Below are positions 1 through 64,000 of a stretch of 64,000 nucleotides of DNA, piece after piece. This stretch comes from Enterobacteriaceae endosymbiont of Donacia clavipes (GTDB lineage: Bacteria > Pseudomonadota > Gammaproteobacteria > Enterobacterales > Enterobacteriaceae). Each line of letters begins with the position of its first letter. The first letter of the stretch is position 1. The stretch is from contig NZ_CP046208.1 of the NCBI RefSeq assembly GCF_012570365.1, positions 129,472-193,471 on the forward strand, given 5' to 3'. Below the pieces are notes generated by a model, which worked only from the letters and a program-made list of their open reading frames with translations, searched no databases and was not told the DNA's origin. Position numbers and translations under genes: made by a program.

Positions 1-1493
1 ATAATATATCTATTAAAATTTTTTAAAGTTTGAATTTGGATATATTTTCCTGGTAAATTTATATTACAATTTTTACTAATTTGTATATAATATCCATGAA
101 TTGTATTAAATCCTATTTTTAATTTTTCTATTTTTAATGAATCACGTTCTTTTTTTTCTAAATAAAATAAATATTTTACTGAATTTTTTGAAAATTTTCT
201 TAATTTATCTAATGATAAATTATATCCAGAAGCAATAACATTTCCTTCTCTTAAAAATAAAGAAGGCTTTTTTTTTATTGCTTTTTTTAATAAATTTTTT
301 AATTCAATAAATAACCCTAAATTTAAAATTTTAAATTTAATTTCACAATCTTTAATTTTTTTTAAAATTTTATGAAAATCAGGTAAATAACTTAAAGTTT
401 GTCTTAATGATACTAAATCATTTGGTTTGGCTGTACGTAATGCTAATCTAGCAATAATTCTTTCTATATCACTTACTTTTAATAACATTTTTTTAAATTT
501 TAAAAAATATTTTTTTAATATAGAGATATTTTTTTGTCTATCTAAAATAATATTTTTATTACGTATAGGATTATTTAGCCATCTTTTTAATAACCGACTA
601 CCCATTGTCGTGGTAGTATTATCTAATACTTTAATTAAAGTATTATTTTTATTTCCTGAAATACTATAAATAATTTCTAAATTTTTACGAGTATTCTCAT
701 CCATAATAATTTCATCATCATGATTTTCTAATAAAATATTATTAATATGAGGTAAACATACTTTTTGTGTATCTTTTACATATTGTATTAAACAACCTGC
801 AGCTCTAATAGCCATAAATGATTTTTCAATACCAAAACTTTTTAAATTTTTTGTACCAAATTGCATATTTAATTGTTGTAAAGCTGTATCAATGTCAAAT
901 TCCCATAATGGTCTTCGTCTAATACAATTTCTTTTTTCTATTAATTGTATATCCTGAAAATTTTCAGGATATAATAATTCGGTAGGATTAGTTCTTTGTA
1001 ATTCTCCAGCAATTATATTATAATCTTTATTTTCCATAATTTTAAAATCACCAGAACTAATATTTAATGTAGCATAACCAAAACCAAATTTTCTATCTTG
1101 ATAGATGGCTGCTAATAAATTATCAAAATAATTGTTTAATAAAACATCATCACTAATTGTTCCTGGAGTAATAATACGTACAATTTCCCTTTTTAAAATT
1201 TTTTTTTTATTTAACGTATTTTTATTTTTTATTTGTTCACAAATAGCTACTGATTCTCCTAACTTTACTAATTTTAATAAATAATTTTGCACACTATTAA
1301 CGGGAATTCCAGCCATAGGAATAGGTTTCCCGTTTAATTTACCTCTTCTTGTTAAAACAATATTTAATAATTTTGATGCTTTTTGTGCATCATCATAGAA
1401 CATCTCATAAAAATCTCCTAATCTATAAAATAATAAAATATTAGGATATTGTTTTTTTAATTGAAAATATTGTTCCATCATTGATGTAGACAT
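1..1493 (-). CDS. mutS: DNA mismatch repair protein MutS (C-terminal part outside window)
   Basis: MutS recognises base mismatches and small loops and recruits MutL; mutL is also present here (43756-45477). About 497 codons from the start are visible. The N-terminus holds the mismatch-reading Phe-x-Glu motif in GDFYEM at about residue 26, then TRRG and PIPMAGIP. The lever region reads [15 protein letters not shown], and the visible part ends in the clamp/core region at [18 protein letters not shown]. The ATPase domain lies beyond base 1. I read several stretches and found no stop; the phase at both ends agrees, so no net frameshift exists. The start is an ATG at 1493-1491. Repair genes are often lost in tiny symbiont genomes, so keeping both mutS and mutL is notable. 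Family assignment is sure; the integrity of the missing third is unknown. Confidence 0.93.
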
Positions 1494-1568
1494 ATTTTTG
1501 TTATTTTATTTTAAAATATATGTTTTACTAAAATTTTAATTTATACAATTTTTATTTTTATAAAAATA

Positions 1569-2294
1569 TTATTTTTCATCATCATTATTACTAATAATAC
1601 GTAATATTACAAAAAATAAATTAATAAAATCTAAATATAACATAAGAGCTCCTATAATAGCATATCTTCTTAAATTATCTTTATCATTTACATTTATACT
1701 AATTTTTTTTGCAATATGTTTTAATTTTTGAGTATCATAAGCTACAAGTAATGTAAATAAAATTACACTAATATAATTTATTACAGATGCAAATAAACTA
1801 TTTTGTAACCATAAATTTATAAATAATGCTATAACTACACCAAAAATACCCATTGTAACAATATTACCTAAATTACTTAAATTTCTTTTTGTAAAATATC
1901 CCCAAATACACATAGATAAAAAAGTAAATGATGTAGTAATAAATGCTGTAAAAATAGTATTTTGATTATATATAGAAAAAATTCCTGCTGTTGTTAAACC
2001 CGTTAAAGAAGAATAAAACATAAATAATGTAGTTAATGTTTTTCCAGATAATTTATTTAAAAGATTTGAAATTATAAAAACTAGCATAAATTGTAAAAAA
2101 CATAAACTAAATAAAATAAATTTATTATTTAATAAATAGTTTACTACTTGAATTGTATTAGCTACATACCAAGAAACAAAAGCCGTTAATAATAAACCAC
2201 AAGACATCCATCCATATACTTGTCTAATATATTTTTGTATATGATATTTTTCTTTTTTTAATGCTGTACTTTTAAAATTTGGATATTCTATCAT
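1569..2294 (-). CDS. ybhL: YbhL-like Bax inhibitor-1 family membrane protein
   Basis: This is a seven-helix membrane protein of the BI-1/YccA/YbhL family, close in pattern to E. coli YbhL: QVYGWM then GLLLTAFVSWY, LFM-YSSLTGLT, AYDTQKLK, and the C-terminal YLDFINLFFVILRI. Known relatives are cation or proton leak channels or modulators of membrane proteases; the exact role is uncertain. A longer frame starts at 2324, but I prefer the ATG at 2294-2292. It is preceded by AAGGTG at a normal distance and gives 241 residues, near the 234 of YbhL. The gene lies between mutS and the divergent murein cluster, a neighbourhood not found in E. coli. Retention of an accessory membrane protein in so reduced a genome suggests a useful membrane-homeostasis role (inference). 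Confidence 0.85.
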   Translation of the reverse strand: MIEYPNFKSTALKKEKYHIQKYIRQVYGWMSCGLLLTAFVSWYVANTIQVVNYLLNNKFILFSLCFLQFMLVFIISNLLNKLSGKTLTTLFMFYSSLTGLTTAGIFSIYNQNTIFTAFITTSFTFLSMCIWGYFTKRNLSNLGNIVTMGIFGVVIALFINLWLQNSLFASVINYISVILFTLLVAYDTQKLKHIAKKISINVNDKDNLRRYAIIGALMLYLDFINLFFVILRIISNNDDEK

Positions 2295-2419
2295 AGAATT
2301 ACACCTTTTTAAAAATTTAGCCAAATTTTTAAATTAATATTTATATTGTATAATAATACTATTAATTATTTCAAATAAAAATAAATAAAATAATATTTTT
2401 ATTATATTATATATAATAT

Positions 2420-2453
2420 ATAAAATATACATTAATATAAAATATACATTAAT
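2420..2453. repeat. 17-bp tandem duplication directly upstream of rsmH
   Basis: Two perfect copies of ataaaatatacattaat lie head to tail and end 3 bases before the rsmH ATG. No Shine-Dalgarno sequence is visible between the repeat and the ATG, so the repeat occupies the whole ribosome-binding region. It is the only perfect tandem repeat of this unit size that I noticed next to a start codon. It may be simple slippage or may alter leader structure and promoter spacing. Confidence 0.8.
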
Positions 2454-2456
2454 ATA

Positions 2457-3386
2457 ATGAATCATATACCAGTTTTATTAAAAGAATCTATTAATAGTTT
2501 AAATATTAAAGATGATGGAATATATATAGATGCAACTTATGGTTGTGGAGGACATACTAAATTAATTTTATCTAAATTAGGTATTAATGGACGTATATAT
2601 GCTGTTGACTGTGATATAACAACAATATTAAAACATAAAATTTTAGATAAAAGAATTATTTATATTCATAATAATTTTTCTAATTTAAAATTTATTTTAA
2701 ATAATAAAATAGGGAAAATAGATGGTATTTTATTTGATTTAGGAATATCTTCATTTCAATTAGATAATCCTAAACGAGGTTTTTCTTATATATTTAACGG
2801 TCCATTAGATATGCGTATAAATCAAAACCAAAATATTAATGCTTATAAATTATTACAAGATATTAATGAAAAAAAATTATCTGAAATATTAAAAATATAT
2901 GGTGAAGAAAAATTTCATAAAAGAATAGCATATAATATAAAAAAATACTTATTAAGTAATAAATTAAATAATACAAAAGATTTATCATATTCAATATGTT
3001 CTGCTTTTAATAAAAAAAATAAATTTAAACACCCAGCTAAAAGATCTTTTCAAGCTATAAGAATTTTTTTAAATAAAGAAATAGAAGAACTTAAAAAAGT
3101 TTTAAATATTTCATTAGATTTATTAAAAAAAAATGGAATAATATCTATTATTAGTTTTCATTCATTAGAAGATAGAATTATTAAAAATTTTATGAAAAAA
3201 AATAGTTCTTATAATAAAGATATTATTAGAAAAATTCCATTAACTGAAAATGAAATAAATAATTTATATTTTAAAAATAATAATTTAAAATTAAAAATTA
3301 TTGATAGAATATTTCCTAGTAAAAATGAAATTTTAACAAATTTAAGATCAAGAAGTGCAATATTGCGTGTCGCAAAAAGAATATAA
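2457..3386 (+). CDS. rsmH: 16S rRNA (cytosine-1402-N4)-methyltransferase RsmH
   Basis: RsmH (MraW) methylates C1402 in the decoding centre of 16S rRNA using S-adenosylmethionine. The protein begins with HIPVLLKES, the family hallmark. It has the SAM-binding DATYGCGGHT at about residue 26, the GILFDLGISSFQLD motif near residue 90, and the C-terminal ISFHSLEDRIIK and LRSRSAILRVAKR. Its 309 residues match the usual 310-313. It heads the dcw-type cluster as in E. coli (mraZ is not seen upstream). The start lies against a 17-bp tandem repeat with no clear ribosome-binding site. ftsL and ftsI, which normally follow, are missing: murE begins 67 bases after its stop. Confidence 0.95.
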   Translation: MNHIPVLLKESINSLNIKDDGIYIDATYGCGGHTKLILSKLGINGRIYAVDCDITTILKHKILDKRIIYIHNNFSNLKFILNNKIGKIDGILFDLGISSFQLDNPKRGFSYIFNGPLDMRINQNQNINAYKLLQDINEKKLSEILKIYGEEKFHKRIAYNIKKYLLSNKLNNTKDLSYSICSAFNKKNKFKHPAKRSFQAIRIFLNKEIEELKKVLNISLDLLKKNGIISIISFHSLEDRIIKNFMKKNSSYNKDIIRKIPLTENEINNLYFKNNNLKLKIIDRIFPSKNEILTNLRSRSAILRVAKRI

Positions 3387-3453
3387 AAATAATTTTTTTT
3401 ATTTTTTTATAAAATTTAAAAATTTTTTTTTATCATATACAAAGGTATTAAAA

Positions 3454-4956
3454 TTGGTTAATCATGCATTAAGTTTACAAAAATTATTAAATAATTATAT
3501 AAATAATGATTTAATAAAAAATATTTTAATAAATAAAATTATTTTAGATAGTCGTAAAATTAAAGGAAAAAATTGTCTTTTTATAGCTGTAAAAGGACAT
3601 AAAAAAGATGGTAAAAATTTTATAGAACATGCTATTACAAAAGGAGCTGCTGCAATATTAACATATCCAGATAATATTGTATCTTATCGTAAAATTTTTT
3701 TTAAAAAAAATATTCCTATAATTTATTTACCTAATTTACATAAATATATTTCATATTTTGCTGGAATATTATATGGGAATCCAAGTGAAAAAATTCCAGT
3801 TATAGGAATAACTGGAACTAATGGTAAAACAAGTGTAACAAATTTTTTAATGCAATGGTTATATTTTTTAAAAAAAAAACCAGCTATATTAAGTACCATA
3901 GGGAATGGTTTTTATAAAAAATTAATTAAAACTAATAATACAACTGATTCTGCTGTGAAAATACAATCTTCATTAAAAAATTTTATAGATAAAAAAGCTG
4001 ATATTGTTATTATGGAAGTTTCTGCTCATGGAATAACTCAATTTAGAGTAGCAAATATAATATTTTATATTGGAATTTTTACAAATTTAAGTAGAGACCA
4101 TTTAGATTATTATTATAACATGAAAAATTATGAATTATCTAAATGGAATTTTTTTTCTAAATATAAAATTAAAAAAAAAATTATAAATATTGATGATAAT
4201 ATAGGATATAAATGGTTTAAAAAATTACCTAATACTATAGCTATTACTACAAAAAAAAGAGTTATAAATAAATCAAATTTATTTTTTAATGCAAAAAAAA
4301 TAATTTTTTTCGAAAAAAAAACAATTATTTTATTTAAATCTAGTTGGGGTAATGGAAAAATAAAAATAAATCTTATAGGTCATTTTAATGTTTTAAATAT
4401 TATCTTAACCATAACAGCATTATTAAGTTTAAATTATCCTTTAAAAGAATTATTAAAAACAGCATCAAAAATATATCCAGTTGAAGGACGTATGCAAGAA
4501 GTATGTTTTAAAAAAAAATCTATTCCTAAAATAATTATCGACTATGCTCATACTCCTGATTCATTAAAAAATGTATTATTAACCATAAAATTATTTTGTA
4601 AAAGAAAAATATGGTGTGTTTTTGGATGTGGAGGAGAAAGAGATATTGGAAAACGTTCTATGATGGGAAATATAGCAACAAAATTTGCTAATTATGTAAT
4701 TTTAACAAATGATAATCCTAGAACAGAAAATGCATTAAATATTATTAATGATATTAAAAAAGGATGTAAAACATTAAAAAATGTTTATTCTATTTTAGAT
4801 AGAACTAAAGCAATTAGTTATGCAATATTTAATTCTCATAAAAAAGATACTATTTTAATTACAGGTAAAGGACATGAAAATTATCAAATTATTGGGAATA
4901 AAACTTTAAATTATTCAGATTATAATACTATTCAAAAAATACTAAAAAAATATTAA
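3454..4956 (+). CDS. murE: UDP-MurNAc-tripeptide synthetase MurE (TTG start)
   Basis: MurE adds meso-diaminopimelate to UDP-MurNAc-L-Ala-D-Glu in the cytoplasm. Visible features are the ATP loop GTNGKTS near residue 118, the carbamylated-lysine region, and the substrate motif DNPRTE, which marks the meso-DAP-adding type. An ATG-initiated frame opens at 3355 inside rsmH, but the first 33 codons are Phe/Lys-rich and align with nothing. The residues NHALSLQKLL, which match the true MurE N-terminus, follow a TTG at 3454. An AAAGG lies 8 bases before that TTG, so I place the start there. This gives 500 residues (E. coli 495). The leftover 67 bases after rsmH are all that remains of the ftsL-ftsI locus. 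Confidence 0.92.
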   Translation: MVNHALSLQKLLNNYINNDLIKNILINKIILDSRKIKGKNCLFIAVKGHKKDGKNFIEHAITKGAAAILTYPDNIVSYRKIFFKKNIPIIYLPNLHKYISYFAGILYGNPSEKIPVIGITGTNGKTSVTNFLMQWLYFLKKKPAILSTIGNGFYKKLIKTNNTTDSAVKIQSSLKNFIDKKADIVIMEVSAHGITQFRVANIIFYIGIFTNLSRDHLDYYYNMKNYELSKWNFFSKYKIKKKIINIDDNIGYKWFKKLPNTIAITTKKRVINKSNLFFNAKKIIFFEKKTIILFKSSWGNGKIKINLIGHFNVLNIILTITALLSLNYPLKELLKTASKIYPVEGRMQEVCFKKKSIPKIIIDYAHTPDSLKNVLLTIKLFCKRKIWCVFGCGGERDIGKRSMMGNIATKFANYVILTNDNPRTENALNIINDIKKGCKTLKNVYSILDRTKAISYAIFNSHKKDTILITGKGHENYQIIGNKTLNYSDYNTIQKILKKY

Positions 4957-4964
4957 AATATAAA

Positions 4965-6341
4965 ATGACAGAATTAATTAGTTTAAAATTAATATCAAAA
5001 ATAGTAAATGGAATTTTAATAGGTAATAATATTAAAATAATAAATTTTTCAATAAATAGTAAAATTATAAAAAATAATTGTATGTTTATTGCAATTTATG
5101 GTAAAAAATTTGATGGACATAATTTTATTAAAAATGCCATTCATAATGGAGCATTAGCTTTATTAGTAAATAAATATATATATACTAATATTCCTCAAAT
5201 AATTGTATCAGATACTATTTTAGGATTAGGAAAATTAGGTTTATGGAAAAGAATGAAATTTAATAATAAAATAATAGGGATTACTGGTTCATCAGGTAAA
5301 ACATCAGTTAAAGAAATGACAGCATCTATTTTAAAAATAAAAAATAAAATTATTTATACTCAAGGAAATATGAATAACAATATAGGTGTTCCTTTAACTT
5401 TATTAAAGTTAAAAAATAAATATAAATATGCAATAATTGAAATAGGTGGTAGTCAAAATAACGATATTAAATATAATAGTAATTTAGTTAAACCCAATAT
5501 AGCATTAATTAATAATATATCAGTTTCTCATTTAGCAGGTTTTAATTCATTAAAAAATATTATTAAAAATAAAATTACAATTTTTAATTTTTTATCATTA
5601 AAAGGTACTATAATTATTAATTATGATGATTTTAATCAAAAAAAAATTTTAAAAAAAATGTTATTAAATAATAACAAAAATATTTTTACTTTTTCTATAA
5701 AAAATAAAAATGCTGATTTTTTTACCGAAAATATAAAAATATTACAAAATAAAATTTATTTTAAATTAAAAACTCCTATTGGAAAAATATCAATTCAATT
5801 ATTTCTAATAGGTGGTAGTATTCATAATATTAGTAATGCATTAGCATCTGCTGCATTATCGTTTTCATTAGGAATTTCATTAGATGAAATAGCTAAAGGT
5901 TTACAAAATTTTAAATCTATTCCTGGAAGATTATACCCAATTATTATTGGTGATAATAAATTAATTATAGATGATACATATAATGCTAATCCTAATTCTG
6001 TTTTTGTAGCTATTAATGTACTTCAAAATATGCCTAATAAAAAAATTTTAGTTATTGGAGATATGTTAGAATTAGGACCATATACTTTATTTTATCATTA
6101 TCAAATTAGGAATTTAATTCTAAAATCTAATATAGATTATATATTTAGTATTGGTAAATATAGTAAATATATTACTGAAAATAATATAAAAGCAATTCAT
6201 TTTGTAAAAAAAAAAAAATTAATAGATAAATTAATTTTAATGACAAAAAAATTAAAAAATTATGTTATTTTATTTAAAGGATCACGTAATAATAATATGG
6301 AAATATTAATTAATGTTCTATTGGAAAAATTAAAATGTTAA
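4965..6341 (+). CDS. murF: UDP-MurNAc-pentapeptide synthetase MurF
   Basis: MurF ligates D-Ala-D-Ala to UDP-MurNAc-tripeptide, the last cytoplasmic ligase step. The protein has the Mur-ligase ATP loop GSSGKTSVKEM near residue 108, followed by TQGNMNNNIGVPLTLL, which is typical of MurF. It also has DDTYNANPNS near residue 338 and VIGDMLELG. Length is 458 (E. coli 452). It starts 8 bases after murE, and its last codons overlap the start of mraY by 7 bases, so translation of the block is probably coupled. Confidence 0.95.
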   Translation: MTELISLKLISKIVNGILIGNNIKIINFSINSKIIKNNCMFIAIYGKKFDGHNFIKNAIHNGALALLVNKYIYTNIPQIIVSDTILGLGKLGLWKRMKFNNKIIGITGSSGKTSVKEMTASILKIKNKIIYTQGNMNNNIGVPLTLLKLKNKYKYAIIEIGGSQNNDIKYNSNLVKPNIALINNISVSHLAGFNSLKNIIKNKITIFNFLSLKGTIIINYDDFNQKKILKKMLLNNNKNIFTFSIKNKNADFFTENIKILQNKIYFKLKTPIGKISIQLFLIGGSIHNISNALASAALSFSLGISLDEIAKGLQNFKSIPGRLYPIIIGDNKLIIDDTYNANPNSVFVAINVLQNMPNKKILVIGDMLELGPYTLFYHYQIRNLILKSNIDYIFSIGKYSKYITENNIKAIHFVKKKKLIDKLILMTKKLKNYVILFKGSRNNNMEILINVLLEKLKC

Positions 6342-7420
6342 TAATAATATTTAAATATTTAAAATTATATTATTTAAAATATTTAAGTTGTTTTTTAATA
6401 AGTTTAAAATTTCGTTCTATAATGACATTATTAACATCATTTTTTATAACTTTTTATTTAAGTCCATTTTTTATTTATTTTTTTAATAAAAATAAAATTT
6501 CTCAAATTATTAGAAATGATGGTCCTATAACTCATTTTAAAAAAAATAATACTCCTACAATGGGAGGAATAATTTTATTATTATCCATTTTTTTTTCTGT
6601 ATTTTTTTGGTCTAATTTATCAAACAAATATATATTTTATATAATAATTAGTACAATGTTATATTCTATTGTAGGATTTATAGATGATTATTATAAAATA
6701 ATTTTTAATAATTCAAAGGGTTTATCTTTACATAAAAAAATTTTTTTTCAATCACTCATTACTATTATAATTATATTTATTTTTTATAATAAAACTGAAA
6801 AATTTTATATTCAACAGTTAATTATACCTTTTTTTAATAAAATAATTAAAATTAATTTAAATAATATTATATATTTTGTTATTATTTATTTTATAATTAT
6901 AGGAATAAGTAATTCTGTAAATTTAACTGATGGATTAGATGGATTAGTAATTATGCCTATAATTTTTATTTCCTTAGGATTAGCTATCCTAAGTTATTTT
7001 GTGGGAGATTTATATTTTTCTAAATATTTTAATATTTTTTACATAAAAAGTGCAAAAGAATTAATTATTATATGTTTTTCCATTATTGGATCAGGATTAG
7101 GATTTTTATGGTTTAATACATATCCAGCTAAAATTTTTATGGGAGATATAGGATCTTTATCTCTAGGATTTATTATATCTATAATTTCTATTATAATTAA
7201 ACAAGAATTTTTATTTCTTATAATGTGTGGTATTTTTATATTAGAATCTATTTCCGTAATAATTCAAGTTATAAAGTTTAAATATAATAAAAAAAGATTT
7301 TTTTTAATGGCTCCTTTACATCATCATTATGAATTAAAAGGATTAAAAGAACCTTGTATTATTGTTAGATTTTGGATTATATCACTAATATTAGTTTTAA
7401 TTTCTTTAACTATAATTTAA
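6335..7420 (+). CDS. mraY: Phospho-MurNAc-pentapeptide translocase MraY
   Basis: MraY is a polytopic inner-membrane enzyme that moves phospho-MurNAc-pentapeptide from UDP onto undecaprenyl phosphate, forming lipid I. It has about ten membrane segments and the family motifs RNDGPITHFKKNNTPTMGG, GFIDDYYK (the Asp pair), NSVNLTDGLDGL, FNTYPAKIFMGDIGS and APLHHHYELKG. It ends in IVRFWIISL as E. coli MraY does. Length is 361 against 360. Its ATG overlaps the murF stop. The undecaprenyl-phosphate supply must come from outside this window. Confidence 0.96.
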   Translation: MLIIIFKYLKLYYLKYLSCFLISLKFRSIMTLLTSFFITFYLSPFFIYFFNKNKISQIIRNDGPITHFKKNNTPTMGGIILLLSIFFSVFFWSNLSNKYIFYIIISTMLYSIVGFIDDYYKIIFNNSKGLSLHKKIFFQSLITIIIIFIFYNKTEKFYIQQLIIPFFNKIIKINLNNIIYFVIIYFIIIGISNSVNLTDGLDGLVIMPIIFISLGLAILSYFVGDLYFSKYFNIFYIKSAKELIIICFSIIGSGLGFLWFNTYPAKIFMGDIGSLSLGFIISIISIIIKQEFLFLIMCGIFILESISVIIQVIKFKYNKKRFFLMAPLHHHYELKGLKEPCIIVRFWIISLILVLISLTII

Positions 7421-7439
7421 TATTAATAAATATTGTACA

Positions 7440-8753
7440 ATGAATAAAAAAATAGTTATTATTGGGTTAGGTTTAACAGGAATTTCTTGCGTAAATTTTT
7501 TTTTAAAAAAAGGATTAATACCATTTATTATAGATGAAAATTATAATTTAAAACTTATAAAAAAAATACCATCATATATACCCTGCCATTTAGGTTCTTT
7601 AAAAAAAAATTGGATATTAAATGCTGATTTAATTATTTTAAGTCCTGGTATTTCAATATTTCACCCTTTATTATTAAAAGCAAAAAAAAAAGGTATTGAA
7701 ATAATAGGAGATATAGAATTATTTTCTCGCTATAATAAGACTCCTGTAATAGCTATTACAGGTACTAATGGAAAAAGTACTGTTGTTAATATGATTAGTC
7801 AAATTATGAAAAAAAATAATTTTAATATTGGTATTGGAGGAAATATAGGATATCCTGTTTTAGATTTATTATCTTATAAAAGAGATTTTTATATTTTAGA
7901 AATATCTAGTTTCCAATTAGAAACAATAAAAAAATTTAAAATATATATAGCTTTAATTATAAATATTTCACAAGATCATATGGATAGATACCCTTTAGGA
8001 ATTAAACAATATTGTAATTATAAATTACGTATTTATAAAAATGCTTCTTTTTGCATATATAATGCAGATAATAAATTATGTTATCCTAAATTTTTTTATA
8101 AAAAAAAAAAATATATAACTTTTGGTAAATTTAATGGTAAATATAAATTATCTTTTTATAATAAAAATATATATCTAGAAGTAAATAATAAAAAAATTTT
8201 AAATTTTAATAATACAAAATTAACTGGAATACATAATTATTTAAATTTTTTAGCTGTTTTAGCTATTACAGATATATTAAAAATTCCTAAAAAAATATCT
8301 TTACAAGAAATAAATAATTATAAAAATATGGATCATATTTTACAAATTATACATAAAGAAAATGGAATTACTTGGATTAATGATTCTAAATCTACTAATA
8401 GTAATAGTACTATAGCTGCTTTAAAATATTTATATAAAAAAAAACCAATTTGGTTATTGTTAGGAGGATATGACAAAAATTGTGAATTACATTCATTAAT
8501 AAAATACTTAAAAAATAAAAATAACATTTATATTTATTGCTTTGGAATATCTAGTAAAAAAATAGTATCTTTATATAATAAATCAATAAAGGTGAAAACA
8601 ATGTTTGAAGCTCTAAAAAAAATAATAACATTAGTAAAATATGGAGATACAGTATTATTATCTCCTGCTTGTTCTAGCATTGATCAATTTAAAAATTTTA
8701 AACATCGTGGTAATGAATTTATAAAATTAGTTAAAAAATTACATAAAAAATAA
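7440..8753 (+). CDS. murD: UDP-MurNAc-L-alanine:D-glutamate ligase MurD
   Basis: MurD adds D-glutamate to UDP-MurNAc-L-Ala. The N-terminal Rossmann-like segment KIVIIGLGLTG binds the UDP part. The ATP loop is GTNGKST near residue 108. ISSFQLE and NISQDHMDRY follow, with NDSKSTN and LLLGGYDK in the C-terminal domain. It has 437 residues (E. coli 438). The normal next gene, ftsW, is gone, and only 74 AT-rich bases separate murD from murG. The gene is well conserved and shows no sign of decay. Confidence 0.95.
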   Translation: MNKKIVIIGLGLTGISCVNFFLKKGLIPFIIDENYNLKLIKKIPSYIPCHLGSLKKNWILNADLIILSPGISIFHPLLLKAKKKGIEIIGDIELFSRYNKTPVIAITGTNGKSTVVNMISQIMKKNNFNIGIGGNIGYPVLDLLSYKRDFYILEISSFQLETIKKFKIYIALIINISQDHMDRYPLGIKQYCNYKLRIYKNASFCIYNADNKLCYPKFFYKKKKYITFGKFNGKYKLSFYNKNIYLEVNNKKILNFNNTKLTGIHNYLNFLAVLAITDILKIPKKISLQEINNYKNMDHILQIIHKENGITWINDSKSTNSNSTIAALKYLYKKKPIWLLLGGYDKNCELHSLIKYLKNKNNIYIYCFGISSKKIVSLYNKSIKVKTMFEALKKIITLVKYGDTVLLSPACSSIDQFKNFKHRGNEFIKLVKKLHKK

Positions 8754-8827
8754 TATTTATATTAATATTATATTATTTAATATGTTTTATTTTATTTTAT
8801 TTTAAATAAATATTTATAAAATATCAA

Positions 8828-9886
8828 ATGAAAAAAAAAATTATTATAGTTGCTGGAGGAACAGGAGGTCATATTAATCCTGCTTTAAATATAGCATATA
8901 AGTTAATTAAAAAAGGTTGGAAAGTTCGCTGGTTAGGTGCGTCATCAAGAATGGAATCTAAAATTATTCCTAAAAAAAAAATTTATATTTATTTAATTAA
9001 ATTTTTTAGATTTAAAAATAAAAATATTTTTTCAATAATTAAAACTATAATTAAATTATTTATATCTACCTATAAATCAATTATTATATATAAAAAATAT
9101 AAACCAAATTTAATATTAACTATGGGTAATTATATTTCTGGTCCTAGCGGATTAGCAGCGTGGTTATGTCGAATTCCTTTAATAATACATGAACAAAATA
9201 ATATTCCTGGAATAACTAATAAAATTTTATCTAAAATAGCAACTGTTACAATGCAAGCATATCCTAATACATTTAAAAATGGAATATTAGTAGGTAATCC
9301 AATTAGTAAAAAAATTATTCAATTATCTTTATACAAGAGATTTATTTTAAAAATTCATAAACCAATTCATTTATTAATCACTGGTGGAAGTCAAGGATCA
9401 AATATAATAAATAAAATAGGTATAAAATTATCTAAAATTTTAAAAAATAAAATATTAATTTTTCATCAAGTAGGTAAAGGAAATTTTAAAAAAATTTTTA
9501 ATAAATATAAAAAAAATAGAAATAATAATTTTATAATAAAAGAGTATATAAAAAATATACATAAAGCATATAAATGGGCTGATATGATTATATGTAGATC
9601 TGGTGCTATGACTGTTAGTGAAATTACTGCAATAGGATTACCAGCTATTTTTATACCTTTTGCACATAGAGATAAACAACAATATTTTAATGCTATAAAT
9701 TTAGAAAAAATAGGAGCAGCTAAAATTTATGAACAACATAATTTAAATATTAATAATATTGTAGATACTATATTATCTTTGAATAAAAAAAAAATAATGA
9801 ATATGGCTCAAAAATCTTATAATTTATCAATAATTAATTCTACAGAATTAATTTATCAAGAATTAAATAATATAAAAATTAACTAG
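8828..9886 (+). CDS. murG: Lipid II synthase MurG
   Basis: MurG is a membrane-associated GT-B glycosyltransferase that adds GlcNAc to lipid I, giving lipid II. It starts with the glycine-rich AGGTGGHINPAL at about residues 9-20. The second conserved loop is LLITGGSQGS, and the donor-sugar site is IICRSGAMTVSEI with FIPFAHRDKQQYFNA. Length is 352 (E. coli 355). It is the last membrane step present in this cluster. The polymerase/flippase partner genes ftsI and ftsW are not here, so the fate of lipid II depends on genes elsewhere, for example class A PBPs or RodA/MurJ. Confidence 0.95.
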   Translation: MKKKIIIVAGGTGGHINPALNIAYKLIKKGWKVRWLGASSRMESKIIPKKKIYIYLIKFFRFKNKNIFSIIKTIIKLFISTYKSIIIYKKYKPNLILTMGNYISGPSGLAAWLCRIPLIIHEQNNIPGITNKILSKIATVTMQAYPNTFKNGILVGNPISKKIIQLSLYKRFILKIHKPIHLLITGGSQGSNIINKIGIKLSKILKNKILIFHQVGKGNFKKIFNKYKKNRNNNFIIKEYIKNIHKAYKWADMIICRSGAMTVSEITAIGLPAIFIPFAHRDKQQYFNAINLEKIGAAKIYEQHNLNINNIVDTILSLNKKKIMNMAQKSYNLSIINSTELIYQELNNIKIN

Positions 9887-9904
9887 TCTAATATTTTAAA
9901 AAAT

Positions 9905-11377
9905 ATGAAATTTAATAAATATAATAAAAAATTATTATATCAAATACCTAAAATGACAAATATTAATCATATATATTTTATTGGCATTGGTGGTTCTGGT
10001 ATGTGTGGAATTGCTAAAATATTAGCACAACAAGGATATAAAATTAGTGGTTCAGATTTATTTTCTAATTCTATTATACAAAATTTAATTTTATTAAATA
10101 TAAAAATATATTTAAATCATAATAAAAATCATATTACAAATAATATAGATCTTATTGTAATATCTCATGCTATTAAAAAAAATAATCCAGAATTAATTGC
10201 TGCAAAAAAATTAAATATTACTATAATTAATAGAGTAGAAATGTTAGCAGAATTAATGAGATTTTCTTATGGAATTACTGTTACAGGAACACATGGTAAA
10301 ACAACAACAACTGCAATAATATATGAAATATATAAATTAGCTGGTTTAGATCCAACATTTATAAATGGAGGAATTTTAAAATCTTCTAAAGAATTTTCTT
10401 ACTTAGGTTTAAGTAAATATTTTATTACTGAGATAGATGAAAGTAATAAATCTTTTTTATACTTAAGACCAATTATTAATATTGTTACTAATATTGAAAA
10501 TGAACATTTAGAATGTTATAAAAATAGTCTTAAAATTTTAAAAAAAACATTTTTAAAATTTTTAAAAAATATTCCATTTTATGGATGTATAATTATTTGT
10601 ATAGATAATAAAAATAATTTTAATTTAATAAAGAAAAATAAACATTTTTTAAAATCAAAAATTATTACATATGGATTTCATAAAGATGCTGATATTAAAT
10701 TATCTAATTTTACTCAAGATATTTATGGAAGTAAATTTCATTTATTAGAAAAAAAAACAAAATTAAATTTAAAAGTAAATTTAAATATTATGGGTTATCA
10801 TAATGCATTAAATGCAACAGCGGCTTTTGCAGCATCTTCTTATATTGGATTAAAATATTCAATTATTTTAAAAGCTTTAAAGAAATTTAAAGGTATTAAA
10901 AGAAGATTTGATATTTTAGGTACTATATATCACGAAAAAATAAATATAAAAAAAAACACGATAATTATCGATGACTATGGACATCATCCAACTGAAATAA
11001 ATGTTACTATAAAAACAATACGTAATATTTGGCCAAACAGAAATTTAATAATGGTTTTTCAACCTCACCGTTTTTCAAGAACTTTAAATCTTTTTAATGA
11101 ATTTATAAAAATTTTATCTAAGGTAGATATATTATTTTTATTAGAAATTTATTCTGCAGGAGAAAATTATAATAAAAATATTAGTAGTAAAAATTTATGT
11201 AAAAAAATAAAAAAATTAGGAATAATTTCTCCTTTTTTAATTCAATCGAATAATTATAATACTATTACAAGTAGTATAATTAAAAAATTAAAAGGGAACG
11301 AAATATTAATTTTTCAAGGAGCTGGAAATATTAATAATATATCATCTTTTTTTATAAAAAATAAACTAAAAAATTAA
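9905..11377 (+). CDS. murC: UDP-MurNAc:L-alanine ligase MurC
   Basis: MurC adds the first amino acid, L-alanine, to UDP-MurNAc. The N-terminal domain shows HIYFIGIGGSGMCGIA near residue 21. The ATP loop is GTHGKTTTT near residue 128, followed by EIDESNKSFLYL. The C-terminal part has IDDYGHHPTEI and FQPHRFSRT, specific to MurC. Length is 490 (E. coli 491). It is 18 bases after murG and 15 before ddlB, so the block murG-murC-ddlB reads as one operon. Confidence 0.96.
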   Translation: MKFNKYNKKLLYQIPKMTNINHIYFIGIGGSGMCGIAKILAQQGYKISGSDLFSNSIIQNLILLNIKIYLNHNKNHITNNIDLIVISHAIKKNNPELIAAKKLNITIINRVEMLAELMRFSYGITVTGTHGKTTTTAIIYEIYKLAGLDPTFINGGILKSSKEFSYLGLSKYFITEIDESNKSFLYLRPIINIVTNIENEHLECYKNSLKILKKTFLKFLKNIPFYGCIIICIDNKNNFNLIKKNKHFLKSKIITYGFHKDADIKLSNFTQDIYGSKFHLLEKKTKLNLKVNLNIMGYHNALNATAAFAASSYIGLKYSIILKALKKFKGIKRRFDILGTIYHEKINIKKNTIIIDDYGHHPTEINVTIKTIRNIWPNRNLIMVFQPHRFSRTLNLFNEFIKILSKVDILFLLEIYSAGENYNKNISSKNLCKKIKKLGIISPFLIQSNNYNTITSSIIKKLKGNEILIFQGAGNINNISSFFIKNKLKN

Positions 11378-11392
11378 ATAAATAATAAAATT

Positions 11393-12310
11393 ATGTCAGA
11401 AAAAATAGCTGTTTTATTTGGAGGAAATTCACAAGAAAGGGAAATTTCGTTAAAATCAGGTAAAGCTATTTTAAATGCTTTATTAAAATTAGGTATAAAT
11501 GCAATTGGTATCGATCCAATAAATTTTCCATTATTATATCTCAAAAAATATGGATTTACTAAAATTTTTATATCTATACATGGAAAAGGTGGAGAAGATG
11601 GTACTTTACAAGGAGTTCTGGAATATTTAAATATTCCTTATACTGGAAGTGGGGTATTATCTTCAGCGATAACTATGAATAAATTTATTACAAAAAATAT
11701 ATGGAAATCACATGGATTACCAGTATATCCTCATTTTTTACTAACAAAAAGAGAATTTATTAAATCAAATTATTTAAAAATAAAAAAGAAAATTTTAAAA
11801 TTAACTTTACCTGTTTTTATAAAACCAAACTGTAGTGGATCTAGTTTGGGAATTTTTAAAGTTAATCATATAGATAATATTTTTAATGTAATAGAAAAAT
11901 CATTTGTATATAGTAATGATATTTTAATTGAAAAATATATAAAAGGAATAGAATATACAATAGGAATTTTAAATAAAACAATTCTACCACCTATTAGAAT
12001 AGAATATGTAAATTCTTTTTATAATTATCAATCAAAATATTATTTAAATAATACAAAATATTTTTGTCCTAGTGGATTAAGTCAAAAAAAAGAAAAAGAA
12101 TTATCAAATATAGTATTACATGCATGGAATGCAGTAAAATGTACTGGATGGGGTAGAATTGATGTTATTTTAGATAATTATAATAATTTTCAATTATTAG
12201 AAATAAATACTGTTCCTGGAATGACATCACATAGTTTATACCCAATAGCTGCTAAAAAAGCAGGATTATCTTTTTATGATTTAATTATTAAAATTTTAAA
12301 TTTAACTTAA
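11393..12310 (+). CDS. ddlB: D-alanine-D-alanine ligase B
   Basis: Ddl joins two D-alanines for use by MurF. It is an ATP-grasp enzyme: AVLFGGNSQEREISLKSG at the N-terminus, SIHGKGGEDGTLQG, then FIKPNCSGSSLG, EKYIKGIEYT and LEINTVPGMTSHSLYP near the C-terminus. Its 305 residues match DdlB (306). It is the last gene of the murein block. ftsQ, ftsA, ftsZ and lpxC, which follow in E. coli, are absent: the next gene, on the other strand, ends 64 bases away. Confidence 0.95.
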   Translation: MSEKIAVLFGGNSQEREISLKSGKAILNALLKLGINAIGIDPINFPLLYLKKYGFTKIFISIHGKGGEDGTLQGVLEYLNIPYTGSGVLSSAITMNKFITKNIWKSHGLPVYPHFLLTKREFIKSNYLKIKKKILKLTLPVFIKPNCSGSSLGIFKVNHIDNIFNVIEKSFVYSNDILIEKYIKGIEYTIGILNKTILPPIRIEYVNSFYNYQSKYYLNNTKYFCPSGLSQKKEKELSNIVLHAWNAVKCTGWGRIDVILDNYNNFQLLEINTVPGMTSHSLYPIAAKKAGLSFYDLIIKILNLT

Positions 12311-12337
12311 TAAAAAACTAATTAAATTTTATAAAAT

Positions 12338-12370
12338 AAAATATTTTAAAATTTAATTTTAAAATATTTT
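12338..12370. terminator. Bidirectional hairpin between ddlB and the DUF721 gene
   Basis: A perfect 14-bp stem (aaaatattttaaaa with ttttaaaatatttt) surrounds a 5-base loop. It sits between two convergent stop codons, at 12310 and 12374, and can serve both transcripts. The stem is all A/T, so it is weaker than a classical terminator, and no long T-tract separates it from the stem. Confidence 0.55.
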
Positions 12371-12373
12371 AAC

Positions 12374-12859
12374 CTAAATATCATTTTTTGCTAATTTAAT
12401 AAATTTTTTTATTATAAAACGTAATTTTATTGAACTTTTTTTTGATAAATTTGCTAATAATTTAGCACTATATTTACTTAAAATATTTTTTTTTAAATTA
12501 TATTTATGCTTATAGTTATTAACTAATGTTGTTTTAAAAAAAATAGGATTTATTTTAAAATCAATCTTTTTAAGAGAAGGAATAATATTTTTTTTTAAAA
12601 AAAATACAAGATTATCCCTTTCAGATAAAAATTTAATAATATAATTAGAATTACATAGTTCTAAAATTAGAATATTATTTTTAAAATTTTTAATATTATA
12701 ATAATTATATAATTTAATGGGTAAATATTTTTTGATAAATTTATTAATTTTTATTAAAATATTTGTATGTATATATATTTTATATAATATTTTTTCATGA
12801 GATGAGTAATATTTTTTTTGGAAAATTTTATTAATTAATAATAATTTATTATTACGCAT
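12374..12859 (-). CDS. DUF721/DciA-like protein next to secA
   Basis: This 161-residue, very basic protein matches the DUF721 pattern in its middle part. A helix leads to KKYLPIKLYNYYNI, a strand reads NNILILELCNSN, then come a short helix resembling the LRY segment, KKNIIPSLKKI and a strand ending INPIFFK. DUF721 proteins include DciA, the ancestral loader/operator of the replicative helicase. In Vibrio and Pseudomonas a DUF721 gene lies beside secA and lpxC on the opposite strand, exactly as here. Position and pattern therefore support a DciA-like role, but sequence divergence is large and helicase loading is inference. SecM, which lies before secA in E. coli, has a quite different sequence. 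The start ATG is at 12859. Confidence 0.6.
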   Translation of the reverse strand: MRNNKLLLINKIFQKKYYSSHEKILYKIYIHTNILIKINKFIKKYLPIKLYNYYNIKNFKNNILILELCNSNYIIKFLSERDNLVFFLKKNIIPSLKKIDFKINPIFFKTTLVNNYKHKYNLKKNILSKYSAKLLANLSKKSSIKLRFIIKKFIKLAKNDI

Positions 12860-12971
12860 AAAATTTATTCCTTAAATTTTAAAAATAAACATTTATTATC
12901 TTTAATTAAATTAATTATTTAATAACATTTATTATATCACAATTATATCTTATAAAGAAAAGAGTATTTAT

Positions 12972-15704
12972 ATGTTAAAAAAAATTTTTACTAAAATTTT
13001 TGGTAGTAATAATGACCGTATTTTAAAACGTATTCAAAAAACAGTTAATATTATAAATAATATGGAAAAACAATTTGAAAAATTAACTAATTCTGATTTA
13101 CAAAATAAAACTTTATATTTAAAAAAAAAATTACAGAATAATTCTTCTTTAGAAGATATCTTACCAGAAGCTTTTGCAACAGTTAGAGAAACTAGTAAAA
13201 GAATATTTAATATGCGTCATTTTGATGTTCAATTAATAGGAGGAATTGTATTAAATAATAATTGTGTAGCGGAAATGAGAACTGGAGAAGGTAAAACATT
13301 GACATCTACATTACCGGCTTATCTTAATGCTCTTGATGGTAAAGGTGTTCATATAGTTACTGTTAATGATTATTTAGCACAAAGAGATGCTAAAAATAAT
13401 AAAATATTATTTGAATTTTTAGGTTTAAGTGTTGGTATTAATATATCTAATATGTCATTAGATGAAAAAAAAATTGCTTATAAAGCAGATATTACATATG
13501 GAACTAATAATGAATATGGATTTGATTTTTTAAGAGATAATATGGTTTTAAATTTTGATGATAAAGTACAACGTACTTTAAATTATGCCATTATAGATGA
13601 AGTTGATTCAATACTTATTGATGAAGCTCGTACACCTTTAATTATTTCAGGAACAACAGAAGATAGTTCGGAACTATATATTCAAATAAATAATATTATA
13701 CCTAAATTAATATATCAATCAGAAGAAGATTCTGAATCTTATAAAGGAAAAGGACATTTTTTTATAGATGAAAAATCACGTCAAGCATATTTAACAGAAA
13801 GAGGTTTAATTTATTTAGAAAAAATATTAATAAAAAAAAATATTATAAATAAAGGAGAATCTTTATATTCTAATTCTAATATTATTATTTTACATCATGT
13901 TATTTCTGCATTAAGAGCACATAAACTTTTTAAAAAAAATGTAGATTATATATTAAAAAATAATAAAATTATAATAGTAGATGAGCATACTGGAAGATTA
14001 ATGAAAGGAAGAAGATGGTCTGAAGGTTTACATCAAGCAATAGAAGCAAAAGAAAATGTAAAAATTAATAATGAAAATCAAACTTTAGCTTCTATTACAT
14101 TTCAAAATTATTTTAGATTATATAAAAAATTATCGGGTATGACTGGTACTGCTAGTACAGAATCTTTTGAATTTAAAGAAATTTATAAATTAGATACAAT
14201 AGTAATTCCAACTAATAAACCTATGATTAGAAAAGATTTACCAGATTTAATTTATTTAACTAAAAAAGAAAAAATAAGAGCAATAATTAAAGATATAAAA
14301 GATAAAAATTTAAAAGGACAACCTGTATTAGTAGGTACTATTTCTATAAAAAAATCAGAATTAATTTCTCAAGAATTAAAAAATATAGGTATAAAACATA
14401 ATGTTTTAAATGCCAAATTTCATGCTAGAGAAGCGGAAATTATATCAAAAGCAGGGAAAAAAAATTCAGTAACAATTGCAACTAATATGGCAGGTAGAGG
14501 AACAGATATTGTTTTAGGTGGTAATTTATTATTAAATAAAACTAAATGTAAAGTAGAAACAATAAAAAAATTACAATTAGAGTGGGAAAAAAAACATAAT
14601 GAAATAATTAAATTAGGAGGATTATATGTTATAGGAACTGAAAGACATGAATCAAGAAGAATTGATAACCAATTAAGAGGACGTTCTGGTAGACAAGGAG
14701 ATATAGGATCTTCAAGATTTTATTTATCAATGGAAGATTCTTTAATGCGTATTTTTGCATCTAAAAATATATCTAATTTAATGAATAAATTAGGTATGAA
14801 AAAAGATGATTATATTGAACATCCTTGGATAACAAAATCAATTTTAACTGCACAAAAAAAAGTAGAAAATTATAATTTTGAAATAAGAAAACAATTACTT
14901 GAATATGATGATGTAATAAACGATCAACGTTTAACTATATATTTACAAAGAAATATATTATTAAAATCATCAAATATCAATCAAATAATTAAAAATTTTA
15001 GAATTGATTTTATATCAAAAATTTTAAATAATTATATAAAATCTGATAATTTTATAAAAGAAAAATGGGATTTAAAAAAGTTAGAAATTTATTTTATAAA
15101 TTTATTTAATTATAAATTACCAATTAAAAATTGGATAAATTTATATAAAAAAAATGATGAAAAAATATTTAATAAAGAAATTTTTTGTAAAAAAATAATT
15201 AATTTTATGGAATTAAAGTACTTTAAAAAAGTAAATGTAATAGAGAAAAAATATATAGATAATTTTGAAAAAAATATTACATTACAAATTTTAGATAATT
15301 TATGGAAAGAACATCTTTCAGCTATAGAATATTTAAAACAAGGTATACATTTAAGAGGATATGCACAAAAAGATCCTAAACAAGAATATAAAAATGAATC
15401 TTTTCATATGTTTAGTTTAATGTTAGATTCTTTAAAAGAAAAAGTAATTATTACTTTAAATAAAGCAGAAATTAATACAATTAAAAATACTAATATAATT
15501 AATTTATTAAAAGAAATTAAAAAAAATAATAAAAATAATAATGATTTAAAAATTATAAAAAAAATACCTAATTTTTCTATAAATAGAACAAATAAATATT
15601 TAAATAATATTAATATTTTTAAAAAAAAAATAGGTAGAAATGAAAAATGTCCTTGTTTTTCAGGAAAAAAATATAAATTTTGTCATGGTTTGATTTTAAA
15701 ATAA
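12972..15704 (+). CDS. secA: Preprotein translocase ATPase SecA
   Basis: SecA is the motor that drives unfolded preproteins through SecYEG. The protein has the Walker A region MRTGEGKTL near residue 105 and the DEAD-type motif [20 protein letters not shown]. The cross-linking and scaffold regions follow, then MAGRGTDI and the helicase motif [11 protein letters not shown]. The C-terminal zinc-binding tail is intact: [14 protein letters not shown], the Cys-x-Cys-x8-Cys-His arrangement used for SecB and lipid binding. Length is 910 (E. coli 901). Upstream is a 112-base gap with the divergent DUF721 gene; the RNA probably starts there. Clients seen in this window include OmpA, SurA and possibly PotD. 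Confidence 0.97.
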
Positions 15705-15770
15705 AAATAATAATAGAGGGTATAAAAAATAAATTTATTTTTTATACCCTCTATTATTATTTTTATTTTA
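15697..15770. terminator. 74-bp perfect palindrome shared by convergent secA and dnaJ
   Basis: Each arm of 37 bases is an exact inverted copy of the other with no loop, centred between 15733 and 15734. The core gagggtata / tataccctc is the only GC-rich part. The palindrome covers the secA stop codon (15702-15704) and the dnaJ stop codon (15763-15765). Each strand ends in T-rich sequence, so it can terminate both transcripts. Its length and perfection are striking compared with the short imperfect stems elsewhere. Confidence 0.85.
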
Positions 15771-16872
15771 TTTTATAAAAAAAATTTTTAATATTATCTA
15801 AAAATTTTTTTAATTTAGGATAATTTCTATAATCAGAAAACTCATTAAAACTTTCTTTTAATTCATATAAAATTTTTTTTTGTTTATTATTTAAATTAAT
15901 TGGAACTTCTACTTTTATTTTACAAAATAAATCACCTGAATTATTATTCTTAATAGATTTAATTCCTTTATTACGTATTCTTAAAACTTTACCCGTTTGA
16001 GTACCTTGAGGAATTTTTAATTTTACATAACCATTTAATATAGGAATGTCTATATTTCCACCTAGAGTAGCTGTAATAAAATTAATAGGCAATTCACAAT
16101 ATAAATTATTTTCTTTTCTAATAAAAAGATTATGTTTTTTTATTTTTACTTCTATATATAAATCTCCAGACGAAAATTTATTATAACCTAATTCACCTTC
16201 ACCACTTAATCTAATTTGATCTCCTGAATTAATTCCACTAGGAATTTTTACTGATAAAGTTTTATAAACTTCTAATTTTTTCTTACCTTTACAATAAAAA
16301 CAAGGATTTTTTATAAAATTTCCTTGACCATGACACTTAGGACAAGTTTGTTGTACCGTAAAAAATCCTTGACTCATATGAATCTGTCCTAAACCATGAC
16401 ATGTATAACATTTTTGTAAATTACCTTGAGATCCTGTTCCATTACAATAACTACAATTTTTTAAAATAGGAATTTTTATTTCTTTAATAGAACCTTTTAC
16501 TGCATCTTCTAAAGAAAGTTCAATTATATATTTTAAATCAGATCCTCTTTGAGATTTTTGTTTATTTCTTGAATTTCCAAAAATATCGCCAAAAACGTCC
16601 CCAAAAATATCACTAAAATCAGTTGTTGTACTGTTTATATTTTCATGTTCAAAAGCAGAATGACCATATTCATCATATGTAGCTCTTTTTTTAGAATCAC
16701 TTAAAATTTCATAAGCTTGTTTAATTTCTTTAAACTTATCTTCAGAATTTTTATTTCCGGGATTACGATCTGGATGAAACTTCATAGCCAAACGTTTATA
16801 TGCTCTTTTAATTTCACGTTCTTCAGCATTTTTGGTAACACCTAAAATATCATAATAATCTTTTTTTGCCAT
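15763..16872 (-). CDS. dnaJ: Co-chaperone DnaJ (Hsp40)
   Basis: DnaJ delivers substrates to DnaK and stimulates its ATPase. The J domain fills the first 70 residues with the catalytic HPD in [10 protein letters not shown] at about 33. A Gly/Phe-rich stretch ([11 protein letters not shown]) follows. The zinc centre has four Cys-x-x-Cys repeats: [24 protein letters not shown] and CFYCKGKK. The last has lost the usual GxG but keeps both cysteines. A C-terminal substrate domain follows. Length is 369 (E. coli 376). It lies 118 bases downstream of dnaK on the same strand. The intergenic region contains a possible hairpin, and the gene ends in the large terminator palindrome shared with secA. Confidence 0.96.
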
Positions 16873-16907
16873 AATAAATTACTGTCCTAATCTAATCCCA
16901 TAATCAC

Positions 16908-16945
16908 TTAATACCGATTATTATTTTAAATATAAACGGTATTAA
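16908..16945 (-). promoter_or_regulatory. Inverted repeat in the dnaK-dnaJ spacer
   Basis: Perfect 9-bp arms, ttaataccg and cggtattaa, flank a 20-base spacer between the dnaK stop and the dnaJ start. In the minus-strand mRNA this forms a hairpin about 36 bases before the dnaJ ATG. It carries C/G in a region otherwise nearly all A/T, so it looks maintained. It could be a partial terminator that lowers DnaJ relative to DnaK, or a stability element. No T-tract follows, so full termination is unlikely. Confidence 0.5.
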
Positions 16946-16990
16946 CGTATTTTAATAATTTTATAAAAAAAAAATTAAATATAAAAATAA

Positions 16991-18904
16991 TTATTTTTTT
17001 TTCTCTTTAATTTCTTCAAATTCAGCATCCACAACTTCATTATCTTGATTATCATTTTTCACATTACTATTTTTTTTTTGTGTATTATTTTTATCTTTAT
17101 TTAAAGTCATGATGTTACTAGATAATTCAATTAATTTTTGTATTTTTTCTTGTATATCTTTTTTATTTTCTTTTTTAAGAGATTTATTTAATTCATTAAT
17201 TGCATTATTAATTGATAATTTATCTTTTGGTTTAATTTGATTATCAACTTCTTTTATTTTTTTTTCTGTATTATGTATTAATTGATCTCCTTCATTACGT
17301 ATTTTAACTAATTCTTCAAAAAGACGATCAGATTCACTATTTGCTTCTGCATCTTTTATCATATTTTCTACTTCTTGTTTATTTAAACCTGATGATGCTT
17401 GTATAGTAATTTTTTGTTCTTTACCACTTTTTTTATCTTTCGCAGAAACATGTAAAATTCCATCCGCATCTATATCAAATGTAACTTCTATCTGAGGAAT
17501 TCCTCTAGGAGCAGGACTAATACCATCTAAATTAAATTGACCTAAAGATTTATTATCATTTGCTCTTTTACGTTCTCCTTGCAAAATATGAATAGTTACA
17601 GAAGATTGATTATCTTCAGCTGTTGAAAATATTTGACTATGTTTAGTAGGAATAGTAGTATTTTTATTAATTAATGGAGTCATTATTCCACCAATAGTTT
17701 CAATTCCCAAAGATAATGGAGTAACATCTAATAATAATACATCTTTTACATCTCCAGCTAATACTCCTCCTTGTACCGCTGCTCCTATTGCTACAGCTTC
17801 ATCAGGATTAACATCTTTTCTTGGATCTTTACCAAAAAATGATGTTACTTTATTTTGAACCATAGGCATACGAGTTTGTCCACCTACTAAAATAACATCA
17901 TTAATATTTGAAATAGTTAAATTAGCATCTTTTAAAGCTATCTTTAATGGTTTAATTGATTTATCTATTAAATCTTCCACTAAAGACTCTAATTTTGCCC
18001 TTGTTAATTTAATATTTAAATGTTTTGGACCTGAAGCATCAGCTGTAATATATGGTAAATTAACATCAGTTTGTTGTGTTGAAGATAATTCAATTTTTGC
18101 TTTTTCTGCAGATTCTTTTAATCTTTGCATTGCTAATGGATCATTTTTTAAATCTATTCCCTGATCTTTTTTAAATTCTGTTACTAAATAATTAATTATA
18201 CGACTATCAAAATCTTCTCCTCCTAAATGAGTATCTCCATTAGTTGATAAAACTTCAAATGTTTTTTCTCCATCAACATTATCTATTTCAATAATAGAAA
18301 TATCAAATGTACCTCCACCTAAATCATATACAGCTATAGTACGATTACCCTGTTGTTTATCTAAACCATATGCTAATGCAGCAGCTGTAGGTTCATTAAT
18401 AATTCTTTTTACTTCTAAACCTGCTATACGACCAGCATCTTTTGTTGCTTGACGTTGAGCATCATTAAAATATGCAGGTACTGTAATAACAGCTGCATTT
18501 ACTTTTACTCCTAAAAAATCTTCAGCTGTTTTTTTCATTTTTTTTAAAACTTCAGCTGAAATTTGTGGTGGAGCCATTTTTTTCCCTTTAATATCTATCC
18601 AAGCATCACCATTATTTGCTCTTACAATTTTATAAGGCATTATTTTTATATCGCGTTGTACTTCTTCATCATCAAAACGTCTTCCTATTAATCTTTTAAT
18701 TGCAAAAAGAGTATTTTTAGGATTAGTAATAGCTTGTCTTTTTGCTGGTTGTCCTACTAAAATTTCACCATCTTGGGTATATGCAATAATAGAAGGAGTT
18801 GTTCTATCTCCTTCAGCGTTTTCTAAAACACGAGCTTTAATTCCATCTATAATTGCTACACAGGAATTAGTTGTTCCTAAATCAATACCAATTATTTTAC
18901 TCAT
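16991..18904 (-). CDS. dnaK: Chaperone DnaK (Hsp70)
   Basis: DnaK is the ATP-driven Hsp70 that binds exposed hydrophobic peptides. The nucleotide domain begins [13 protein letters not shown] and contains [32 protein letters not shown] and LVGGQTRMP. The linker [15 protein letters not shown] leads to the substrate domain, then a lysine-rich helical lid ending [10 protein letters not shown]. Length is 637 (E. coli 638). It is one of the most conserved genes of the window, which fits the heavy chaperone load expected in symbionts with destabilised proteins. It is preceded by a well-kept sigma-32 promoter (19020-19045). grpE is not in this window. Confidence 0.98.
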
Positions 18905-19003
18905 TTAAATAACTCCTATAAATTTATAATTATTTTTATAATAAAAATTTTTATATATAAATAATTATAATATATTTAATTTTTATATATTCTAAAACAT
19001 AAT

Positions 19004-19049
19004 CCTTGATGAAGAGGAAATGGGGACACATCTGTACTCATCAAGGGGG
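19004..19049 (-). promoter_or_regulatory. Sigma-32 heat-shock promoter of dnaK with flanking inverted repeat
   Basis: On the minus strand the -35 box is CCCCCTTGATG (CTTGAT at 19045-19040). The -10 box is CCCCAT (19025-19020), 14 bases away, the E. coli dnaK P1 arrangement. The predicted start is near 19012, giving a leader of about 108 bases. Perfect 9-bp arms ccttgatga (19004-19012) and tcatcaagg (19038-19046) flank the -10. The upstream arm contains the -35 element. Bases 19004-19055 are 50% G+C while the flanks are almost all A/T. The remainder of the 381-base gap to pepA shows nothing recognisable apart from the pepA ribosome-binding site TGGAGAT. Confidence 0.9.
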
Positions 19050-19285
19050 AGGAACAAATTTATTTTTAAAATTTCTAATTTTTTTAACTAATTATGAAAC
19101 AATTCAATTACTAATATAAATTTTCTTTAAAATAAAAATATTTATATAATATTATTTTTTTAAATACTATTATATATTAGTATATTCAATATTCTATTAT
19201 TTATTTTAATACTTTTAATACATAAAAATAATTTTTATTTATTATATATAATTATCTTTATTTCTATATATTTTGGAGATTATAA

Positions 19286-20788
19286 ATGAAATATGTAGCA
19301 GAAAAAATAACTTTTTTTAAAAAAAATTTATTAGATTGTATTGTGATACCTATATTTGAAAAATATAAACTTTCTAAAATTACAAAAAAAATTAATATTA
19401 TATCTAATAATTATATATTAGATATATTAAAAAAAAATAATATAAAAGGTAAAATTAATCAAAATATAATTTTATATCAAATTCCTAATTTTTCATTTAA
19501 AAAGGTAATGATTATTGGTTGTGGTATTAAAGAAAAAATTAATAGAACAACAAATAAATTAATAATTAATAATGTTATTAATACATTAAAAAAATATAAA
19601 ATTAAAGAAATTATCTGGTATCTTACAGATATAAAAATAAATAACTGTACATTATACTGGAATATAAGAGATACAATTAATATTATTGAAAATAATATTT
19701 ATGTATTTAATAAATTTCAAAATAACTCATCACAATTTTTATCAAAAATAATATTTAATATTAATAACAATAATTCTAATATTTATTATACTGCTATAAA
19801 TCATGCAAAAGCAATTAATTTAGGTATAAAAAAAGCTAAAAATATAGCTAATCTTCCACCAAATATATGTACTCCTAAGTATTTATCCATTAAATCATTA
19901 GCATTAGCAAAAAAATATAAAAATATCTTTGTAAAAATTATTGATAAAAATGTTATGAAAAAAATAGGTATGAATGCTTATCTTGCAGTAAGTAAAGGTT
20001 CTAAAAATAAACCTTTTATTTCTATTTTAAAATATCAAAATAATGATAAATTACAACCTATAATATTATTAGGTAAAGGAGTAACTTTTGATTCTGGAGG
20101 TATATCTTTAAAACCAAGCAAAAATATGGAAGAAATGAAATATGATATGTGTGGTGCAGCAGCTGTATATGGAACTATATATGCAATAGCTAAACTTAAA
20201 TTACCATTAAATATTATTGCTATTATAGCTGGATGTGAAAATATGCCAAGTAGTAAAGCATATAGACCTAGTGATATTATAAAAACAATGTCGGGATTAA
20301 CTGTTGAAATTACAAACACAGATGCAGAAGGACGTTTAATTTTATGTGACGTATTAACATATATTAAAAAATATAATCCTAAATATGTTATTGATATTGC
20401 TACTTTAACAGGAGCTTGTGTTATAGCATTAGGTAATAATATAAGTGGTCTAATGTCTAATAATAAAAAATTATCTAATAATCTTATAAAATCTTCTTTA
20501 GAAACAGATGATCGTATTTGGGAGTTACCTATAGATGATAAAAATTATCATGATCAATTAAAATCTAATTTTGCTAATTTAGTTAATAGTAGTAATGGTT
20601 CAGCTGGCGCAATTACTGCAGCATGTTTTTTATCTAAATTTACTAAAAAATATAAATGGGCTCATATAGATATTGCAGGAACAGCATGGTATTATTTAAA
20701 TCAAAAGGCAATTTCTTCAGGAAGACCTATTAATATGTTATGTCAATTTTTAATTAATGAGACATTAAATTACAAAACAAATAATTAA
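19286..20788 (+). CDS. pepA: Leucyl aminopeptidase PepA
   Basis: PepA is a hexameric M17 aminopeptidase that removes N-terminal residues from peptides. In E. coli it also acts as a DNA-binding accessory factor. The catalytic C-terminal domain is clear: GKGVTFDSGGISLKPSKNM near residue 262, KYDMCGAAAV, the metal-binding NTDAEGRLIL near residue 343, and ATLTGACVIALG. Length is 500 (E. coli 503). The N-terminal third is much more diverged than the catalytic half. It has a good ribosome-binding site, TGGAGAT, 6 bases before the ATG. holC, which lies between pepA and valS in E. coli, is missing; only 40 bases separate the two genes. Confidence 0.95.
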   Translation: MKYVAEKITFFKKNLLDCIVIPIFEKYKLSKITKKINIISNNYILDILKKNNIKGKINQNIILYQIPNFSFKKVMIIGCGIKEKINRTTNKLIINNVINTLKKYKIKEIIWYLTDIKINNCTLYWNIRDTINIIENNIYVFNKFQNNSSQFLSKIIFNINNNNSNIYYTAINHAKAINLGIKKAKNIANLPPNICTPKYLSIKSLALAKKYKNIFVKIIDKNVMKKIGMNAYLAVSKGSKNKPFISILKYQNNDKLQPIILLGKGVTFDSGGISLKPSKNMEEMKYDMCGAAAVYGTIYAIAKLKLPLNIIAIIAGCENMPSSKAYRPSDIIKTMSGLTVEITNTDAEGRLILCDVLTYIKKYNPKYVIDIATLTGACVIALGNNISGLMSNNKKLSNNLIKSSLETDDRIWELPIDDKNYHDQLKSNFANLVNSSNGSAGAITAACFLSKFTKKYKWAHIDIAGTAWYYLNQKAISSGRPINMLCQFLINETLNYKTNN

Positions 20789-20828
20789 TTTAATATAAAT
20801 TTTATTTATATATAGGATATTTTTTATC

Positions 20829-23669
20829 ATGGATAAAATATATAATCCAAGTTTTTTTGAAAAAAAAATTTATAATTACTGGGAAAATAATAAATATTTA
20901 AAAAATAAATTAGAAAATCCTAAAAAATATTTTTCTATTATGGTTCCACCTCCTAATATTACTGGATATTTACATATGGGACATGCGTTACAATATACAA
21001 TTATTGATATCTTAATACGTTATCATCGTATGTTAGGAGAAAATGTATTATGTCAAGTAGGAATAGATCATGCAGGTATTGCAACACAAAGTTTAATAGA
21101 ACAAAAAATTTTTAAAGAAACAGGAAAAACAAAAAATGATTATAATAAAAAATTTTTTTTAGAAAATATTTGGAAATGGAAAAAAAAATATAGTAATATT
21201 ATTTATAATCAAATGAAAAGTTTAGGTTTATCTGCAAATTGGGAAAGAACAAGATTTACAATGGATAGTAAATTTACTAAATCTGTAAGAAATATTTTTA
21301 TCTTACTTTATAATAATGGATTAGTATATAAAAAGAAAAAATTAATTCATTGGGATTTTAAATTAAAAACTGTAATTTCTGATTTAGAAGTAGAACATAA
21401 AAAAATAAAAACAAATATTTGGTATATAAAATATTTATTAGCAAATAAAATAAAAACTTTAGATAATAAAAATTATTTAATTGTAGCAACGACTCGTCCT
21501 GAAACATTATTGGCTGATACTGCAATAGCAATTAATCCATTAGATAAAAGGTATAATAATTTAATTGGAAAATTTGTAATTATACCGATAATTAAACGTA
21601 AAATTCCTATTATAGCTGATAATTATGCTAAAATAGAAAAAGGAACTGGATGTGTTAAAATTAGTCCGGCTCATGATTTTAATGATTATAAAATTGCAAT
21701 AAAACATAACCTACCTCTAATTAATATTTTTGATTTAAATGGTAATATTGCAAATAAATATCAAATTTATAATAATAAAAAAAAAATAAATATTTTATCT
21801 GAAAATATACCTAAAAAATTACAAAAAATTAATTTTATAGAAGCAAGAAATATTATTATAAAAAAAATAAAAAAACAAGGACTATTGGATTCATACAAAA
21901 AAAAATTTACACTTATTCCATTTAATATTCGTAGTAATACAGTAATTATTCCTATGTTAACAAATCAATGGTATCTTAATACAAAAATTTTATCAAAAAA
22001 TGCAATTAATGCTGTAAAAACAAAACAAATAAATTTTTTTCCTAAACAGTACAAAAATATGTTTTATTCTTGGATGAATAATATTCAAGATTGGTGTATA
22101 TCTAGACAACTATGGTGGGGACATCAAATACCCGCTTGGTATGATCAAAATAATAATATTTATGTAGGTAAAAATTTAAAAGAAATAAGAAAGAAATATA
22201 ATTTAAATAAAAAAATATGTTTAATACAAGATTCTGATGTTTTAGATACATGGTTTTCATCAAGTTTATGGACTTTTATTACATTAGATTGGCCTAAAAA
22301 TAAAAAAGATTTTTTCTTATTTCATCCTACAAGTGTAATTGTAAGTGGTTTTGATATTATTTTTTTTTGGATATCAAGAATGATAATGATGACAATGTAT
22401 TTTGTTAAAAACAAAAATAATATTCCACAAATTCCTTTTAAAGACATATTAATGACAGGATTAATAAGAGATAATAAAGGAAATAAAATGTCTAAATCTA
22501 AAAATAATATTGTTAATCCTATAGATTTTATTGAAGGTACTTTATCTAAAAATATATTGAATAATCAAAATTATAAAAAAAACCATGAAATTAAATTTTT
22601 TAAAAAAAATATAGAAAAAAAAATATCAAATATAATTTACGGAGCAGATGCATTAAGATTTACATTAGCTTCTTTATCATCTACGGGACGTGATATATAT
22701 TGGGATATAAATAGATTAGAAGGATATCGTAATTTTTGTAATAAAATTTGGAATGCAAGTTTTTTTATATTAAAAAATATAAAATATGAATTTATTAAAA
22801 ATAAAGAAAATTTATCTTTAGTAGATAAATGGATTTGGTCTGAATACCATTTAGTAATTAAATCTTATACAAAATCATTTAATGCATATCGTTTTGATTA
22901 TTCTACTAATATTTTATATAATTTTATATGGAATAAATTTTGTAATTGGTACTTAGAATATAGTAAATTAATTTTTCAAGAAAAAAATCAATCAAAATAC
23001 TCAGGAACATATTATACTTTATATCATCTTTTTAAATCATTATTAAAATTATCACATCCTATAATTCCATTTATTACTGAATATATATGGCAAGAAATAA
23101 ATAAAAATGATAAAAATAAGTATAATGATAGTATTATGATAAAAGCTTTTCCTAAGTTTGATAAATTAAAAATAAATCAAAAATCTATAGATATTTTTAA
23201 CATTTTTATGAAAATAATTACAACTATTCGTAAATCTAAAATAGAAATGAATATAAATAATAATACAAAAATTAATTTATATATAAAAAATATCGATTAT
23301 GAATTAAATATTTTTTTTAAAAAAAATATAAATATTTTAAAAAAATTTGCACATCTTCAAAAAATTTTTTTTATTCAAGAAAATATTGATTTTCCTGAAA
23401 AATCATTAATAAATAAAATAAATAAAATTGAATTTGCAATAACCTTAAATAAGAAAATTATTAATCAAAAAGAATTATTAAATAAAATTATTAAAAAATT
23501 ACAAGATAATCAAAAAATAATAAATATTTTAAACAAAAATATTACAAATAAAAATTTTTTATCTAAAGCTCCACAACAAATTATAAAAAAAAGATTAGAA
23601 AAAATAAAAAATTGTAAAATTTTAAAAAAAGAATTATTAAAAAAAATTTTATTAATTAAAAATTTATAA
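20829..23669 (+). CDS. valS: Valyl-tRNA synthetase
   Basis: ValS charges tRNA-Val. This class I synthetase shows the HIGH-type motif in NITGYLHMGHAL near residue 46 and the KMSKS loop in GNKMSKSKNN near residue 552. The editing domain lies between them (ATTRPETLLADTA, SPAHDFNDY). A C-terminal coiled-coil arm ends the protein, for a total of 946 residues (E. coli 951). The segment before the HIGH motif reads MVPPPN. This conserved proline triplet slows ribosomes and requires EF-P, and efp and both modifying enzymes are present at 47-50 kb. Order pepA-valS-argF follows E. coli with genes removed. Confidence 0.97.
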   Translation: MDKIYNPSFFEKKIYNYWENNKYLKNKLENPKKYFSIMVPPPNITGYLHMGHALQYTIIDILIRYHRMLGENVLCQVGIDHAGIATQSLIEQKIFKETGKTKNDYNKKFFLENIWKWKKKYSNIIYNQMKSLGLSANWERTRFTMDSKFTKSVRNIFILLYNNGLVYKKKKLIHWDFKLKTVISDLEVEHKKIKTNIWYIKYLLANKIKTLDNKNYLIVATTRPETLLADTAIAINPLDKRYNNLIGKFVIIPIIKRKIPIIADNYAKIEKGTGCVKISPAHDFNDYKIAIKHNLPLINIFDLNGNIANKYQIYNNKKKINILSENIPKKLQKINFIEARNIIIKKIKKQGLLDSYKKKFTLIPFNIRSNTVIIPMLTNQWYLNTKILSKNAINAVKTKQINFFPKQYKNMFYSWMNNIQDWCISRQLWWGHQIPAWYDQNNNIYVGKNLKEIRKKYNLNKKICLIQDSDVLDTWFSSSLWTFITLDWPKNKKDFFLFHPTSVIVSGFDIIFFWISRMIMMTMYFVKNKNNIPQIPFKDILMTGLIRDNKGNKMSKSKNNIVNPIDFIEGTLSKNILNNQNYKKNHEIKFFKKNIEKKISNIIYGADALRFTLASLSSTGRDIYWDINRLEGYRNFCNKIWNASFFILKNIKYEFIKNKENLSLVDKWIWSEYHLVIKSYTKSFNAYRFDYSTNILYNFIWNKFCNWYLEYSKLIFQEKNQSKYSGTYYTLYHLFKSLLKLSHPIIPFITEYIWQEINKNDKNKYNDSIMIKAFPKFDKLKINQKSIDIFNIFMKIITTIRKSKIEMNINNNTKINLYIKNIDYELNIFFKKNINILKKFAHLQKIFFIQENIDFPEKSLINKINKIEFAITLNKKIINQKELLNKIIKKLQDNQKIINILNKNITNKNFLSKAPQQIIKKRLEKIKNCKILKKELLKKILLIKNL

Positions 23670-23714
23670 TATTTATTATTAATTTAAAATTATTTATAAA
23701 GAAGGATTTATATT

Positions 23715-24743
23715 ATGAATCAATTTTATAATAAACATTTTTTAAAACTATCAGATTTTTCAAAAAAAGATATTTTTGAATTAATTAAAATTTCAGAAAA
23801 ATTAAAATATGATAAAAAAAATTTTCAAGAAAAAAAAACATTAATAAATAAAAATATTATTCTAATTTTTGAAAAAAATTCAACACGAACTAGATGTTCA
23901 TTTGAAATAGCTTGTTTTGATCAAGGAGCTAATGTTACTTATTTAGATATTAAAAATAGTCATATAGGATATAAAGAATCATTAAAAGATTCTGCAAGAA
24001 TTTTAAGTAATATGTATAATGGATTACAGTATAGAGGAAAATATCAAAAAAATTTAGAAATTTTTGCTAAATATTCTAAAATTCCTGTATGGAATGGTTT
24101 AACAAATGAATTTCATCCTACTCAAATATTAGCAGATTTATTAACTATTAAAGAACATACAAAAAATAAAAATATAGATCAAATAAAATTATCTTACATA
24201 GGTGACATAAATAATAATATATCTTTAAGCTTAATAGAAGCATCAATTATAATTGATTTTGAATTATATTTAATTTCTCCACAAAAAATTGAAGCAAATA
24301 ATAATCCATATATAAATAATATTTTAAAAAAAATAAAAAATAAAAATAAGATTCATATAACAAATAATATTGATATAGGCATTAAAAATGCTGATTTTGT
24401 TTATACTGACGTTTGGTTATCTATGGGAGAAAAAACATCTTTAAAATTATGGGAAAAAAAAATTAAAATATTTTCTAATTATCAAGTAAATAAATTATTA
24501 TTAATAAAAAGTAACAATCCTAATATTAAAGTTATGCATTGTTTGCCTTCTTTACATTTATATAATCATTATAAAAAACTTTTTACTAAAGAAATTATAT
24601 CTAAATATAAATTATTTAATGGATTAGAAATTACAAATGAAGTTTTTGAATCTAATAATAGTATTATTTTTCAACAAGCAGAAAATAAAATACATACTAT
24701 TAAAGCTGTAATGACATCTACTTTATTAAAAAAAAAATATTAA
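23715..24743 (+). CDS. argF: Ornithine carbamoyltransferase
   Basis: The enzyme makes citrulline from ornithine and carbamoyl phosphate, step six of arginine synthesis. The carbamoyl-phosphate motif is EKNSTRTRCSFE near residue 52, followed by QYRG, NGLTNEFHPTQ, and the ornithine motif DVWLSMGE. The catalytic Cys is in VMHCLPSLH. The ending EVFESNNSIIFQQAENKIHT matches E. coli ArgI/ArgF. Length is 342 (334). A clear AAGGA precedes the ATG. Carbamoyl phosphate would come from CarAB at 54.9-59.3 kb. The position, after valS and before a ridA remnant, corresponds to E. coli argI. Confidence 0.95.
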   Translation: MNQFYNKHFLKLSDFSKKDIFELIKISEKLKYDKKNFQEKKTLINKNIILIFEKNSTRTRCSFEIACFDQGANVTYLDIKNSHIGYKESLKDSARILSNMYNGLQYRGKYQKNLEIFAKYSKIPVWNGLTNEFHPTQILADLLTIKEHTKNKNIDQIKLSYIGDINNNISLSLIEASIIIDFELYLISPQKIEANNNPYINNILKKIKNKNKIHITNNIDIGIKNADFVYTDVWLSMGEKTSLKLWEKKIKIFSNYQVNKLLLIKSNNPNIKVMHCLPSLHLYNHYKKLFTKEIISKYKLFNGLEITNEVFESNNSIIFQQAENKIHTIKAVMTSTLLKKKY

Positions 24744-24784
24744 AATTTTTAATTTTAATATTTTATTCAAATTAATAATTTTAA

Positions 24785-25110
24785 ATTTTATTTAAAAATA
24801 TTATTTTTATTTCTGACCAAATTCCTATAAATCAAATTAATGTGATTATATAATTAAGTATTAATAAAAAAATTTTCAAGTTTTTAAAAATATAAGATAT
24901 ATATTTAAAAAAATTAAGTTTTCTATAAAAAATATAATTAAAATTACAATATTTTTAAAAAATTTAGATAATTATGATAAAATAAATATTATTTATGAAA
25001 AGTATTTTTTAAAAAATATTGTAAATTATCCTACAAAAATATATTTAGAAGTATCTAAATTATCTAAAAATATTAAAATTGAAGTAGAAACTATAACTAT
25101 AAAATTATAA
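24785..25110 (+). pseudogene. ridA: Decayed ridA (2-iminopropanoate deaminase, YjgF family)
   Basis: Translation of the argF-potD gap recovers most of RidA in two frames. Frame one, at about 24791-24832, gives NIIFISDQIPIN, matching NMIITSGQIPVN of E. coli with the Gly changed to Asp. Frame two is open from 24868 to a TAA at 25108-25110. It includes KITIFLKNLDNY and SKLSKNIKIEVETITIK, aligning without gaps to TTVFVKDLNDF and ARLPKDVKIEIEAIAVR. The distance between the two pieces is one base shorter than expected, so a single-base loss lies within about 24833-24876. Frame one also has a TAA at 24851, and no start remains. RidA removes reactive enamines such as 2-aminoacrylate. In E. coli ridA lies beyond argI on the same strand, so the location is right. 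Confidence 0.78.
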
Positions 25111-25140
25111 ATTTAACTTTAAATTATAAGGTTTAAAATA

Positions 25141-26202
25141 ATGTTTTTATTTTTAAGATTAATTTGTATTATTTTTATATTAATATTATTACCAATAACA
25201 AAAAAATATTTAAGTAATTATAAATCTTATCAAGAAACTGTTTTTTTTTATAATTGGACAGAATATGTTCCAGATAAAATTTTAAAAAAATTTACAAAAG
25301 AAACTGGTATCAAAGTTATTTATTCTACATATGATTCTAATGAAAGCATGTATACAAAATTAAAAACTTATAAAAAGCAATCATATGATTTGATTGTTCC
25401 TTCTACATATTTTGTCTCTAAAATGAAAAATGAAGGTATGATACAAAAAATAGAAAAAAAAAAATTAACTAATTTTTCTAATTTAGATATTAAGTTTTTA
25501 AATAAACCCTTTGATTTAAATAATGAATACTCAATACCATACATATGGGGTGCAACAGCTATAGGAGTTAATACAAATAAAATAAATCCTAAATATATAA
25601 ATAGTTGGTCTGATTTATGGAATAAAAAATATTATAAATCTATTTCATTAATAGATGATGCAAAAGAAGTATTTCAAATTGCTTTAATAAAATTAGGTTA
25701 TCCTGGTAATACTAAAAATTTAAAATATATTAAAAAAGCTTTTATAGAATTAAAAAAATTAATGAAAAATGTTATTTCATTTAATTCTGATAATCCTGGT
25801 TATCCTTTTATGGATGAATCAGTAAATATAGGTATGATATGGAATGGGGCTGCTTATTCTGTAAAAAAATTAGGTATTCCTTTAAAATTTATTTGGCCTA
25901 AAGAAGGAGGAATTTTTTGGATGGATAGTTTTGTAATACCAACTAATGCAAAAAATGTTGAAGGAGCTTTAAAATTAATTAATTTTTTATTAAGACCAGA
26001 CATAGCAGCTCAAATAGCTATAATAACTGGATATTCTACCCCTAATTTAGAAGCTCAAAAATTACTACCAAAAAATATGATTAATAATAATATGTTATAT
26101 CCAAATAATGAAATAATTAAAAAAGGCACATGGCAAAATGATGTAGGTACAAATATAAGTAAAATATATGAAATATATTTTCAACAATTAAAAAATATAT
26201 AA
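25141..26202 (+). CDS. potD: Spermidine/putrescine-binding protein PotD
   Basis: PotD is the periplasmic solute-binding protein of the PotABCD polyamine importer. The match is strong throughout: FYNWTEYVPDKIL, KETGIKVIYSTYDSNESMY, YDLIVPSTYFV, IPYIWGATAIGVN, SDNPGYPFMDE, VWPKEGG-like IWPKEGGIFWMDSF, GALKLINFLLRPD and WQNDVG. It has 353 residues (E. coli 348). The N-terminus has a hydrophobic segment (about residues 6-18) followed by PITKKYLSNYK. There is no A-x-A cleavage site, so it may stay anchored in the inner membrane. potA, potB and potC are not adjacent; whether the transporter is complete cannot be told here. A hairpin with a T-run follows the gene. Confidence 0.94.
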   Translation: MFLFLRLICIIFILILLPITKKYLSNYKSYQETVFFYNWTEYVPDKILKKFTKETGIKVIYSTYDSNESMYTKLKTYKKQSYDLIVPSTYFVSKMKNEGMIQKIEKKKLTNFSNLDIKFLNKPFDLNNEYSIPYIWGATAIGVNTNKINPKYINSWSDLWNKKYYKSISLIDDAKEVFQIALIKLGYPGNTKNLKYIKKAFIELKKLMKNVISFNSDNPGYPFMDESVNIGMIWNGAAYSVKKLGIPLKFIWPKEGGIFWMDSFVIPTNAKNVEGALKLINFLLRPDIAAQIAIITGYSTPNLEAQKLLPKNMINNNMLYPNNEIIKKGTWQNDVGTNISKIYEIYFQQLKNI

Positions 26203-26211
26203 TATTAAATA

Positions 26212-26241
26212 AATAAATTAATTTTTTAAAATTAATTTATT
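26212..26241 (+). terminator. Hairpin terminator after potD
   Basis: Perfect 14-bp arms aataaattaatttt and aaaattaatttatt are separated by two bases (in practice a 12-bp stem with a 6-base loop). The repeat begins 10 bases after the potD stop and is followed by a T-rich tract from 26248. The stem is A/T only. Confidence 0.6.
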
Positions 26242-26314
26242 ATAAAATTTTTTAAATAAAATATTTATATAAATTAAAAAATTTAGTCTAAATATATTGT
26301 ATAATATAATTTTC

Positions 26315-26344
26315 TTGACACATAAATAATAAATATAATATCAT
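26315..26344 (+). promoter_or_regulatory. Probable sigma-70 promoter of tRNA-Asn
   Basis: A consensus -35 TTGACA lies at 26315-26320. Candidate -10 boxes follow: TATCAT at 26339-26344 (spacer 18) or the overlapping TAATAT at 26336-26341 (spacer 15). With TATCAT, transcription would start within a few bases of the tRNA 5' end. Exact TTGACA is rare in this window, which supports the call. Confidence 0.6.
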
Positions 26345-26354
26345 ATTAAAATAA

Positions 26355-26427
26355 TCCTCTGTAGTTCAGTTGGTAGAACGGCGGACTGTTAATCCGTATG
26401 TCACTGGTTCGAATCCAGTCAGGGGAG
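26355..26427 (+). tRNA. tRNA-Asn (GTT)
   Basis: The 73-base gene folds into a full cloverleaf: acceptor tcctctg with caggggA, D arm gttc...gaac, and anticodon loop ctGTTaa on the stem gcgga/tccgt. The T arm is actgg TTCGAAT ccagt. The anticodon is GUU. The terminal CCA is not encoded (the next bases are tat), so it must be added by CCA transferase. The gene stands alone between potD and prmB. Confidence 0.97.
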
Positions 26428-26512
26428 TATAAAATTTTTTTTGCATAATATCATAAAATATATTTTTATATTTAAATTATTTTAATATTATTTTTATTAT
26501 AGGATATATTAT

Positions 26513-27421
26513 ATGGTAATAAAATTAAATAATCTTCTTAATAAAGAAATTATATACGAATTATTATCAATTGAAGATATAATACGTTGGATAACAAGTT
26601 GTTTTAATATATCTAATTTATGGTATGGTCATGGTAATGATAATCCATGGGACGAAGCGTTACATTTAGTTTTATCTTTTCTAGGTTTACCTCCTTATTT
26701 ATGGAAAAAAATTTATAAAGCTAAACTAACTCTTAAAGAACGTAAATTAATTTTTAAACTAGTATTAAAACGTATAAAAAAAAAAATTCCTGTAGTATAT
26801 TTAACTAAAAGAACTTGGTTTTGTGGACATGAATTATACATTGATAATCGAGTATTAATACCTAGATCTCCAATTTCTGAATTAATCAATAATAAATTTA
26901 AATCTATTATTTCTCCTTATAAAAAACCTAAACATATATTAGATTTATGTACTGGAAGTGGTTGTATTGCAATTGCTTGTTCATATTTATTTCCTGATGC
27001 ACATATAGATGCAGTAGATATTTCTTTAGATGCAATTAATGTAGCAGAGTATAATATACAATTACATGGATTAGAAAATAAAATTACTCCTATTTGTAGT
27101 AATTTATTTGAAAAATTAGAAAAGTTAACTTATGATTTAATTATTACTAATCCACCATATGTAGATAAAAAAGATATAAATTTTTTACCAAAAGAATATT
27201 CATATGAACCTAAAATTAGTTTAATTTCAGATAATAATGGTATAGAAATTATTGAAAAAATAATATCTCAATCATTTTATTATCTTAAAAAAGATGGTAT
27301 CTTAATTTGTGAAGTAGGAGATAAAATGGCAGATATAATAAAAAAATATCCAGAAAAATTTTTTCAATGGATTAATATAAAAAATGGAGGTATAGGTATA
27401 TTTAAAATCAAAAATATTTAG
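26513..27421 (+). CDS. prmB: Ribosomal protein uL3 glutamine methyltransferase PrmB
   Basis: PrmB N5-methylates Gln150 of ribosomal protein L3. It is told apart from PrmC by its N-terminal helical domain, with WYGHGNDNPWDEA near residue 42, and by RTWFCGHELYIDNRVLIPRSPI. The SAM-binding segment is ILDLCTGSGCIAIA near residue 144, and the catalytic Gln-binding motif is ITNPPYVD. Length is 302 (E. coli 310). An AGGA precedes the ATG. The pair prmB-aroC keeps E. coli order (yfcB-aroC). Retention of a ribosomal-protein methylase fits the pattern that this genome keeps many ribosome-maturation enzymes (rsmH, rsmA, rsmC, rlmB, era, rnc). Confidence 0.94.
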   Translation: MVIKLNNLLNKEIIYELLSIEDIIRWITSCFNISNLWYGHGNDNPWDEALHLVLSFLGLPPYLWKKIYKAKLTLKERKLIFKLVLKRIKKKIPVVYLTKRTWFCGHELYIDNRVLIPRSPISELINNKFKSIISPYKKPKHILDLCTGSGCIAIACSYLFPDAHIDAVDISLDAINVAEYNIQLHGLENKITPICSNLFEKLEKLTYDLIITNPPYVDKKDINFLPKEYSYEPKISLISDNNGIEIIEKIISQSFYYLKKDGILICEVGDKMADIIKKYPEKFFQWINIKNGGIGIFKIKNI

Positions 27422-27465
27422 TATATAGATTCTTTATATAATTTTTAAAATTAAGGAGTATTTTT

Positions 27466-28533
27466 ATGGCTGGAAATAGTATTGGACAATTATTTAAAGT
27501 TACAACTTTTGGTGAATCTCATGGTGTATCTTTGGGATGTATTATAGATGGAGTTCCTCCAAAAATACCTTTAAAAATAAATGATTTACAAAAAGATTTA
27601 GATAGACGAAAACCAGGATTATCAAAATATACTTCTCCTCGTAAAGAAAAAGATAAAATAAAAATTTTATCCGGAATATTTAATGGTTTAACAACAGGAA
27701 CCAGTATTGGTCTCATGATTAATAATATGGATATTAGATCTAAAGATTATGATAACTTAAAAAATGTTTTTCGTCCTGGACACGCTGATTATACTTATGA
27801 AAAAAAATACGGAATTAGAGATTATAGAGGTGGTGGCCGTTCTTCAGCTAGAGAAACAACTATGCGTGTTGCAGCAGGAGCTGTCGCTAAAAAATATTTA
27901 TTAATGAAATTTAATTTAAAAATTCAAGGATATTTATCTCAAATGGGTAATATAGTTTGTAATTTTGATAACTGGGAAGAAGTAAATAAAAATCCTTTTT
28001 TTTGTCCTAATAAATATCAGATAAAATCTTTACAAGATATGATAAATAATTTAAAAAAAAATGGTGATTCTATAGGAGCAAAAATTACTATAGTTGTTGA
28101 AAATGTGCCAATAGGATTAGGAGAACCAGTATTTGATAAATTAGATGCAGATATAGCACATGCTATAATGAGTATTAATGCTGTTAAAGGAATAGAAATA
28201 GGAGATGGATTTAATTCTATTAATAAATTAGGAAGTAAATATAGAGATGAAATAAGATCAAATGGATTTAAAAGTAATAATTCAGGAGGAATATTAGGAG
28301 GAATTAGTACGGGACAAAATATTGTTATAAATTTTGTAGTAAAACCTACTTCTAGTATTTCTATTCCAGGAAAAACAATTAATTACTCAGGACAAGAAAC
28401 ATCTTGTATTACACAAGGACGTCATGATCCTTGTGTTGGAATTAGAGCTGTTCCTATAGGTGAAGCAATGGTTGCTATAATTTTAATGGATCATTTTTTA
28501 CGTTATCGTGCCCAATGTATTGATATTTTTTAA
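27466..28533 (+). CDS. aroC: Chorismate synthase
   Basis: AroC makes chorismate from EPSP, the last shikimate step and the precursor of Phe, Tyr, Trp and folate. It starts [20 protein letters not shown] with the conserved catalytic His, followed by DRRKPG and the FMN/substrate stretches [15 protein letters not shown] and [19 protein letters not shown]. Near the end are [14 protein letters not shown] and EAMVAI. Length is 355 (E. coli 361). A strong AAGGAG lies before the ATG. It runs convergent to the peroxiredoxin gene with only 9 bases between stop codons and no obvious terminator. Confidence 0.97.
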
Positions 28534-28542
28534 AATAAAAAA

Positions 28543-29148
28543 TTAATATAATTCATTTATATTATTAGATAAATAATTTATAATTCCTTTAGAAGTAGGA
28601 TTTATACTTTTTTTACCTTTTTCCCATTGTGCAGGACAAACATCACCATATTTTTCATTATGTTCTACAGCATCAATCATTCTAATAACTTCATTTATAT
28701 TTCTACCAAATGGTAAATCATTTATTAATTGATGTCTTACTATTCCTTTTTTATCTATTAAAAATAAAGCTCTTAATGCTATACTTAATTCAGGATGTTC
28801 AATTCCATAAGATTTTTGTATATTTTTTTTGATATCAGATATCATTATAAATTTAATATTTCCAATTCCTCCTTGATTGATTGGAGTATTTCTCCAAGCA
28901 TAATGTACAAATTGTGAGTCACATGAAATACCTAAAATTTTTACATTTCTTTTTTTAAAATGATTATAATATTTATTAAATGTTATAATTTCTGTAGGAC
29001 AAACAAATGTAAAATCTAAAGGCCAAAAAAATATTATAGTTATTGTATTTTTTGAATATTTATATAAATTAAAATTATCAATTATCAAACCATCAGGAAG
29101 AACAGCAGGTGCATTAAAATCAGGAGCTTTTTTAGTAACTAATATCAT
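28543..29148 (-). CDS. Typical 2-Cys peroxiredoxin (Tsa/AhpC family)
   Basis: The enzyme reduces hydrogen and organic peroxides with paired cysteines. The peroxidatic Cys is in WPLDFTFVCPTEI near residue 51 and the resolving Cys in YGDVCPAQWEKG near residue 170. A GGIG motif in the middle and a long C-terminal tail resemble over-oxidation-sensitive enzymes, although the tail lacks the YF pair. With 201 residues it is nearer to the Tsa/Prx1 group (about 200) than to E. coli AhpC (187). The reductant partner is not in this window. An antioxidant of this type is commonly retained in Buchnera-like symbionts. Confidence 0.9.
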   Translation of the reverse strand: MILVTKKAPDFNAPAVLPDGLIIDNFNLYKYSKNTITIIFFWPLDFTFVCPTEIITFNKYYNHFKKRNVKILGISCDSQFVHYAWRNTPINQGGIGNIKFIMISDIKKNIQKSYGIEHPELSIALRALFLIDKKGIVRHQLINDLPFGRNINEVIRMIDAVEHNEKYGDVCPAQWEKGKKSINPTSKGIINYLSNNINELY

Positions 29149-29539
29149 ATTTTCCTCTTAAATTATATTTAATATAACATAATTATGTATGTTATTTTAT
29201 ATGTAAATTTTTTATCTATATAATTTTATTAAAATAAACAAAAATTAGATGATTTTAATTATCAAATTTTTTTAAAAAAATCAATATATAATTTGTTTTT
29301 ATATATTATTGTAACATTTCAATACTATTGATTATAACAAGTTTTTTATTTGGTTCTTTATTTATTAATTTGATTTTAATTATATATATTAAATTAAATT
29401 ATTTAGTTTAAATAAATTAAAAATTTTTTATTTAAAATAAATATTTATTATATATAAAAAATATTATTAGTAAATATATTATTATTTTTTATATTAATTT
29501 TATTTTAATGAGTAATTTCTTATTTTTAAAACTTATTAT
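29149..29539. other. 391-base intergenic region, no gene supported
   Basis: This is extremely A/T-rich sequence between the peroxiredoxin start and the rsmC stop. A minus-strand stretch around 29310-29360 reads KEPNKKLVIINSIEMLQ and then stops. It is more peptide-like than its surroundings and could be the tail of a vanished gene, but I cannot assign it. No promoter, RNA or repeat stands out. Confidence 0.5.
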
Positions 29540-30583
29540 TTATTTATTTTTTATACTATAAACAGAAAAATTTTTATTTTTAGATAAAATATTAAATTTA
29601 ATTAAAAATTTTTTAAAAATTTTAGAACATGATATAAAATTATTTATTACAAATAATAATTTTCCATTACGTTTTGTTTTTTCTTTAAATTTACTTATCA
29701 TTTGATAAATAAATTTTAATGAATAATTTAAATCATTATGAATAGGAGGATTTGATATAATAAAATCAAATTTTTTATTAATTTTAGAATAAACATCACT
29801 TGGAAATACATTATTATTTTCTAATAAATTTACATTTAATGTTTTTTTTGTTGAAATAATTGCTTTTATATCAATATCAGTTGAATATAATATAAATTTT
29901 TTTTTATTTTTTTTCATATTATTACTTAATATAGTAGAAATAATACCAGAACCACATCCTAAATCTAATATTTCTCCTTTAATATTTAAATAATTAATAA
30001 TAGTAGAAATTAAAAATTTACTACCATCATCAAATTTATTATTTCCAAAAATACCGGGTAAATTATATATTTTAAAATTTTTATAATAATAATATTTCCA
30101 ATAATCTTTTATATTAAAAAATATTTCTTTTTTAAGAGTTGCGTGAAATACAATATGTTTTCTTGCATTAATAATTTTTTCAAAATAAATAATTTTTAAT
30201 TCTTTTATATTTTTAATATTTTTTATACCACTATTATTAGCCCCTATAATATAGATATCACTTTTAAAAGTTAAAAATGATATTATATTTTTTAATATAA
30301 AAATAGATTCTTTTTTATTTTTTAACCAAAAAAATATAAGAACATTAAAACTATATTTTTTATATTTATTTCCTTTCATTATGCCATAATAAATATTATT
30401 ATTTATCATTTTTTTTAACCATATATAATAATCATATTTATGAGTATTTATAAAACTTATTAAAGTATTTAAATAAATTGGCATTGTATCTTGTATATTT
30501 CCAGCAAAAATTACTCTATGATTAATAAATTTATTTTTAAACAAACGTAATAAATATTGACTTATTGGTAATAATATATACAT
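29540..30583 (-). CDS. rsmC: 16S rRNA (guanine-1207-N2)-methyltransferase RsmC
   Basis: RsmC methylates G1207 of 16S rRNA in the 30S subunit. The N-terminal inactive domain is diverged but recognisable (RVIFAGNIQDTMP near residue 24). The C-terminal catalytic domain has LPGIFGNNKFDDGS, ILDLGCGSGIISTIL near residue 206, and FDFIISNPPIHNDLNYS near residue 277. The catalytic NPPF/Y of N-methyltransferases here reads NPPI, losing the aromatic residue that stacks on the base. Length is 347 (E. coli 343). It is followed by apaH on the same strand with almost no gap. In E. coli rsmC is elsewhere, so a rearrangement joined them. Confidence 0.88.
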   Translation of the reverse strand: MYILLPISQYLLRLFKNKFINHRVIFAGNIQDTMPIYLNTLISFINTHKYDYYIWLKKMINNNIYYGIMKGNKYKKYSFNVLIFFWLKNKKESIFILKNIISFLTFKSDIYIIGANNSGIKNIKNIKELKIIYFEKIINARKHIVFHATLKKEIFFNIKDYWKYYYYKNFKIYNLPGIFGNNKFDDGSKFLISTIINYLNIKGEILDLGCGSGIISTILSNNMKKNKKKFILYSTDIDIKAIISTKKTLNVNLLENNNVFPSDVYSKINKKFDFIISNPPIHNDLNYSLKFIYQMISKFKEKTKRNGKLLFVINNFISCSKIFKKFLIKFNILSKNKNFSVYSIKNK

Positions 30584-30584
30584 T

Positions 30585-31433
30585 TTAAATTTTACAAATT
30601 TTACTAAAAAATTGTTTTTTTTCCCATGAATAAATTGTTAATTTTTTACCCCAACAACATCCAGTATCTAATCCTATAATTTTTTTAGGTGTGTATTTTC
30701 CTCCTTGTAAATCAGACCAATGTCCAAAAAATATTGTATATTTTTTATATAAAATATTAGGTATCCAAAACCAAGGTTTTAATGTCTTAGATAAAATATC
30801 ATTAGGAGCTTTTTTAGTAAACATTTCTAATGTACCATTTGGATAACAATATCTCATTTTTGTTAACGAATTTACAATAAAATTAAAACGTTTAAATCCT
30901 ATTAGTGTATTTTTTTCCCAATCATTAACCTGATAATTTTCATTATTTATATAATCAAGAAATATTTTATTATTTTTTCCAGAAATAATATTCTTTGCTT
31001 CATAAGCAAAAGATAATATTTCTTTTATATTATTCCATTGTGGTGTGATACCAGCATGAGACATTAAAATTTTCTTATTTTTATCATATTGTATTAATGG
31101 TTGATATTTTAACCAATAATTTACAATAAATATAATTTTTTCATTTTTTAATAATTGTAAAATTTGTGAATCATTAATTTTATTATAATTATTATTAATA
31201 TTATAGTCTAAGACTAATGATATTAAATATAAGTCATGATTTCCTAAAACTAATTTTACAGAATCTTTAATAGAATATAAATAACATAATACTTTTATAG
31301 AATCTGGACCTCTTGCAATAAGATCTCCTGTAACCCATAATTGATCTTTTTTACAATTAAAATGAATTTTTTTTAACAAGGAAATAAATTCATTATAGTA
31401 TCCGTGAATATCACCAATAAGATAAGTAGTCAT
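30585..31433 (-). CDS. apaH: Diadenosine tetraphosphatase ApaH
   Basis: ApaH hydrolyses Ap4A symmetrically to two ADP and also removes Np4A caps from RNA. The metallophosphatase motifs are present: TYLIGDIHGYYNEF at the N-terminus, VTGDLIARGP near residue 35, VLGNHDLYL near residue 63, and SHAGITPQW. It ends with GLDTGCCWGKKLT, where the E. coli protein has GLDTGCCWGGTLT. Length is 282 (E. coli 280). It forms the conserved block apaH-apaG-rsmA-(pdxA)-surA. Its stop lies one base from the rsmC ATG. Confidence 0.95.
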   Translation of the reverse strand: MTTYLIGDIHGYYNEFISLLKKIHFNCKKDQLWVTGDLIARGPDSIKVLCYLYSIKDSVKLVLGNHDLYLISLVLDYNINNNYNKINDSQILQLLKNEKIIFIVNYWLKYQPLIQYDKNKKILMSHAGITPQWNNIKEILSFAYEAKNIISGKNNKIFLDYINNENYQVNDWEKNTLIGFKRFNFIVNSLTKMRYCYPNGTLEMFTKKAPNDILSKTLKPWFWIPNILYKKYTIFFGHWSDLQGGKYTPKKIIGLDTGCCWGKKLTIYSWEKKQFFSKICKI

Positions 31434-31444
31434 TTTTTTATATA

Positions 31445-31825
31445 TTAATGAATGTAAGTTTTAATTGCTAAACGAAAAATTGGAATATCTACATGATAAA
31501 CATTATTTTTTTCATCTATCATAATATAATGTCCCTGCATTATTCCAATTGGAGTTTCTAAAATTGCTCCACTAGTATAATGAAAATCATTTCCTGGTCT
31601 AATATATGGTTTTTTACCTATTACTCCTTCTCCATATATTTGAGTTTTTTGACCATTACCATTAGTAATGGTCCAATAACGACTAATTAATTGTAATATT
31701 TTTTTACCTAAATTATGTATTGTGATTGTATATGCAAAAACATAACGATTAACTGTAGGTATTGATTGAGATTTTATATAAATACTATGTGATTTTATAT
31801 AAACTTGAGATAATAACGATTTCAT
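31445..31825 (-). CDS. apaG: ApaG domain protein
   Basis: ApaG is a small beta-sandwich protein of unsettled function, linked genetically to apaH and to metal and diadenosine-phosphate metabolism. The 126 residues (E. coli 125) include FAYTITIHNLG, LISRYWTITNGNGQ, GEGVIGKKPYIRPG, FHYTSGAILETPIGIMQGHY and the C-terminal IPIFRLA, all typical of ApaG. It lies between rsmA and apaH as in E. coli, 4 bases after rsmA. Its survival in so small a genome suggests that its function matters more than the lack of a strong phenotype would suggest (inference). Confidence 0.95.
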   Translation of the reverse strand: MKSLLSQVYIKSHSIYIKSQSIPTVNRYVFAYTITIHNLGKKILQLISRYWTITNGNGQKTQIYGEGVIGKKPYIRPGNDFHYTSGAILETPIGIMQGHYIMIDEKNNVYHVDIPIFRLAIKTYIH

Positions 31826-31829
31826 AAGT

Positions 31830-32630
31830 TTATAACCTTTTATTTTTTAATTCTAACCAATGAGCTAACTGACAATATTCTGATATTGAAACATCTTCAG
31901 CACGAATTTTATAATCGATACCTAAAAAATTTAATTCTTCTATAGAAAATAAATTTATTAAACTATTACGTAATATTTTTCTTCTCATACTAAAAGTTTG
32001 TTTAATAATTTTTTTTAAAAAAAAAATGTTATTTAGATTATAAGGATTATTATTGTATGGTCTCATATATATCATATTAGAAATTATTTTAGGTTTTGGA
32101 AAAAAAGAACTTGGTTCAATCTTTATTAAAGATTTTATTTTAAAAAATAATTGTGTAATTATACTTAAACGACCATAATTTTTTTCTCCTGGTTGAGCAA
32201 TTAAACAATCTACTACTTCTTTTTGCATAATAAAATTAATATCTTTAATATTATTTAAATATTTAAATAAATAAAATATTATTGTAGTAGAAATATTATA
32301 CGGTAAACTTCCAAATATACGTATCCTTTTTTTAAATTTTTTTATTAAATTTAAAAAATTAAAATTTAAAACATTATTTAATATAAAATTTACATTTGTA
32401 TTTATTAAAATTTTATTTTTTTTTAAAATATTAATTAAATTTTTATCAATTTCAATAACTGAAAAATTTTTATTATAACTAGTCATAGGTATGGTCAATG
32501 AACCTAATCCTGGTCCTATTTCAACCATATTATGGTGGTATTTTGGATTTATTAAAAAAATAATATTTTTAATAATATTTTTATTAATTAATATATGTTG
32601 TCCATAATTTTTTTTAAGAAAGATTTTCAT
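31830..32630 (-). CDS. rsmA: 16S rRNA dimethyladenosine transferase RsmA (KsgA)
   Basis: RsmA dimethylates A1518 and A1519 near the 3' end of 16S rRNA, a checkpoint in 30S assembly. The SAM-binding region reads KKNYGQHILINKNI, then VEIGPGLGSLT near residue 37. The catalytic motif is FGSLPYNIST near residue 106 (the NLPY-type motif with S-L-P-Y-N), followed by MQKEVVDCLIAQPGEKNYGRLS and FFPKPKI. Length is 266 (E. coli 273). pdxA, normally between surA and rsmA, is absent, so only 96 bases separate them. Confidence 0.95.
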   Translation of the reverse strand: MKIFLKKNYGQHILINKNIIKNIIFLINPKYHHNMVEIGPGLGSLTIPMTSYNKNFSVIEIDKNLINILKKNKILINTNVNFILNNVLNFNFLNLIKKFKKRIRIFGSLPYNISTTIIFYLFKYLNNIKDINFIMQKEVVDCLIAQPGEKNYGRLSIITQLFFKIKSLIKIEPSSFFPKPKIISNMIYMRPYNNNPYNLNNIFFLKKIIKQTFSMRRKILRNSLINLFSIEELNFLGIDYKIRAEDVSISEYCQLAHWLELKNKRL

Positions 32631-32726
32631 AACATTATTTCTTATACATAAAAAATTTTATTTTAAAAGAATCTATATATTTTATATATATTTATTAATT
32701 TATAACATTATAATATTATTTTTTTA

Positions 32727-34028
32727 TTATTTCATTAAGTTTTTAATATATATTGTTTTAGCATATTCATAAATAAAAAAATCAGATTCTTTTTCAAGAT
32801 TTTGTTTTAAAATAATATTATAAGCTTCTTTTTTAAAAAAATTTTTTGTTTTTTGATTATTTTCTTCATTTAATAATTGAATTATATAATATCCATTAGA
32901 GATTTTAATAGGTAAACTAAATTGATTTATTTTTAATTTTCCTAAAATTTTTTGAAAATTTATGTAAAAGGAATTTAATGGCACCCAAATAATATTTTCT
33001 TTAAATTTAATTATTTTTTTATTTTCTAAAATTAATTTCATTGCTTTTTTAAAAGTAATTTTTTTTTTTAAAAGATTAAAATAGATATAATTTATTTTTT
33101 TTTTGATGTTTTTTTTATTAAAATTATATTTATCTATATATATAAAACGTAATAATACTTTTTTATTATCAATATTATTAATTGATACAATATTATTTAT
33201 TTTTAAAATAAAAATTTTAGAATATAAATATATTGGACCTATTATATTTCCTTTTTTTGATTTATCTAAATAATTAATTAAAATTAATGGTAATTCATCT
33301 TCCATACCTTTTAGAGTTATTTTTTTTATTTTTGAATTAGAAATAAATAAATTACTTTCAATATTTTTGATATGATTATTTAATTTATTATTTTTTAATA
33401 TATTTAATAATTTAGATATTAAGCTTAATTTATAATTAAAATCATTTTTTAATAATGATTTTGATTTATTAACTGTTAAATAAAATAAAGTGATGTTATA
33501 TTTTTTATGAAATTTAGATTTTAAATATAATTGATTACTTAAAGAGTTAATTTCTTCATCAAAAATATTTATTGTATTTTTTATTAAAATATTTTTAAAC
33601 ATATAAATTAAGAGACTTTTTCTCATAAAACTCAAATATATTTTATAACTAATATGATTTTTTACAAATCTTTTTTTTAAAAGATTTTCATTAATATTAT
33701 TTTGTTGATACATATTTAAAATAAAATTATTTAAGTTATTTCTAGAAATATAAAAATTGTTATTTTTTATAATTTGTAAAAAAATATTATTTTTTATTAA
33801 ATCTTCAATATTACTGATATCTAATATGGAATTTAATAATTCATTTTCATTATTATGAATATAATTAAATATATTTAAAATATCATAAATATTTTTTTTA
33901 GAAACTATTTCATTATTTATAATAAATCCAATACCATCAATATTTTCTATTGATGTAGATATACATCTAGATGTATTAAATATACAATATGTTATTGTTA
34001 TAATAAATATTATTTTTTTAATTATCAT
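32727..34028 (-). CDS. surA: Periplasmic chaperone/peptidyl-prolyl isomerase SurA
   Basis: SurA escorts outer-membrane proteins through the periplasm. The protein is strongly diverged. Its position (between rsmA and divergent djlA), 433-residue length (E. coli 428), N-terminal signal-type hydrophobic stretch, and the INNEIVSKKNIYDIL helix-loop of the SurA N-domain support the call. A parvulin-like fold with GNIIGPIYLYSKIFILKI and ISNGYYIIQLLNE is visible, and the end resembles AYVKIL. Catalytic parvulin residues cannot be confirmed by eye. lptD, normally its neighbour and main client, is lost, but OmpA at 52.5 kb is still a possible client. Confidence 0.82.
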   Translation of the reverse strand: MIIKKIIFIITITYCIFNTSRCISTSIENIDGIGFIINNEIVSKKNIYDILNIFNYIHNNENELLNSILDISNIEDLIKNNIFLQIIKNNNFYISRNNLNNFILNMYQQNNINENLLKKRFVKNHISYKIYLSFMRKSLLIYMFKNILIKNTINIFDEEINSLSNQLYLKSKFHKKYNITLFYLTVNKSKSLLKNDFNYKLSLISKLLNILKNNKLNNHIKNIESNLFISNSKIKKITLKGMEDELPLILINYLDKSKKGNIIGPIYLYSKIFILKINNIVSINNIDNKKVLLRFIYIDKYNFNKKNIKKKINYIYFNLLKKKITFKKAMKLILENKKIIKFKENIIWVPLNSFYINFQKILGKLKINQFSLPIKISNGYYIIQLLNEENNQKTKNFFKKEAYNIILKQNLEKESDFFIYEYAKTIYIKNLMK

Positions 34029-34188
34029 TTTATATCCTATATAAAAAATATATTTTATATTAGTTATAATAATTTTATTTTAAATTTATTCAATATTTAT
34101 TATTTAATAATATATTAAATTTTAGATATTTATAAATTAATAATTTATTATATTAAATTATAATTTCAATATATTCATTGAGGTTTAT

Positions 34189-35061
34189 ATGTTTTTTTGG
34201 TTAAAATTATTATTATTTTTAATAAGTTTTATAGTTAATTGTAAGATTATTTATCATTTAATAAATATAATAATAATTATATTAATTAGCTACTTAATTA
34301 ATAAAATATATAAATTTTATTTTAAAAATAATTATGATATTTATAATATAAAAAAAATATTTCTCCAAATTAATTTTGAAGTAATGGGATATATAAGTAA
34401 ATCAAAAGGTTTTGTTAGTAATAATGATATAATTATTACAACAAAACTAATAAAAAAAATGAAATTAAATAATAAAGATATTATTTTTGTTCGTAAATCA
34501 TTTATAAGTGGTAAAAAAAAAGATTATCCTTTAATTTATAAATTAAATCAATTAGATTATGTAATTTATAAAGATACTTATTTAATAAATAAATTTTTAG
34601 AAATACAACTTGAATTATCTTTTATTAATAAATATTTAAACCCAAAAACTAGACAAATATTATTTATCATATTTCAAGAATTAAAAATATCTTTATACCA
34701 AATTATGACAATAATTAATAAATTAAAATGTAAAAATAAATATATTAATGAAAAAGATTTATTTTTTCATAAAAATTATTATCAATTTCAAGAACAAACA
34801 ACAAACAATAATTTTAATTATAATAATTATCAAAATACAAATAATGATAAATCTGATTTAGATCAAGCATATAAATTATTAGGAATTAAATATAATGATG
34901 ATCTTTTAACTATTAAAAGAGCATATCATAAATTAATCAGTAAATATCATCCAGATAAATTAATTTCTAAAGGTCATACATTAAAACAATTAGAAATAGC
35001 AAAGATTAAAACTCAAAATATACATAAAGCATATAATATAATAAAAAAACATATTATATAA
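34189..35061 (+). CDS. djlA: Membrane-anchored DnaJ-like co-chaperone DjlA
   Basis: DjlA is an inner-membrane J-protein that works with DnaK. Two hydrophobic segments in the first 45 residues provide the anchor. The middle holds a TerB-like helical domain (FEVMGYISKSKGFVSNND). The last 70 residues are a J domain, AYKLLGIKYNDDLLTIKRAYHKL, with HPD in SKYHPDKLISKG near residue 260. Length is 290 (E. coli 271). The extra length is an Asn/Gln-rich linker before the J domain. It is divergent from surA as in E. coli, with lptD deleted between them. Confidence 0.9.
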   Translation: MFFWLKLLLFLISFIVNCKIIYHLINIIIIILISYLINKIYKFYFKNNYDIYNIKKIFLQINFEVMGYISKSKGFVSNNDIIITTKLIKKMKLNNKDIIFVRKSFISGKKKDYPLIYKLNQLDYVIYKDTYLINKFLEIQLELSFINKYLNPKTRQILFIIFQELKISLYQIMTIINKLKCKNKYINEKDLFFHKNYYQFQEQTTNNNFNYNNYQNTNNDKSDLDQAYKLLGIKYNDDLLTIKRAYHKLISKYHPDKLISKGHTLKQLEIAKIKTQNIHKAYNIIKKHII

Positions 35062-35065
35062 AATT

Positions 35066-35455
35066 TTATAATTTTTCAATTATAACTATTGCACAAGTAT
35101 AATTAATTTCATCTGATAAAGAAACGTGAATATAATAACTATTAGTTATATTTTTTAAAATTTTTAGAGCTTGCTTATAAAATTTTAATTTTGGTTTGCC
35201 ATTTTTATAATGTAAAAGTTCTATTTGATTAAAAAATATTCCATTAGTAAAACCAGTATTAAGAGCTTTTACTGCTGCTTCTTTAACAGAAAAATATTTT
35301 GATAAAATTTTAATTTTTTTATTTTTATTTTTTTTATAAATAGATAATTCATATTGAGTTAATATTCTATATACAAAACGTTTTCCAAAATATTTAAATG
35401 TTTTTTTAATTCTACTAATTTCTACTACATCTATACCAATACCAATTATACTCAT
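35066..35455 (-). CDS. acpS: Holo-ACP synthase AcpS
   Basis: AcpS attaches 4'-phosphopantetheine from CoA to acyl carrier protein. It shows the two family motifs: GIGIDVVEISRIKK (with the Mg-binding Asp near residue 9) and KYFSVKEAAVKAL near residue 55 with the catalytic Glu. Length is 129 (E. coli 126). It ends the lepA-lepB-rnc-era-acpS run. recO and pdxJ, which lie between era and acpS in E. coli, are deleted, leaving a 16-base gap. Its stop is 4 bases from the convergent djlA stop. Confidence 0.95.
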   Translation of the reverse strand: MSIIGIGIDVVEISRIKKTFKYFGKRFVYRILTQYELSIYKKNKNKKIKILSKYFSVKEAAVKALNTGFTNGIFFNQIELLHYKNGKPKLKFYKQALKILKNITNSYYIHVSLSDEINYTCAIVIIEKL

Positions 35456-35471
35456 AATTAATTTTTACCAA

Positions 35472-36299
35472 TTATTTAATTTGTACCCATATTTTTAAAT
35501 TTATTTTTTTTTTAAAAAAATTTTCTATATTTTGTTCAGATTGATATTTAATTAATTTTAATTTTTTTGCTTTTTTACCTATTATTATTTTTTTTTGATT
35601 TAAATTTTTTACTAAAAATAATATTTTTATTTCATTTTTTTTTATTTTTTCTTTGAGAATATTATTTATTTTAATATTTATTAAGTAAGGTAATTCTTTA
35701 TGAATGTATTTTATAATATTTTCTCTTATAATTTCTTTAATAATAATTTCTTTTGTTTGATTTGTAATATAATTTTTAGGATAACGATGTTTTTTTTTAG
35801 GTAAATTTTTACAAATAAAATTATTAATAACATCAGTATATAATTTATATTTAGCTGAAATTATAAATAAAAAAATAAATTTTATTTTTTTTTTAATAGA
35901 ATTAATATATGGTAATAAAATATTTTTATTTTTAATTTTATCAACTTTATTAATAATTAATATTATTGGAATATTAATTTTATTTAAAATTTCCAAAATT
36001 TTTTTTTCTATATGATTCCATTTATTTCTATCTAAAACAAATAAAATAAAATTAAATTTATTATTTATTAATAAATTAAAATTTATTTTATTAAAAAATA
36101 TATTACCTGGAGTATCAATATATTCTATTTGATAAGAATTATTATTATATATTCCTACTATATTAAAATTAGTAGTATTAATTTTATGAGAAATAATAGA
36201 AATTTTTTTACCTATTAATGTATTTATTAAGGTAGATTTTCCTACATTAGATCTTCCTAAAATTAAAATTTTACCATAATACGAAAATGTTATTTTCAC
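35472..36299 (-). CDS. era: GTPase Era, short C-terminus
   Basis: Era is a GTPase that binds the 3' end of 16S rRNA during 30S assembly. G1 is GRSNVGKSTLIN near residue 15, G2 lies in INTTNFNIVG, G3 is YIDTPGN and G4 is INKVDKI. The C-terminal KH domain carries IIGKKAKKLKLI. The protein has 275 residues against 301. It starts a few residues later and stops right after LKIWVQIK, so the roughly 20-residue tail that follows the KH domain in E. coli is missing. The rest is intact. Adjacent rnc (RNase III) keeps the usual order. Confidence 0.92.
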   Translation of the reverse strand: MKITFSYYGKILILGRSNVGKSTLINTLIGKKISIISHKINTTNFNIVGIYNNNSYQIEYIDTPGNIFFNKINFNLLINNKFNFILFVLDRNKWNHIEKKILEILNKINIPIILIINKVDKIKNKNILLPYINSIKKKIKFIFLFIISAKYKLYTDVINNFICKNLPKKKHRYPKNYITNQTKEIIIKEIIRENIIKYIHKELPYLINIKINNILKEKIKKNEIKILFLVKNLNQKKIIIGKKAKKLKLIKYQSEQNIENFFKKKINLKIWVQIK

Positions 36300-36334
36300 A
36301 TAAATTACCTTTTATTAAAAAAAAAATTATTAAA

Positions 36335-37012
36335 TTAAATGCCTAATTTTTTTAAGGCTTGCTCTGCAGCCGATTGTTCTGCTTTACGACGACTTGAACC
36401 TTTTCCTGTAATAATTGTGGATATTCCACTAATTTTACATTGTATTATAAATTTTTGATTATGTATTTCTCCATTAATTTGTAAAACAAAATAATGAGGT
36501 AATGGAAGATGTGATTGTTGTAAATATTCTTGTAATCTAGTTTTAGGATCTTTTTGATTATTACCTGGTAATATTTTTTCTAACCTTAGTTGATACCAAA
36601 TTAATATTATTTTTTCTACTATTTTTATATTACTATCTAAGCAAATACTACCTATTAAAGCTTCCATAGTATCTGCAAGAATAGATTCTCTATTATATCC
36701 TCCATTTTTAAATTCTCCAGGACCTAAAAATAAATATTCACCTAATTTAAATTCTCTTGCGATACTAGCTAAAGTATTTCCTCTAACTAAAGTAGCACGC
36801 ATACGACTCATATTACCTTCATTTACATTAGGAAATTTATTATATAAGGCTTTAGCAATTATATAACTTAAAATAGAATCTCCTAAAAATTCTAATCTTT
36901 CGTTATGTTTACTACTTGCACTTCTATGTGTTAAAGCTTGATATAATAAATCTTGATGATTAAAAATATAACCTAATTTTTGTTGTAATTGACTAATCAT
37001 AATAAAATTCAT
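36335..37012 (-). CDS. rnc: Ribonuclease III
   Basis: RNase III cuts double-stranded RNA and starts rRNA maturation. The nuclease signature [17 protein letters not shown] near residue 38 and the catalytic [11 protein letters not shown] near residue 115 are intact. The C-terminal dsRNA-binding domain has [11 protein letters not shown] and [20 protein letters not shown]. Length is 225 (E. coli 226), with very high similarity. In E. coli the rnc operon regulates itself through a leader stem cleaved by RNase III. I see no convincing long stem in the 56 bases between lepB and rnc. Confidence 0.97.
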
Positions 37013-37068
37013 ATAACTGTATTTTTAATCTAAAATATATTATATAAAATAAATAATATATTTTAAAA

Positions 37069-37998
37069 CTAATTAATTTTATGTATTCGATTAAATCTAA
37101 TTTTAATAAATTGTGTATTTGTATTTTTTCCAATACTAAACCAAATAAAAATTGCTTTTCCTAATAAATATTTTTTATTAACAAAACCCCAATATCTACT
37201 ATCATAACTTTTATCACGATTATCTCCCATCACAAAATAACATTTATCAGGAACTAACCAAGTATATTTTGGAAAATTTTTTTGTTTATAAATTTTTAAA
37301 AATTCATTTTTTATTTCTGGTAAAAATAAAATTTTATGTGGTAATTTATTTATATTTTCTGTATATTGAAAAAATCTTAATTTACCAAAATAATGATGTT
37401 TTATTAAATTTTTTTTAAAATTATAAATTTTTTTTTTATTTTTAATAAAAATATGAAAAAAATTACTTTTTTGAAGATTATTATATTTAATAATATATTT
37501 TTTTATATTTCTTTTAGAATATAATATAATTTGTTTATTTTTTTGATCATAAAAAATAAAATCACCTGGTAGTCCAATAATTCTTTTAATATATTTTTTT
37601 TTAACATTTTTAGGAAATTTAAAAACAACAATATCTCCTCTTTTTGGAAATTTATTTTTAATAATATATTTATTATTTAAAGGATTTTTAATACCATAAA
37701 TAAATTTATTTACTAAAATAAAATCACCTGATAATAAAGTTGGCATCATAGAATCAGAAAGTATATAAAAAGGTTCATATATAAATAAACGTATTATAAA
37801 AATAAATAATATTATAAAAATTAAAAATTTTATTTGTTTTATCCAATCTTTTTTTTTCATATATTTATATAAATTTTTAATATTTTTATATAAATAAAAA
37901 TTTTTTAATATTTTTATTTTGTAAAAAAAATATATAAAACCTAACAATAAAATACTTAAAAAAAATATTTTTATATTTATCTTATTCATGTTATTCAT
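37069..37998 (-). CDS. lepB: Signal peptidase I LepB
   Basis: LepB removes signal peptides from exported proteins at the inner membrane. It has two N-terminal membrane helices (about residues 11-28 and 57-72). The catalytic Ser is in ILSDSMMPTLLSGD (Ser83) and the catalytic Lys in KKYIKRIIGLPGD (about Lys138). The last conserved box is VMGDNRDKSYDSRYWG. Length is 309 (E. coli 324). Likely substrates in this window are OmpA and SurA, both with signal peptides. It lies 12 bases after lepA on the same strand. Confidence 0.95.
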   Translation of the reverse strand: MNNMNKINIKIFFLSILLLGFIYFFYKIKILKNFYLYKNIKNLYKYMKKKDWIKQIKFLIFIILFIFIIRLFIYEPFYILSDSMMPTLLSGDFILVNKFIYGIKNPLNNKYIIKNKFPKRGDIVVFKFPKNVKKKYIKRIIGLPGDFIFYDQKNKQIILYSKRNIKKYIIKYNNLQKSNFFHIFIKNKKKIYNFKKNLIKHHYFGKLRFFQYTENINKLPHKILFLPEIKNEFLKIYKQKNFPKYTWLVPDKCYFVMGDNRDKSYDSRYWGFVNKKYLLGKAIFIWFSIGKNTNTQFIKIRFNRIHKIN

Positions 37999-38010
37999 AT
38001 TTTACATAAA

Positions 38011-39801
38011 TTATTTTGTTATTTGTAATATAGCTAAAAAAATTGAAGATGGTAATAAAACATTTCCAAAATTTTTCATACGTTTTTTCCCTTCTTTTTG
38101 TTTTTGAATTAATTTTTTTTTTCTACTAATATCTCCACCATAACATTTAGCAATAACATTTTTACGTAATTGTTTAATAGTAGTACTAGAAATAATTTTT
38201 TTCCCAATTACTGCTTGAATAATAATATCAAATTGTTGTCTAGGTATTAGTTTTTTTAATTTTTCTACCAATATACGACCATAAGAATATATTTTTTTTT
38301 TATATATAATTGTTGTTAGTGCATCAACACATTTTTTATTAATTAATACATTCATACAAACTAAATCAGATTTTTTAAATTTTATAAAATTATAATCTAA
38401 AGATGCATATCCTTTTGTAATAGATTTTAATTGATCAAAAAAATTTATAATAACTTCAATCATAGGTATTTCATAAATTAAAATTACATTATTGTCATGA
38501 TATATTATGTCTACTTGTACTCCATTTTTTAAAATACATAATTTAATAATCTTACCTATATATTTTATAGGAGATAAAATTTTACATTTTAAAATAGGTT
38601 CTTTTATTTCTTTTATTAAATGAAATAAAGGAAATTTTGATGGATTATCTACATATAAAATTTTTTTATTTATTGTTTTTATTTGATATTTTACAGTAGG
38701 TGTAGTCATAATAATATCTATATTATATTCTTGTAATAAACGTTGTTGTATAATTTCCATATGTAATAAACCTAAAAAACCACATCTAAACCCAAAACCT
38801 AATATATCAGAATTTTCTGGTTCAAAAAATAAAGAAGAATCATTTAAACTTAATTTTTTTAATGCATTACTAAATGTTTGATATTCATTAGATATAGCTG
38901 GAAATAATCCAGCAAAAACTTTAGGAATACTTTTTTTAAAACCATCTAATATAGAAGTAGCAGGTTTTGTATATGACGTTATTGTAGCTCCTACAGGGAC
39001 ATCATTTATATTTTTTATACCTAATACTATCCAACCTACTTCACCACATTTTAAATTATCTAATTCTATTTTTTTAGGTGTAAAAATACCAATTTTATCT
39101 ACAAAATATTTTTTTTTTGTATTCATTATTACTATTTTCATTCCTTTATAAATTTGTCCATTTTTAATACAAATTAATCCTACAACTCCTAAATAATTAT
39201 CAAACCATGAATCTATAATTAAAGCTTGTAAAAATGTATTAATATTACCTTTAGGTGGTGGAATAATTTTAATTAAATTTTCTATTATTTTTTTAACTCC
39301 TAATCCAGTTTTAGCTGAACATTTTAAAATTTTTTGAGATTTAATTCCTATAATTTCTTTTATTTCTTTTTTTGTTTTTTCAATATCTGCAGTTAATAAA
39401 TCAATTTTATTAATTACAGGTAAGACTTTTAATCCCATTTTAAAAGCAGTATTACAATTAGATAAAGTTTGTGCTTCTATACCTTGGGTAGCATCTACTA
39501 ATAATAAAGCACCTTCACATGCTGATAAAGATCTAGAAACTTCATAAGAAAAATCAACATGTCCTGGTGTATCAATAAAATTTAATTTATATAAATTATT
39601 ATTCTTAGTTTTATAACTTAAAGAAACACTTTGTGCTTTTATTGTAATACCTCTTTCTTTTTCTAAAATCATACTATCCAAAACTTGAGATGTCATTTCT
39701 CTTTTTGATAATCCACCACATATTTCTATTAATCTATCTGCTAATGTTGATTTACCATGATCAATATGAGCAATAATTGAAAAATTACGAATATTTTTCA
39801 T
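38011..39801 (-). CDS. lepA: Elongation factor 4 (LepA)
   Basis: LepA is a ribosomal GTPase that helps back-translocation and 30S biogenesis. G1 is [17 protein letters not shown]2 lies in [14 protein letters not shown]3 is [12 protein letters not shown] and G4 is INKIDL. The LepA-specific C-terminal domain is present with [16 protein letters not shown] near the end. Length is 596 (E. coli 599). It is the first gene of the lepA-lepB-rnc-era-acpS block. A nonessential factor in E. coli, it is nonetheless kept here, as in many reduced genomes. Confidence 0.97.
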
Positions 39802-39869
39802 AAAATTAGATTTTTATAAACCTTATGTATAAAATAATTTTACATAAATATAAATAAATAAATATTTAT

Positions 39870-41909
39870 TTATATTTTAATACCTCTTTGTAAGAGTAAA
39901 GAATCACTATTTAATTTTTTACCTCTAAATTTTTCAAATAAAATAATAGGATCTTGAGAGCTACCTAAAGATAAAAGATTATCTAAGAATTTTTTCCCTA
40001 TTACAGGATTAAATAATCCATTTTTTTTAAAATAAAAAAATGAATCTGCAGCTAATTGTTCTGACCATAAATAACTATAATATCCAGCTGCATATTCTCC
40101 ACCAAAAATATGATTAAATACATTAGTATATTTATTCCATTTAGGAATAGGTGTAATTGTTATTAAATTTTTTCTAATTTTTTCTATTAAATCTAATATT
40201 TGATCATTATTTTTTTTAGGATTAAATTCATTATGAATTTTTATATCAAATAAACTTAATTCTATTTGACGCATAAGAGATAAAGCAGCATTATATTTTT
40301 TAGATGAAATTAATTTATTCATTACATCTATAGGTAGATTTTCATTGTTTTGATAATGACTAGAAATAATTTTTAACGATTTTAATTCCCAACACCAATA
40401 TTCCATAAATTGACTAGGATATTCTATTATATCTAAAGGAATCCCATTAATTCCTGATATATTTGGTATTTCTATTTTTGAAGTAATATGATGTAAAGCA
40501 TGTCCAAATTCATGAAATAAAGTTAAAACTTCATTATGATTTAATAAAAAAATATTATTTATTGAAGGAGTAAAGTTACAATTTACATAAGCTACTGGAT
40601 ATTGTAATATTTTATCATTTTTTAACATTTTAGTTTGACATATATCCATCCAAGCTCCATTTCTTTTTTCTGAACGAATATATAAATCAAAATATATACT
40701 ACCATATAATTTATTATCGGAATTAAAAACATCGAAAAAAATAACATCTTTATTCCAAACTGATATTTTTCTTTGTTTAAATAATAAACCATATATTTTT
40801 TTTACAATTTTAAACATACCTTTCATAACTGAAGAAATTGGAAAATAATTACGTATATTATTATCATTAATACCATATAAATAAAATTTATATTTTTCTG
40901 AAAAAAAAGTTATATCCCATGGATTAATATTAATTATGTTATATTTTTTTTTAATAAATTGTTTTAGATTATATACTTCTTTTTTTGCTTGTTTTTTAGA
41001 TAATTTAATTAATTTATATAAAAATAATAAAACATTATTAATTTTTTTTGCTGATTTAGTAGTTAGAGATTGTTCAGAATAAGAATTATATCCTAATAAA
41101 TTTGATAATTTTAATCTTAAAGACAATTCTTTCATTATAATAGGTTCATTATCTAATTTATTAGAACTAATAGAAGAAGCTCTTGTATTATATTTATAAT
41201 ATATTTTTTTTCTTAAATTTATATTTTTTGAATATGTAATTATTGATAAATATATAGGCATATCTAAAGTAATTAGATATCCTTTTTTGTTTTTTTGTAA
41301 AGCATTATTAGCCATAATATTTATTATATAATTTGGTATGCCAGTTAATTTTTTTTTATCTGTTATATTTTTTTCCCATTTTAAAGTACTATCAAATACA
41401 TTATTATTAAAATTATTTTGTAATTTTGATAAATATGTTATTATTAGGGAATATTTTTTTTTTTTTTCTTGACTTAATAAAATTCCTGATAATTTAAAAT
41501 CACGTATTATATCATCAATAGATTTTATCTGTAATTTATTAAAATTTAAATTATTTTGATTATTTTTTATTTGTATATAAGCATTATATAATTGTGTATT
41601 TTGTTGAATCCATATATTATAATCAGTAATCATTTGTGTAGTAATTTCATAAATTTTTCTTATTTCTTTGTTATTACATACATAATTTAAATGATTTATT
41701 GGAGAAAAAATACGATATAATTTTTCATGTAATTCTAATATTGGTTGACAAAAATTTTGCCAATTATAATTATTTTTATTTTCATTTAAAATTTTATTTA
41801 TTTTTTTTTTACATAAATTAATTGTAATTTTAATGGCAGGAATCATACAATTATTAGTTATTTTATTAAAAGGAGGTAATAAAAAATAAGATAATAAGGG
41901 ATTGTTCAT
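39870..41909 (-). CDS. prlC: Oligopeptidase A (M3 metallopeptidase)
   Basis: PrlC/OpdA degrades short peptides, including cleaved signal peptides, in the cytoplasm. The zinc motif is LFHEFGHALHH near residue 471, with the third ligand Glu in the following helix. FGGEYAAGYYSYLWSEQLAAD is another M3 landmark. Length is 679 (E. coli 680). The ending KFRGKKLNSDSLLLQRGI resembles the E. coli FRGREPQLDAMLEHYGI. It lies between lepA and rlmB, a rearranged position. Together with PepA it could recycle peptides to amino acids. Confidence 0.93.
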   Translation of the reverse strand: MNNPLLSYFLLPPFNKITNNCMIPAIKITINLCKKKINKILNENKNNYNWQNFCQPILELHEKLYRIFSPINHLNYVCNNKEIRKIYEITTQMITDYNIWIQQNTQLYNAYIQIKNNQNNLNFNKLQIKSIDDIIRDFKLSGILLSQEKKKKYSLIITYLSKLQNNFNNNVFDSTLKWEKNITDKKKLTGIPNYIINIMANNALQKNKKGYLITLDMPIYLSIITYSKNINLRKKIYYKYNTRASSISSNKLDNEPIIMKELSLRLKLSNLLGYNSYSEQSLTTKSAKKINNVLLFLYKLIKLSKKQAKKEVYNLKQFIKKKYNIININPWDITFFSEKYKFYLYGINDNNIRNYFPISSVMKGMFKIVKKIYGLLFKQRKISVWNKDVIFFDVFNSDNKLYGSIYFDLYIRSEKRNGAWMDICQTKMLKNDKILQYPVAYVNCNFTPSINNIFLLNHNEVLTLFHEFGHALHHITSKIEIPNISGINGIPLDIIEYPSQFMEYWCWELKSLKIISSHYQNNENLPIDVMNKLISSKKYNAALSLMRQIELSLFDIKIHNEFNPKKNNDQILDLIEKIRKNLITITPIPKWNKYTNVFNHIFGGEYAAGYYSYLWSEQLAADSFFYFKKNGLFNPVIGKKFLDNLLSLGSSQDPIILFEKFRGKKLNSDSLLLQRGIKI

Positions 41910-41997
41910 ATTTACTCCTAATTTTTATTTATTAGCACATAAAATAAATTATTTTTAAATATATATTTTATAAATAATTAATATAAAAATTTTAAAA

Positions 41998-42741
41998 TTA
42001 TAAAAAATGATTTTGTCTAATTATTTCAAATAAAAAAATTCCAGTAGCTACAGAAACATTTAATGAATTTACATTATTACGTATAGGTATAGAAAATAAT
42101 TCATCACAATTTTTTTTTATAATAGATTTTATTCCTTTATTTTCTGATCCCATTATTAAACATATAGGATAAGATAATTTATAATTATAAAAAATTTTAT
42201 TTTTTTGATTATTATCAGCACCAATAATAAATATATTATATTTTTTTAAAATTTTAATAGTATTGAGAATATTTTTTACAAAAATAATTGGAATATTTTC
42301 TGATGTTCCACAAGATACTTTTTTAACGGTAGCATTTATTTTAACTGAATAATTTTTAGGTAAAATAATCATACTAACTTTAGCTGCAACTGCACTTCTA
42401 ATACATGCTCCAAAATTATGAGGATCAGTAATTCTGTCTAAAATTAAAATTAATATTTTTTTTGTTATATTTATTATATTAATAATATCTTTTTCATTAA
42501 AAGATTTTGTTTTATTTATAAAACCTATACATCCTTGATGGATACTATTACTAGTTTTTTTATTTAACCATTTTTTACTTACTTTATGTACATTAATATT
42601 ATGTTTATTAGCATAAAATAATAATTCTTTAATTTTATTAGTTTTTTTTTTGCTATTTAGAATAAATATTCTTTTTAAAGAAATAGGATTTTCTTTTAAA
42701 ACATTAATAATAGAATATATTCCAAATATAATATTTTCCAT
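41998..42741 (-). CDS. rlmB: 23S rRNA (guanosine-2251-2'-O)-methyltransferase RlmB
   Basis: RlmB is a SPOUT-class enzyme that 2'-O-methylates G2251 in the peptidyl-transferase centre. An N-terminal substrate-binding domain (YSIINVLKENPISLKRIFI) is followed by the SpoU domain. Its motifs are ILDRITDPHNFGACIRSA near residue 108, LIMGSENKGI near residue 197, and the knot IPIRNNVNSLNVSVATGI. Length is 247 (E. coli 243). In E. coli rlmB lies after rnr, close to the hfq-hflXKC-mutL region, so the neighbourhood is conserved with rnr, hfq and hflXKC deleted. Confidence 0.94.
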   Translation of the reverse strand: MENIIFGIYSIINVLKENPISLKRIFILNSKKKTNKIKELLFYANKHNINVHKVSKKWLNKKTSNSIHQGCIGFINKTKSFNEKDIINIINITKKILILILDRITDPHNFGACIRSAVAAKVSMIILPKNYSVKINATVKKVSCGTSENIPIIFVKNILNTIKILKKYNIFIIGADNNQKNKIFYNYKLSYPICLIMGSENKGIKSIIKKNCDELFSIPIRNNVNSLNVSVATGIFLFEIIRQNHFL

Positions 42742-42798
42742 ATTATTTCGATTAATTATTTATAATTAATAAATATATCATAAAATATTAAATATTTT

Positions 42799-43746
42799 TT
42801 AAATTAACTTCTTTTTAATAAATTTTTGAATATAATTATAAGCTTTACTTATATCATTACTATCTAATAAACATATATTTTCCCAATGACGTAACCAAGT
42901 TAATTGTTTTTTTGCTAAATGACGTGTTGCAATTACTGTTTGTTTTATCATTTCATTATAATTAATTTTATTTAATATATATAAAAACATCTGTTTATAT
43001 CCAATACAACGAATAGAAGGAAAATTAATTTTTAAATACTTATTTTTAATAAGGTAACGCACTTCTTTTTCAAATCCTAATTTTAACATTTTAAAAATTC
43101 TTTTTTCTATATTATTATATAATATATTACGATCATAATAAGTTAGTCCAAATTGATATATTTTATAAGGAATTTTTTTACCAGGAATTTTTATTAATTC
43201 ACTTAAAGTTTTTCCTGTTAAAAAAAATATTTCTAAAGCTCTTAAATTTCTTTGATTATCATTATAATGAATTTTTGTTGCAGAAATAGAATCTATTTTT
43301 TTTAACATATCATGATATGAATTATATATTTTTTTATTTATTTGTTTTGTAATTATATTACGAATATCAATGTTTGAAGCTGGTAAAGGAGACATAGTAT
43401 TTATTAATTTGTTATAATAAAACATACTACCTCCAACTAAAAATGGTATTTTACCTTTTTTAGTAATTTTATTCATAATATTTAAAACATCATTATAAAA
43501 TTCCATAACAGAATAAGATTGATAAGGTTCTTTAATATCAATTAACCAATGTTTTTCATAAAAAATATCAGTTTTTTGAGGTTTATCTGTTCCTATATTC
43601 ATTTTTTTATAAATTAAAGAAGAATCTACGCTAATTAATTCAATAGGTAAAATTTTAGCTAAACGAGTAGCTAAATAAGTTTTTTTAGATGCCGTTGTCC
43701 CCATTAAAAAAATAGCAATAGGTAATTTTTTATTTTTATTATGCAT
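42799..43746 (-). CDS. miaA: tRNA dimethylallyltransferase MiaA (altered P-loop)
   Basis: MiaA adds dimethylallyl to A37 of tRNAs that read UNN codons; a tRNA-Phe is at 52.2 kb. Conserved parts are LISVDSSLIYKKMNIGTDKPQ, FLVGGSMFYYNKL, FPSIRCIGYKQM and ATRHLAKKQLTWLR. Length is 315 (E. coli 316). The Walker-A-like loop, GPTASGKT in E. coli, reads GTTASKKT. The glycine before the catalytic Lys is replaced by Lys, and the Pro by Thr. The frame is otherwise full length, so the enzyme may work poorly or the gene may be at an early stage of decay. Its stop is 52 bases upstream of rlmB. Confidence 0.92.
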   Translation of the reverse strand: MHNKNKKLPIAIFLMGTTASKKTYLATRLAKILPIELISVDSSLIYKKMNIGTDKPQKTDIFYEKHWLIDIKEPYQSYSVMEFYNDVLNIMNKITKKGKIPFLVGGSMFYYNKLINTMSPLPASNIDIRNIITKQINKKIYNSYHDMLKKIDSISATKIHYNDNQRNLRALEIFFLTGKTLSELIKIPGKKIPYKIYQFGLTYYDRNILYNNIEKRIFKMLKLGFEKEVRYLIKNKYLKINFPSIRCIGYKQMFLYILNKINYNEMIKQTVIATRHLAKKQLTWLRHWENICLLDSNDISKAYNYIQKFIKKKLI

Positions 43747-43755
43747 TAATATAAT

Positions 43756-45477
43756 TTATATATTTATTGTACAAAATAATTCTTTTATTGAAAAATTATT
43801 TTGTTCTAATTTTAATAATTCTAATTCCATTAATAAATCTATTATATTATAAAAATTCCATATTTTAGAAATATTTATTATATAATTGATAACCCATTCT
43901 ATAATTTTTTTTAAAGAAATTATTTTTATATTTAAAAAATATTTTAATAAATTAAAAAAAAAATTTTTTATATTAAAAATAGAAAATGATGAAAAAATAG
44001 GTACACATGTTATATTTATAGTATATTCATTATTTAACAAAATAATAAATCCTAATTTTTGTAAAAAATTTTTTATTTTATATAAACAAAAATACTCTTT
44101 TTTATTTATTTTTGTTTTAATATTAACTTGAGTACTTTTTATAATATTTTTATTTTTTAAATGTAATTTTATTTTTATGTTTAATAATAAAAATATTAAT
44201 TTTTTTATTAAAATAGAATACAAAAAATTATTTTTTTCAACAATGATATAAGTATTTTTTAAGATTATTAAAAATTTACCAAAATTTTTAAAATTAAATA
44301 TTGGTATATTATCTAAATATACTAATTTTTTTTTTTCTATATTATTAAATAAAAATTTTGTTTTTTTTGGAAAATTTTTTTGAATAAAAAAATCTTTTGA
44401 ATCATCTAATTTTAATTTATTATCTTTATTATTATCAATAGAATTAATAATATTATTTTTACATATTTTATTTATTAAATTATTACACAATTTTTTTAAA
44501 ATACTCTTATATATAAAATTATATAATGTTTGTATATTATAAAAACATACATCAATTTTTTTTGGATGAATATTTATATCAATTAAATTAGGTTCTATTT
44601 CTAAATAAATTAAATAAGAATATTTATAATCTTTACTAAATTTATTTAATATTATTTTTTGAACAATACGATTTATAAATTTAGTATGTATAATACGATT
44701 ATTAACATAAAAATATTTAAAATTACCAGAATTTTTTTTTTGATTAAATATATTTAACAATCCATATAATTTTATTTTTTTATAAATTGAATTAATTTCT
44801 AATGAGTTTTTTACAAAATTATTACCATAAATAATATTTACTCTATTTATATAAGAAATATTATCTGTTATTTGTTTAAAATTATAAATAATTTTATTGT
44901 TATATTTAAATTTTATTCCTATTTTTAATTTTATTAAAACAATTTTTTTAATTATGTTCTTAATATATATAAATTCGATTCTTTCATTAGAAATATATTT
45001 TCTTCTTGCAGGAAAATTATAAAAAAGATCAGATAAAACAACAGTAGTACCTATAGGATGAGAAATTGGTTTTAAATAAATTATTTTTTTATTAAATCCT
45101 TCTGTATATAATTGCCATGCTATTTTTTGCTTTAATGTTTTAGATGTTATAGTCATTCTAGATATATCTTTGATACTAGTTAAAGCTTCTCCTCTAAATC
45201 CAAAACTCTTAAATGAATCTAAATCATTTAAATCATAAATTTTATTTGTAGCATATTTTTTTATACATAAAGTTAAGTTTTTTTTATTCATTCCAGTACC
45301 ATTATCATTTATATAAATAAGTTTTATACCTCCTTTTTCTACAAAAATATTTATTTGAGATGCTTTAGCATCAATACTATTTTCAATTAATTCTTTAATT
45401 ACAGTAGCTGGTCTATCAATTACTTCTCCAGCAGCTATTCTTTTAATAACATTTTTTGGTAAAATTTTAATAAACAT
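43756..45477 (-). CDS. mutL: DNA mismatch repair protein MutL
   Basis: MutL links MutS to downstream repair enzymes. The GHKL ATPase half is well conserved: IAAGEVIDRPATVIKELIEN near residue 14, YINDNGTGMNKKNL, SFGFRGEALTSI and IGTTVVLSDLFYNFPARRKY. The middle is Asn/Lys-rich and low in complexity, and the C-terminal dimerisation domain is diverged. Total length is 573 (E. coli 615), the shortening being mostly in the linker. It is 9 bases upstream of miaA, the E. coli order. The gene starts about 70 bases from tRNA-Gly. mutS is present at 1-1493; mutH is not seen. Confidence 0.93.
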   Translation of the reverse strand: MFIKILPKNVIKRIAAGEVIDRPATVIKELIENSIDAKASQINIFVEKGGIKLIYINDNGTGMNKKNLTLCIKKYATNKIYDLNDLDSFKSFGFRGEALTSIKDISRMTITSKTLKQKIAWQLYTEGFNKKIIYLKPISHPIGTTVVLSDLFYNFPARRKYISNERIEFIYIKNIIKKIVLIKLKIGIKFKYNNKIIYNFKQITDNISYINRVNIIYGNNFVKNSLEINSIYKKIKLYGLLNIFNQKKNSGNFKYFYVNNRIIHTKFINRIVQKIILNKFSKDYKYSYLIYLEIEPNLIDINIHPKKIDVCFYNIQTLYNFIYKSILKKLCNNLINKICKNNIINSIDNNKDNKLKLDDSKDFFIQKNFPKKTKFLFNNIEKKKLVYLDNIPIFNFKNFGKFLIILKNTYIIVEKNNFLYSILIKKLIFLLLNIKIKLHLKNKNIIKSTQVNIKTKINKKEYFCLYKIKNFLQKLGFIILLNNEYTINITCVPIFSSFSIFNIKNFFFNLLKYFLNIKIISLKKIIEWVINYIINISKIWNFYNIIDLLMELELLKLEQNNFSIKELFCTINI

Positions 45478-45547
45478 TAATAATTAATTTGAAAGATTAT
45501 TTTATAAATATAACATGAAAAATCATAATATTTATAATTAATTGTTA

Positions 45548-45621
45548 AGCGGGAAACGAGATTCGAACTCGCGACCCCAACCATGGCAAGGTTGTACTCT
45601 ACCATCCTGAGCTATTCCCGC
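45548..45621 (-). tRNA. tRNA-Gly (GCC)
   Basis: On the minus strand the gene begins GCGGGAATAGCTC and forms a complete cloverleaf. The anticodon stem is CAACC/GGTTG around loop TTGCCAT (anticodon GCC). The T arm is GCGAG TTCGAAT CTCGT, the acceptor is GCGGGAA with TTCCCGC, and the discriminator is T. CCA is not encoded. E. coli has three copies (glyV, glyX, glyY) next to orn; here one copy remains beside orn. Confidence 0.97.
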
Positions 45622-45689
45622 AAAATAATTAAATATAATAACTAATATTATTAAATAATAATTTCATTTGTCAATAAATATTTAAAATA

Positions 45690-46235
45690 TTATTTTTTAA
45701 AAAAATGATTTTGATAAAATCTTAATTCTTCTATTGATTGATATATATCATTAAATGCATTATGTTGATATTTTTTTTTTTTAAATTTAATAAAAATATT
45801 TGGATTCCATCTTTTAATAAGTTCTTTTAATGTACTCACATCAATATTACGATAGTGAAAATATTTTTCTAATGTTGGCATATAATTATATAAAAAAATT
45901 CTATCTTTATATATACTATTACCACATAAAGGTGAACTTTGTGGTTTAATCCACAATTTTAAAAAATTTAAAGTATATGATTCTGCTTTTTTTTCATTAA
46001 ATTTACTATTTTTAATTTTATTAATAAGTCCATTTTTTTGGTGTATATTTTTATTCCACTTATTCATTAAGTTTAAAATAATATTATTTTGATATATTGG
46101 TATTATAGGTCCTATAGCTATAATTTCTAAGTTGTAATTAGTAATAATAGTAGAAATTTCAATTATATGATCTTTATTTGGATTAAGACCTGTCATTTCT
46201 AAATCTAACCATATTAAATTATTATTTACTTTCAT
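45690..46235 (-). CDS. orn: Oligoribonuclease
   Basis: Orn degrades RNA dinucleotides, the last step of RNA turnover, and is essential in E. coli. The DEDDh catalytic residues are seen: LIWLDLEMTGLNPNKD (Asp, Glu), GNSIYKDRIFLYNYMP (Asp) and QHNAFNDIYQSIEEL (His, Asp). Length is 181, equal to the E. coli enzyme. It lies beside tRNA-Gly as in E. coli. Downstream partners expected beyond it (rsgA, psd) are missing; a gene desert follows upstream of the start. Confidence 0.96.
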   Translation of the reverse strand: MKVNNNLIWLDLEMTGLNPNKDHIIEISTIITNYNLEIIAIGPIIPIYQNNIILNLMNKWNKNIHQKNGLINKIKNSKFNEKKAESYTLNFLKLWIKPQSSPLCGNSIYKDRIFLYNYMPTLEKYFHYRNIDVSTLKELIKRWNPNIFIKFKKKKYQHNAFNDIYQSIEELRFYQNHFFKK

Positions 46236-47171
46236 AAAAAATATCCTTGAATTAAAAATTAATAAAAAATTATAAATTTAAATATTCCAGAAAAAATAAT
46301 ATTTTATCTTTAATAAAATTTTTATAAAAATTATTTTAATAAAATAAGAAAAAAATATATTTATATATATAATATTTATTATTTAAATCATTAATTATAA
46401 ATTTTTAGTTATATATTAATAAAAAAGATTTATAATAAATAATTATTTAATATTTTTATTTACTAAAATTTATAAAATAAATATTAAAAAAAACAAATAT
46501 TATAATTTTTTCAATTATGAAGTTTTAAATAAATTATTTATAAAACATTTAAATATAATTAATAAACTAATTGATAAAATAATTATTATTTGATTTAAAA
46601 AAAAGATAAGATTATTAATTAAATAAATATAAATTTTTTTTAAAATTGTAAATATTTATTATTTAATTTTATAAAAAAAAGAAAGAAAATTTTTTAAATA
46701 AATAATTTTAAAACATTGATTTAACTAAAAATTATTATTTTAAAATATATATATTTTAAATAATATACTTTACTTATAAAATGTTTTCTTTTAATAATTT
46801 AATTTTAAAAACTTATGTAATTTATTTATTTTATATGAAAAATAATTTTTATATTTAAAATATTATTTAGTTTAATAATAAAATTTTAGTTAGATTTAAT
46901 AATATTATGAAAAATATAAATATTTCTTAATATAAATAATATTAATAAATAAAAGTAAAACTTAAATATAAAAATATATATTAATAGTTTTTACAAAAAA
47001 AATTTTATTTATTTTTAAAAAAGGAAAAATAATAAATTATTTTAACTTAAGTTTAAATTATTATTTTATTTAGACTTAAAATAATTAAATTTAATTTAAA
47101 TTTTCAAAAAAAATATTAAAATAAAAATTAGAAAATTATTACTTTTAATATTATAAAATAAATATCTTATT
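46236..47171. other. 936-base gene desert between orn and epmA
   Basis: This is the longest stretch without a gene. In E. coli the interval holds rsgA, psd and mscM. I read both strands and found only short frames; none matched RsgA or phosphatidylserine decarboxylase convincingly. The best open stretch is around 46495-46600 on the plus strand, which reads YYNFFNYEVLNKLFIKHL and then stops. I cannot assign it. Composition is more than 90% A/T by eye. The region contains the orn promoter region. No DnaA boxes, tRNA, or rRNA-like sequence is visible. It looks like a deeply eroded remnant of the lost genes. Confidence 0.6.
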
Positions 47172-48137
47172 TTAAGATATATTTATAGAAAAATTTATAA
47201 TTTCGTGAATAGATTTTTTTTTTAATAAAAACATAATAAATCTATCTAATCCAATAGCCATTCCTGAACAATCAGGTATTCCATATTTCATAGCTTTTAA
47301 TAAATAGTAATCTATTTTTTTACAAGGTAATCCTATTAATTTAAGTTTTTTATTGTCTTCATCAAATCTTTTTTTTTGTTCATAACTATTTCTAAGCTCA
47401 TGAAATCCATTACCTAATTCAACACCTTTAAAAAATATTTCAAATCTATTTGCTAAAAAACAATTATTTTTATTAATAGTTTCAGTAGTTCTTTGTGATG
47501 CAGGAAAATTATATATTAATACAGGTGATAAAAATCCTAATTTAGGTACAATATATAAATCAAATAATATTTGTAAATAATCATCAATTACATTATTTTT
47601 TCTAAAATTAATAAAACCTAATTTTTTAGCAATAATAAATAATTTTTTTTTACTAATAAAAAAAGGATTTATTTTAAAATATTTTAAAAAAATTTCTTTA
47701 TAAGAATATTTTTTTAATTTATTAAAACCAAATTCTATAAAAAAATTATCAACTTCATTTATTAATTGTTTTAAATTATAATTAATGTGATACCATTCTA
47801 ACATAGTAAATTCGGGATTATGATATTTACCTAATTCTTCATTACGAAAACTATGACATATTTGATATATTGATTTATTCATTTTTAATGAAAGTATTCT
47901 TTTCATATGGTACTCAGGACTAGTAACTAAAAAAAATTTTTTTTTTTTTTTATAATGAATAAAATTTGTTTTAAATTGTTTTAAATAAACATTAGTATTT
48001 TCAAATTGTGTTAATATGGGAGTGTCTACTTCAATAAATTTTTTTTTATCAAAAAAATTTCTAATTTTTTTAATTATAAAAGAACGTTTTATTAAAGAAT
48101 AAATATTCATATTAGGTAATCCATTAAAATTTTTCAT
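47172..48137 (-). CDS. epmA: EF-P lysyl-lysine ligase EpmA (PoxA/GenX)
   Basis: EpmA is a paralogue of the lysyl-tRNA synthetase core that attaches (R)-beta-lysine to Lys34 of EF-P. Class II motifs are visible: motif 1 region FIEVDTPILTQF near residue 35, motif 2 CHSFRNEELGKYHNPEFTMLEWY near residue 90, and motif 3 MAIGLDRFIMFLL near the C-terminus. GVELGNGFHELRN lies between motifs 2 and 3. There is no anticodon-binding domain, as expected. Length is 321 (E. coli 325). It is 26 bases after efp on the same strand, forming a joint unit. Confidence 0.95.
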   Translation of the reverse strand: MKNFNGLPNMNIYSLIKRSFIIKKIRNFFDKKKFIEVDTPILTQFENTNVYLKQFKTNFIHYKKKKKFFLVTSPEYHMKRILSLKMNKSIYQICHSFRNEELGKYHNPEFTMLEWYHINYNLKQLINEVDNFFIEFGFNKLKKYSYKEIFLKYFKINPFFISKKKLFIIAKKLGFINFRKNNVIDDYLQILFDLYIVPKLGFLSPVLIYNFPASQRTTETINKNNCFLANRFEIFFKGVELGNGFHELRNSYEQKKRFDEDNKKLKLIGLPCKKIDYYLLKAMKYGIPDCSGMAIGLDRFIMFLLKKKSIHEIINFSINIS

Positions 48138-48163
48138 ATAATTATTATTTTTAATAATATTAG

Positions 48164-48733
48164 TTATTTGATACGAGAGATATATTTTTTTTTTCTTATA
48201 TCAATTTTAATAATATCTCCAATTTTAATAAAATTTGGAACTTTTATTACTTCTTTATTACTTAATACAGCTAATTTATTATTATTTATTGTCTCTCCTT
48301 TTTTAGACATTAAATTTGTATTAATTACCTTTAAATTAATAAAATTTGGTAATGTTAAAAATATAGGTAATTGATTCCAAAATGTTATATTATAATTAAA
48401 TTGAGATATTAACCATTTTTTTTTATTTTTAATAACTTTTTTATCAATTAAAATTTGTTCAAAATTTTTTTTATTCATAAAATAAAAAAAATCTTCTTTT
48501 TCACTATATAAATAAATTAATTTTTTTTCTAAAATATCTGCAGTATTTAATGTATCAGTAGATTTAAATGTTTTATCAATTAATTTTTCATTAATTAAAT
48601 TTCTCATTTTTATTCTTACAAAAGATTGTCCTTTACCAGGTTTTACAAATTCATTATTTTCTATAATATAAGGTTGATTAGAAAATATAAATTTCATACC
48701 AATTCTAAAATTATTACTACAATAATTAATCAT
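48164..48733 (-). CDS. efp: Elongation factor P
   Basis: EF-P relieves ribosome stalling at polyproline runs. The modified lysine is at position 34 in EFVKPGKGQSFVRIK, exactly as in E. coli. KTFKSTDTLNTADILEK follows, and the C-terminal OB fold ends IGDIIKIDIRKKKYISRI. Length is 189 (E. coli 188). Domain I is well conserved while the region around residues 95-150 is more diverged. efp, epmA and the divergent epmB form a complete modification module. A client in this window is ValS with its PPP near its active site. Confidence 0.96.
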   Translation of the reverse strand: MINYCSNNFRIGMKFIFSNQPYIIENNEFVKPGKGQSFVRIKMRNLINEKLIDKTFKSTDTLNTADILEKKLIYLYSEKEDFFYFMNKKNFEQILIDKKVIKNKKKWLISQFNYNITFWNQLPIFLTLPNFINLKVINTNLMSKKGETINNNKLAVLSNKEVIKVPNFIKIGDIIKIDIRKKKYISRIK

Positions 48734-48805
48734 TAATATTTTACCTTTTTTGAAAAAAATATTTTCATTTATAATAATATTATTTTAAAAATATAAAATA
48801 ATTTT

Positions 48806-49783
48806 ATGAAAAAATTATGGTTAAAACAATTAAAAAATACTGTTAATAATAATATTGATCTTATAAAAATAACAAAAATAAAAAAACAAAATATTAAACA
48901 ATTTTTATGTAAAAAAAAAAATATATCTTTTAAAATTAAATTACCTAAAATTTTTATTAAAAAAATAGAAAAAAAAAATTATAGAGATCCTATTTTATTA
49001 CAATTTATCTTTAATAAAAATGAATTAATTTTTCATAAAAAATATAATAGTAATCTATTAAATGAAAATTATATTATCCCAGGAATGATACATAAATATT
49101 ATAATAGAGTATTAATATTAATAACAGGAATTTGTGCAGTACATTGCAGATACTGTTTTCGTAAAAAAATTAAAAAAATTAATTCAATGAAAAAATATGA
49201 TTGGATAAAAATAATTAATTATATAAAAAAACATAAAGAAATAAATGAAGTTATTTTTTCAGGAGGAGATCCATTAGTTATAAACGATTATAAAATTAAT
49301 TTATTAATTAAAGATATTGAAACTATATCTCATATTAAAATATTAAGAATACATACTAGAATAATTTCTATTATTCCTGAAAGAATTACTAATAATTTAA
49401 TAAAAATTTTTAGTAAATGTAGATTAAACATAGTACTTGTTACACATATTAATCATTCAAATGAAATTAGTGAAAATTTATTTAATAAAATTTATCTTCT
49501 TAAAAAAAGCGGTATTACTATTTTAAATCAAAGTGTTTTATTAAAAAATATTAATGATAATTATAAAACTTTAATTAAATTAAGTAATAATTTATTTAAT
49601 ATTGGTATAATTCCATACTATTTACATTTATTAGATAAAGTAGAAGGTAATAGACATTTTAATGTCTCAGAAAATAAAGCAAAAAAAATTATGAGAAAAA
49701 TATTACCATTTTTATCCGGATTTTTAGTTCCTAAATTAATAAAAGATATTAATGGTAAAAAAAATAAAATTTTTATTAAATAA
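48806..49783 (+). CDS. epmB: Lysine 2,3-aminomutase-like EpmB
   Basis: EpmB is a radical SAM enzyme that turns (S)-alpha-lysine into (R)-beta-lysine, the substrate EpmA uses on EF-P. The [4Fe-4S] motif is CAVHCRYC near residue 112 (Cys-x3-Cys-x2-Cys), followed by FRKK. EVIFSGGDPL is the SAM-binding GGDP region. RIHTRIISIIPERIT and the C-terminal PYYLHLLDKVEGNRHF match E. coli YjeK. Length is 325 (342). It is divergent from efp, as in E. coli, and convergent with groEL. The gene needs iron-sulfur biogenesis; YgfZ at 53.9 kb is one helper. Confidence 0.95.
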   Translation: MKKLWLKQLKNTVNNNIDLIKITKIKKQNIKQFLCKKKNISFKIKLPKIFIKKIEKKNYRDPILLQFIFNKNELIFHKKYNSNLLNENYIIPGMIHKYYNRVLILITGICAVHCRYCFRKKIKKINSMKKYDWIKIINYIKKHKEINEVIFSGGDPLVINDYKINLLIKDIETISHIKILRIHTRIISIIPERITNNLIKIFSKCRLNIVLVTHINHSNEISENLFNKIYLLKKSGITILNQSVLLKNINDNYKTLIKLSNNLFNIGIIPYYLHLLDKVEGNRHFNVSENKAKKIMRKILPFLSGFLVPKLIKDINGKKNKIFIK

Positions 49784-49817
49784 AAAAAAAAGCTGTGCCT
49801 TAAATAAATGCACAGCT
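49781..49817 (-). terminator. Intrinsic terminator of the groES-groEL operon
   Basis: The arms agctgtgc (49791-49798) and gcacagct (49810-49817) form an 8-bp, 50% GC stem with an 11-base loop. On the minus strand the stem is followed by an uninterrupted T-run, read as As at 49782-49791, the classic Rho-independent form. It lies about 80 bases downstream of the groEL stop and abuts the epmB stop codon. It is the most orthodox terminator in the window. Confidence 0.88.
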
Positions 49818-49896
49818 ATATAAATAAATCAATAAATTTGTAATATTTTATATTAAAATTTTAAATAATAATTTCTTATTTTATTTATTAAATAAA

Positions 49897-51555
<1,659 letters not shown>

Positions 51556-51614
51556 TTAATTCATTTTCATATTAAATTAAACATACTTTGTATATTTATT
51601 TCATGATAATTTTA

Positions 51615-51905
51615 TTATTTAACAATAGCTAAAATATCACTTTCAGACATTATTAAGATTTCTTCATTATCAATTTTTTCTGTTTTTACACTATAACCAT
51701 CGTTAAAAATAATTATATCACCTTTTTTTACATCTAATGGTTTTACTGTTCCATTTTCTAAAATACGTCCTCTTCCTACTGCTAATACTTCTCCTCGAGT
51801 AGATTTTCCTGCAGCAGATCCTGTTAAAACAATTCCACCTGCAGATTTAGATTCAACTTCTTTTCTTCTTACAATAACACGATCATGTAATGGACGAATA
51901 TTCAT
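51615..51905 (-). CDS. groES: Co-chaperonin GroES
   Basis: GroES is the heptameric lid of GroEL. The 96 residues (E. coli 97) begin [20 protein letters not shown], and the mobile loop reads [18 protein letters not shown], which binds GroEL. It ends in [12 protein letters not shown]. The ATG is preceded by a strong AAGGAG. Upstream is a heat-shock promoter at about 51986-52012. Confidence 0.98.
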
Positions 51906-51978
51906 TTAATAATTCTCCTTTTAAGAAGTTTAGTCAATATTTTATAAACTAATTCTAATTTATTTTAATTAATGTGAT

Positions 51979-52012
51979 TTGAAAGATAAGGACATATTTT
52001 ATATCTTTCAAG
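51979..52012 (-). promoter_or_regulatory. Heat-shock promoter of groES with a 10-bp inverted repeat
   Basis: On the minus strand the -35 box is CCTTGAAA (CTTGAA at 52012-52007, a perfect sigma-32 core). The -10 is CCTTAT (51991-51986), 15 bases away, a degenerate form of CCCCAT. Perfect 10-bp arms ttgaaagata (51979-51988) and tatctttcaa (52002-52011) surround a 13-base spacer. One arm contains the -35 and the other overlaps and follows the -10. The same layout is found at dnaK. The rest of the 334-base gap before tRNA-Phe is A/T-rich and holds no gene. Confidence 0.8.
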
Positions 52013-52239
52013 GTCTTTTAAAAAATTTTTATTTTTTAATAAAATATTATTTATATTAAAATATTCATTTTATTAATAACTACTTATATAAAGTATCCTA
52101 CTTAAAATTTTTTTAAAAATAAAAATATAATTTAATTATTATTTAATTATTATTTAATTTTAACATAAAAACATTGACGTTTTATTATAAATATTGGCAT
52201 AATATATTTTAATTTTTGACATGTTTTTATAATTATTTT

Positions 52240-52312
52240 GCCCGGATAGCTCAGTTGGTAGAGCAGTGGACTGAAAATCCCCGTGTCGGTGGTTCAATTC
52301 CACCTTCGGGCA
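52240..52312 (+). tRNA. tRNA-Phe (GAA)
   Basis: The 73-base cloverleaf starts gcccggatagctc. The anticodon arm is gtgga/tcccc around loop ctGAAaa (anticodon GAA), the T arm is ggtgg TTCAATT ccacc, and the acceptor closes with ttcgggc A. CCA is not encoded. A TATAAT box lies at 52228-52233, 7 bases before the 5' end, with no good -35. The gene is followed by a T-run. It lies upstream of groES on the opposite strand. Confidence 0.97.
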
Positions 52313-52525
52313 TTTTTTATAAAAAGTGAAAATTATATTTTCGTATTTTAATTCATCTAAATATAGATACAAACATGAAAAAATTTTTTGCATGTTTATA
52401 TCTATTTATATAATGATCAAAATATATATATTATTACTTAGATAATAATTTAAAAAAAGTTAATTTACTTTATAATTTTCTACTTAAATAAACAAAAACA
52501 TAAAAAATTATTTCTATAATAAAAT

Positions 52526-53683
52526 TTATTTTTTACAATTATTAAATATATAAATAGTTTTAAAATTATTATCATATAATAAATTATTATTAAAATAAAA
52601 TTTATAAGTTTTATAATTTTTAAGAAATTTTATTTCAACATAACGATCTAAAACTAAACATTTTTTTAAAAGTTTATAATTTTTTATTAAAATACAATTT
52701 TTATTAATCGGTAAACTACCTAAACCTTTAACAATAACTTTTTTACAAAAATTATTATTTTTTTTAGAATTTAAATATTCAATTACTTTTTCAGCTCTTT
52801 TTTGAGATAAAGATTTATTATAAATTTTTTCTCCTAAAAAATCAGAGTGTCCTAATATTAATAATTCAGTATTTAAAAATTTTTTATTATTTTTTTTATT
52901 TTTATTAATAATTTTATCTAATATTTTTTTTGCTTCTTTATGAAGATTAAAATCATCAAAATTAAAAAATACTTTATATACTAAATTTTTATTTTCAAAA
53001 TTATTATGTTTTTTATTTTTTATATTATTTATAAAATTTCTTATTGATGGTAAACGAGGTTGATGTGTATTAATAAATTTATAAAATATACTTATACTAA
53101 GAATAGAATTATTTGTTTTTTGACCTAAATTAAAAATATTTTTATTTCCAATATTTTTTATCCATTGATATTCTAATCTAGATGACCAATTTTTATTTAT
53201 TTTATATTCTCCACCAAAAGCAAATAATGGAGAAGCACTATAATATGATTCATCAATTTTTTTATCATAATTACTTTGTTTATTAGTTGTTTTAGCAAAA
53301 AAACCACCAAAACGACTATATAAGGATAATTTTTTATATATAGGAAATTTAATTTTAGTACTTAATTGTAATCCATTAGATTCAAAAAAATTTTTAATGT
53401 TTTGATCTTGAATATTTTTTCTAATTATACCTAACCAATCAAATCCCATTTCAAAACTTAAAAAATTATTTTCTTGATATCCAAAAAAAAATCCAGGACT
53501 AATATTATTAAAATGACTATAAGATTTATTATTTATATCTTTACCAAATAATTTAATATTATTATATTGCGACCATCCTATTTTAGGACCAAAATACCAA
53601 TAATTATTATTAGATTCAGCATTTGCAATATTACAAATATTAGTTATAATTATGATTATAAAAAAAATAGTTATTTTTCTCAT
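52526..53683 (-). CDS. ompA: OmpA-like outer-membrane porin
   Basis: OmpA is an eight-stranded barrel joined to a periplasmic domain that binds peptidoglycan. The frame is open from 53857, but 58 codons before the ATG at 53683 are Ile/Leu/Lys-rich without homology. The ATG at 53683 has AAAGG upstream and begins a signal peptide, MRKITIFFIII, with probable cleavage at NIANA. The mature start NYWYFGPKIGWSQY matches E. coli. The C-terminal domain has FNFDDFNLHKEAKKIL, GHSDFLGEKIYNKSLSQKRAE (the Asp and Arg that clamp diaminopimelate) and LDRYVEIKF. Length is 385 (E. coli 346), with a longer linker. It is a plausible SurA client. Confidence 0.93.
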   Translation of the reverse strand: MRKITIFFIIIIITNICNIANAESNNNYWYFGPKIGWSQYNNIKLFGKDINNKSYSHFNNISPGFFFGYQENNFLSFEMGFDWLGIIRKNIQDQNIKNFFESNGLQLSTKIKFPIYKKLSLYSRFGGFFAKTTNKQSNYDKKIDESYYSASPLFAFGGEYKINKNWSSRLEYQWIKNIGNKNIFNLGQKTNNSILSISIFYKFINTHQPRLPSIRNFINNIKNKKHNNFENKNLVYKVFFNFDDFNLHKEAKKILDKIINKNKKNNKKFLNTELLILGHSDFLGEKIYNKSLSQKRAEKVIEYLNSKKNNNFCKKVIVKGLGSLPINKNCILIKNYKLLKKCLVLDRYVEIKFLKNYKTYKFYFNNNLLYDNNFKTIYIFNNCKK

Positions 53684-53849
53684 TTTATTTAAACCTTTTA
53701 TTATTAAAAATAATAATATTAAAATTTTATACTTTATATATCTTTTACTTAATGTAAGTAGAAAATATATAATTTTTAGAATCAAAATATAATTATATTT
53801 AAAAAAATATATTATTAATATAACATTTTTAGAAAATAATTTTTTACAA

Positions 53850-54857
53850 TTATTCAAATTTTTTTACAATAAAAAAAATATTTTTTTTATCTTTATTAAA
53901 TCTAATTAAGGAATTTTTTAAAATATTATTTTTAAAAATAACTTGTATCCAAATTACATTTTTTTTTATTTTTAAAAATTTTAAAATTCTACTTCCTTTT
54001 ATAATTTCCCATTTATTTTTAATGTTATTTTTTAATTCTAATAAATCATTATATAAAGGTACAAAATTTATTTCTCCTTCTAATAAAAATAACATTTTAT
54101 TCTTTTTATTTCTAAATTTGAAACTACTAATTATTTCTTGTCCTAAATAACAACCTTTATTATAATTAATCGCATTAAATTTTTCCATATTAATTTGTTG
54201 TGGTAAAAATGAATTATAATTATTAATATTGTCAATAATAGGATATCCTATTTCCATATTAAATTTAATCCAATAATTAAAATTAGACATATTAATTTTA
54301 TTTTTAAGAAGAAAATTTTTTATAAAAAAATTAGAATTTTTTTTTGATAAAATTATAAAATAATAATTATAATAATCAACAAATTTTAATATAATATATT
54401 CTTTTATAAAAAATAATGATTTTTTTTTTGAAAAAAAATTAATATTCTTAAATGTTTTTGACATAATATTTTCTAAATTTTTTCCTGATAATCCAAAGAA
54501 ATTTTTTTTAGTATTTAAAATAATCTTAATATTATATATTAATGTATATTTTTTAATGTCTGTTAAATATTTTTTAATTATATTTTTTTTTATAATACAT
54601 TGATAATTATTATTAAAATCTTTATAAATATACATATTTGTTAATACTTTACCTTGTGAATTACAATGAAGGGCATTAAAAAATTTAATATTATTATCTA
54701 ATTCATTTATATTAATTGTTAACTGATTTTGTAAAAAAATTTTACTATCAGGACCTTTAATAATAATTAATTGTAAATCATTTAAATGAATTAATTTTAA
54801 TTTTTTACTAAAATCATTTTTTTTATCTAAATTAAAAGATTTTTTAAAATTTAACAT
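53850..54857 (-). CDS. ygfZ: tRNA-modifying/Fe-S protein YgfZ
   Basis: YgfZ is a folate-binding protein that helps build or repair iron-sulfur clusters, notably in MiaB and other radical SAM enzymes. The signature KGCYLGQEII near residue 238 carries the functional Cys. LSGKNLENI near residue 123 and PQQINMEKF before the signature also match. Length is 335 (E. coli 326). Other parts are heavily diverged and lysine-rich. EpmB, in this window, is a radical SAM enzyme that may benefit. It lies between carB and ompA on the same strand; its downstream end is 167 bases from the ompA start. Confidence 0.9.
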   Translation of the reverse strand: MLNFKKSFNLDKKNDFSKKLKLIHLNDLQLIIIKGPDSKIFLQNQLTININELDNNIKFFNALHCNSQGKVLTNMYIYKDFNNNYQCIIKKNIIKKYLTDIKKYTLIYNIKIILNTKKNFFGLSGKNLENIMSKTFKNINFFSKKKSLFFIKEYIILKFVDYYNYYFIILSKKNSNFFIKNFLLKNKINMSNFNYWIKFNMEIGYPIIDNINNYNSFLPQQINMEKFNAINYNKGCYLGQEIISSFKFRNKKNKMLFLLEGEINFVPLYNDLLELKNNIKNKWEIIKGSRILKFLKIKKNVIWIQVIFKNNILKNSLIRFNKDKKNIFFIVKKFE

Positions 54858-54899
54858 TTTATTTATAAAAAATTTTATTTATATATATTACAATGATAA

Positions 54900-57800
54900 T
54901 TATTTTCTTAATAATTGTTTATGTCTTTCTTGTAAAGAAAATATTTGATTTTTAAAATCATGTTTTATTGCATTTATAGTAGCAATGGCTCCATTAATAG
55001 TAGTATTATAATAAATATTATTTTTTAAAGCTAAAATACGTATTAATTTAGAATTTTGAATAGATTGTTTTTTTTCTGCAGTATTAATAATATAAGTATA
55101 TCTTTTATTTTTTATAAAATTAATTATATTTGGAATATTTTCTTTTGGTTTTCTAACAATTTTAATTAATAATTTAGCTTTCTGTAAAAATTTTGCTGTT
55201 CCATATGTAGCTTCAATTTTAAAACCATAATTTATTAATTTTTTAGCTAATGGAATTATAAATTTTTTATCTTTATTTTTAATTGATATTAATATAATAC
55301 CATTTTTATTAATAAAAGTTTTAGTTCCTAACATTGTTTTATAAAATGCCTCAGAAAAAGAATTACCAATACCCATAACTTCTCCTGTAGACCGCATTTC
55401 AGGACCCAAAATAGGATCTATATTATCAAATTTATTAAAAGGTAATACAACTTCTTTAACAGAAAAATATGGTGGAATAATTTCTTTTATAATATTTAAA
55501 CTAGATAAAGATTTTCCTACCATTATTAATGCTCCTATTTTTGCTAATGGAATATTTATTGCTTTAGAAATAAAAGGAATAGTTCTAGATGCTCTAGGAT
55601 TAACTTCTATTAAATAAATTTCTTTTTTTTTAATGGCAAATTGTATATTTATTAATCCACATACATTAATTTTTATGGCTATTTTTTTAGTTTGATAACG
55701 AATTTTATTTAAAATTTTTTTACTTAAAGTTCGTGTTGGTAAAGAACAGGCAGAATCTCCAGAATGTATGCCTGCTTGTTCAATATGTTCCATAATACCA
55801 CCAATAAAAACATTTTTTTTATCACAAATAGCATCTACATCTACTTCTATTGAATTATTTAAAAATTTTTCCAATAAAATAGAATTATTTTTCTTATTTT
55901 TTAATAAAAAATAATTTTTTAATTCTTTTTTATCATATATTATTTCCATAAACTTTCCACCTAAAACATATGAAGGTCTAACTATAATAGGATAACCAAT
56001 CATTTCTGCCTTTTCTAAAGCCTTATTTAAATTTTTTACTACATAATTTAAAGACTGTTTTAATTTTAAAGAATTAATAATATGTTGAAATTTTTTTCTA
56101 TCTTCAGCGATATCAATATTAGATGGACTTGTACCTATAATATTAACTCCTTCATTTTCTAATGATTGAGCTAAATTTAAAGGAGTTTGTCCTCCATATT
56201 GAACTATAATTCCTTTAGGTTTTTCTATTCTAACAATTTCTAAAATATTTTCTAAAGTAATAGGTTCAAAATATAAACGATCTGAAATATCATAATCAGT
56301 AGAAACAGTTTCTGGATTACAATTTACAATAATCGTTTCAAAGTTATTTTGTCGTAATATCATTGATGCATGTACACAACAATAATCAAATTCAATACCT
56401 TGTCCTATTCTATTTGGACCACTTCCTAAAATAATAATTTTTTTTTTGTTATTAGTAGGATTAGCTTCACATTCTGTTTCATATGTTGAATATATATATG
56501 CAGTATTAGTTTTAAATTCAGCAGAACATGTATCTACTCTTTTATATACTGGATGAATATTATATTCATATCTCAAATTTCTTATTGTTTGTTCAGATAC
56601 ATTAAAAAGATTAGATAATCTTCCATCAGAAAATCCCTTTTTTTTCAATTTATATAAATATTTTTTATTATATAAACATTTTATACCTAATGTTTTTATT
56701 TTATTTTCAATATCAACTAAATTTTTTATTTCATATAGAAACCACATATCTATTTTTGAATAATTATATATTTTTTCAATAGATATTTTCATTCTAAAAG
56801 CATCTGCAATAAATCTTATTCGATCTGGTCCTGGTTTTTTTAATTCTTGTATAATTAAATTAATATTTTTTTTATTTTTTTTAAAATTTATTTTAGGTGT
56901 AAAACCATTAATACCTATTTCTAAACTACATAATGCTTTTTGTATTGATTCTTGAAAAGATCTACCTATTGACATAATTTCTCCTATTGATTTCATTTGT
57001 GTAGTTAATTTATTATTTACATTATGAAATTTTTCAAAATTAAATCTAGGTATTTTTGTTACTACGTAATCAATAGATGGTTCAAAAGCAGCAGTAATAT
57101 TATTAATTGTTATATCATTTACTAATTCATCTAATGTATAACCAATAGATAATTTTGTAGATATTTTAGCAATAGGAAAACCAGTTGCCTTAGAAGCTAA
57201 TGCAGAAGAACGAGAAACACGAGGATTCATTTCAATAACTATTAATTTACCTGTTATAGGATTTACAGCAAATTGTACATTTGCTCCTCCAGATTGTATA
57301 CCTATATGTTCTAATATAGATATAGAAGCATTTCTCATTATTTGATATTCTTTGTCAGACAAAGTTTGTGCTGGTGCAATAGTAATTGAATCTCCTGTAT
57401 GAATTCCCATAGGATCTAAATTTTCAATAGAACAAATAATAATACAATTATTATTTTTATCTCTTATGAGTTCCATTTCATATTCTTTCCATCCAATTAA
57501 AGATTCATTAATAATTAATTCATTATTAAAAGATAAATTTAATCCATTTTCACAAATTTTTTTAAATTCTCTAAAATTATATGCAATTCCTCCTCCACTT
57601 CCACCCATAGTAAATGATGGTCTAATAATACACGGAAAACCAATTTTTTTAACACAATTTATTGCTTCATCAATATTATGAATAGTATAAGAAATAGGAA
57701 TATTTAAACCTAATTTTGTTATAATATTTGAAAAAATATAACGATTTTCTGCTTTATTTATGCTATCTATTGTAATTCCAATTATTTCAACATTATATTT

Positions 57801-58127
57801 TTTTAAAATATCATTTTTATGTAAATTTAAAACACAATTTAGTGCAGTTTGTCCTCCCATGGTAGGTAAAATAGCATCAGGTTTTTCTTTTTTTATAATT
57901 TCAGTAATTATTTTCCAATCTATAGGTTCTATATAAGTAATATTAGCAATATCAGGATCAGTCATAATAGTAGCAGGATTAGAATTAATTAAAATTACAT
58001 TATATCCTTCTTCTTTTAAAGCTTTACATGCTTGAGTACCAGAATAATCAAATTCACAAGCTTGCCCAATAATAATAGGACCAGCTCCTAAAATCATAAT
58101 ATTTTTTATATCAGTACGTTTTGGCAT
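54900..58127 (-). CDS. carB: Carbamoyl-phosphate synthase large subunit CarB
   Basis: CarB makes carbamoyl phosphate from bicarbonate, ATP and ammonia for arginine and pyrimidine synthesis. It has two homologous ATP-grasp halves. The first starts [20 protein letters not shown] with [20 protein letters not shown] near residue 300. The second starts [20 protein letters not shown], with [18 protein letters not shown]. The C-terminal regulatory domain is present (GTAKFLQKA). Length is 1075 (E. coli 1073). It follows carA after 2 bases, as a coupled pair. With argF it completes the carbamoyl branch of arginine synthesis. Confidence 0.98.
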
Positions 58128-58129
58128 TT

Positions 58130-59287
58130 TTATAATCTCTTATATTTTATCATACGATATTTTTTAATTAATTTTATAAAATAATCAAATAAAATAGATG
58201 CATCATGTGGTCCTGGACTTGCTTCAGGGTGTCCTTGAAAACTAAAAGCAGATTGTTTAAGACAATGAATTCCTTGTATAGTATTATCAAATAATGATAT
58301 ATGTGTAATTTTTAAATTTTTAGAAATACTATTTTCATCAATAGTAAATTGATGATTTTGAGTAGTAATATATACTTTATTATTTTTTAAATCCTTTACG
58401 GGATGATTACTTCCATGATGTCCTACATCCATTTTTTTAATCTTAGCTCCATTTGCAAGAGCTAATATTTGATGTCCAAAACAAATACCAAAAATTGGGA
58501 TATTTGTTTTCAAAATTTTTTTTATATTATTGATAATATAAAAACATGGTGTAGGATCTCCTGGACCATTAGATAAAAAAACACCATCTGGCTTTAATAA
58601 TATTATTTCTTTATAACTAGTAAAAGCAGAAACAACAGTAACTTTACATTTTTTATCTATAAATATTTTTAATATATTTTTTTTAATACCAAAATCAAAA
58701 GCTAAAATATGTATAGAATATTTATGTAATTTTACTGGTTTATAATTTTTACTTCCTTGTATCCAAGAATAATTTGCTTTTGTTGTAATTTCTTTTATTA
58801 AATTTAAACCTTTTAATCCATTAAATTTATTAATTTTATTTATAATATTTTTAAAATTAATTTTTTTTTTAGTAGATATTAACGCTATTTTTTTTATTTT
58901 TTTATCACGTATTAATCTAGTTAAATAACGAGTATCTATTCCTTCAATAGCAACAACGTTATTTTTTTTTAAAAATGGTCCTAATTCTTCTGTACTACGA
59001 TAATTACTTGCAATTTTTGATAAATGATTAATAACAAGTCCTTTTAAATAAATTTTTGATGATTCGTTATCTTCTAAATTAATACCGGTATTACCGATAT
59101 GAGGATATGTTAAAATAACAATTTGTTTATAATATGAAGGATCAGTAATTATTTCTTGATAACCAGTAATTGCTGTATTAAATACTATTTCTCCTATAAC
59201 TATTCCATCTATACCTATAGATTTACCAAATAATTTAGTTCCATCTTCCATAACTAATATTGCTTTATTATTCAAATTATGCTCCAT
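58130..59287 (-). CDS. carA: Carbamoyl-phosphate synthase small subunit CarA
   Basis: CarA is the glutaminase that supplies ammonia to CarB. The N-terminal domain reads [17 protein letters not shown] and [17 protein letters not shown]. The class I amidotransferase domain has [10 protein letters not shown], the nucleophile Cys in [17 protein letters not shown] near residue 269, and [12 protein letters not shown] with the His-Glu pair. Length is 385 (E. coli 382). The intergenic region before it (59288-59608) shows no recognisable arginine or pyrimidine operator, so regulation may have been lost. Confidence 0.98.
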
Positions 59288-59608
59288 AATTTATAATTAT
59301 TTATAATAAATATATTTATATTATTTTATATATAAATTTTATATATTTTATATTATAAAATTTTTTTATAATATTTTTAATTTAATAAAATATTTTTTAA
59401 AAAAAATATATAAAAATAAAAAAATAATTATTATTTTATTTAATTATTAATTATTTGAAAAAATTAATAAAAATATAAAGATATTTATATATATAAAATA
59501 AAAAACAATATTAAAATTAAATAATATATTAATTATAATGATTAATATTATAAAAAAAAATAATAATATTTTAAATTACTCTCTTTTTAAAAAGAGAGTA
59601 TATCTTTT
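59288..59608. other. 321-base spacer between ilvC and carA, with a palindrome
   Basis: The region is almost all A/T and has no open frame worth noting. It must contain the carA promoter. No ARG-box or PurR/PyrR-like site is visible. Near its left end is a 24-bp perfect palindrome, tactctcttttt with aaaaagagagta, at 59577-59600, 9 bases past the ilvC stop. The palindrome is listed separately as a terminator. The rest is unremarkable. Confidence 0.6.
59577..59600 (-). terminator. Palindromic terminator after ilvC
   Basis: The 12-bp arms are exact inverted copies with no spacer, centred between 59588 and 59589. The stem includes ctctc/gagag, unusual in the A/T background. It follows the ilvC stop by 8 bases on the minus strand, and T-rich sequence (aattt) comes after. 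In RNA it would form an 8-10 bp stem with a small loop of A/U. Confidence 0.6.
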
Positions 59609-61084
59609 TTATTTAATTAAAGTTTTCATATGAATCATATAACTTCTTAAAACATAACCTATTTTTTCAATAGGGTGATTTCTAATATTATAATTTATAT
59701 CACGTAAATAAATATTATTTATAAATTTATTATCAATTTTAACAATACCTAAATCTTCTTTTGTAAGACTTTTCATAAATTCTTGTAATAAAGGAATAGC
59801 TTTATTTGTAAATAAATAATTACCATATTCAGCTGTATCAGATATAACTTTATTCATTTCATATAATTTTTTTCTTGAAATAGTATTAGCAATTAAAGGT
59901 AATTCATGTAATGATTCATAGTATGCTGATGCAGGTGATATTCCTGATTCTATCATTAATTCATATGATAATTCAATACTACTCTTAATAAGAGCAGTCA
60001 TAAAAATACCTTTATCAAAATAATCTTTTTCATTTACATAATTATTTTTTATAATTTTAATTTTTTCAAAATTATTATTTTTATATATTTTTCTCCATTT
60101 ATTTAAATTTTGATTATTATTTTTCCAATCTTTTATAAGATCTTGAGAAAATTTTCCTGAAATTATATTATCAATGTGTAATTTAAATAAAGGCTTTAAT
60201 AATTTTTTTAAAATTAAAGATAATTCATAAGAACGTATTTTATTAAAATTATTTAATCTATCCATCATTAAACTAATACCACCTTGTTTTAAAGCTTCAG
60301 TAATATATTCCCATCCAAATTGGATAAATTGTGAAGCATATGATGAATTAATATTAAATTTTAATAATTTATCAAATAATAAAATAGATGCTGTTTGTAA
60401 CATTCCACATAAAACTGTTTGTTCTCCTATTAAATCAGATTTAACTTCTGCAATAAAAGATGATTCTAATACACCAGCTTTATGACTACCAATAGCTACT
60501 GCCCATGCTTTAGCTATTTTAAATCCAGAATTAGTATTATCATAATTTTGATGAACAGCAATTAAAGATGGAACACCAAAACCTCTTTTAAATTCTTCTC
60601 TTACTTCTGTTCCTGGACATTTTGGTGCAACCATAATTACCGAAATATTTTTAGGAATAAGTTCTCCTTCTTCTATAATATTAAAACCATGAGAATAACC
60701 TAATGTAGCTTTTTCTTTTATTAAATGTTTAATTTTTTTTAAAACATTATGATGATTTTTATCAGGAGTTAAATTAATTATTAAATCTGCAGTAGGTATT
60801 AATTCTTCATATGTACCAACTACAAAATTATTCATATAAGCTCTTCGCCAAGATTCATTTTTATTCTTTATAGATTCAGTTTTTAAAGCATAAAATATAT
60901 TCAATCCAGAATCTCTCATATTTAATCCTTGATTTAATCCTTGAGATCCACATCCTATAATAACAATTTTTTTATTTTTTAAATCATTTATACTTTGTAT
61001 AAATTCGTTAGGTTGCATTAATCTACATTTTTGTAAATTCTTTAATTTTCTACGAAAATTTAAAGTATTAAAATAATTTTTCAT
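59609..61084 (-). CDS. ilvC: Ketol-acid reductoisomerase IlvC (class II)
   Basis: IlvC converts acetolactate or acetohydroxybutyrate to the dihydroxy acids with NADPH and Mg. The N-terminal dinucleotide fold has [23 protein letters not shown] near residue 35, followed by [27 protein letters not shown] residues. The knotted domain holds the metal ligands in [13 protein letters not shown] and [14 protein letters not shown]. The length of 491 residues is that of the long class II enzyme of enterobacteria (E. coli 491). It lies next to ilvD; ilvA and ilvY, which separate them in E. coli, are missing. Confidence 0.98.
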
Positions 61085-61264
61085 TAAAATAATCCTATTT
61101 AATATATAAATTAATATTTAATTAGTTTAATAAATATTTTTTTAAAAATATTTATTAAATATGAATAAATATTATTTTATCATTTGTTTAAGAGAATTTA
61201 TATATAGTTTATACTTAATAAATTATATTTTATTTTTATAGATTAATTTATTATATAATTTAAG

Positions 61265-61290
61265 ATAAATTAATTTTAAAATTAATTTAT
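61265..61290 (-). terminator. Possible terminator between ilvD and ilvC
   Basis: A perfect 26-bp palindrome, ataaattaatttt with aaaattaatttat, lies about 35 bases beyond the ilvD stop. A second near-perfect repeat, aataaatattttt/aaaaatatttatt with a 2-base loop, lies at 61129-61156, about 45 bases before the ilvC start. Both are A/T only, so chance cannot be excluded. This 239-base gap is where ilvA and ilvY were; no remnant of either could be read. Confidence 0.4.
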
Positions 61291-61323
61291 TATTTAAAAT
61301 ATTTAAATTTAAATTTTTATTTA

Positions 61324-63192
61324 TTAGATATCTAATTTATTTTTATCTCTAACAGCACCTTTATCAGCACTAGTTACTAAATATGCATATGCTTTTAATG
61401 CAAAAGAAATTTTTCTTTTTCTTTTTAATAAAGGAGTATAGGCTAAATGTTTTCTCTGTTCTTCTATTTTTATCCTATCCATTAAAATATTATTTGATAC
61501 ATCTAGTATTATAGATCTATTTGGTATATTAATTTTAATAATATCTCCATTTTTTATTAATGCTATCATACCTTTATTTGCTGCTTCAGGAGAAATATGC
61601 CCTATAGATAATCCAGAAGTACCACCTGAAAATCTTCCATCAGTAATTAAAGCACAATTTTTATCTAATTTCATTGATTTTAAATAAGAAGTAGGATATA
61701 ACATTTCTTGCATTCCTGGACCCCCTTTTGGACCTTCATACCTTATTACAACTATTTCTCCTGGTAAAATTTTTTTATTTAAAATTGCATATATTGCTGA
61801 TTCTTGACTTTCATATACTTTAGCTTTTCCTGTAAAAATTAGTAATTTTTTATCTACACTAGCTGTTTTTACAACACATCCATTTTTAGCAAGATTACCA
61901 TATAAAACAGCTAATCCTCCATCTTTACTAAAAGCATATTTATATGAACGTATACAACCTTTTTTTCTATTATTATCTAAATTATTCCATATTTTATTTT
62001 GTGAAAAAGGTTTATTAGTTTTAATGTTACCTGGAGCAGAAGAAAAAAAATTTTTTATTTTTAAATCTTTATTAATCATTATGTCATATTTTTTTATTGT
62101 TTCTTTTATAGTTAATCCTAAAATATTTTTAACATTTTTATGTATTAATCCCATTCTATTTAATTCTCCTAAAATTCCTATAACTCCACCAGCTCTATGA
62201 AAATCTTCCATATAAAATTTATTTGTACTAGGAGAAATTTTACATAACCAAGGTATTTTTTTTGATAATCTATCAATTGTTTTAAGATTAAAATTTATAT
62301 TAGTTTCTTGAGCTAAAGCTAACATATGCAAAATTGTATTTGTAGAACCACCCATAGCAATATCTAACATAATTGAATTTTCGAAAGATTCTTGATTTGC
62401 AATATTTCTAGGTAAAAAATCAATATTATTATTTTCGTAATATTTTTTTGTAATTTCTACTATTTTATGTGCTGATTGTATACATAATTTTTTACGATTT
62501 TTATGTGTAGATAGTAAAGAACCATTACCTGGTAATGCTAAACCTAAAACTTCTACTATACAATTCATTGAATTAGCTGTAAACATTCCTGAACAAGAAC
62601 CACATGTTGGACATGCATTAAGTTCTATTTCTTTAATATAATTATCTGATTGTTTTAAATCAGCTGATTGAATCATAGCATCAACTAAATTAATTCTAGT
62701 AATTTTGTTTTTATTAATATTCACAATCTTTCCAGCTTCCATTGGTCCACCTGATATAAATACAGTAGGTATATTTAAACGCAAGCTAGCCATTAACATT
62801 CCTGGAGTAATTTTATCACAATTAGATATACAAATCATCGAATCTACACAATGAGCATTTATAACATATTCTATTGAATCAGCAATAAGTTCTCTAGAAG
62901 GTAAAGAATATAACATACCATTATGTCCCATAGCTATACCATCATCAATTGCTATTGTATTAAATTCTTTTGGTACGGCTCCTTTTTTTTTTATTTCCTT
63001 AGAAATTATTTTACTTAATTTTTGTAGGTGCATATGACCAGGAACAAATTCTGAAAAAGAATTAACTATAGCAATAATTGGTTTATTAAAATCTTCATTA
63101 TTCATACCTGTTGCTCTCCAAAGAGAGCGAGCTCCTGCCATATTACGACCTTTAGTTGTGATAAATGAACGATAAATAGGCATATTTCTCAC
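61324..63192 (-). CDS. ilvD: Dihydroxy-acid dehydratase IlvD
   Basis: IlvD dehydrates the dihydroxy acids to the 2-keto acids for valine, isoleucine and leucine, using an oxygen-sensitive Fe-S cluster. Landmarks are [15 protein letters not shown] near residue 16, [15 protein letters not shown] near residue 122 (cluster Cys), [18 protein letters not shown] near residue 194 (cluster Cys pair), [12 protein letters not shown], and the C-terminal [23 protein letters not shown]. Length is 622 (E. coli 616). It lies 22 bases after the ilvE remnant, as in the E. coli ilvGMEDA operon. Its products now appear to lack an in-house aminotransferase. Confidence 0.98.
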
Positions 63193-63213
63193 TTTTTTTT
63201 TAATAATTAATAA

Positions 63214-64000
63214 TTATAAATCTATATGATCTAACCAATTCCATTTATCTTTTATTTGTCCCGTAAATAAATATAAAAATTCTTCTTGTATTTTTTGTGT
63301 AATTTTACCTCTTTTACCATTATTTATTAATATATCATCTATACTACAAACAGGAATAATTTCAGCTGCTGTTCCTGTTAAAAATATTTCATCAGCTAAA
63401 TATAAAAATTCTCTTAATATTAGAGATTCTTTTATTTTTAAATTAATTTTTTTTGCTATTTTTAAAACTGAATCTCTTGTAATTCCTGGTAAAATAGATT
63501 AAGTTAATCGAGGAGTGAATAAAATATTATTTTTAATAATAAATATATTTTCTCCTGCCCTTCGGAAACAAAATCTAAACTATCTAGTGCTATTCCTTCA
63601 TCATATCCATTTCTTGTGCTTCACTACTTATTAATAATAAGGATAAATAATTACCACCTGCTTTTGCTAAACTAGGTATAGTATTAGGTTTAATTTTATT
63701 CCAAAAAGATATTATTGTTTTAATACCATTATTTTTTGCATTATCATCAAGATAATTTTTCCATAAAAAAGCACTAATCATTATATCTGCATAATAATTT
63801 TTAGGAGGATTAATTCCTAAACCTACATCTCCTATAAATATTAAAATTCTTATATAAGCTTCTTTTAATTTATTTATATTAATTATGATATGAACAGCAT
63901 TAATTATTTCTTGTATAGTAAATTTTAATGAAAAACGATAAATTTTAGCAGAATTATATAAACGATCAATATGATCTTGATGACGAAAAATAACAGAACC
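63214..64000 (-). pseudogene. ilvE: Branched-chain aminotransferase ilvE with three lesions (5' end outside window)
   Basis: IlvE transaminates the 2-keto acids to Val, Leu and Ile using PLP. The coding sequence is easily read from the right edge: GSVIFRHQDHIDRLYNSAK, GDVGLGINPPKNYYADI, and the PLP-lysine box AKAGGNYLSLL. It resumes after the lesions with ILPGITRDSVLKI, YLADEIFLTGTAAEI and the end WLDHIDL, with stop TAA at 63216-63214. Three faults interrupt it. One base is missing near 63609-63617, where EAQE breaks before GYDEGIALD. A second base is missing at about 63558-63560, between SEG and AGENIF. TAA at 63501-63499 replaces an expected Ser codon before SILPGI. Only a 63-codon open piece remains around the lysine. 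The gene may be a recent pseudogene or hold sequencing errors. Confidence 0.85.

Follow-up and report, generated by a model that had tools for sequence, protein, structure and literature searches.

The ilvE locus and its neighbours

We analysed a window of 64,000 nucleotides from the symbiont of the reed beetle Donacia clavipes; symbionts are named below by their hosts. The genome consists of 463,028 bases, with a chromosome of 457,274 bp and a plasmid of 5,754 bp (Reis et al. 2020, their Table 1, PMC7289800). The branched-chain genes were found in the order ilvG-ilvM-ilvE-ilvD, followed by ilvC, and the ATG of ilvE lies 141 bases past the window end. The first-pass annotation had described ilvE as broken by two single-base losses and a nonsense codon within about 118 bases of a gene that otherwise aligns end to end with IlvE, including the pyridoxal phosphate (PLP) lysine, and had called ilvC and ilvD intact. 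Alignment with 21 relatives bore out this description of ilvE, with about 118 bases from the first base loss to the TAA, and both ilvC and ilvD were open.

Features of the branched-chain locus and of the psd remnant (positions in the window; positions above 64000 lie beyond its end)
Feature	Position	Strand	Codon of ilvE	Basis or remark
psd (phosphatidylserine decarboxylase), heavily eroded remnant	46346-47052	+		
ilvC, ketol-acid reductoisomerase, intact, 491 aa	59609..61084	-		above NCBIfam cut-off
ilvD, dihydroxy-acid dehydratase, intact, 622 aa as listed	61324..63192	-		above NCBIfam cut-off
ilvE, probable pseudogene	63214-64141; window part 63214..64000	-		alignment with 21 relatives; only Aminotran_4 locus found
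Ordinary ilvE stop codon	63216-63214	-		
C-terminal ilvE remnant	63214..63498	-		other frame than gene start; 0 invariant positions changed after codon 215
Nonsense codon TAA	63501-63499	-	215	alignment with 21 relatives
Second single-base loss	63558..63559	-	195	alignment with 21 relatives
First single-base loss	63615..63618, about 63616/63617	-	176	placement alignment-dependent, within 1-2 bases
Retained lysine	63664-63662	-	160	
N-terminal ilvE open frame, 183 aa	63590..64000 in window	-		ATG to stop after first loss
ATG of ilvE	64141	-		contig position 193612

The two base losses do not cancel each other: frame 1 is open for only 183 aa, and the C-terminal part has to be read in a different frame. 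Because of the two losses and the TAA, the second half of IlvE is not covered by one continuous frame in D. clavipes; the D. dentata frame comprises 309 codons in all. The lysine retained at codon 160 is presumably the PLP-binding lysine of IlvE, and the D. dentata protein aligns at this residue with the solved chain 1i1k. The 183-aa ORF scored below both curated IlvE cut-offs (NF005146, 215.3 vs 279 bits; TIGR01122, 206.5 vs 245.55 bits), whereas D. dentata IlvE reached 415.2 and 414.8 bits, respectively. In a protein search with this ORF, the 15 matches listed (E up to 1e-70) included clusters of neither D. clavipes nor D. semicuprea, and the ORF did not form a protein cluster of its own among them. 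The D. versicolorea symbiont has an IlvE protein in a 90% cluster of four members, which may also contain that of D. semicuprea.

The genes upstream in the pathway were open. The products of ilvG, ilvM, ilvC and ilvD all passed their curated cut-offs, and only 1 of 246 invariant positions was changed in ilvC and 1 of 324 in ilvD. Furthermore, matches to PF00682 and PF00180, which we took as LeuA- and LeuB-type, were free of stops in 24/24 genomes. D. clavipes therefore has a Buchnera-type pattern, in which the aminotransferase is lost and ilvG, ilvM, ilvC, ilvD and the LeuA- and LeuB-type genes are kept. In D. dentata, a TGA flagged in ilvD falls just before the likely start of that gene.

The psd remnant is a separate feature of the window. 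PF02666 (psd) matched in 15 of the 24 genomes, and the 14 stop-free matches belonged to Donacia symbionts other than those of D. clavipes and D. fulgens; the psd of D. fulgens carries five in-frame TAA. There was no PF02666 match in D. clavipes, the five Plateumaris symbionts and the three Macroplea/Neohaemonia symbionts.

Constraint on ilvE in related symbionts

The comparison covered 24 of the 26 published genomes (16 Donacia, five Plateumaris, Macroplea mutica, M. appendiculata and Neohaemonia nigricornis), that is, all except D. semicuprea and D. versicolorea. ilvE was without stops in 21 of them, which served as the relatives for this gene, broken in D. clavipes, and present as old remnants in the two Macroplea. 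One of the 21, D. crassipes, has a run of 95 N inside ilvE, and its ilvG contains another of about that length; both genes are interrupted there for assembly reasons.

Going beyond the first-pass annotation, we found missense changes in D. clavipes ilvE, in addition to the stop, at 6 of 162 positions that are invariant across the 21 relatives (codons 33, 71, 143, 168, 190 and 212). In ilvG, ilvD and ilvC together, 3 of 862 invariant positions were changed (p 8e-4), the reference here being 20 relatives, with the two Macroplea and, because of the N run in its ilvG, D. crassipes left out. Outside codons 176-215 the difference persisted (4/139 in ilvE vs 3/862, p 0.009). The same ilvE count gave 0-2 changes in 19 of the 21 relatives (two in D. 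dentata), four in D. provostii and nine in the long-branch Neohaemonia. Since ilvE is free of stops in the latter two, changes at otherwise invariant positions do not by themselves prove the death of the gene.

The changes in ilvE were then assigned to the D. clavipes or D. dentata side by polarisation with D. sparganii and D. thalassina. D. clavipes had accumulated 16 nonsynonymous (stop included) and 12 synonymous changes, compared with 7 and 18, respectively, in D. dentata (p 0.03). The ratio of nonsynonymous changes between the two sides (D. clavipes/D. dentata) also set ilvE apart from ilvG, ilvD and ilvC (p 0.006), and of 50 control genes, picked as open in all four genomes, two had a ratio as high as that of ilvE. 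When the control genes were pooled (941:729), however, the D. clavipes counts for ilvE matched theirs (16:12, p 0.55), and thus the relaxation is visible only against the usual constraint on ilvE itself and against its neighbours. It also speaks against a dead gene that no invariant position was altered beyond codon 215.

The pairwise omega between D. clavipes and D. dentata was 0.17 for ilvE, compared with 0.17, 0.20 and 0.27 for ilvG, ilvD and ilvC, respectively. That the ilvE value is not raised suggests that the loss is young. From the ilvE codon counts, with the neutral expectation taken from fourfold sites, we roughly estimated that the gene has evolved free of constraint for 0.25 (95% interval 0.02-0.67) of the period since the D. 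clavipes lineage diverged from that of D. dentata.

Origin of the lesions and the last transamination step

There is a good case that D. clavipes ilvE is a real but young pseudogene. We give a probability of about 0.8 to the full reading, in which the gene is a true and recent pseudogene, the IlvE step has been lost, and a host branched-chain aminotransferase (BCAT) would complete the pathway. The two frameshifts and the stop would remove more than two fifths of the enzyme, so that the symbiont could not convert the keto acids of valine, leucine and isoleucine into these amino acids via IlvE any more. The keto acids would then be transaminated by the host enzyme or, less likely, by the aminotransferases that remain in the symbiont, and transamination elsewhere would have made the symbiont IlvE dispensable. 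Host transamination is our best inference for D. clavipes. Real lesions would mean an incomplete branched-chain synthesis in this symbiont, contrary to the published summary for Donacia.

The first-pass annotation had held that the symbiont, provided the lesions are genuine, makes the keto acids and cannot transaminate them, and had proposed a search of the genome for another branched-chain aminotransferase. Genome-wide, no class IV aminotransferase (Aminotran_4, PF01063) was found besides the ilvE locus, and class III (PF00202) had no match in 24/24 genomes. The matches to PF00155 and PF00266 in D. clavipes were SerC, a SufS, an IscS-like protein that did not reach the cut-offs for IscS, and a HisD-HisC protein, matched in its HisC half. 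The claim is thus supported as far as class IV enzymes are concerned and qualified by SerC and the HisC domain, both of which are open and above their curated cut-offs. That these two, and not the host, carry out the last step has a small but appreciable chance, and Reis et al. argue in their paper for broad substrate use of aminotransferases (PMC7289800). However, the names of SerC and HisC refer to other reactions, and both match Pfam families different from that of IlvE.

HisD and HisC are fused in D. clavipes in one frame of 800 aa on the minus strand, near 114.4-116.8 kb of the chromosome, with both halves above the NCBIfam cut-offs. In 24/24 genomes the ORF that contains the PF00155 match is 802-869 aa long, the HisD half having been checked in D. 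clavipes only. hisC is given as missing in Reis et al. 2020 (PMC7289800).

The lesions could also be real but polymorphic, being carried by only some symbiont lineages or individuals of D. clavipes. The methods reported give one to four females as the DNA source for each species (PMC7289800), and the interval for the unconstrained time extends to very short values. Nevertheless, the gene has already acquired three lesions as well as several missense changes, and we consider such polymorphism rather improbable.

A local fault of the assembly or consensus, in which the true ilvE is open and the lesions stem from a faulty join or contig end, is unlikely as well. The lesions are packed closely, the ilvE omega is not elevated, the D. 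crassipes assembly has its N runs in the same operon, and contigs that did not join by themselves were merged by reference alignment in this study, as its assembly procedure describes (PMC7289800). However, three sites placed at random in the 927 bases have a probability of about 0.044 of lying in a stretch of 118 bases, so that the clustering alone says little. A fault limited to this stretch should not affect ilvE elsewhere, and the missense changes at invariant codons 33, 71, 143 and 168 outside the lesion stretch therefore count against it. In addition, there was no N within the 73.5 kb examined around ilvE, and few of the neighbouring genes were broken. Counted at a floor of 50 aa, short or missing ORFs numbered 3/74 in D. 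clavipes, 8/83 in D. dentata and 18/93 in each of D. sparganii and D. thalassina; because most of these cases were below 100 aa, and some were shadow ORFs or lay at a stretch end, we redid the count with non-overlapping ORFs of at least 100 aa away from the stretch ends. Two of 51 conserved genes were then broken in D. clavipes, namely ilvE and psd, the latter far more heavily eroded and a much older case, compared with 0/50 in D. dentata, 0/49 in D. sparganii and one borderline case among 50 in D. thalassina. Of the two origins that the first-pass annotation had left side by side, recent inactivation or a local assembly fault, recent inactivation is hence favoured by the missense changes outside the lesion zone and by the scarcity of broken neighbours.

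In endosymbionts, transcript slippage and recoding are known where a frameshift falls in a poly(A) run, and the end-to-end alignment with IlvE would suit a product that is still made in this way, but this is highly improbable here, as neither base loss sits in a run of at least four equal bases or in poly(A)/poly(T), the TAA would also need bypass, and the missense pattern indicates lost constraint.

Probable independent losses and comparison with known systems

The reading of D. clavipes ilvE as a young pseudogene raises its relation to the dead gene of Macroplea. In a tree of IlvG, IlvC and IlvD, D. clavipes grouped with D. dentata and Macroplea with Neohaemonia, each with a support of 100; two further nodes were weak (38 and 52), and neither touches the placement of D. 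clavipes or Macroplea. As ilvE is stop-free in Neohaemonia and in the 15 other Donacia genomes compared, the D. clavipes and Macroplea losses arose separately, barring the recovery of a dead gene. Judged from these sequences, the D. clavipes loss is a second loss, on a branch separate from Macroplea, and appears younger. Read in the D. dentata frame, the two Macroplea remnants are interrupted by 19 and 20 stops, and their pairwise omega is 0.73, vs 0.15, 0.13 and 0.18 for ilvG, ilvD and ilvC of the same pair. The upstream genes are thus under purifying selection in Macroplea despite the dead ilvE, indicating that the upstream pathway stays useful without a symbiont IlvE.

D. clavipes would therefore add a second, younger ilvE loss to a symbiosis with one published loss. 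Since close relatives carry ilvE in an open, a freshly broken or a long-dead state, the order of host BCAT use and gene death becomes approachable. It is possible, though we hold it only tentatively, that ilvE was lost repeatedly because the host enzyme was already active, with takeover preceding loss; D. clavipes, Macroplea and the species with an open ilvE would then form a graded series.

In Buchnera, the loss of ilvE is complete and old, unlike that in the D. clavipes symbiont. The likeness lies in the outcome, since Buchnera lacks ilvE and BCAT of the aphid host is raised in the bacteriocytes, as is in part described in PMC8032781 and otherwise familiar from this system. Within the reed beetles, loss of ilvE with retention of the upstream branched-chain genes has been reported for the symbionts of the two Macroplea (PMC7289800; EMBO Rep 2025, PMC12508126), and host transamination of the keto acids was proposed earlier for them (PMC7289800). 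The main text of Reis et al. 2020 (PMC7289800), in the parts consulted, gives the ilvE loss for Macroplea only and does not name D. clavipes as lacking the gene. The Macroplea symbionts resemble that of D. clavipes in genus and in having lost the gene while keeping those upstream, but their loss lies on a separate branch and is older. In the stink bug symbiont SoNv, ilvE is likewise caught in decay, there as part of a convergent loss, and host BCAT was proposed to finish the pathway (PMC8032781, Sci Rep 2021). SoNv, as described there, lacks ilvG and ilvM and keeps IlvIH, whereas the ilvG and ilvM products of D. clavipes are open and above cut-off. As far as these accounts go, the loss of ilvE in Macroplea and its decay in SoNv were thus already known, and the probable fresh loss in the D. 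clavipes symbiont is a further instance of the same kind.
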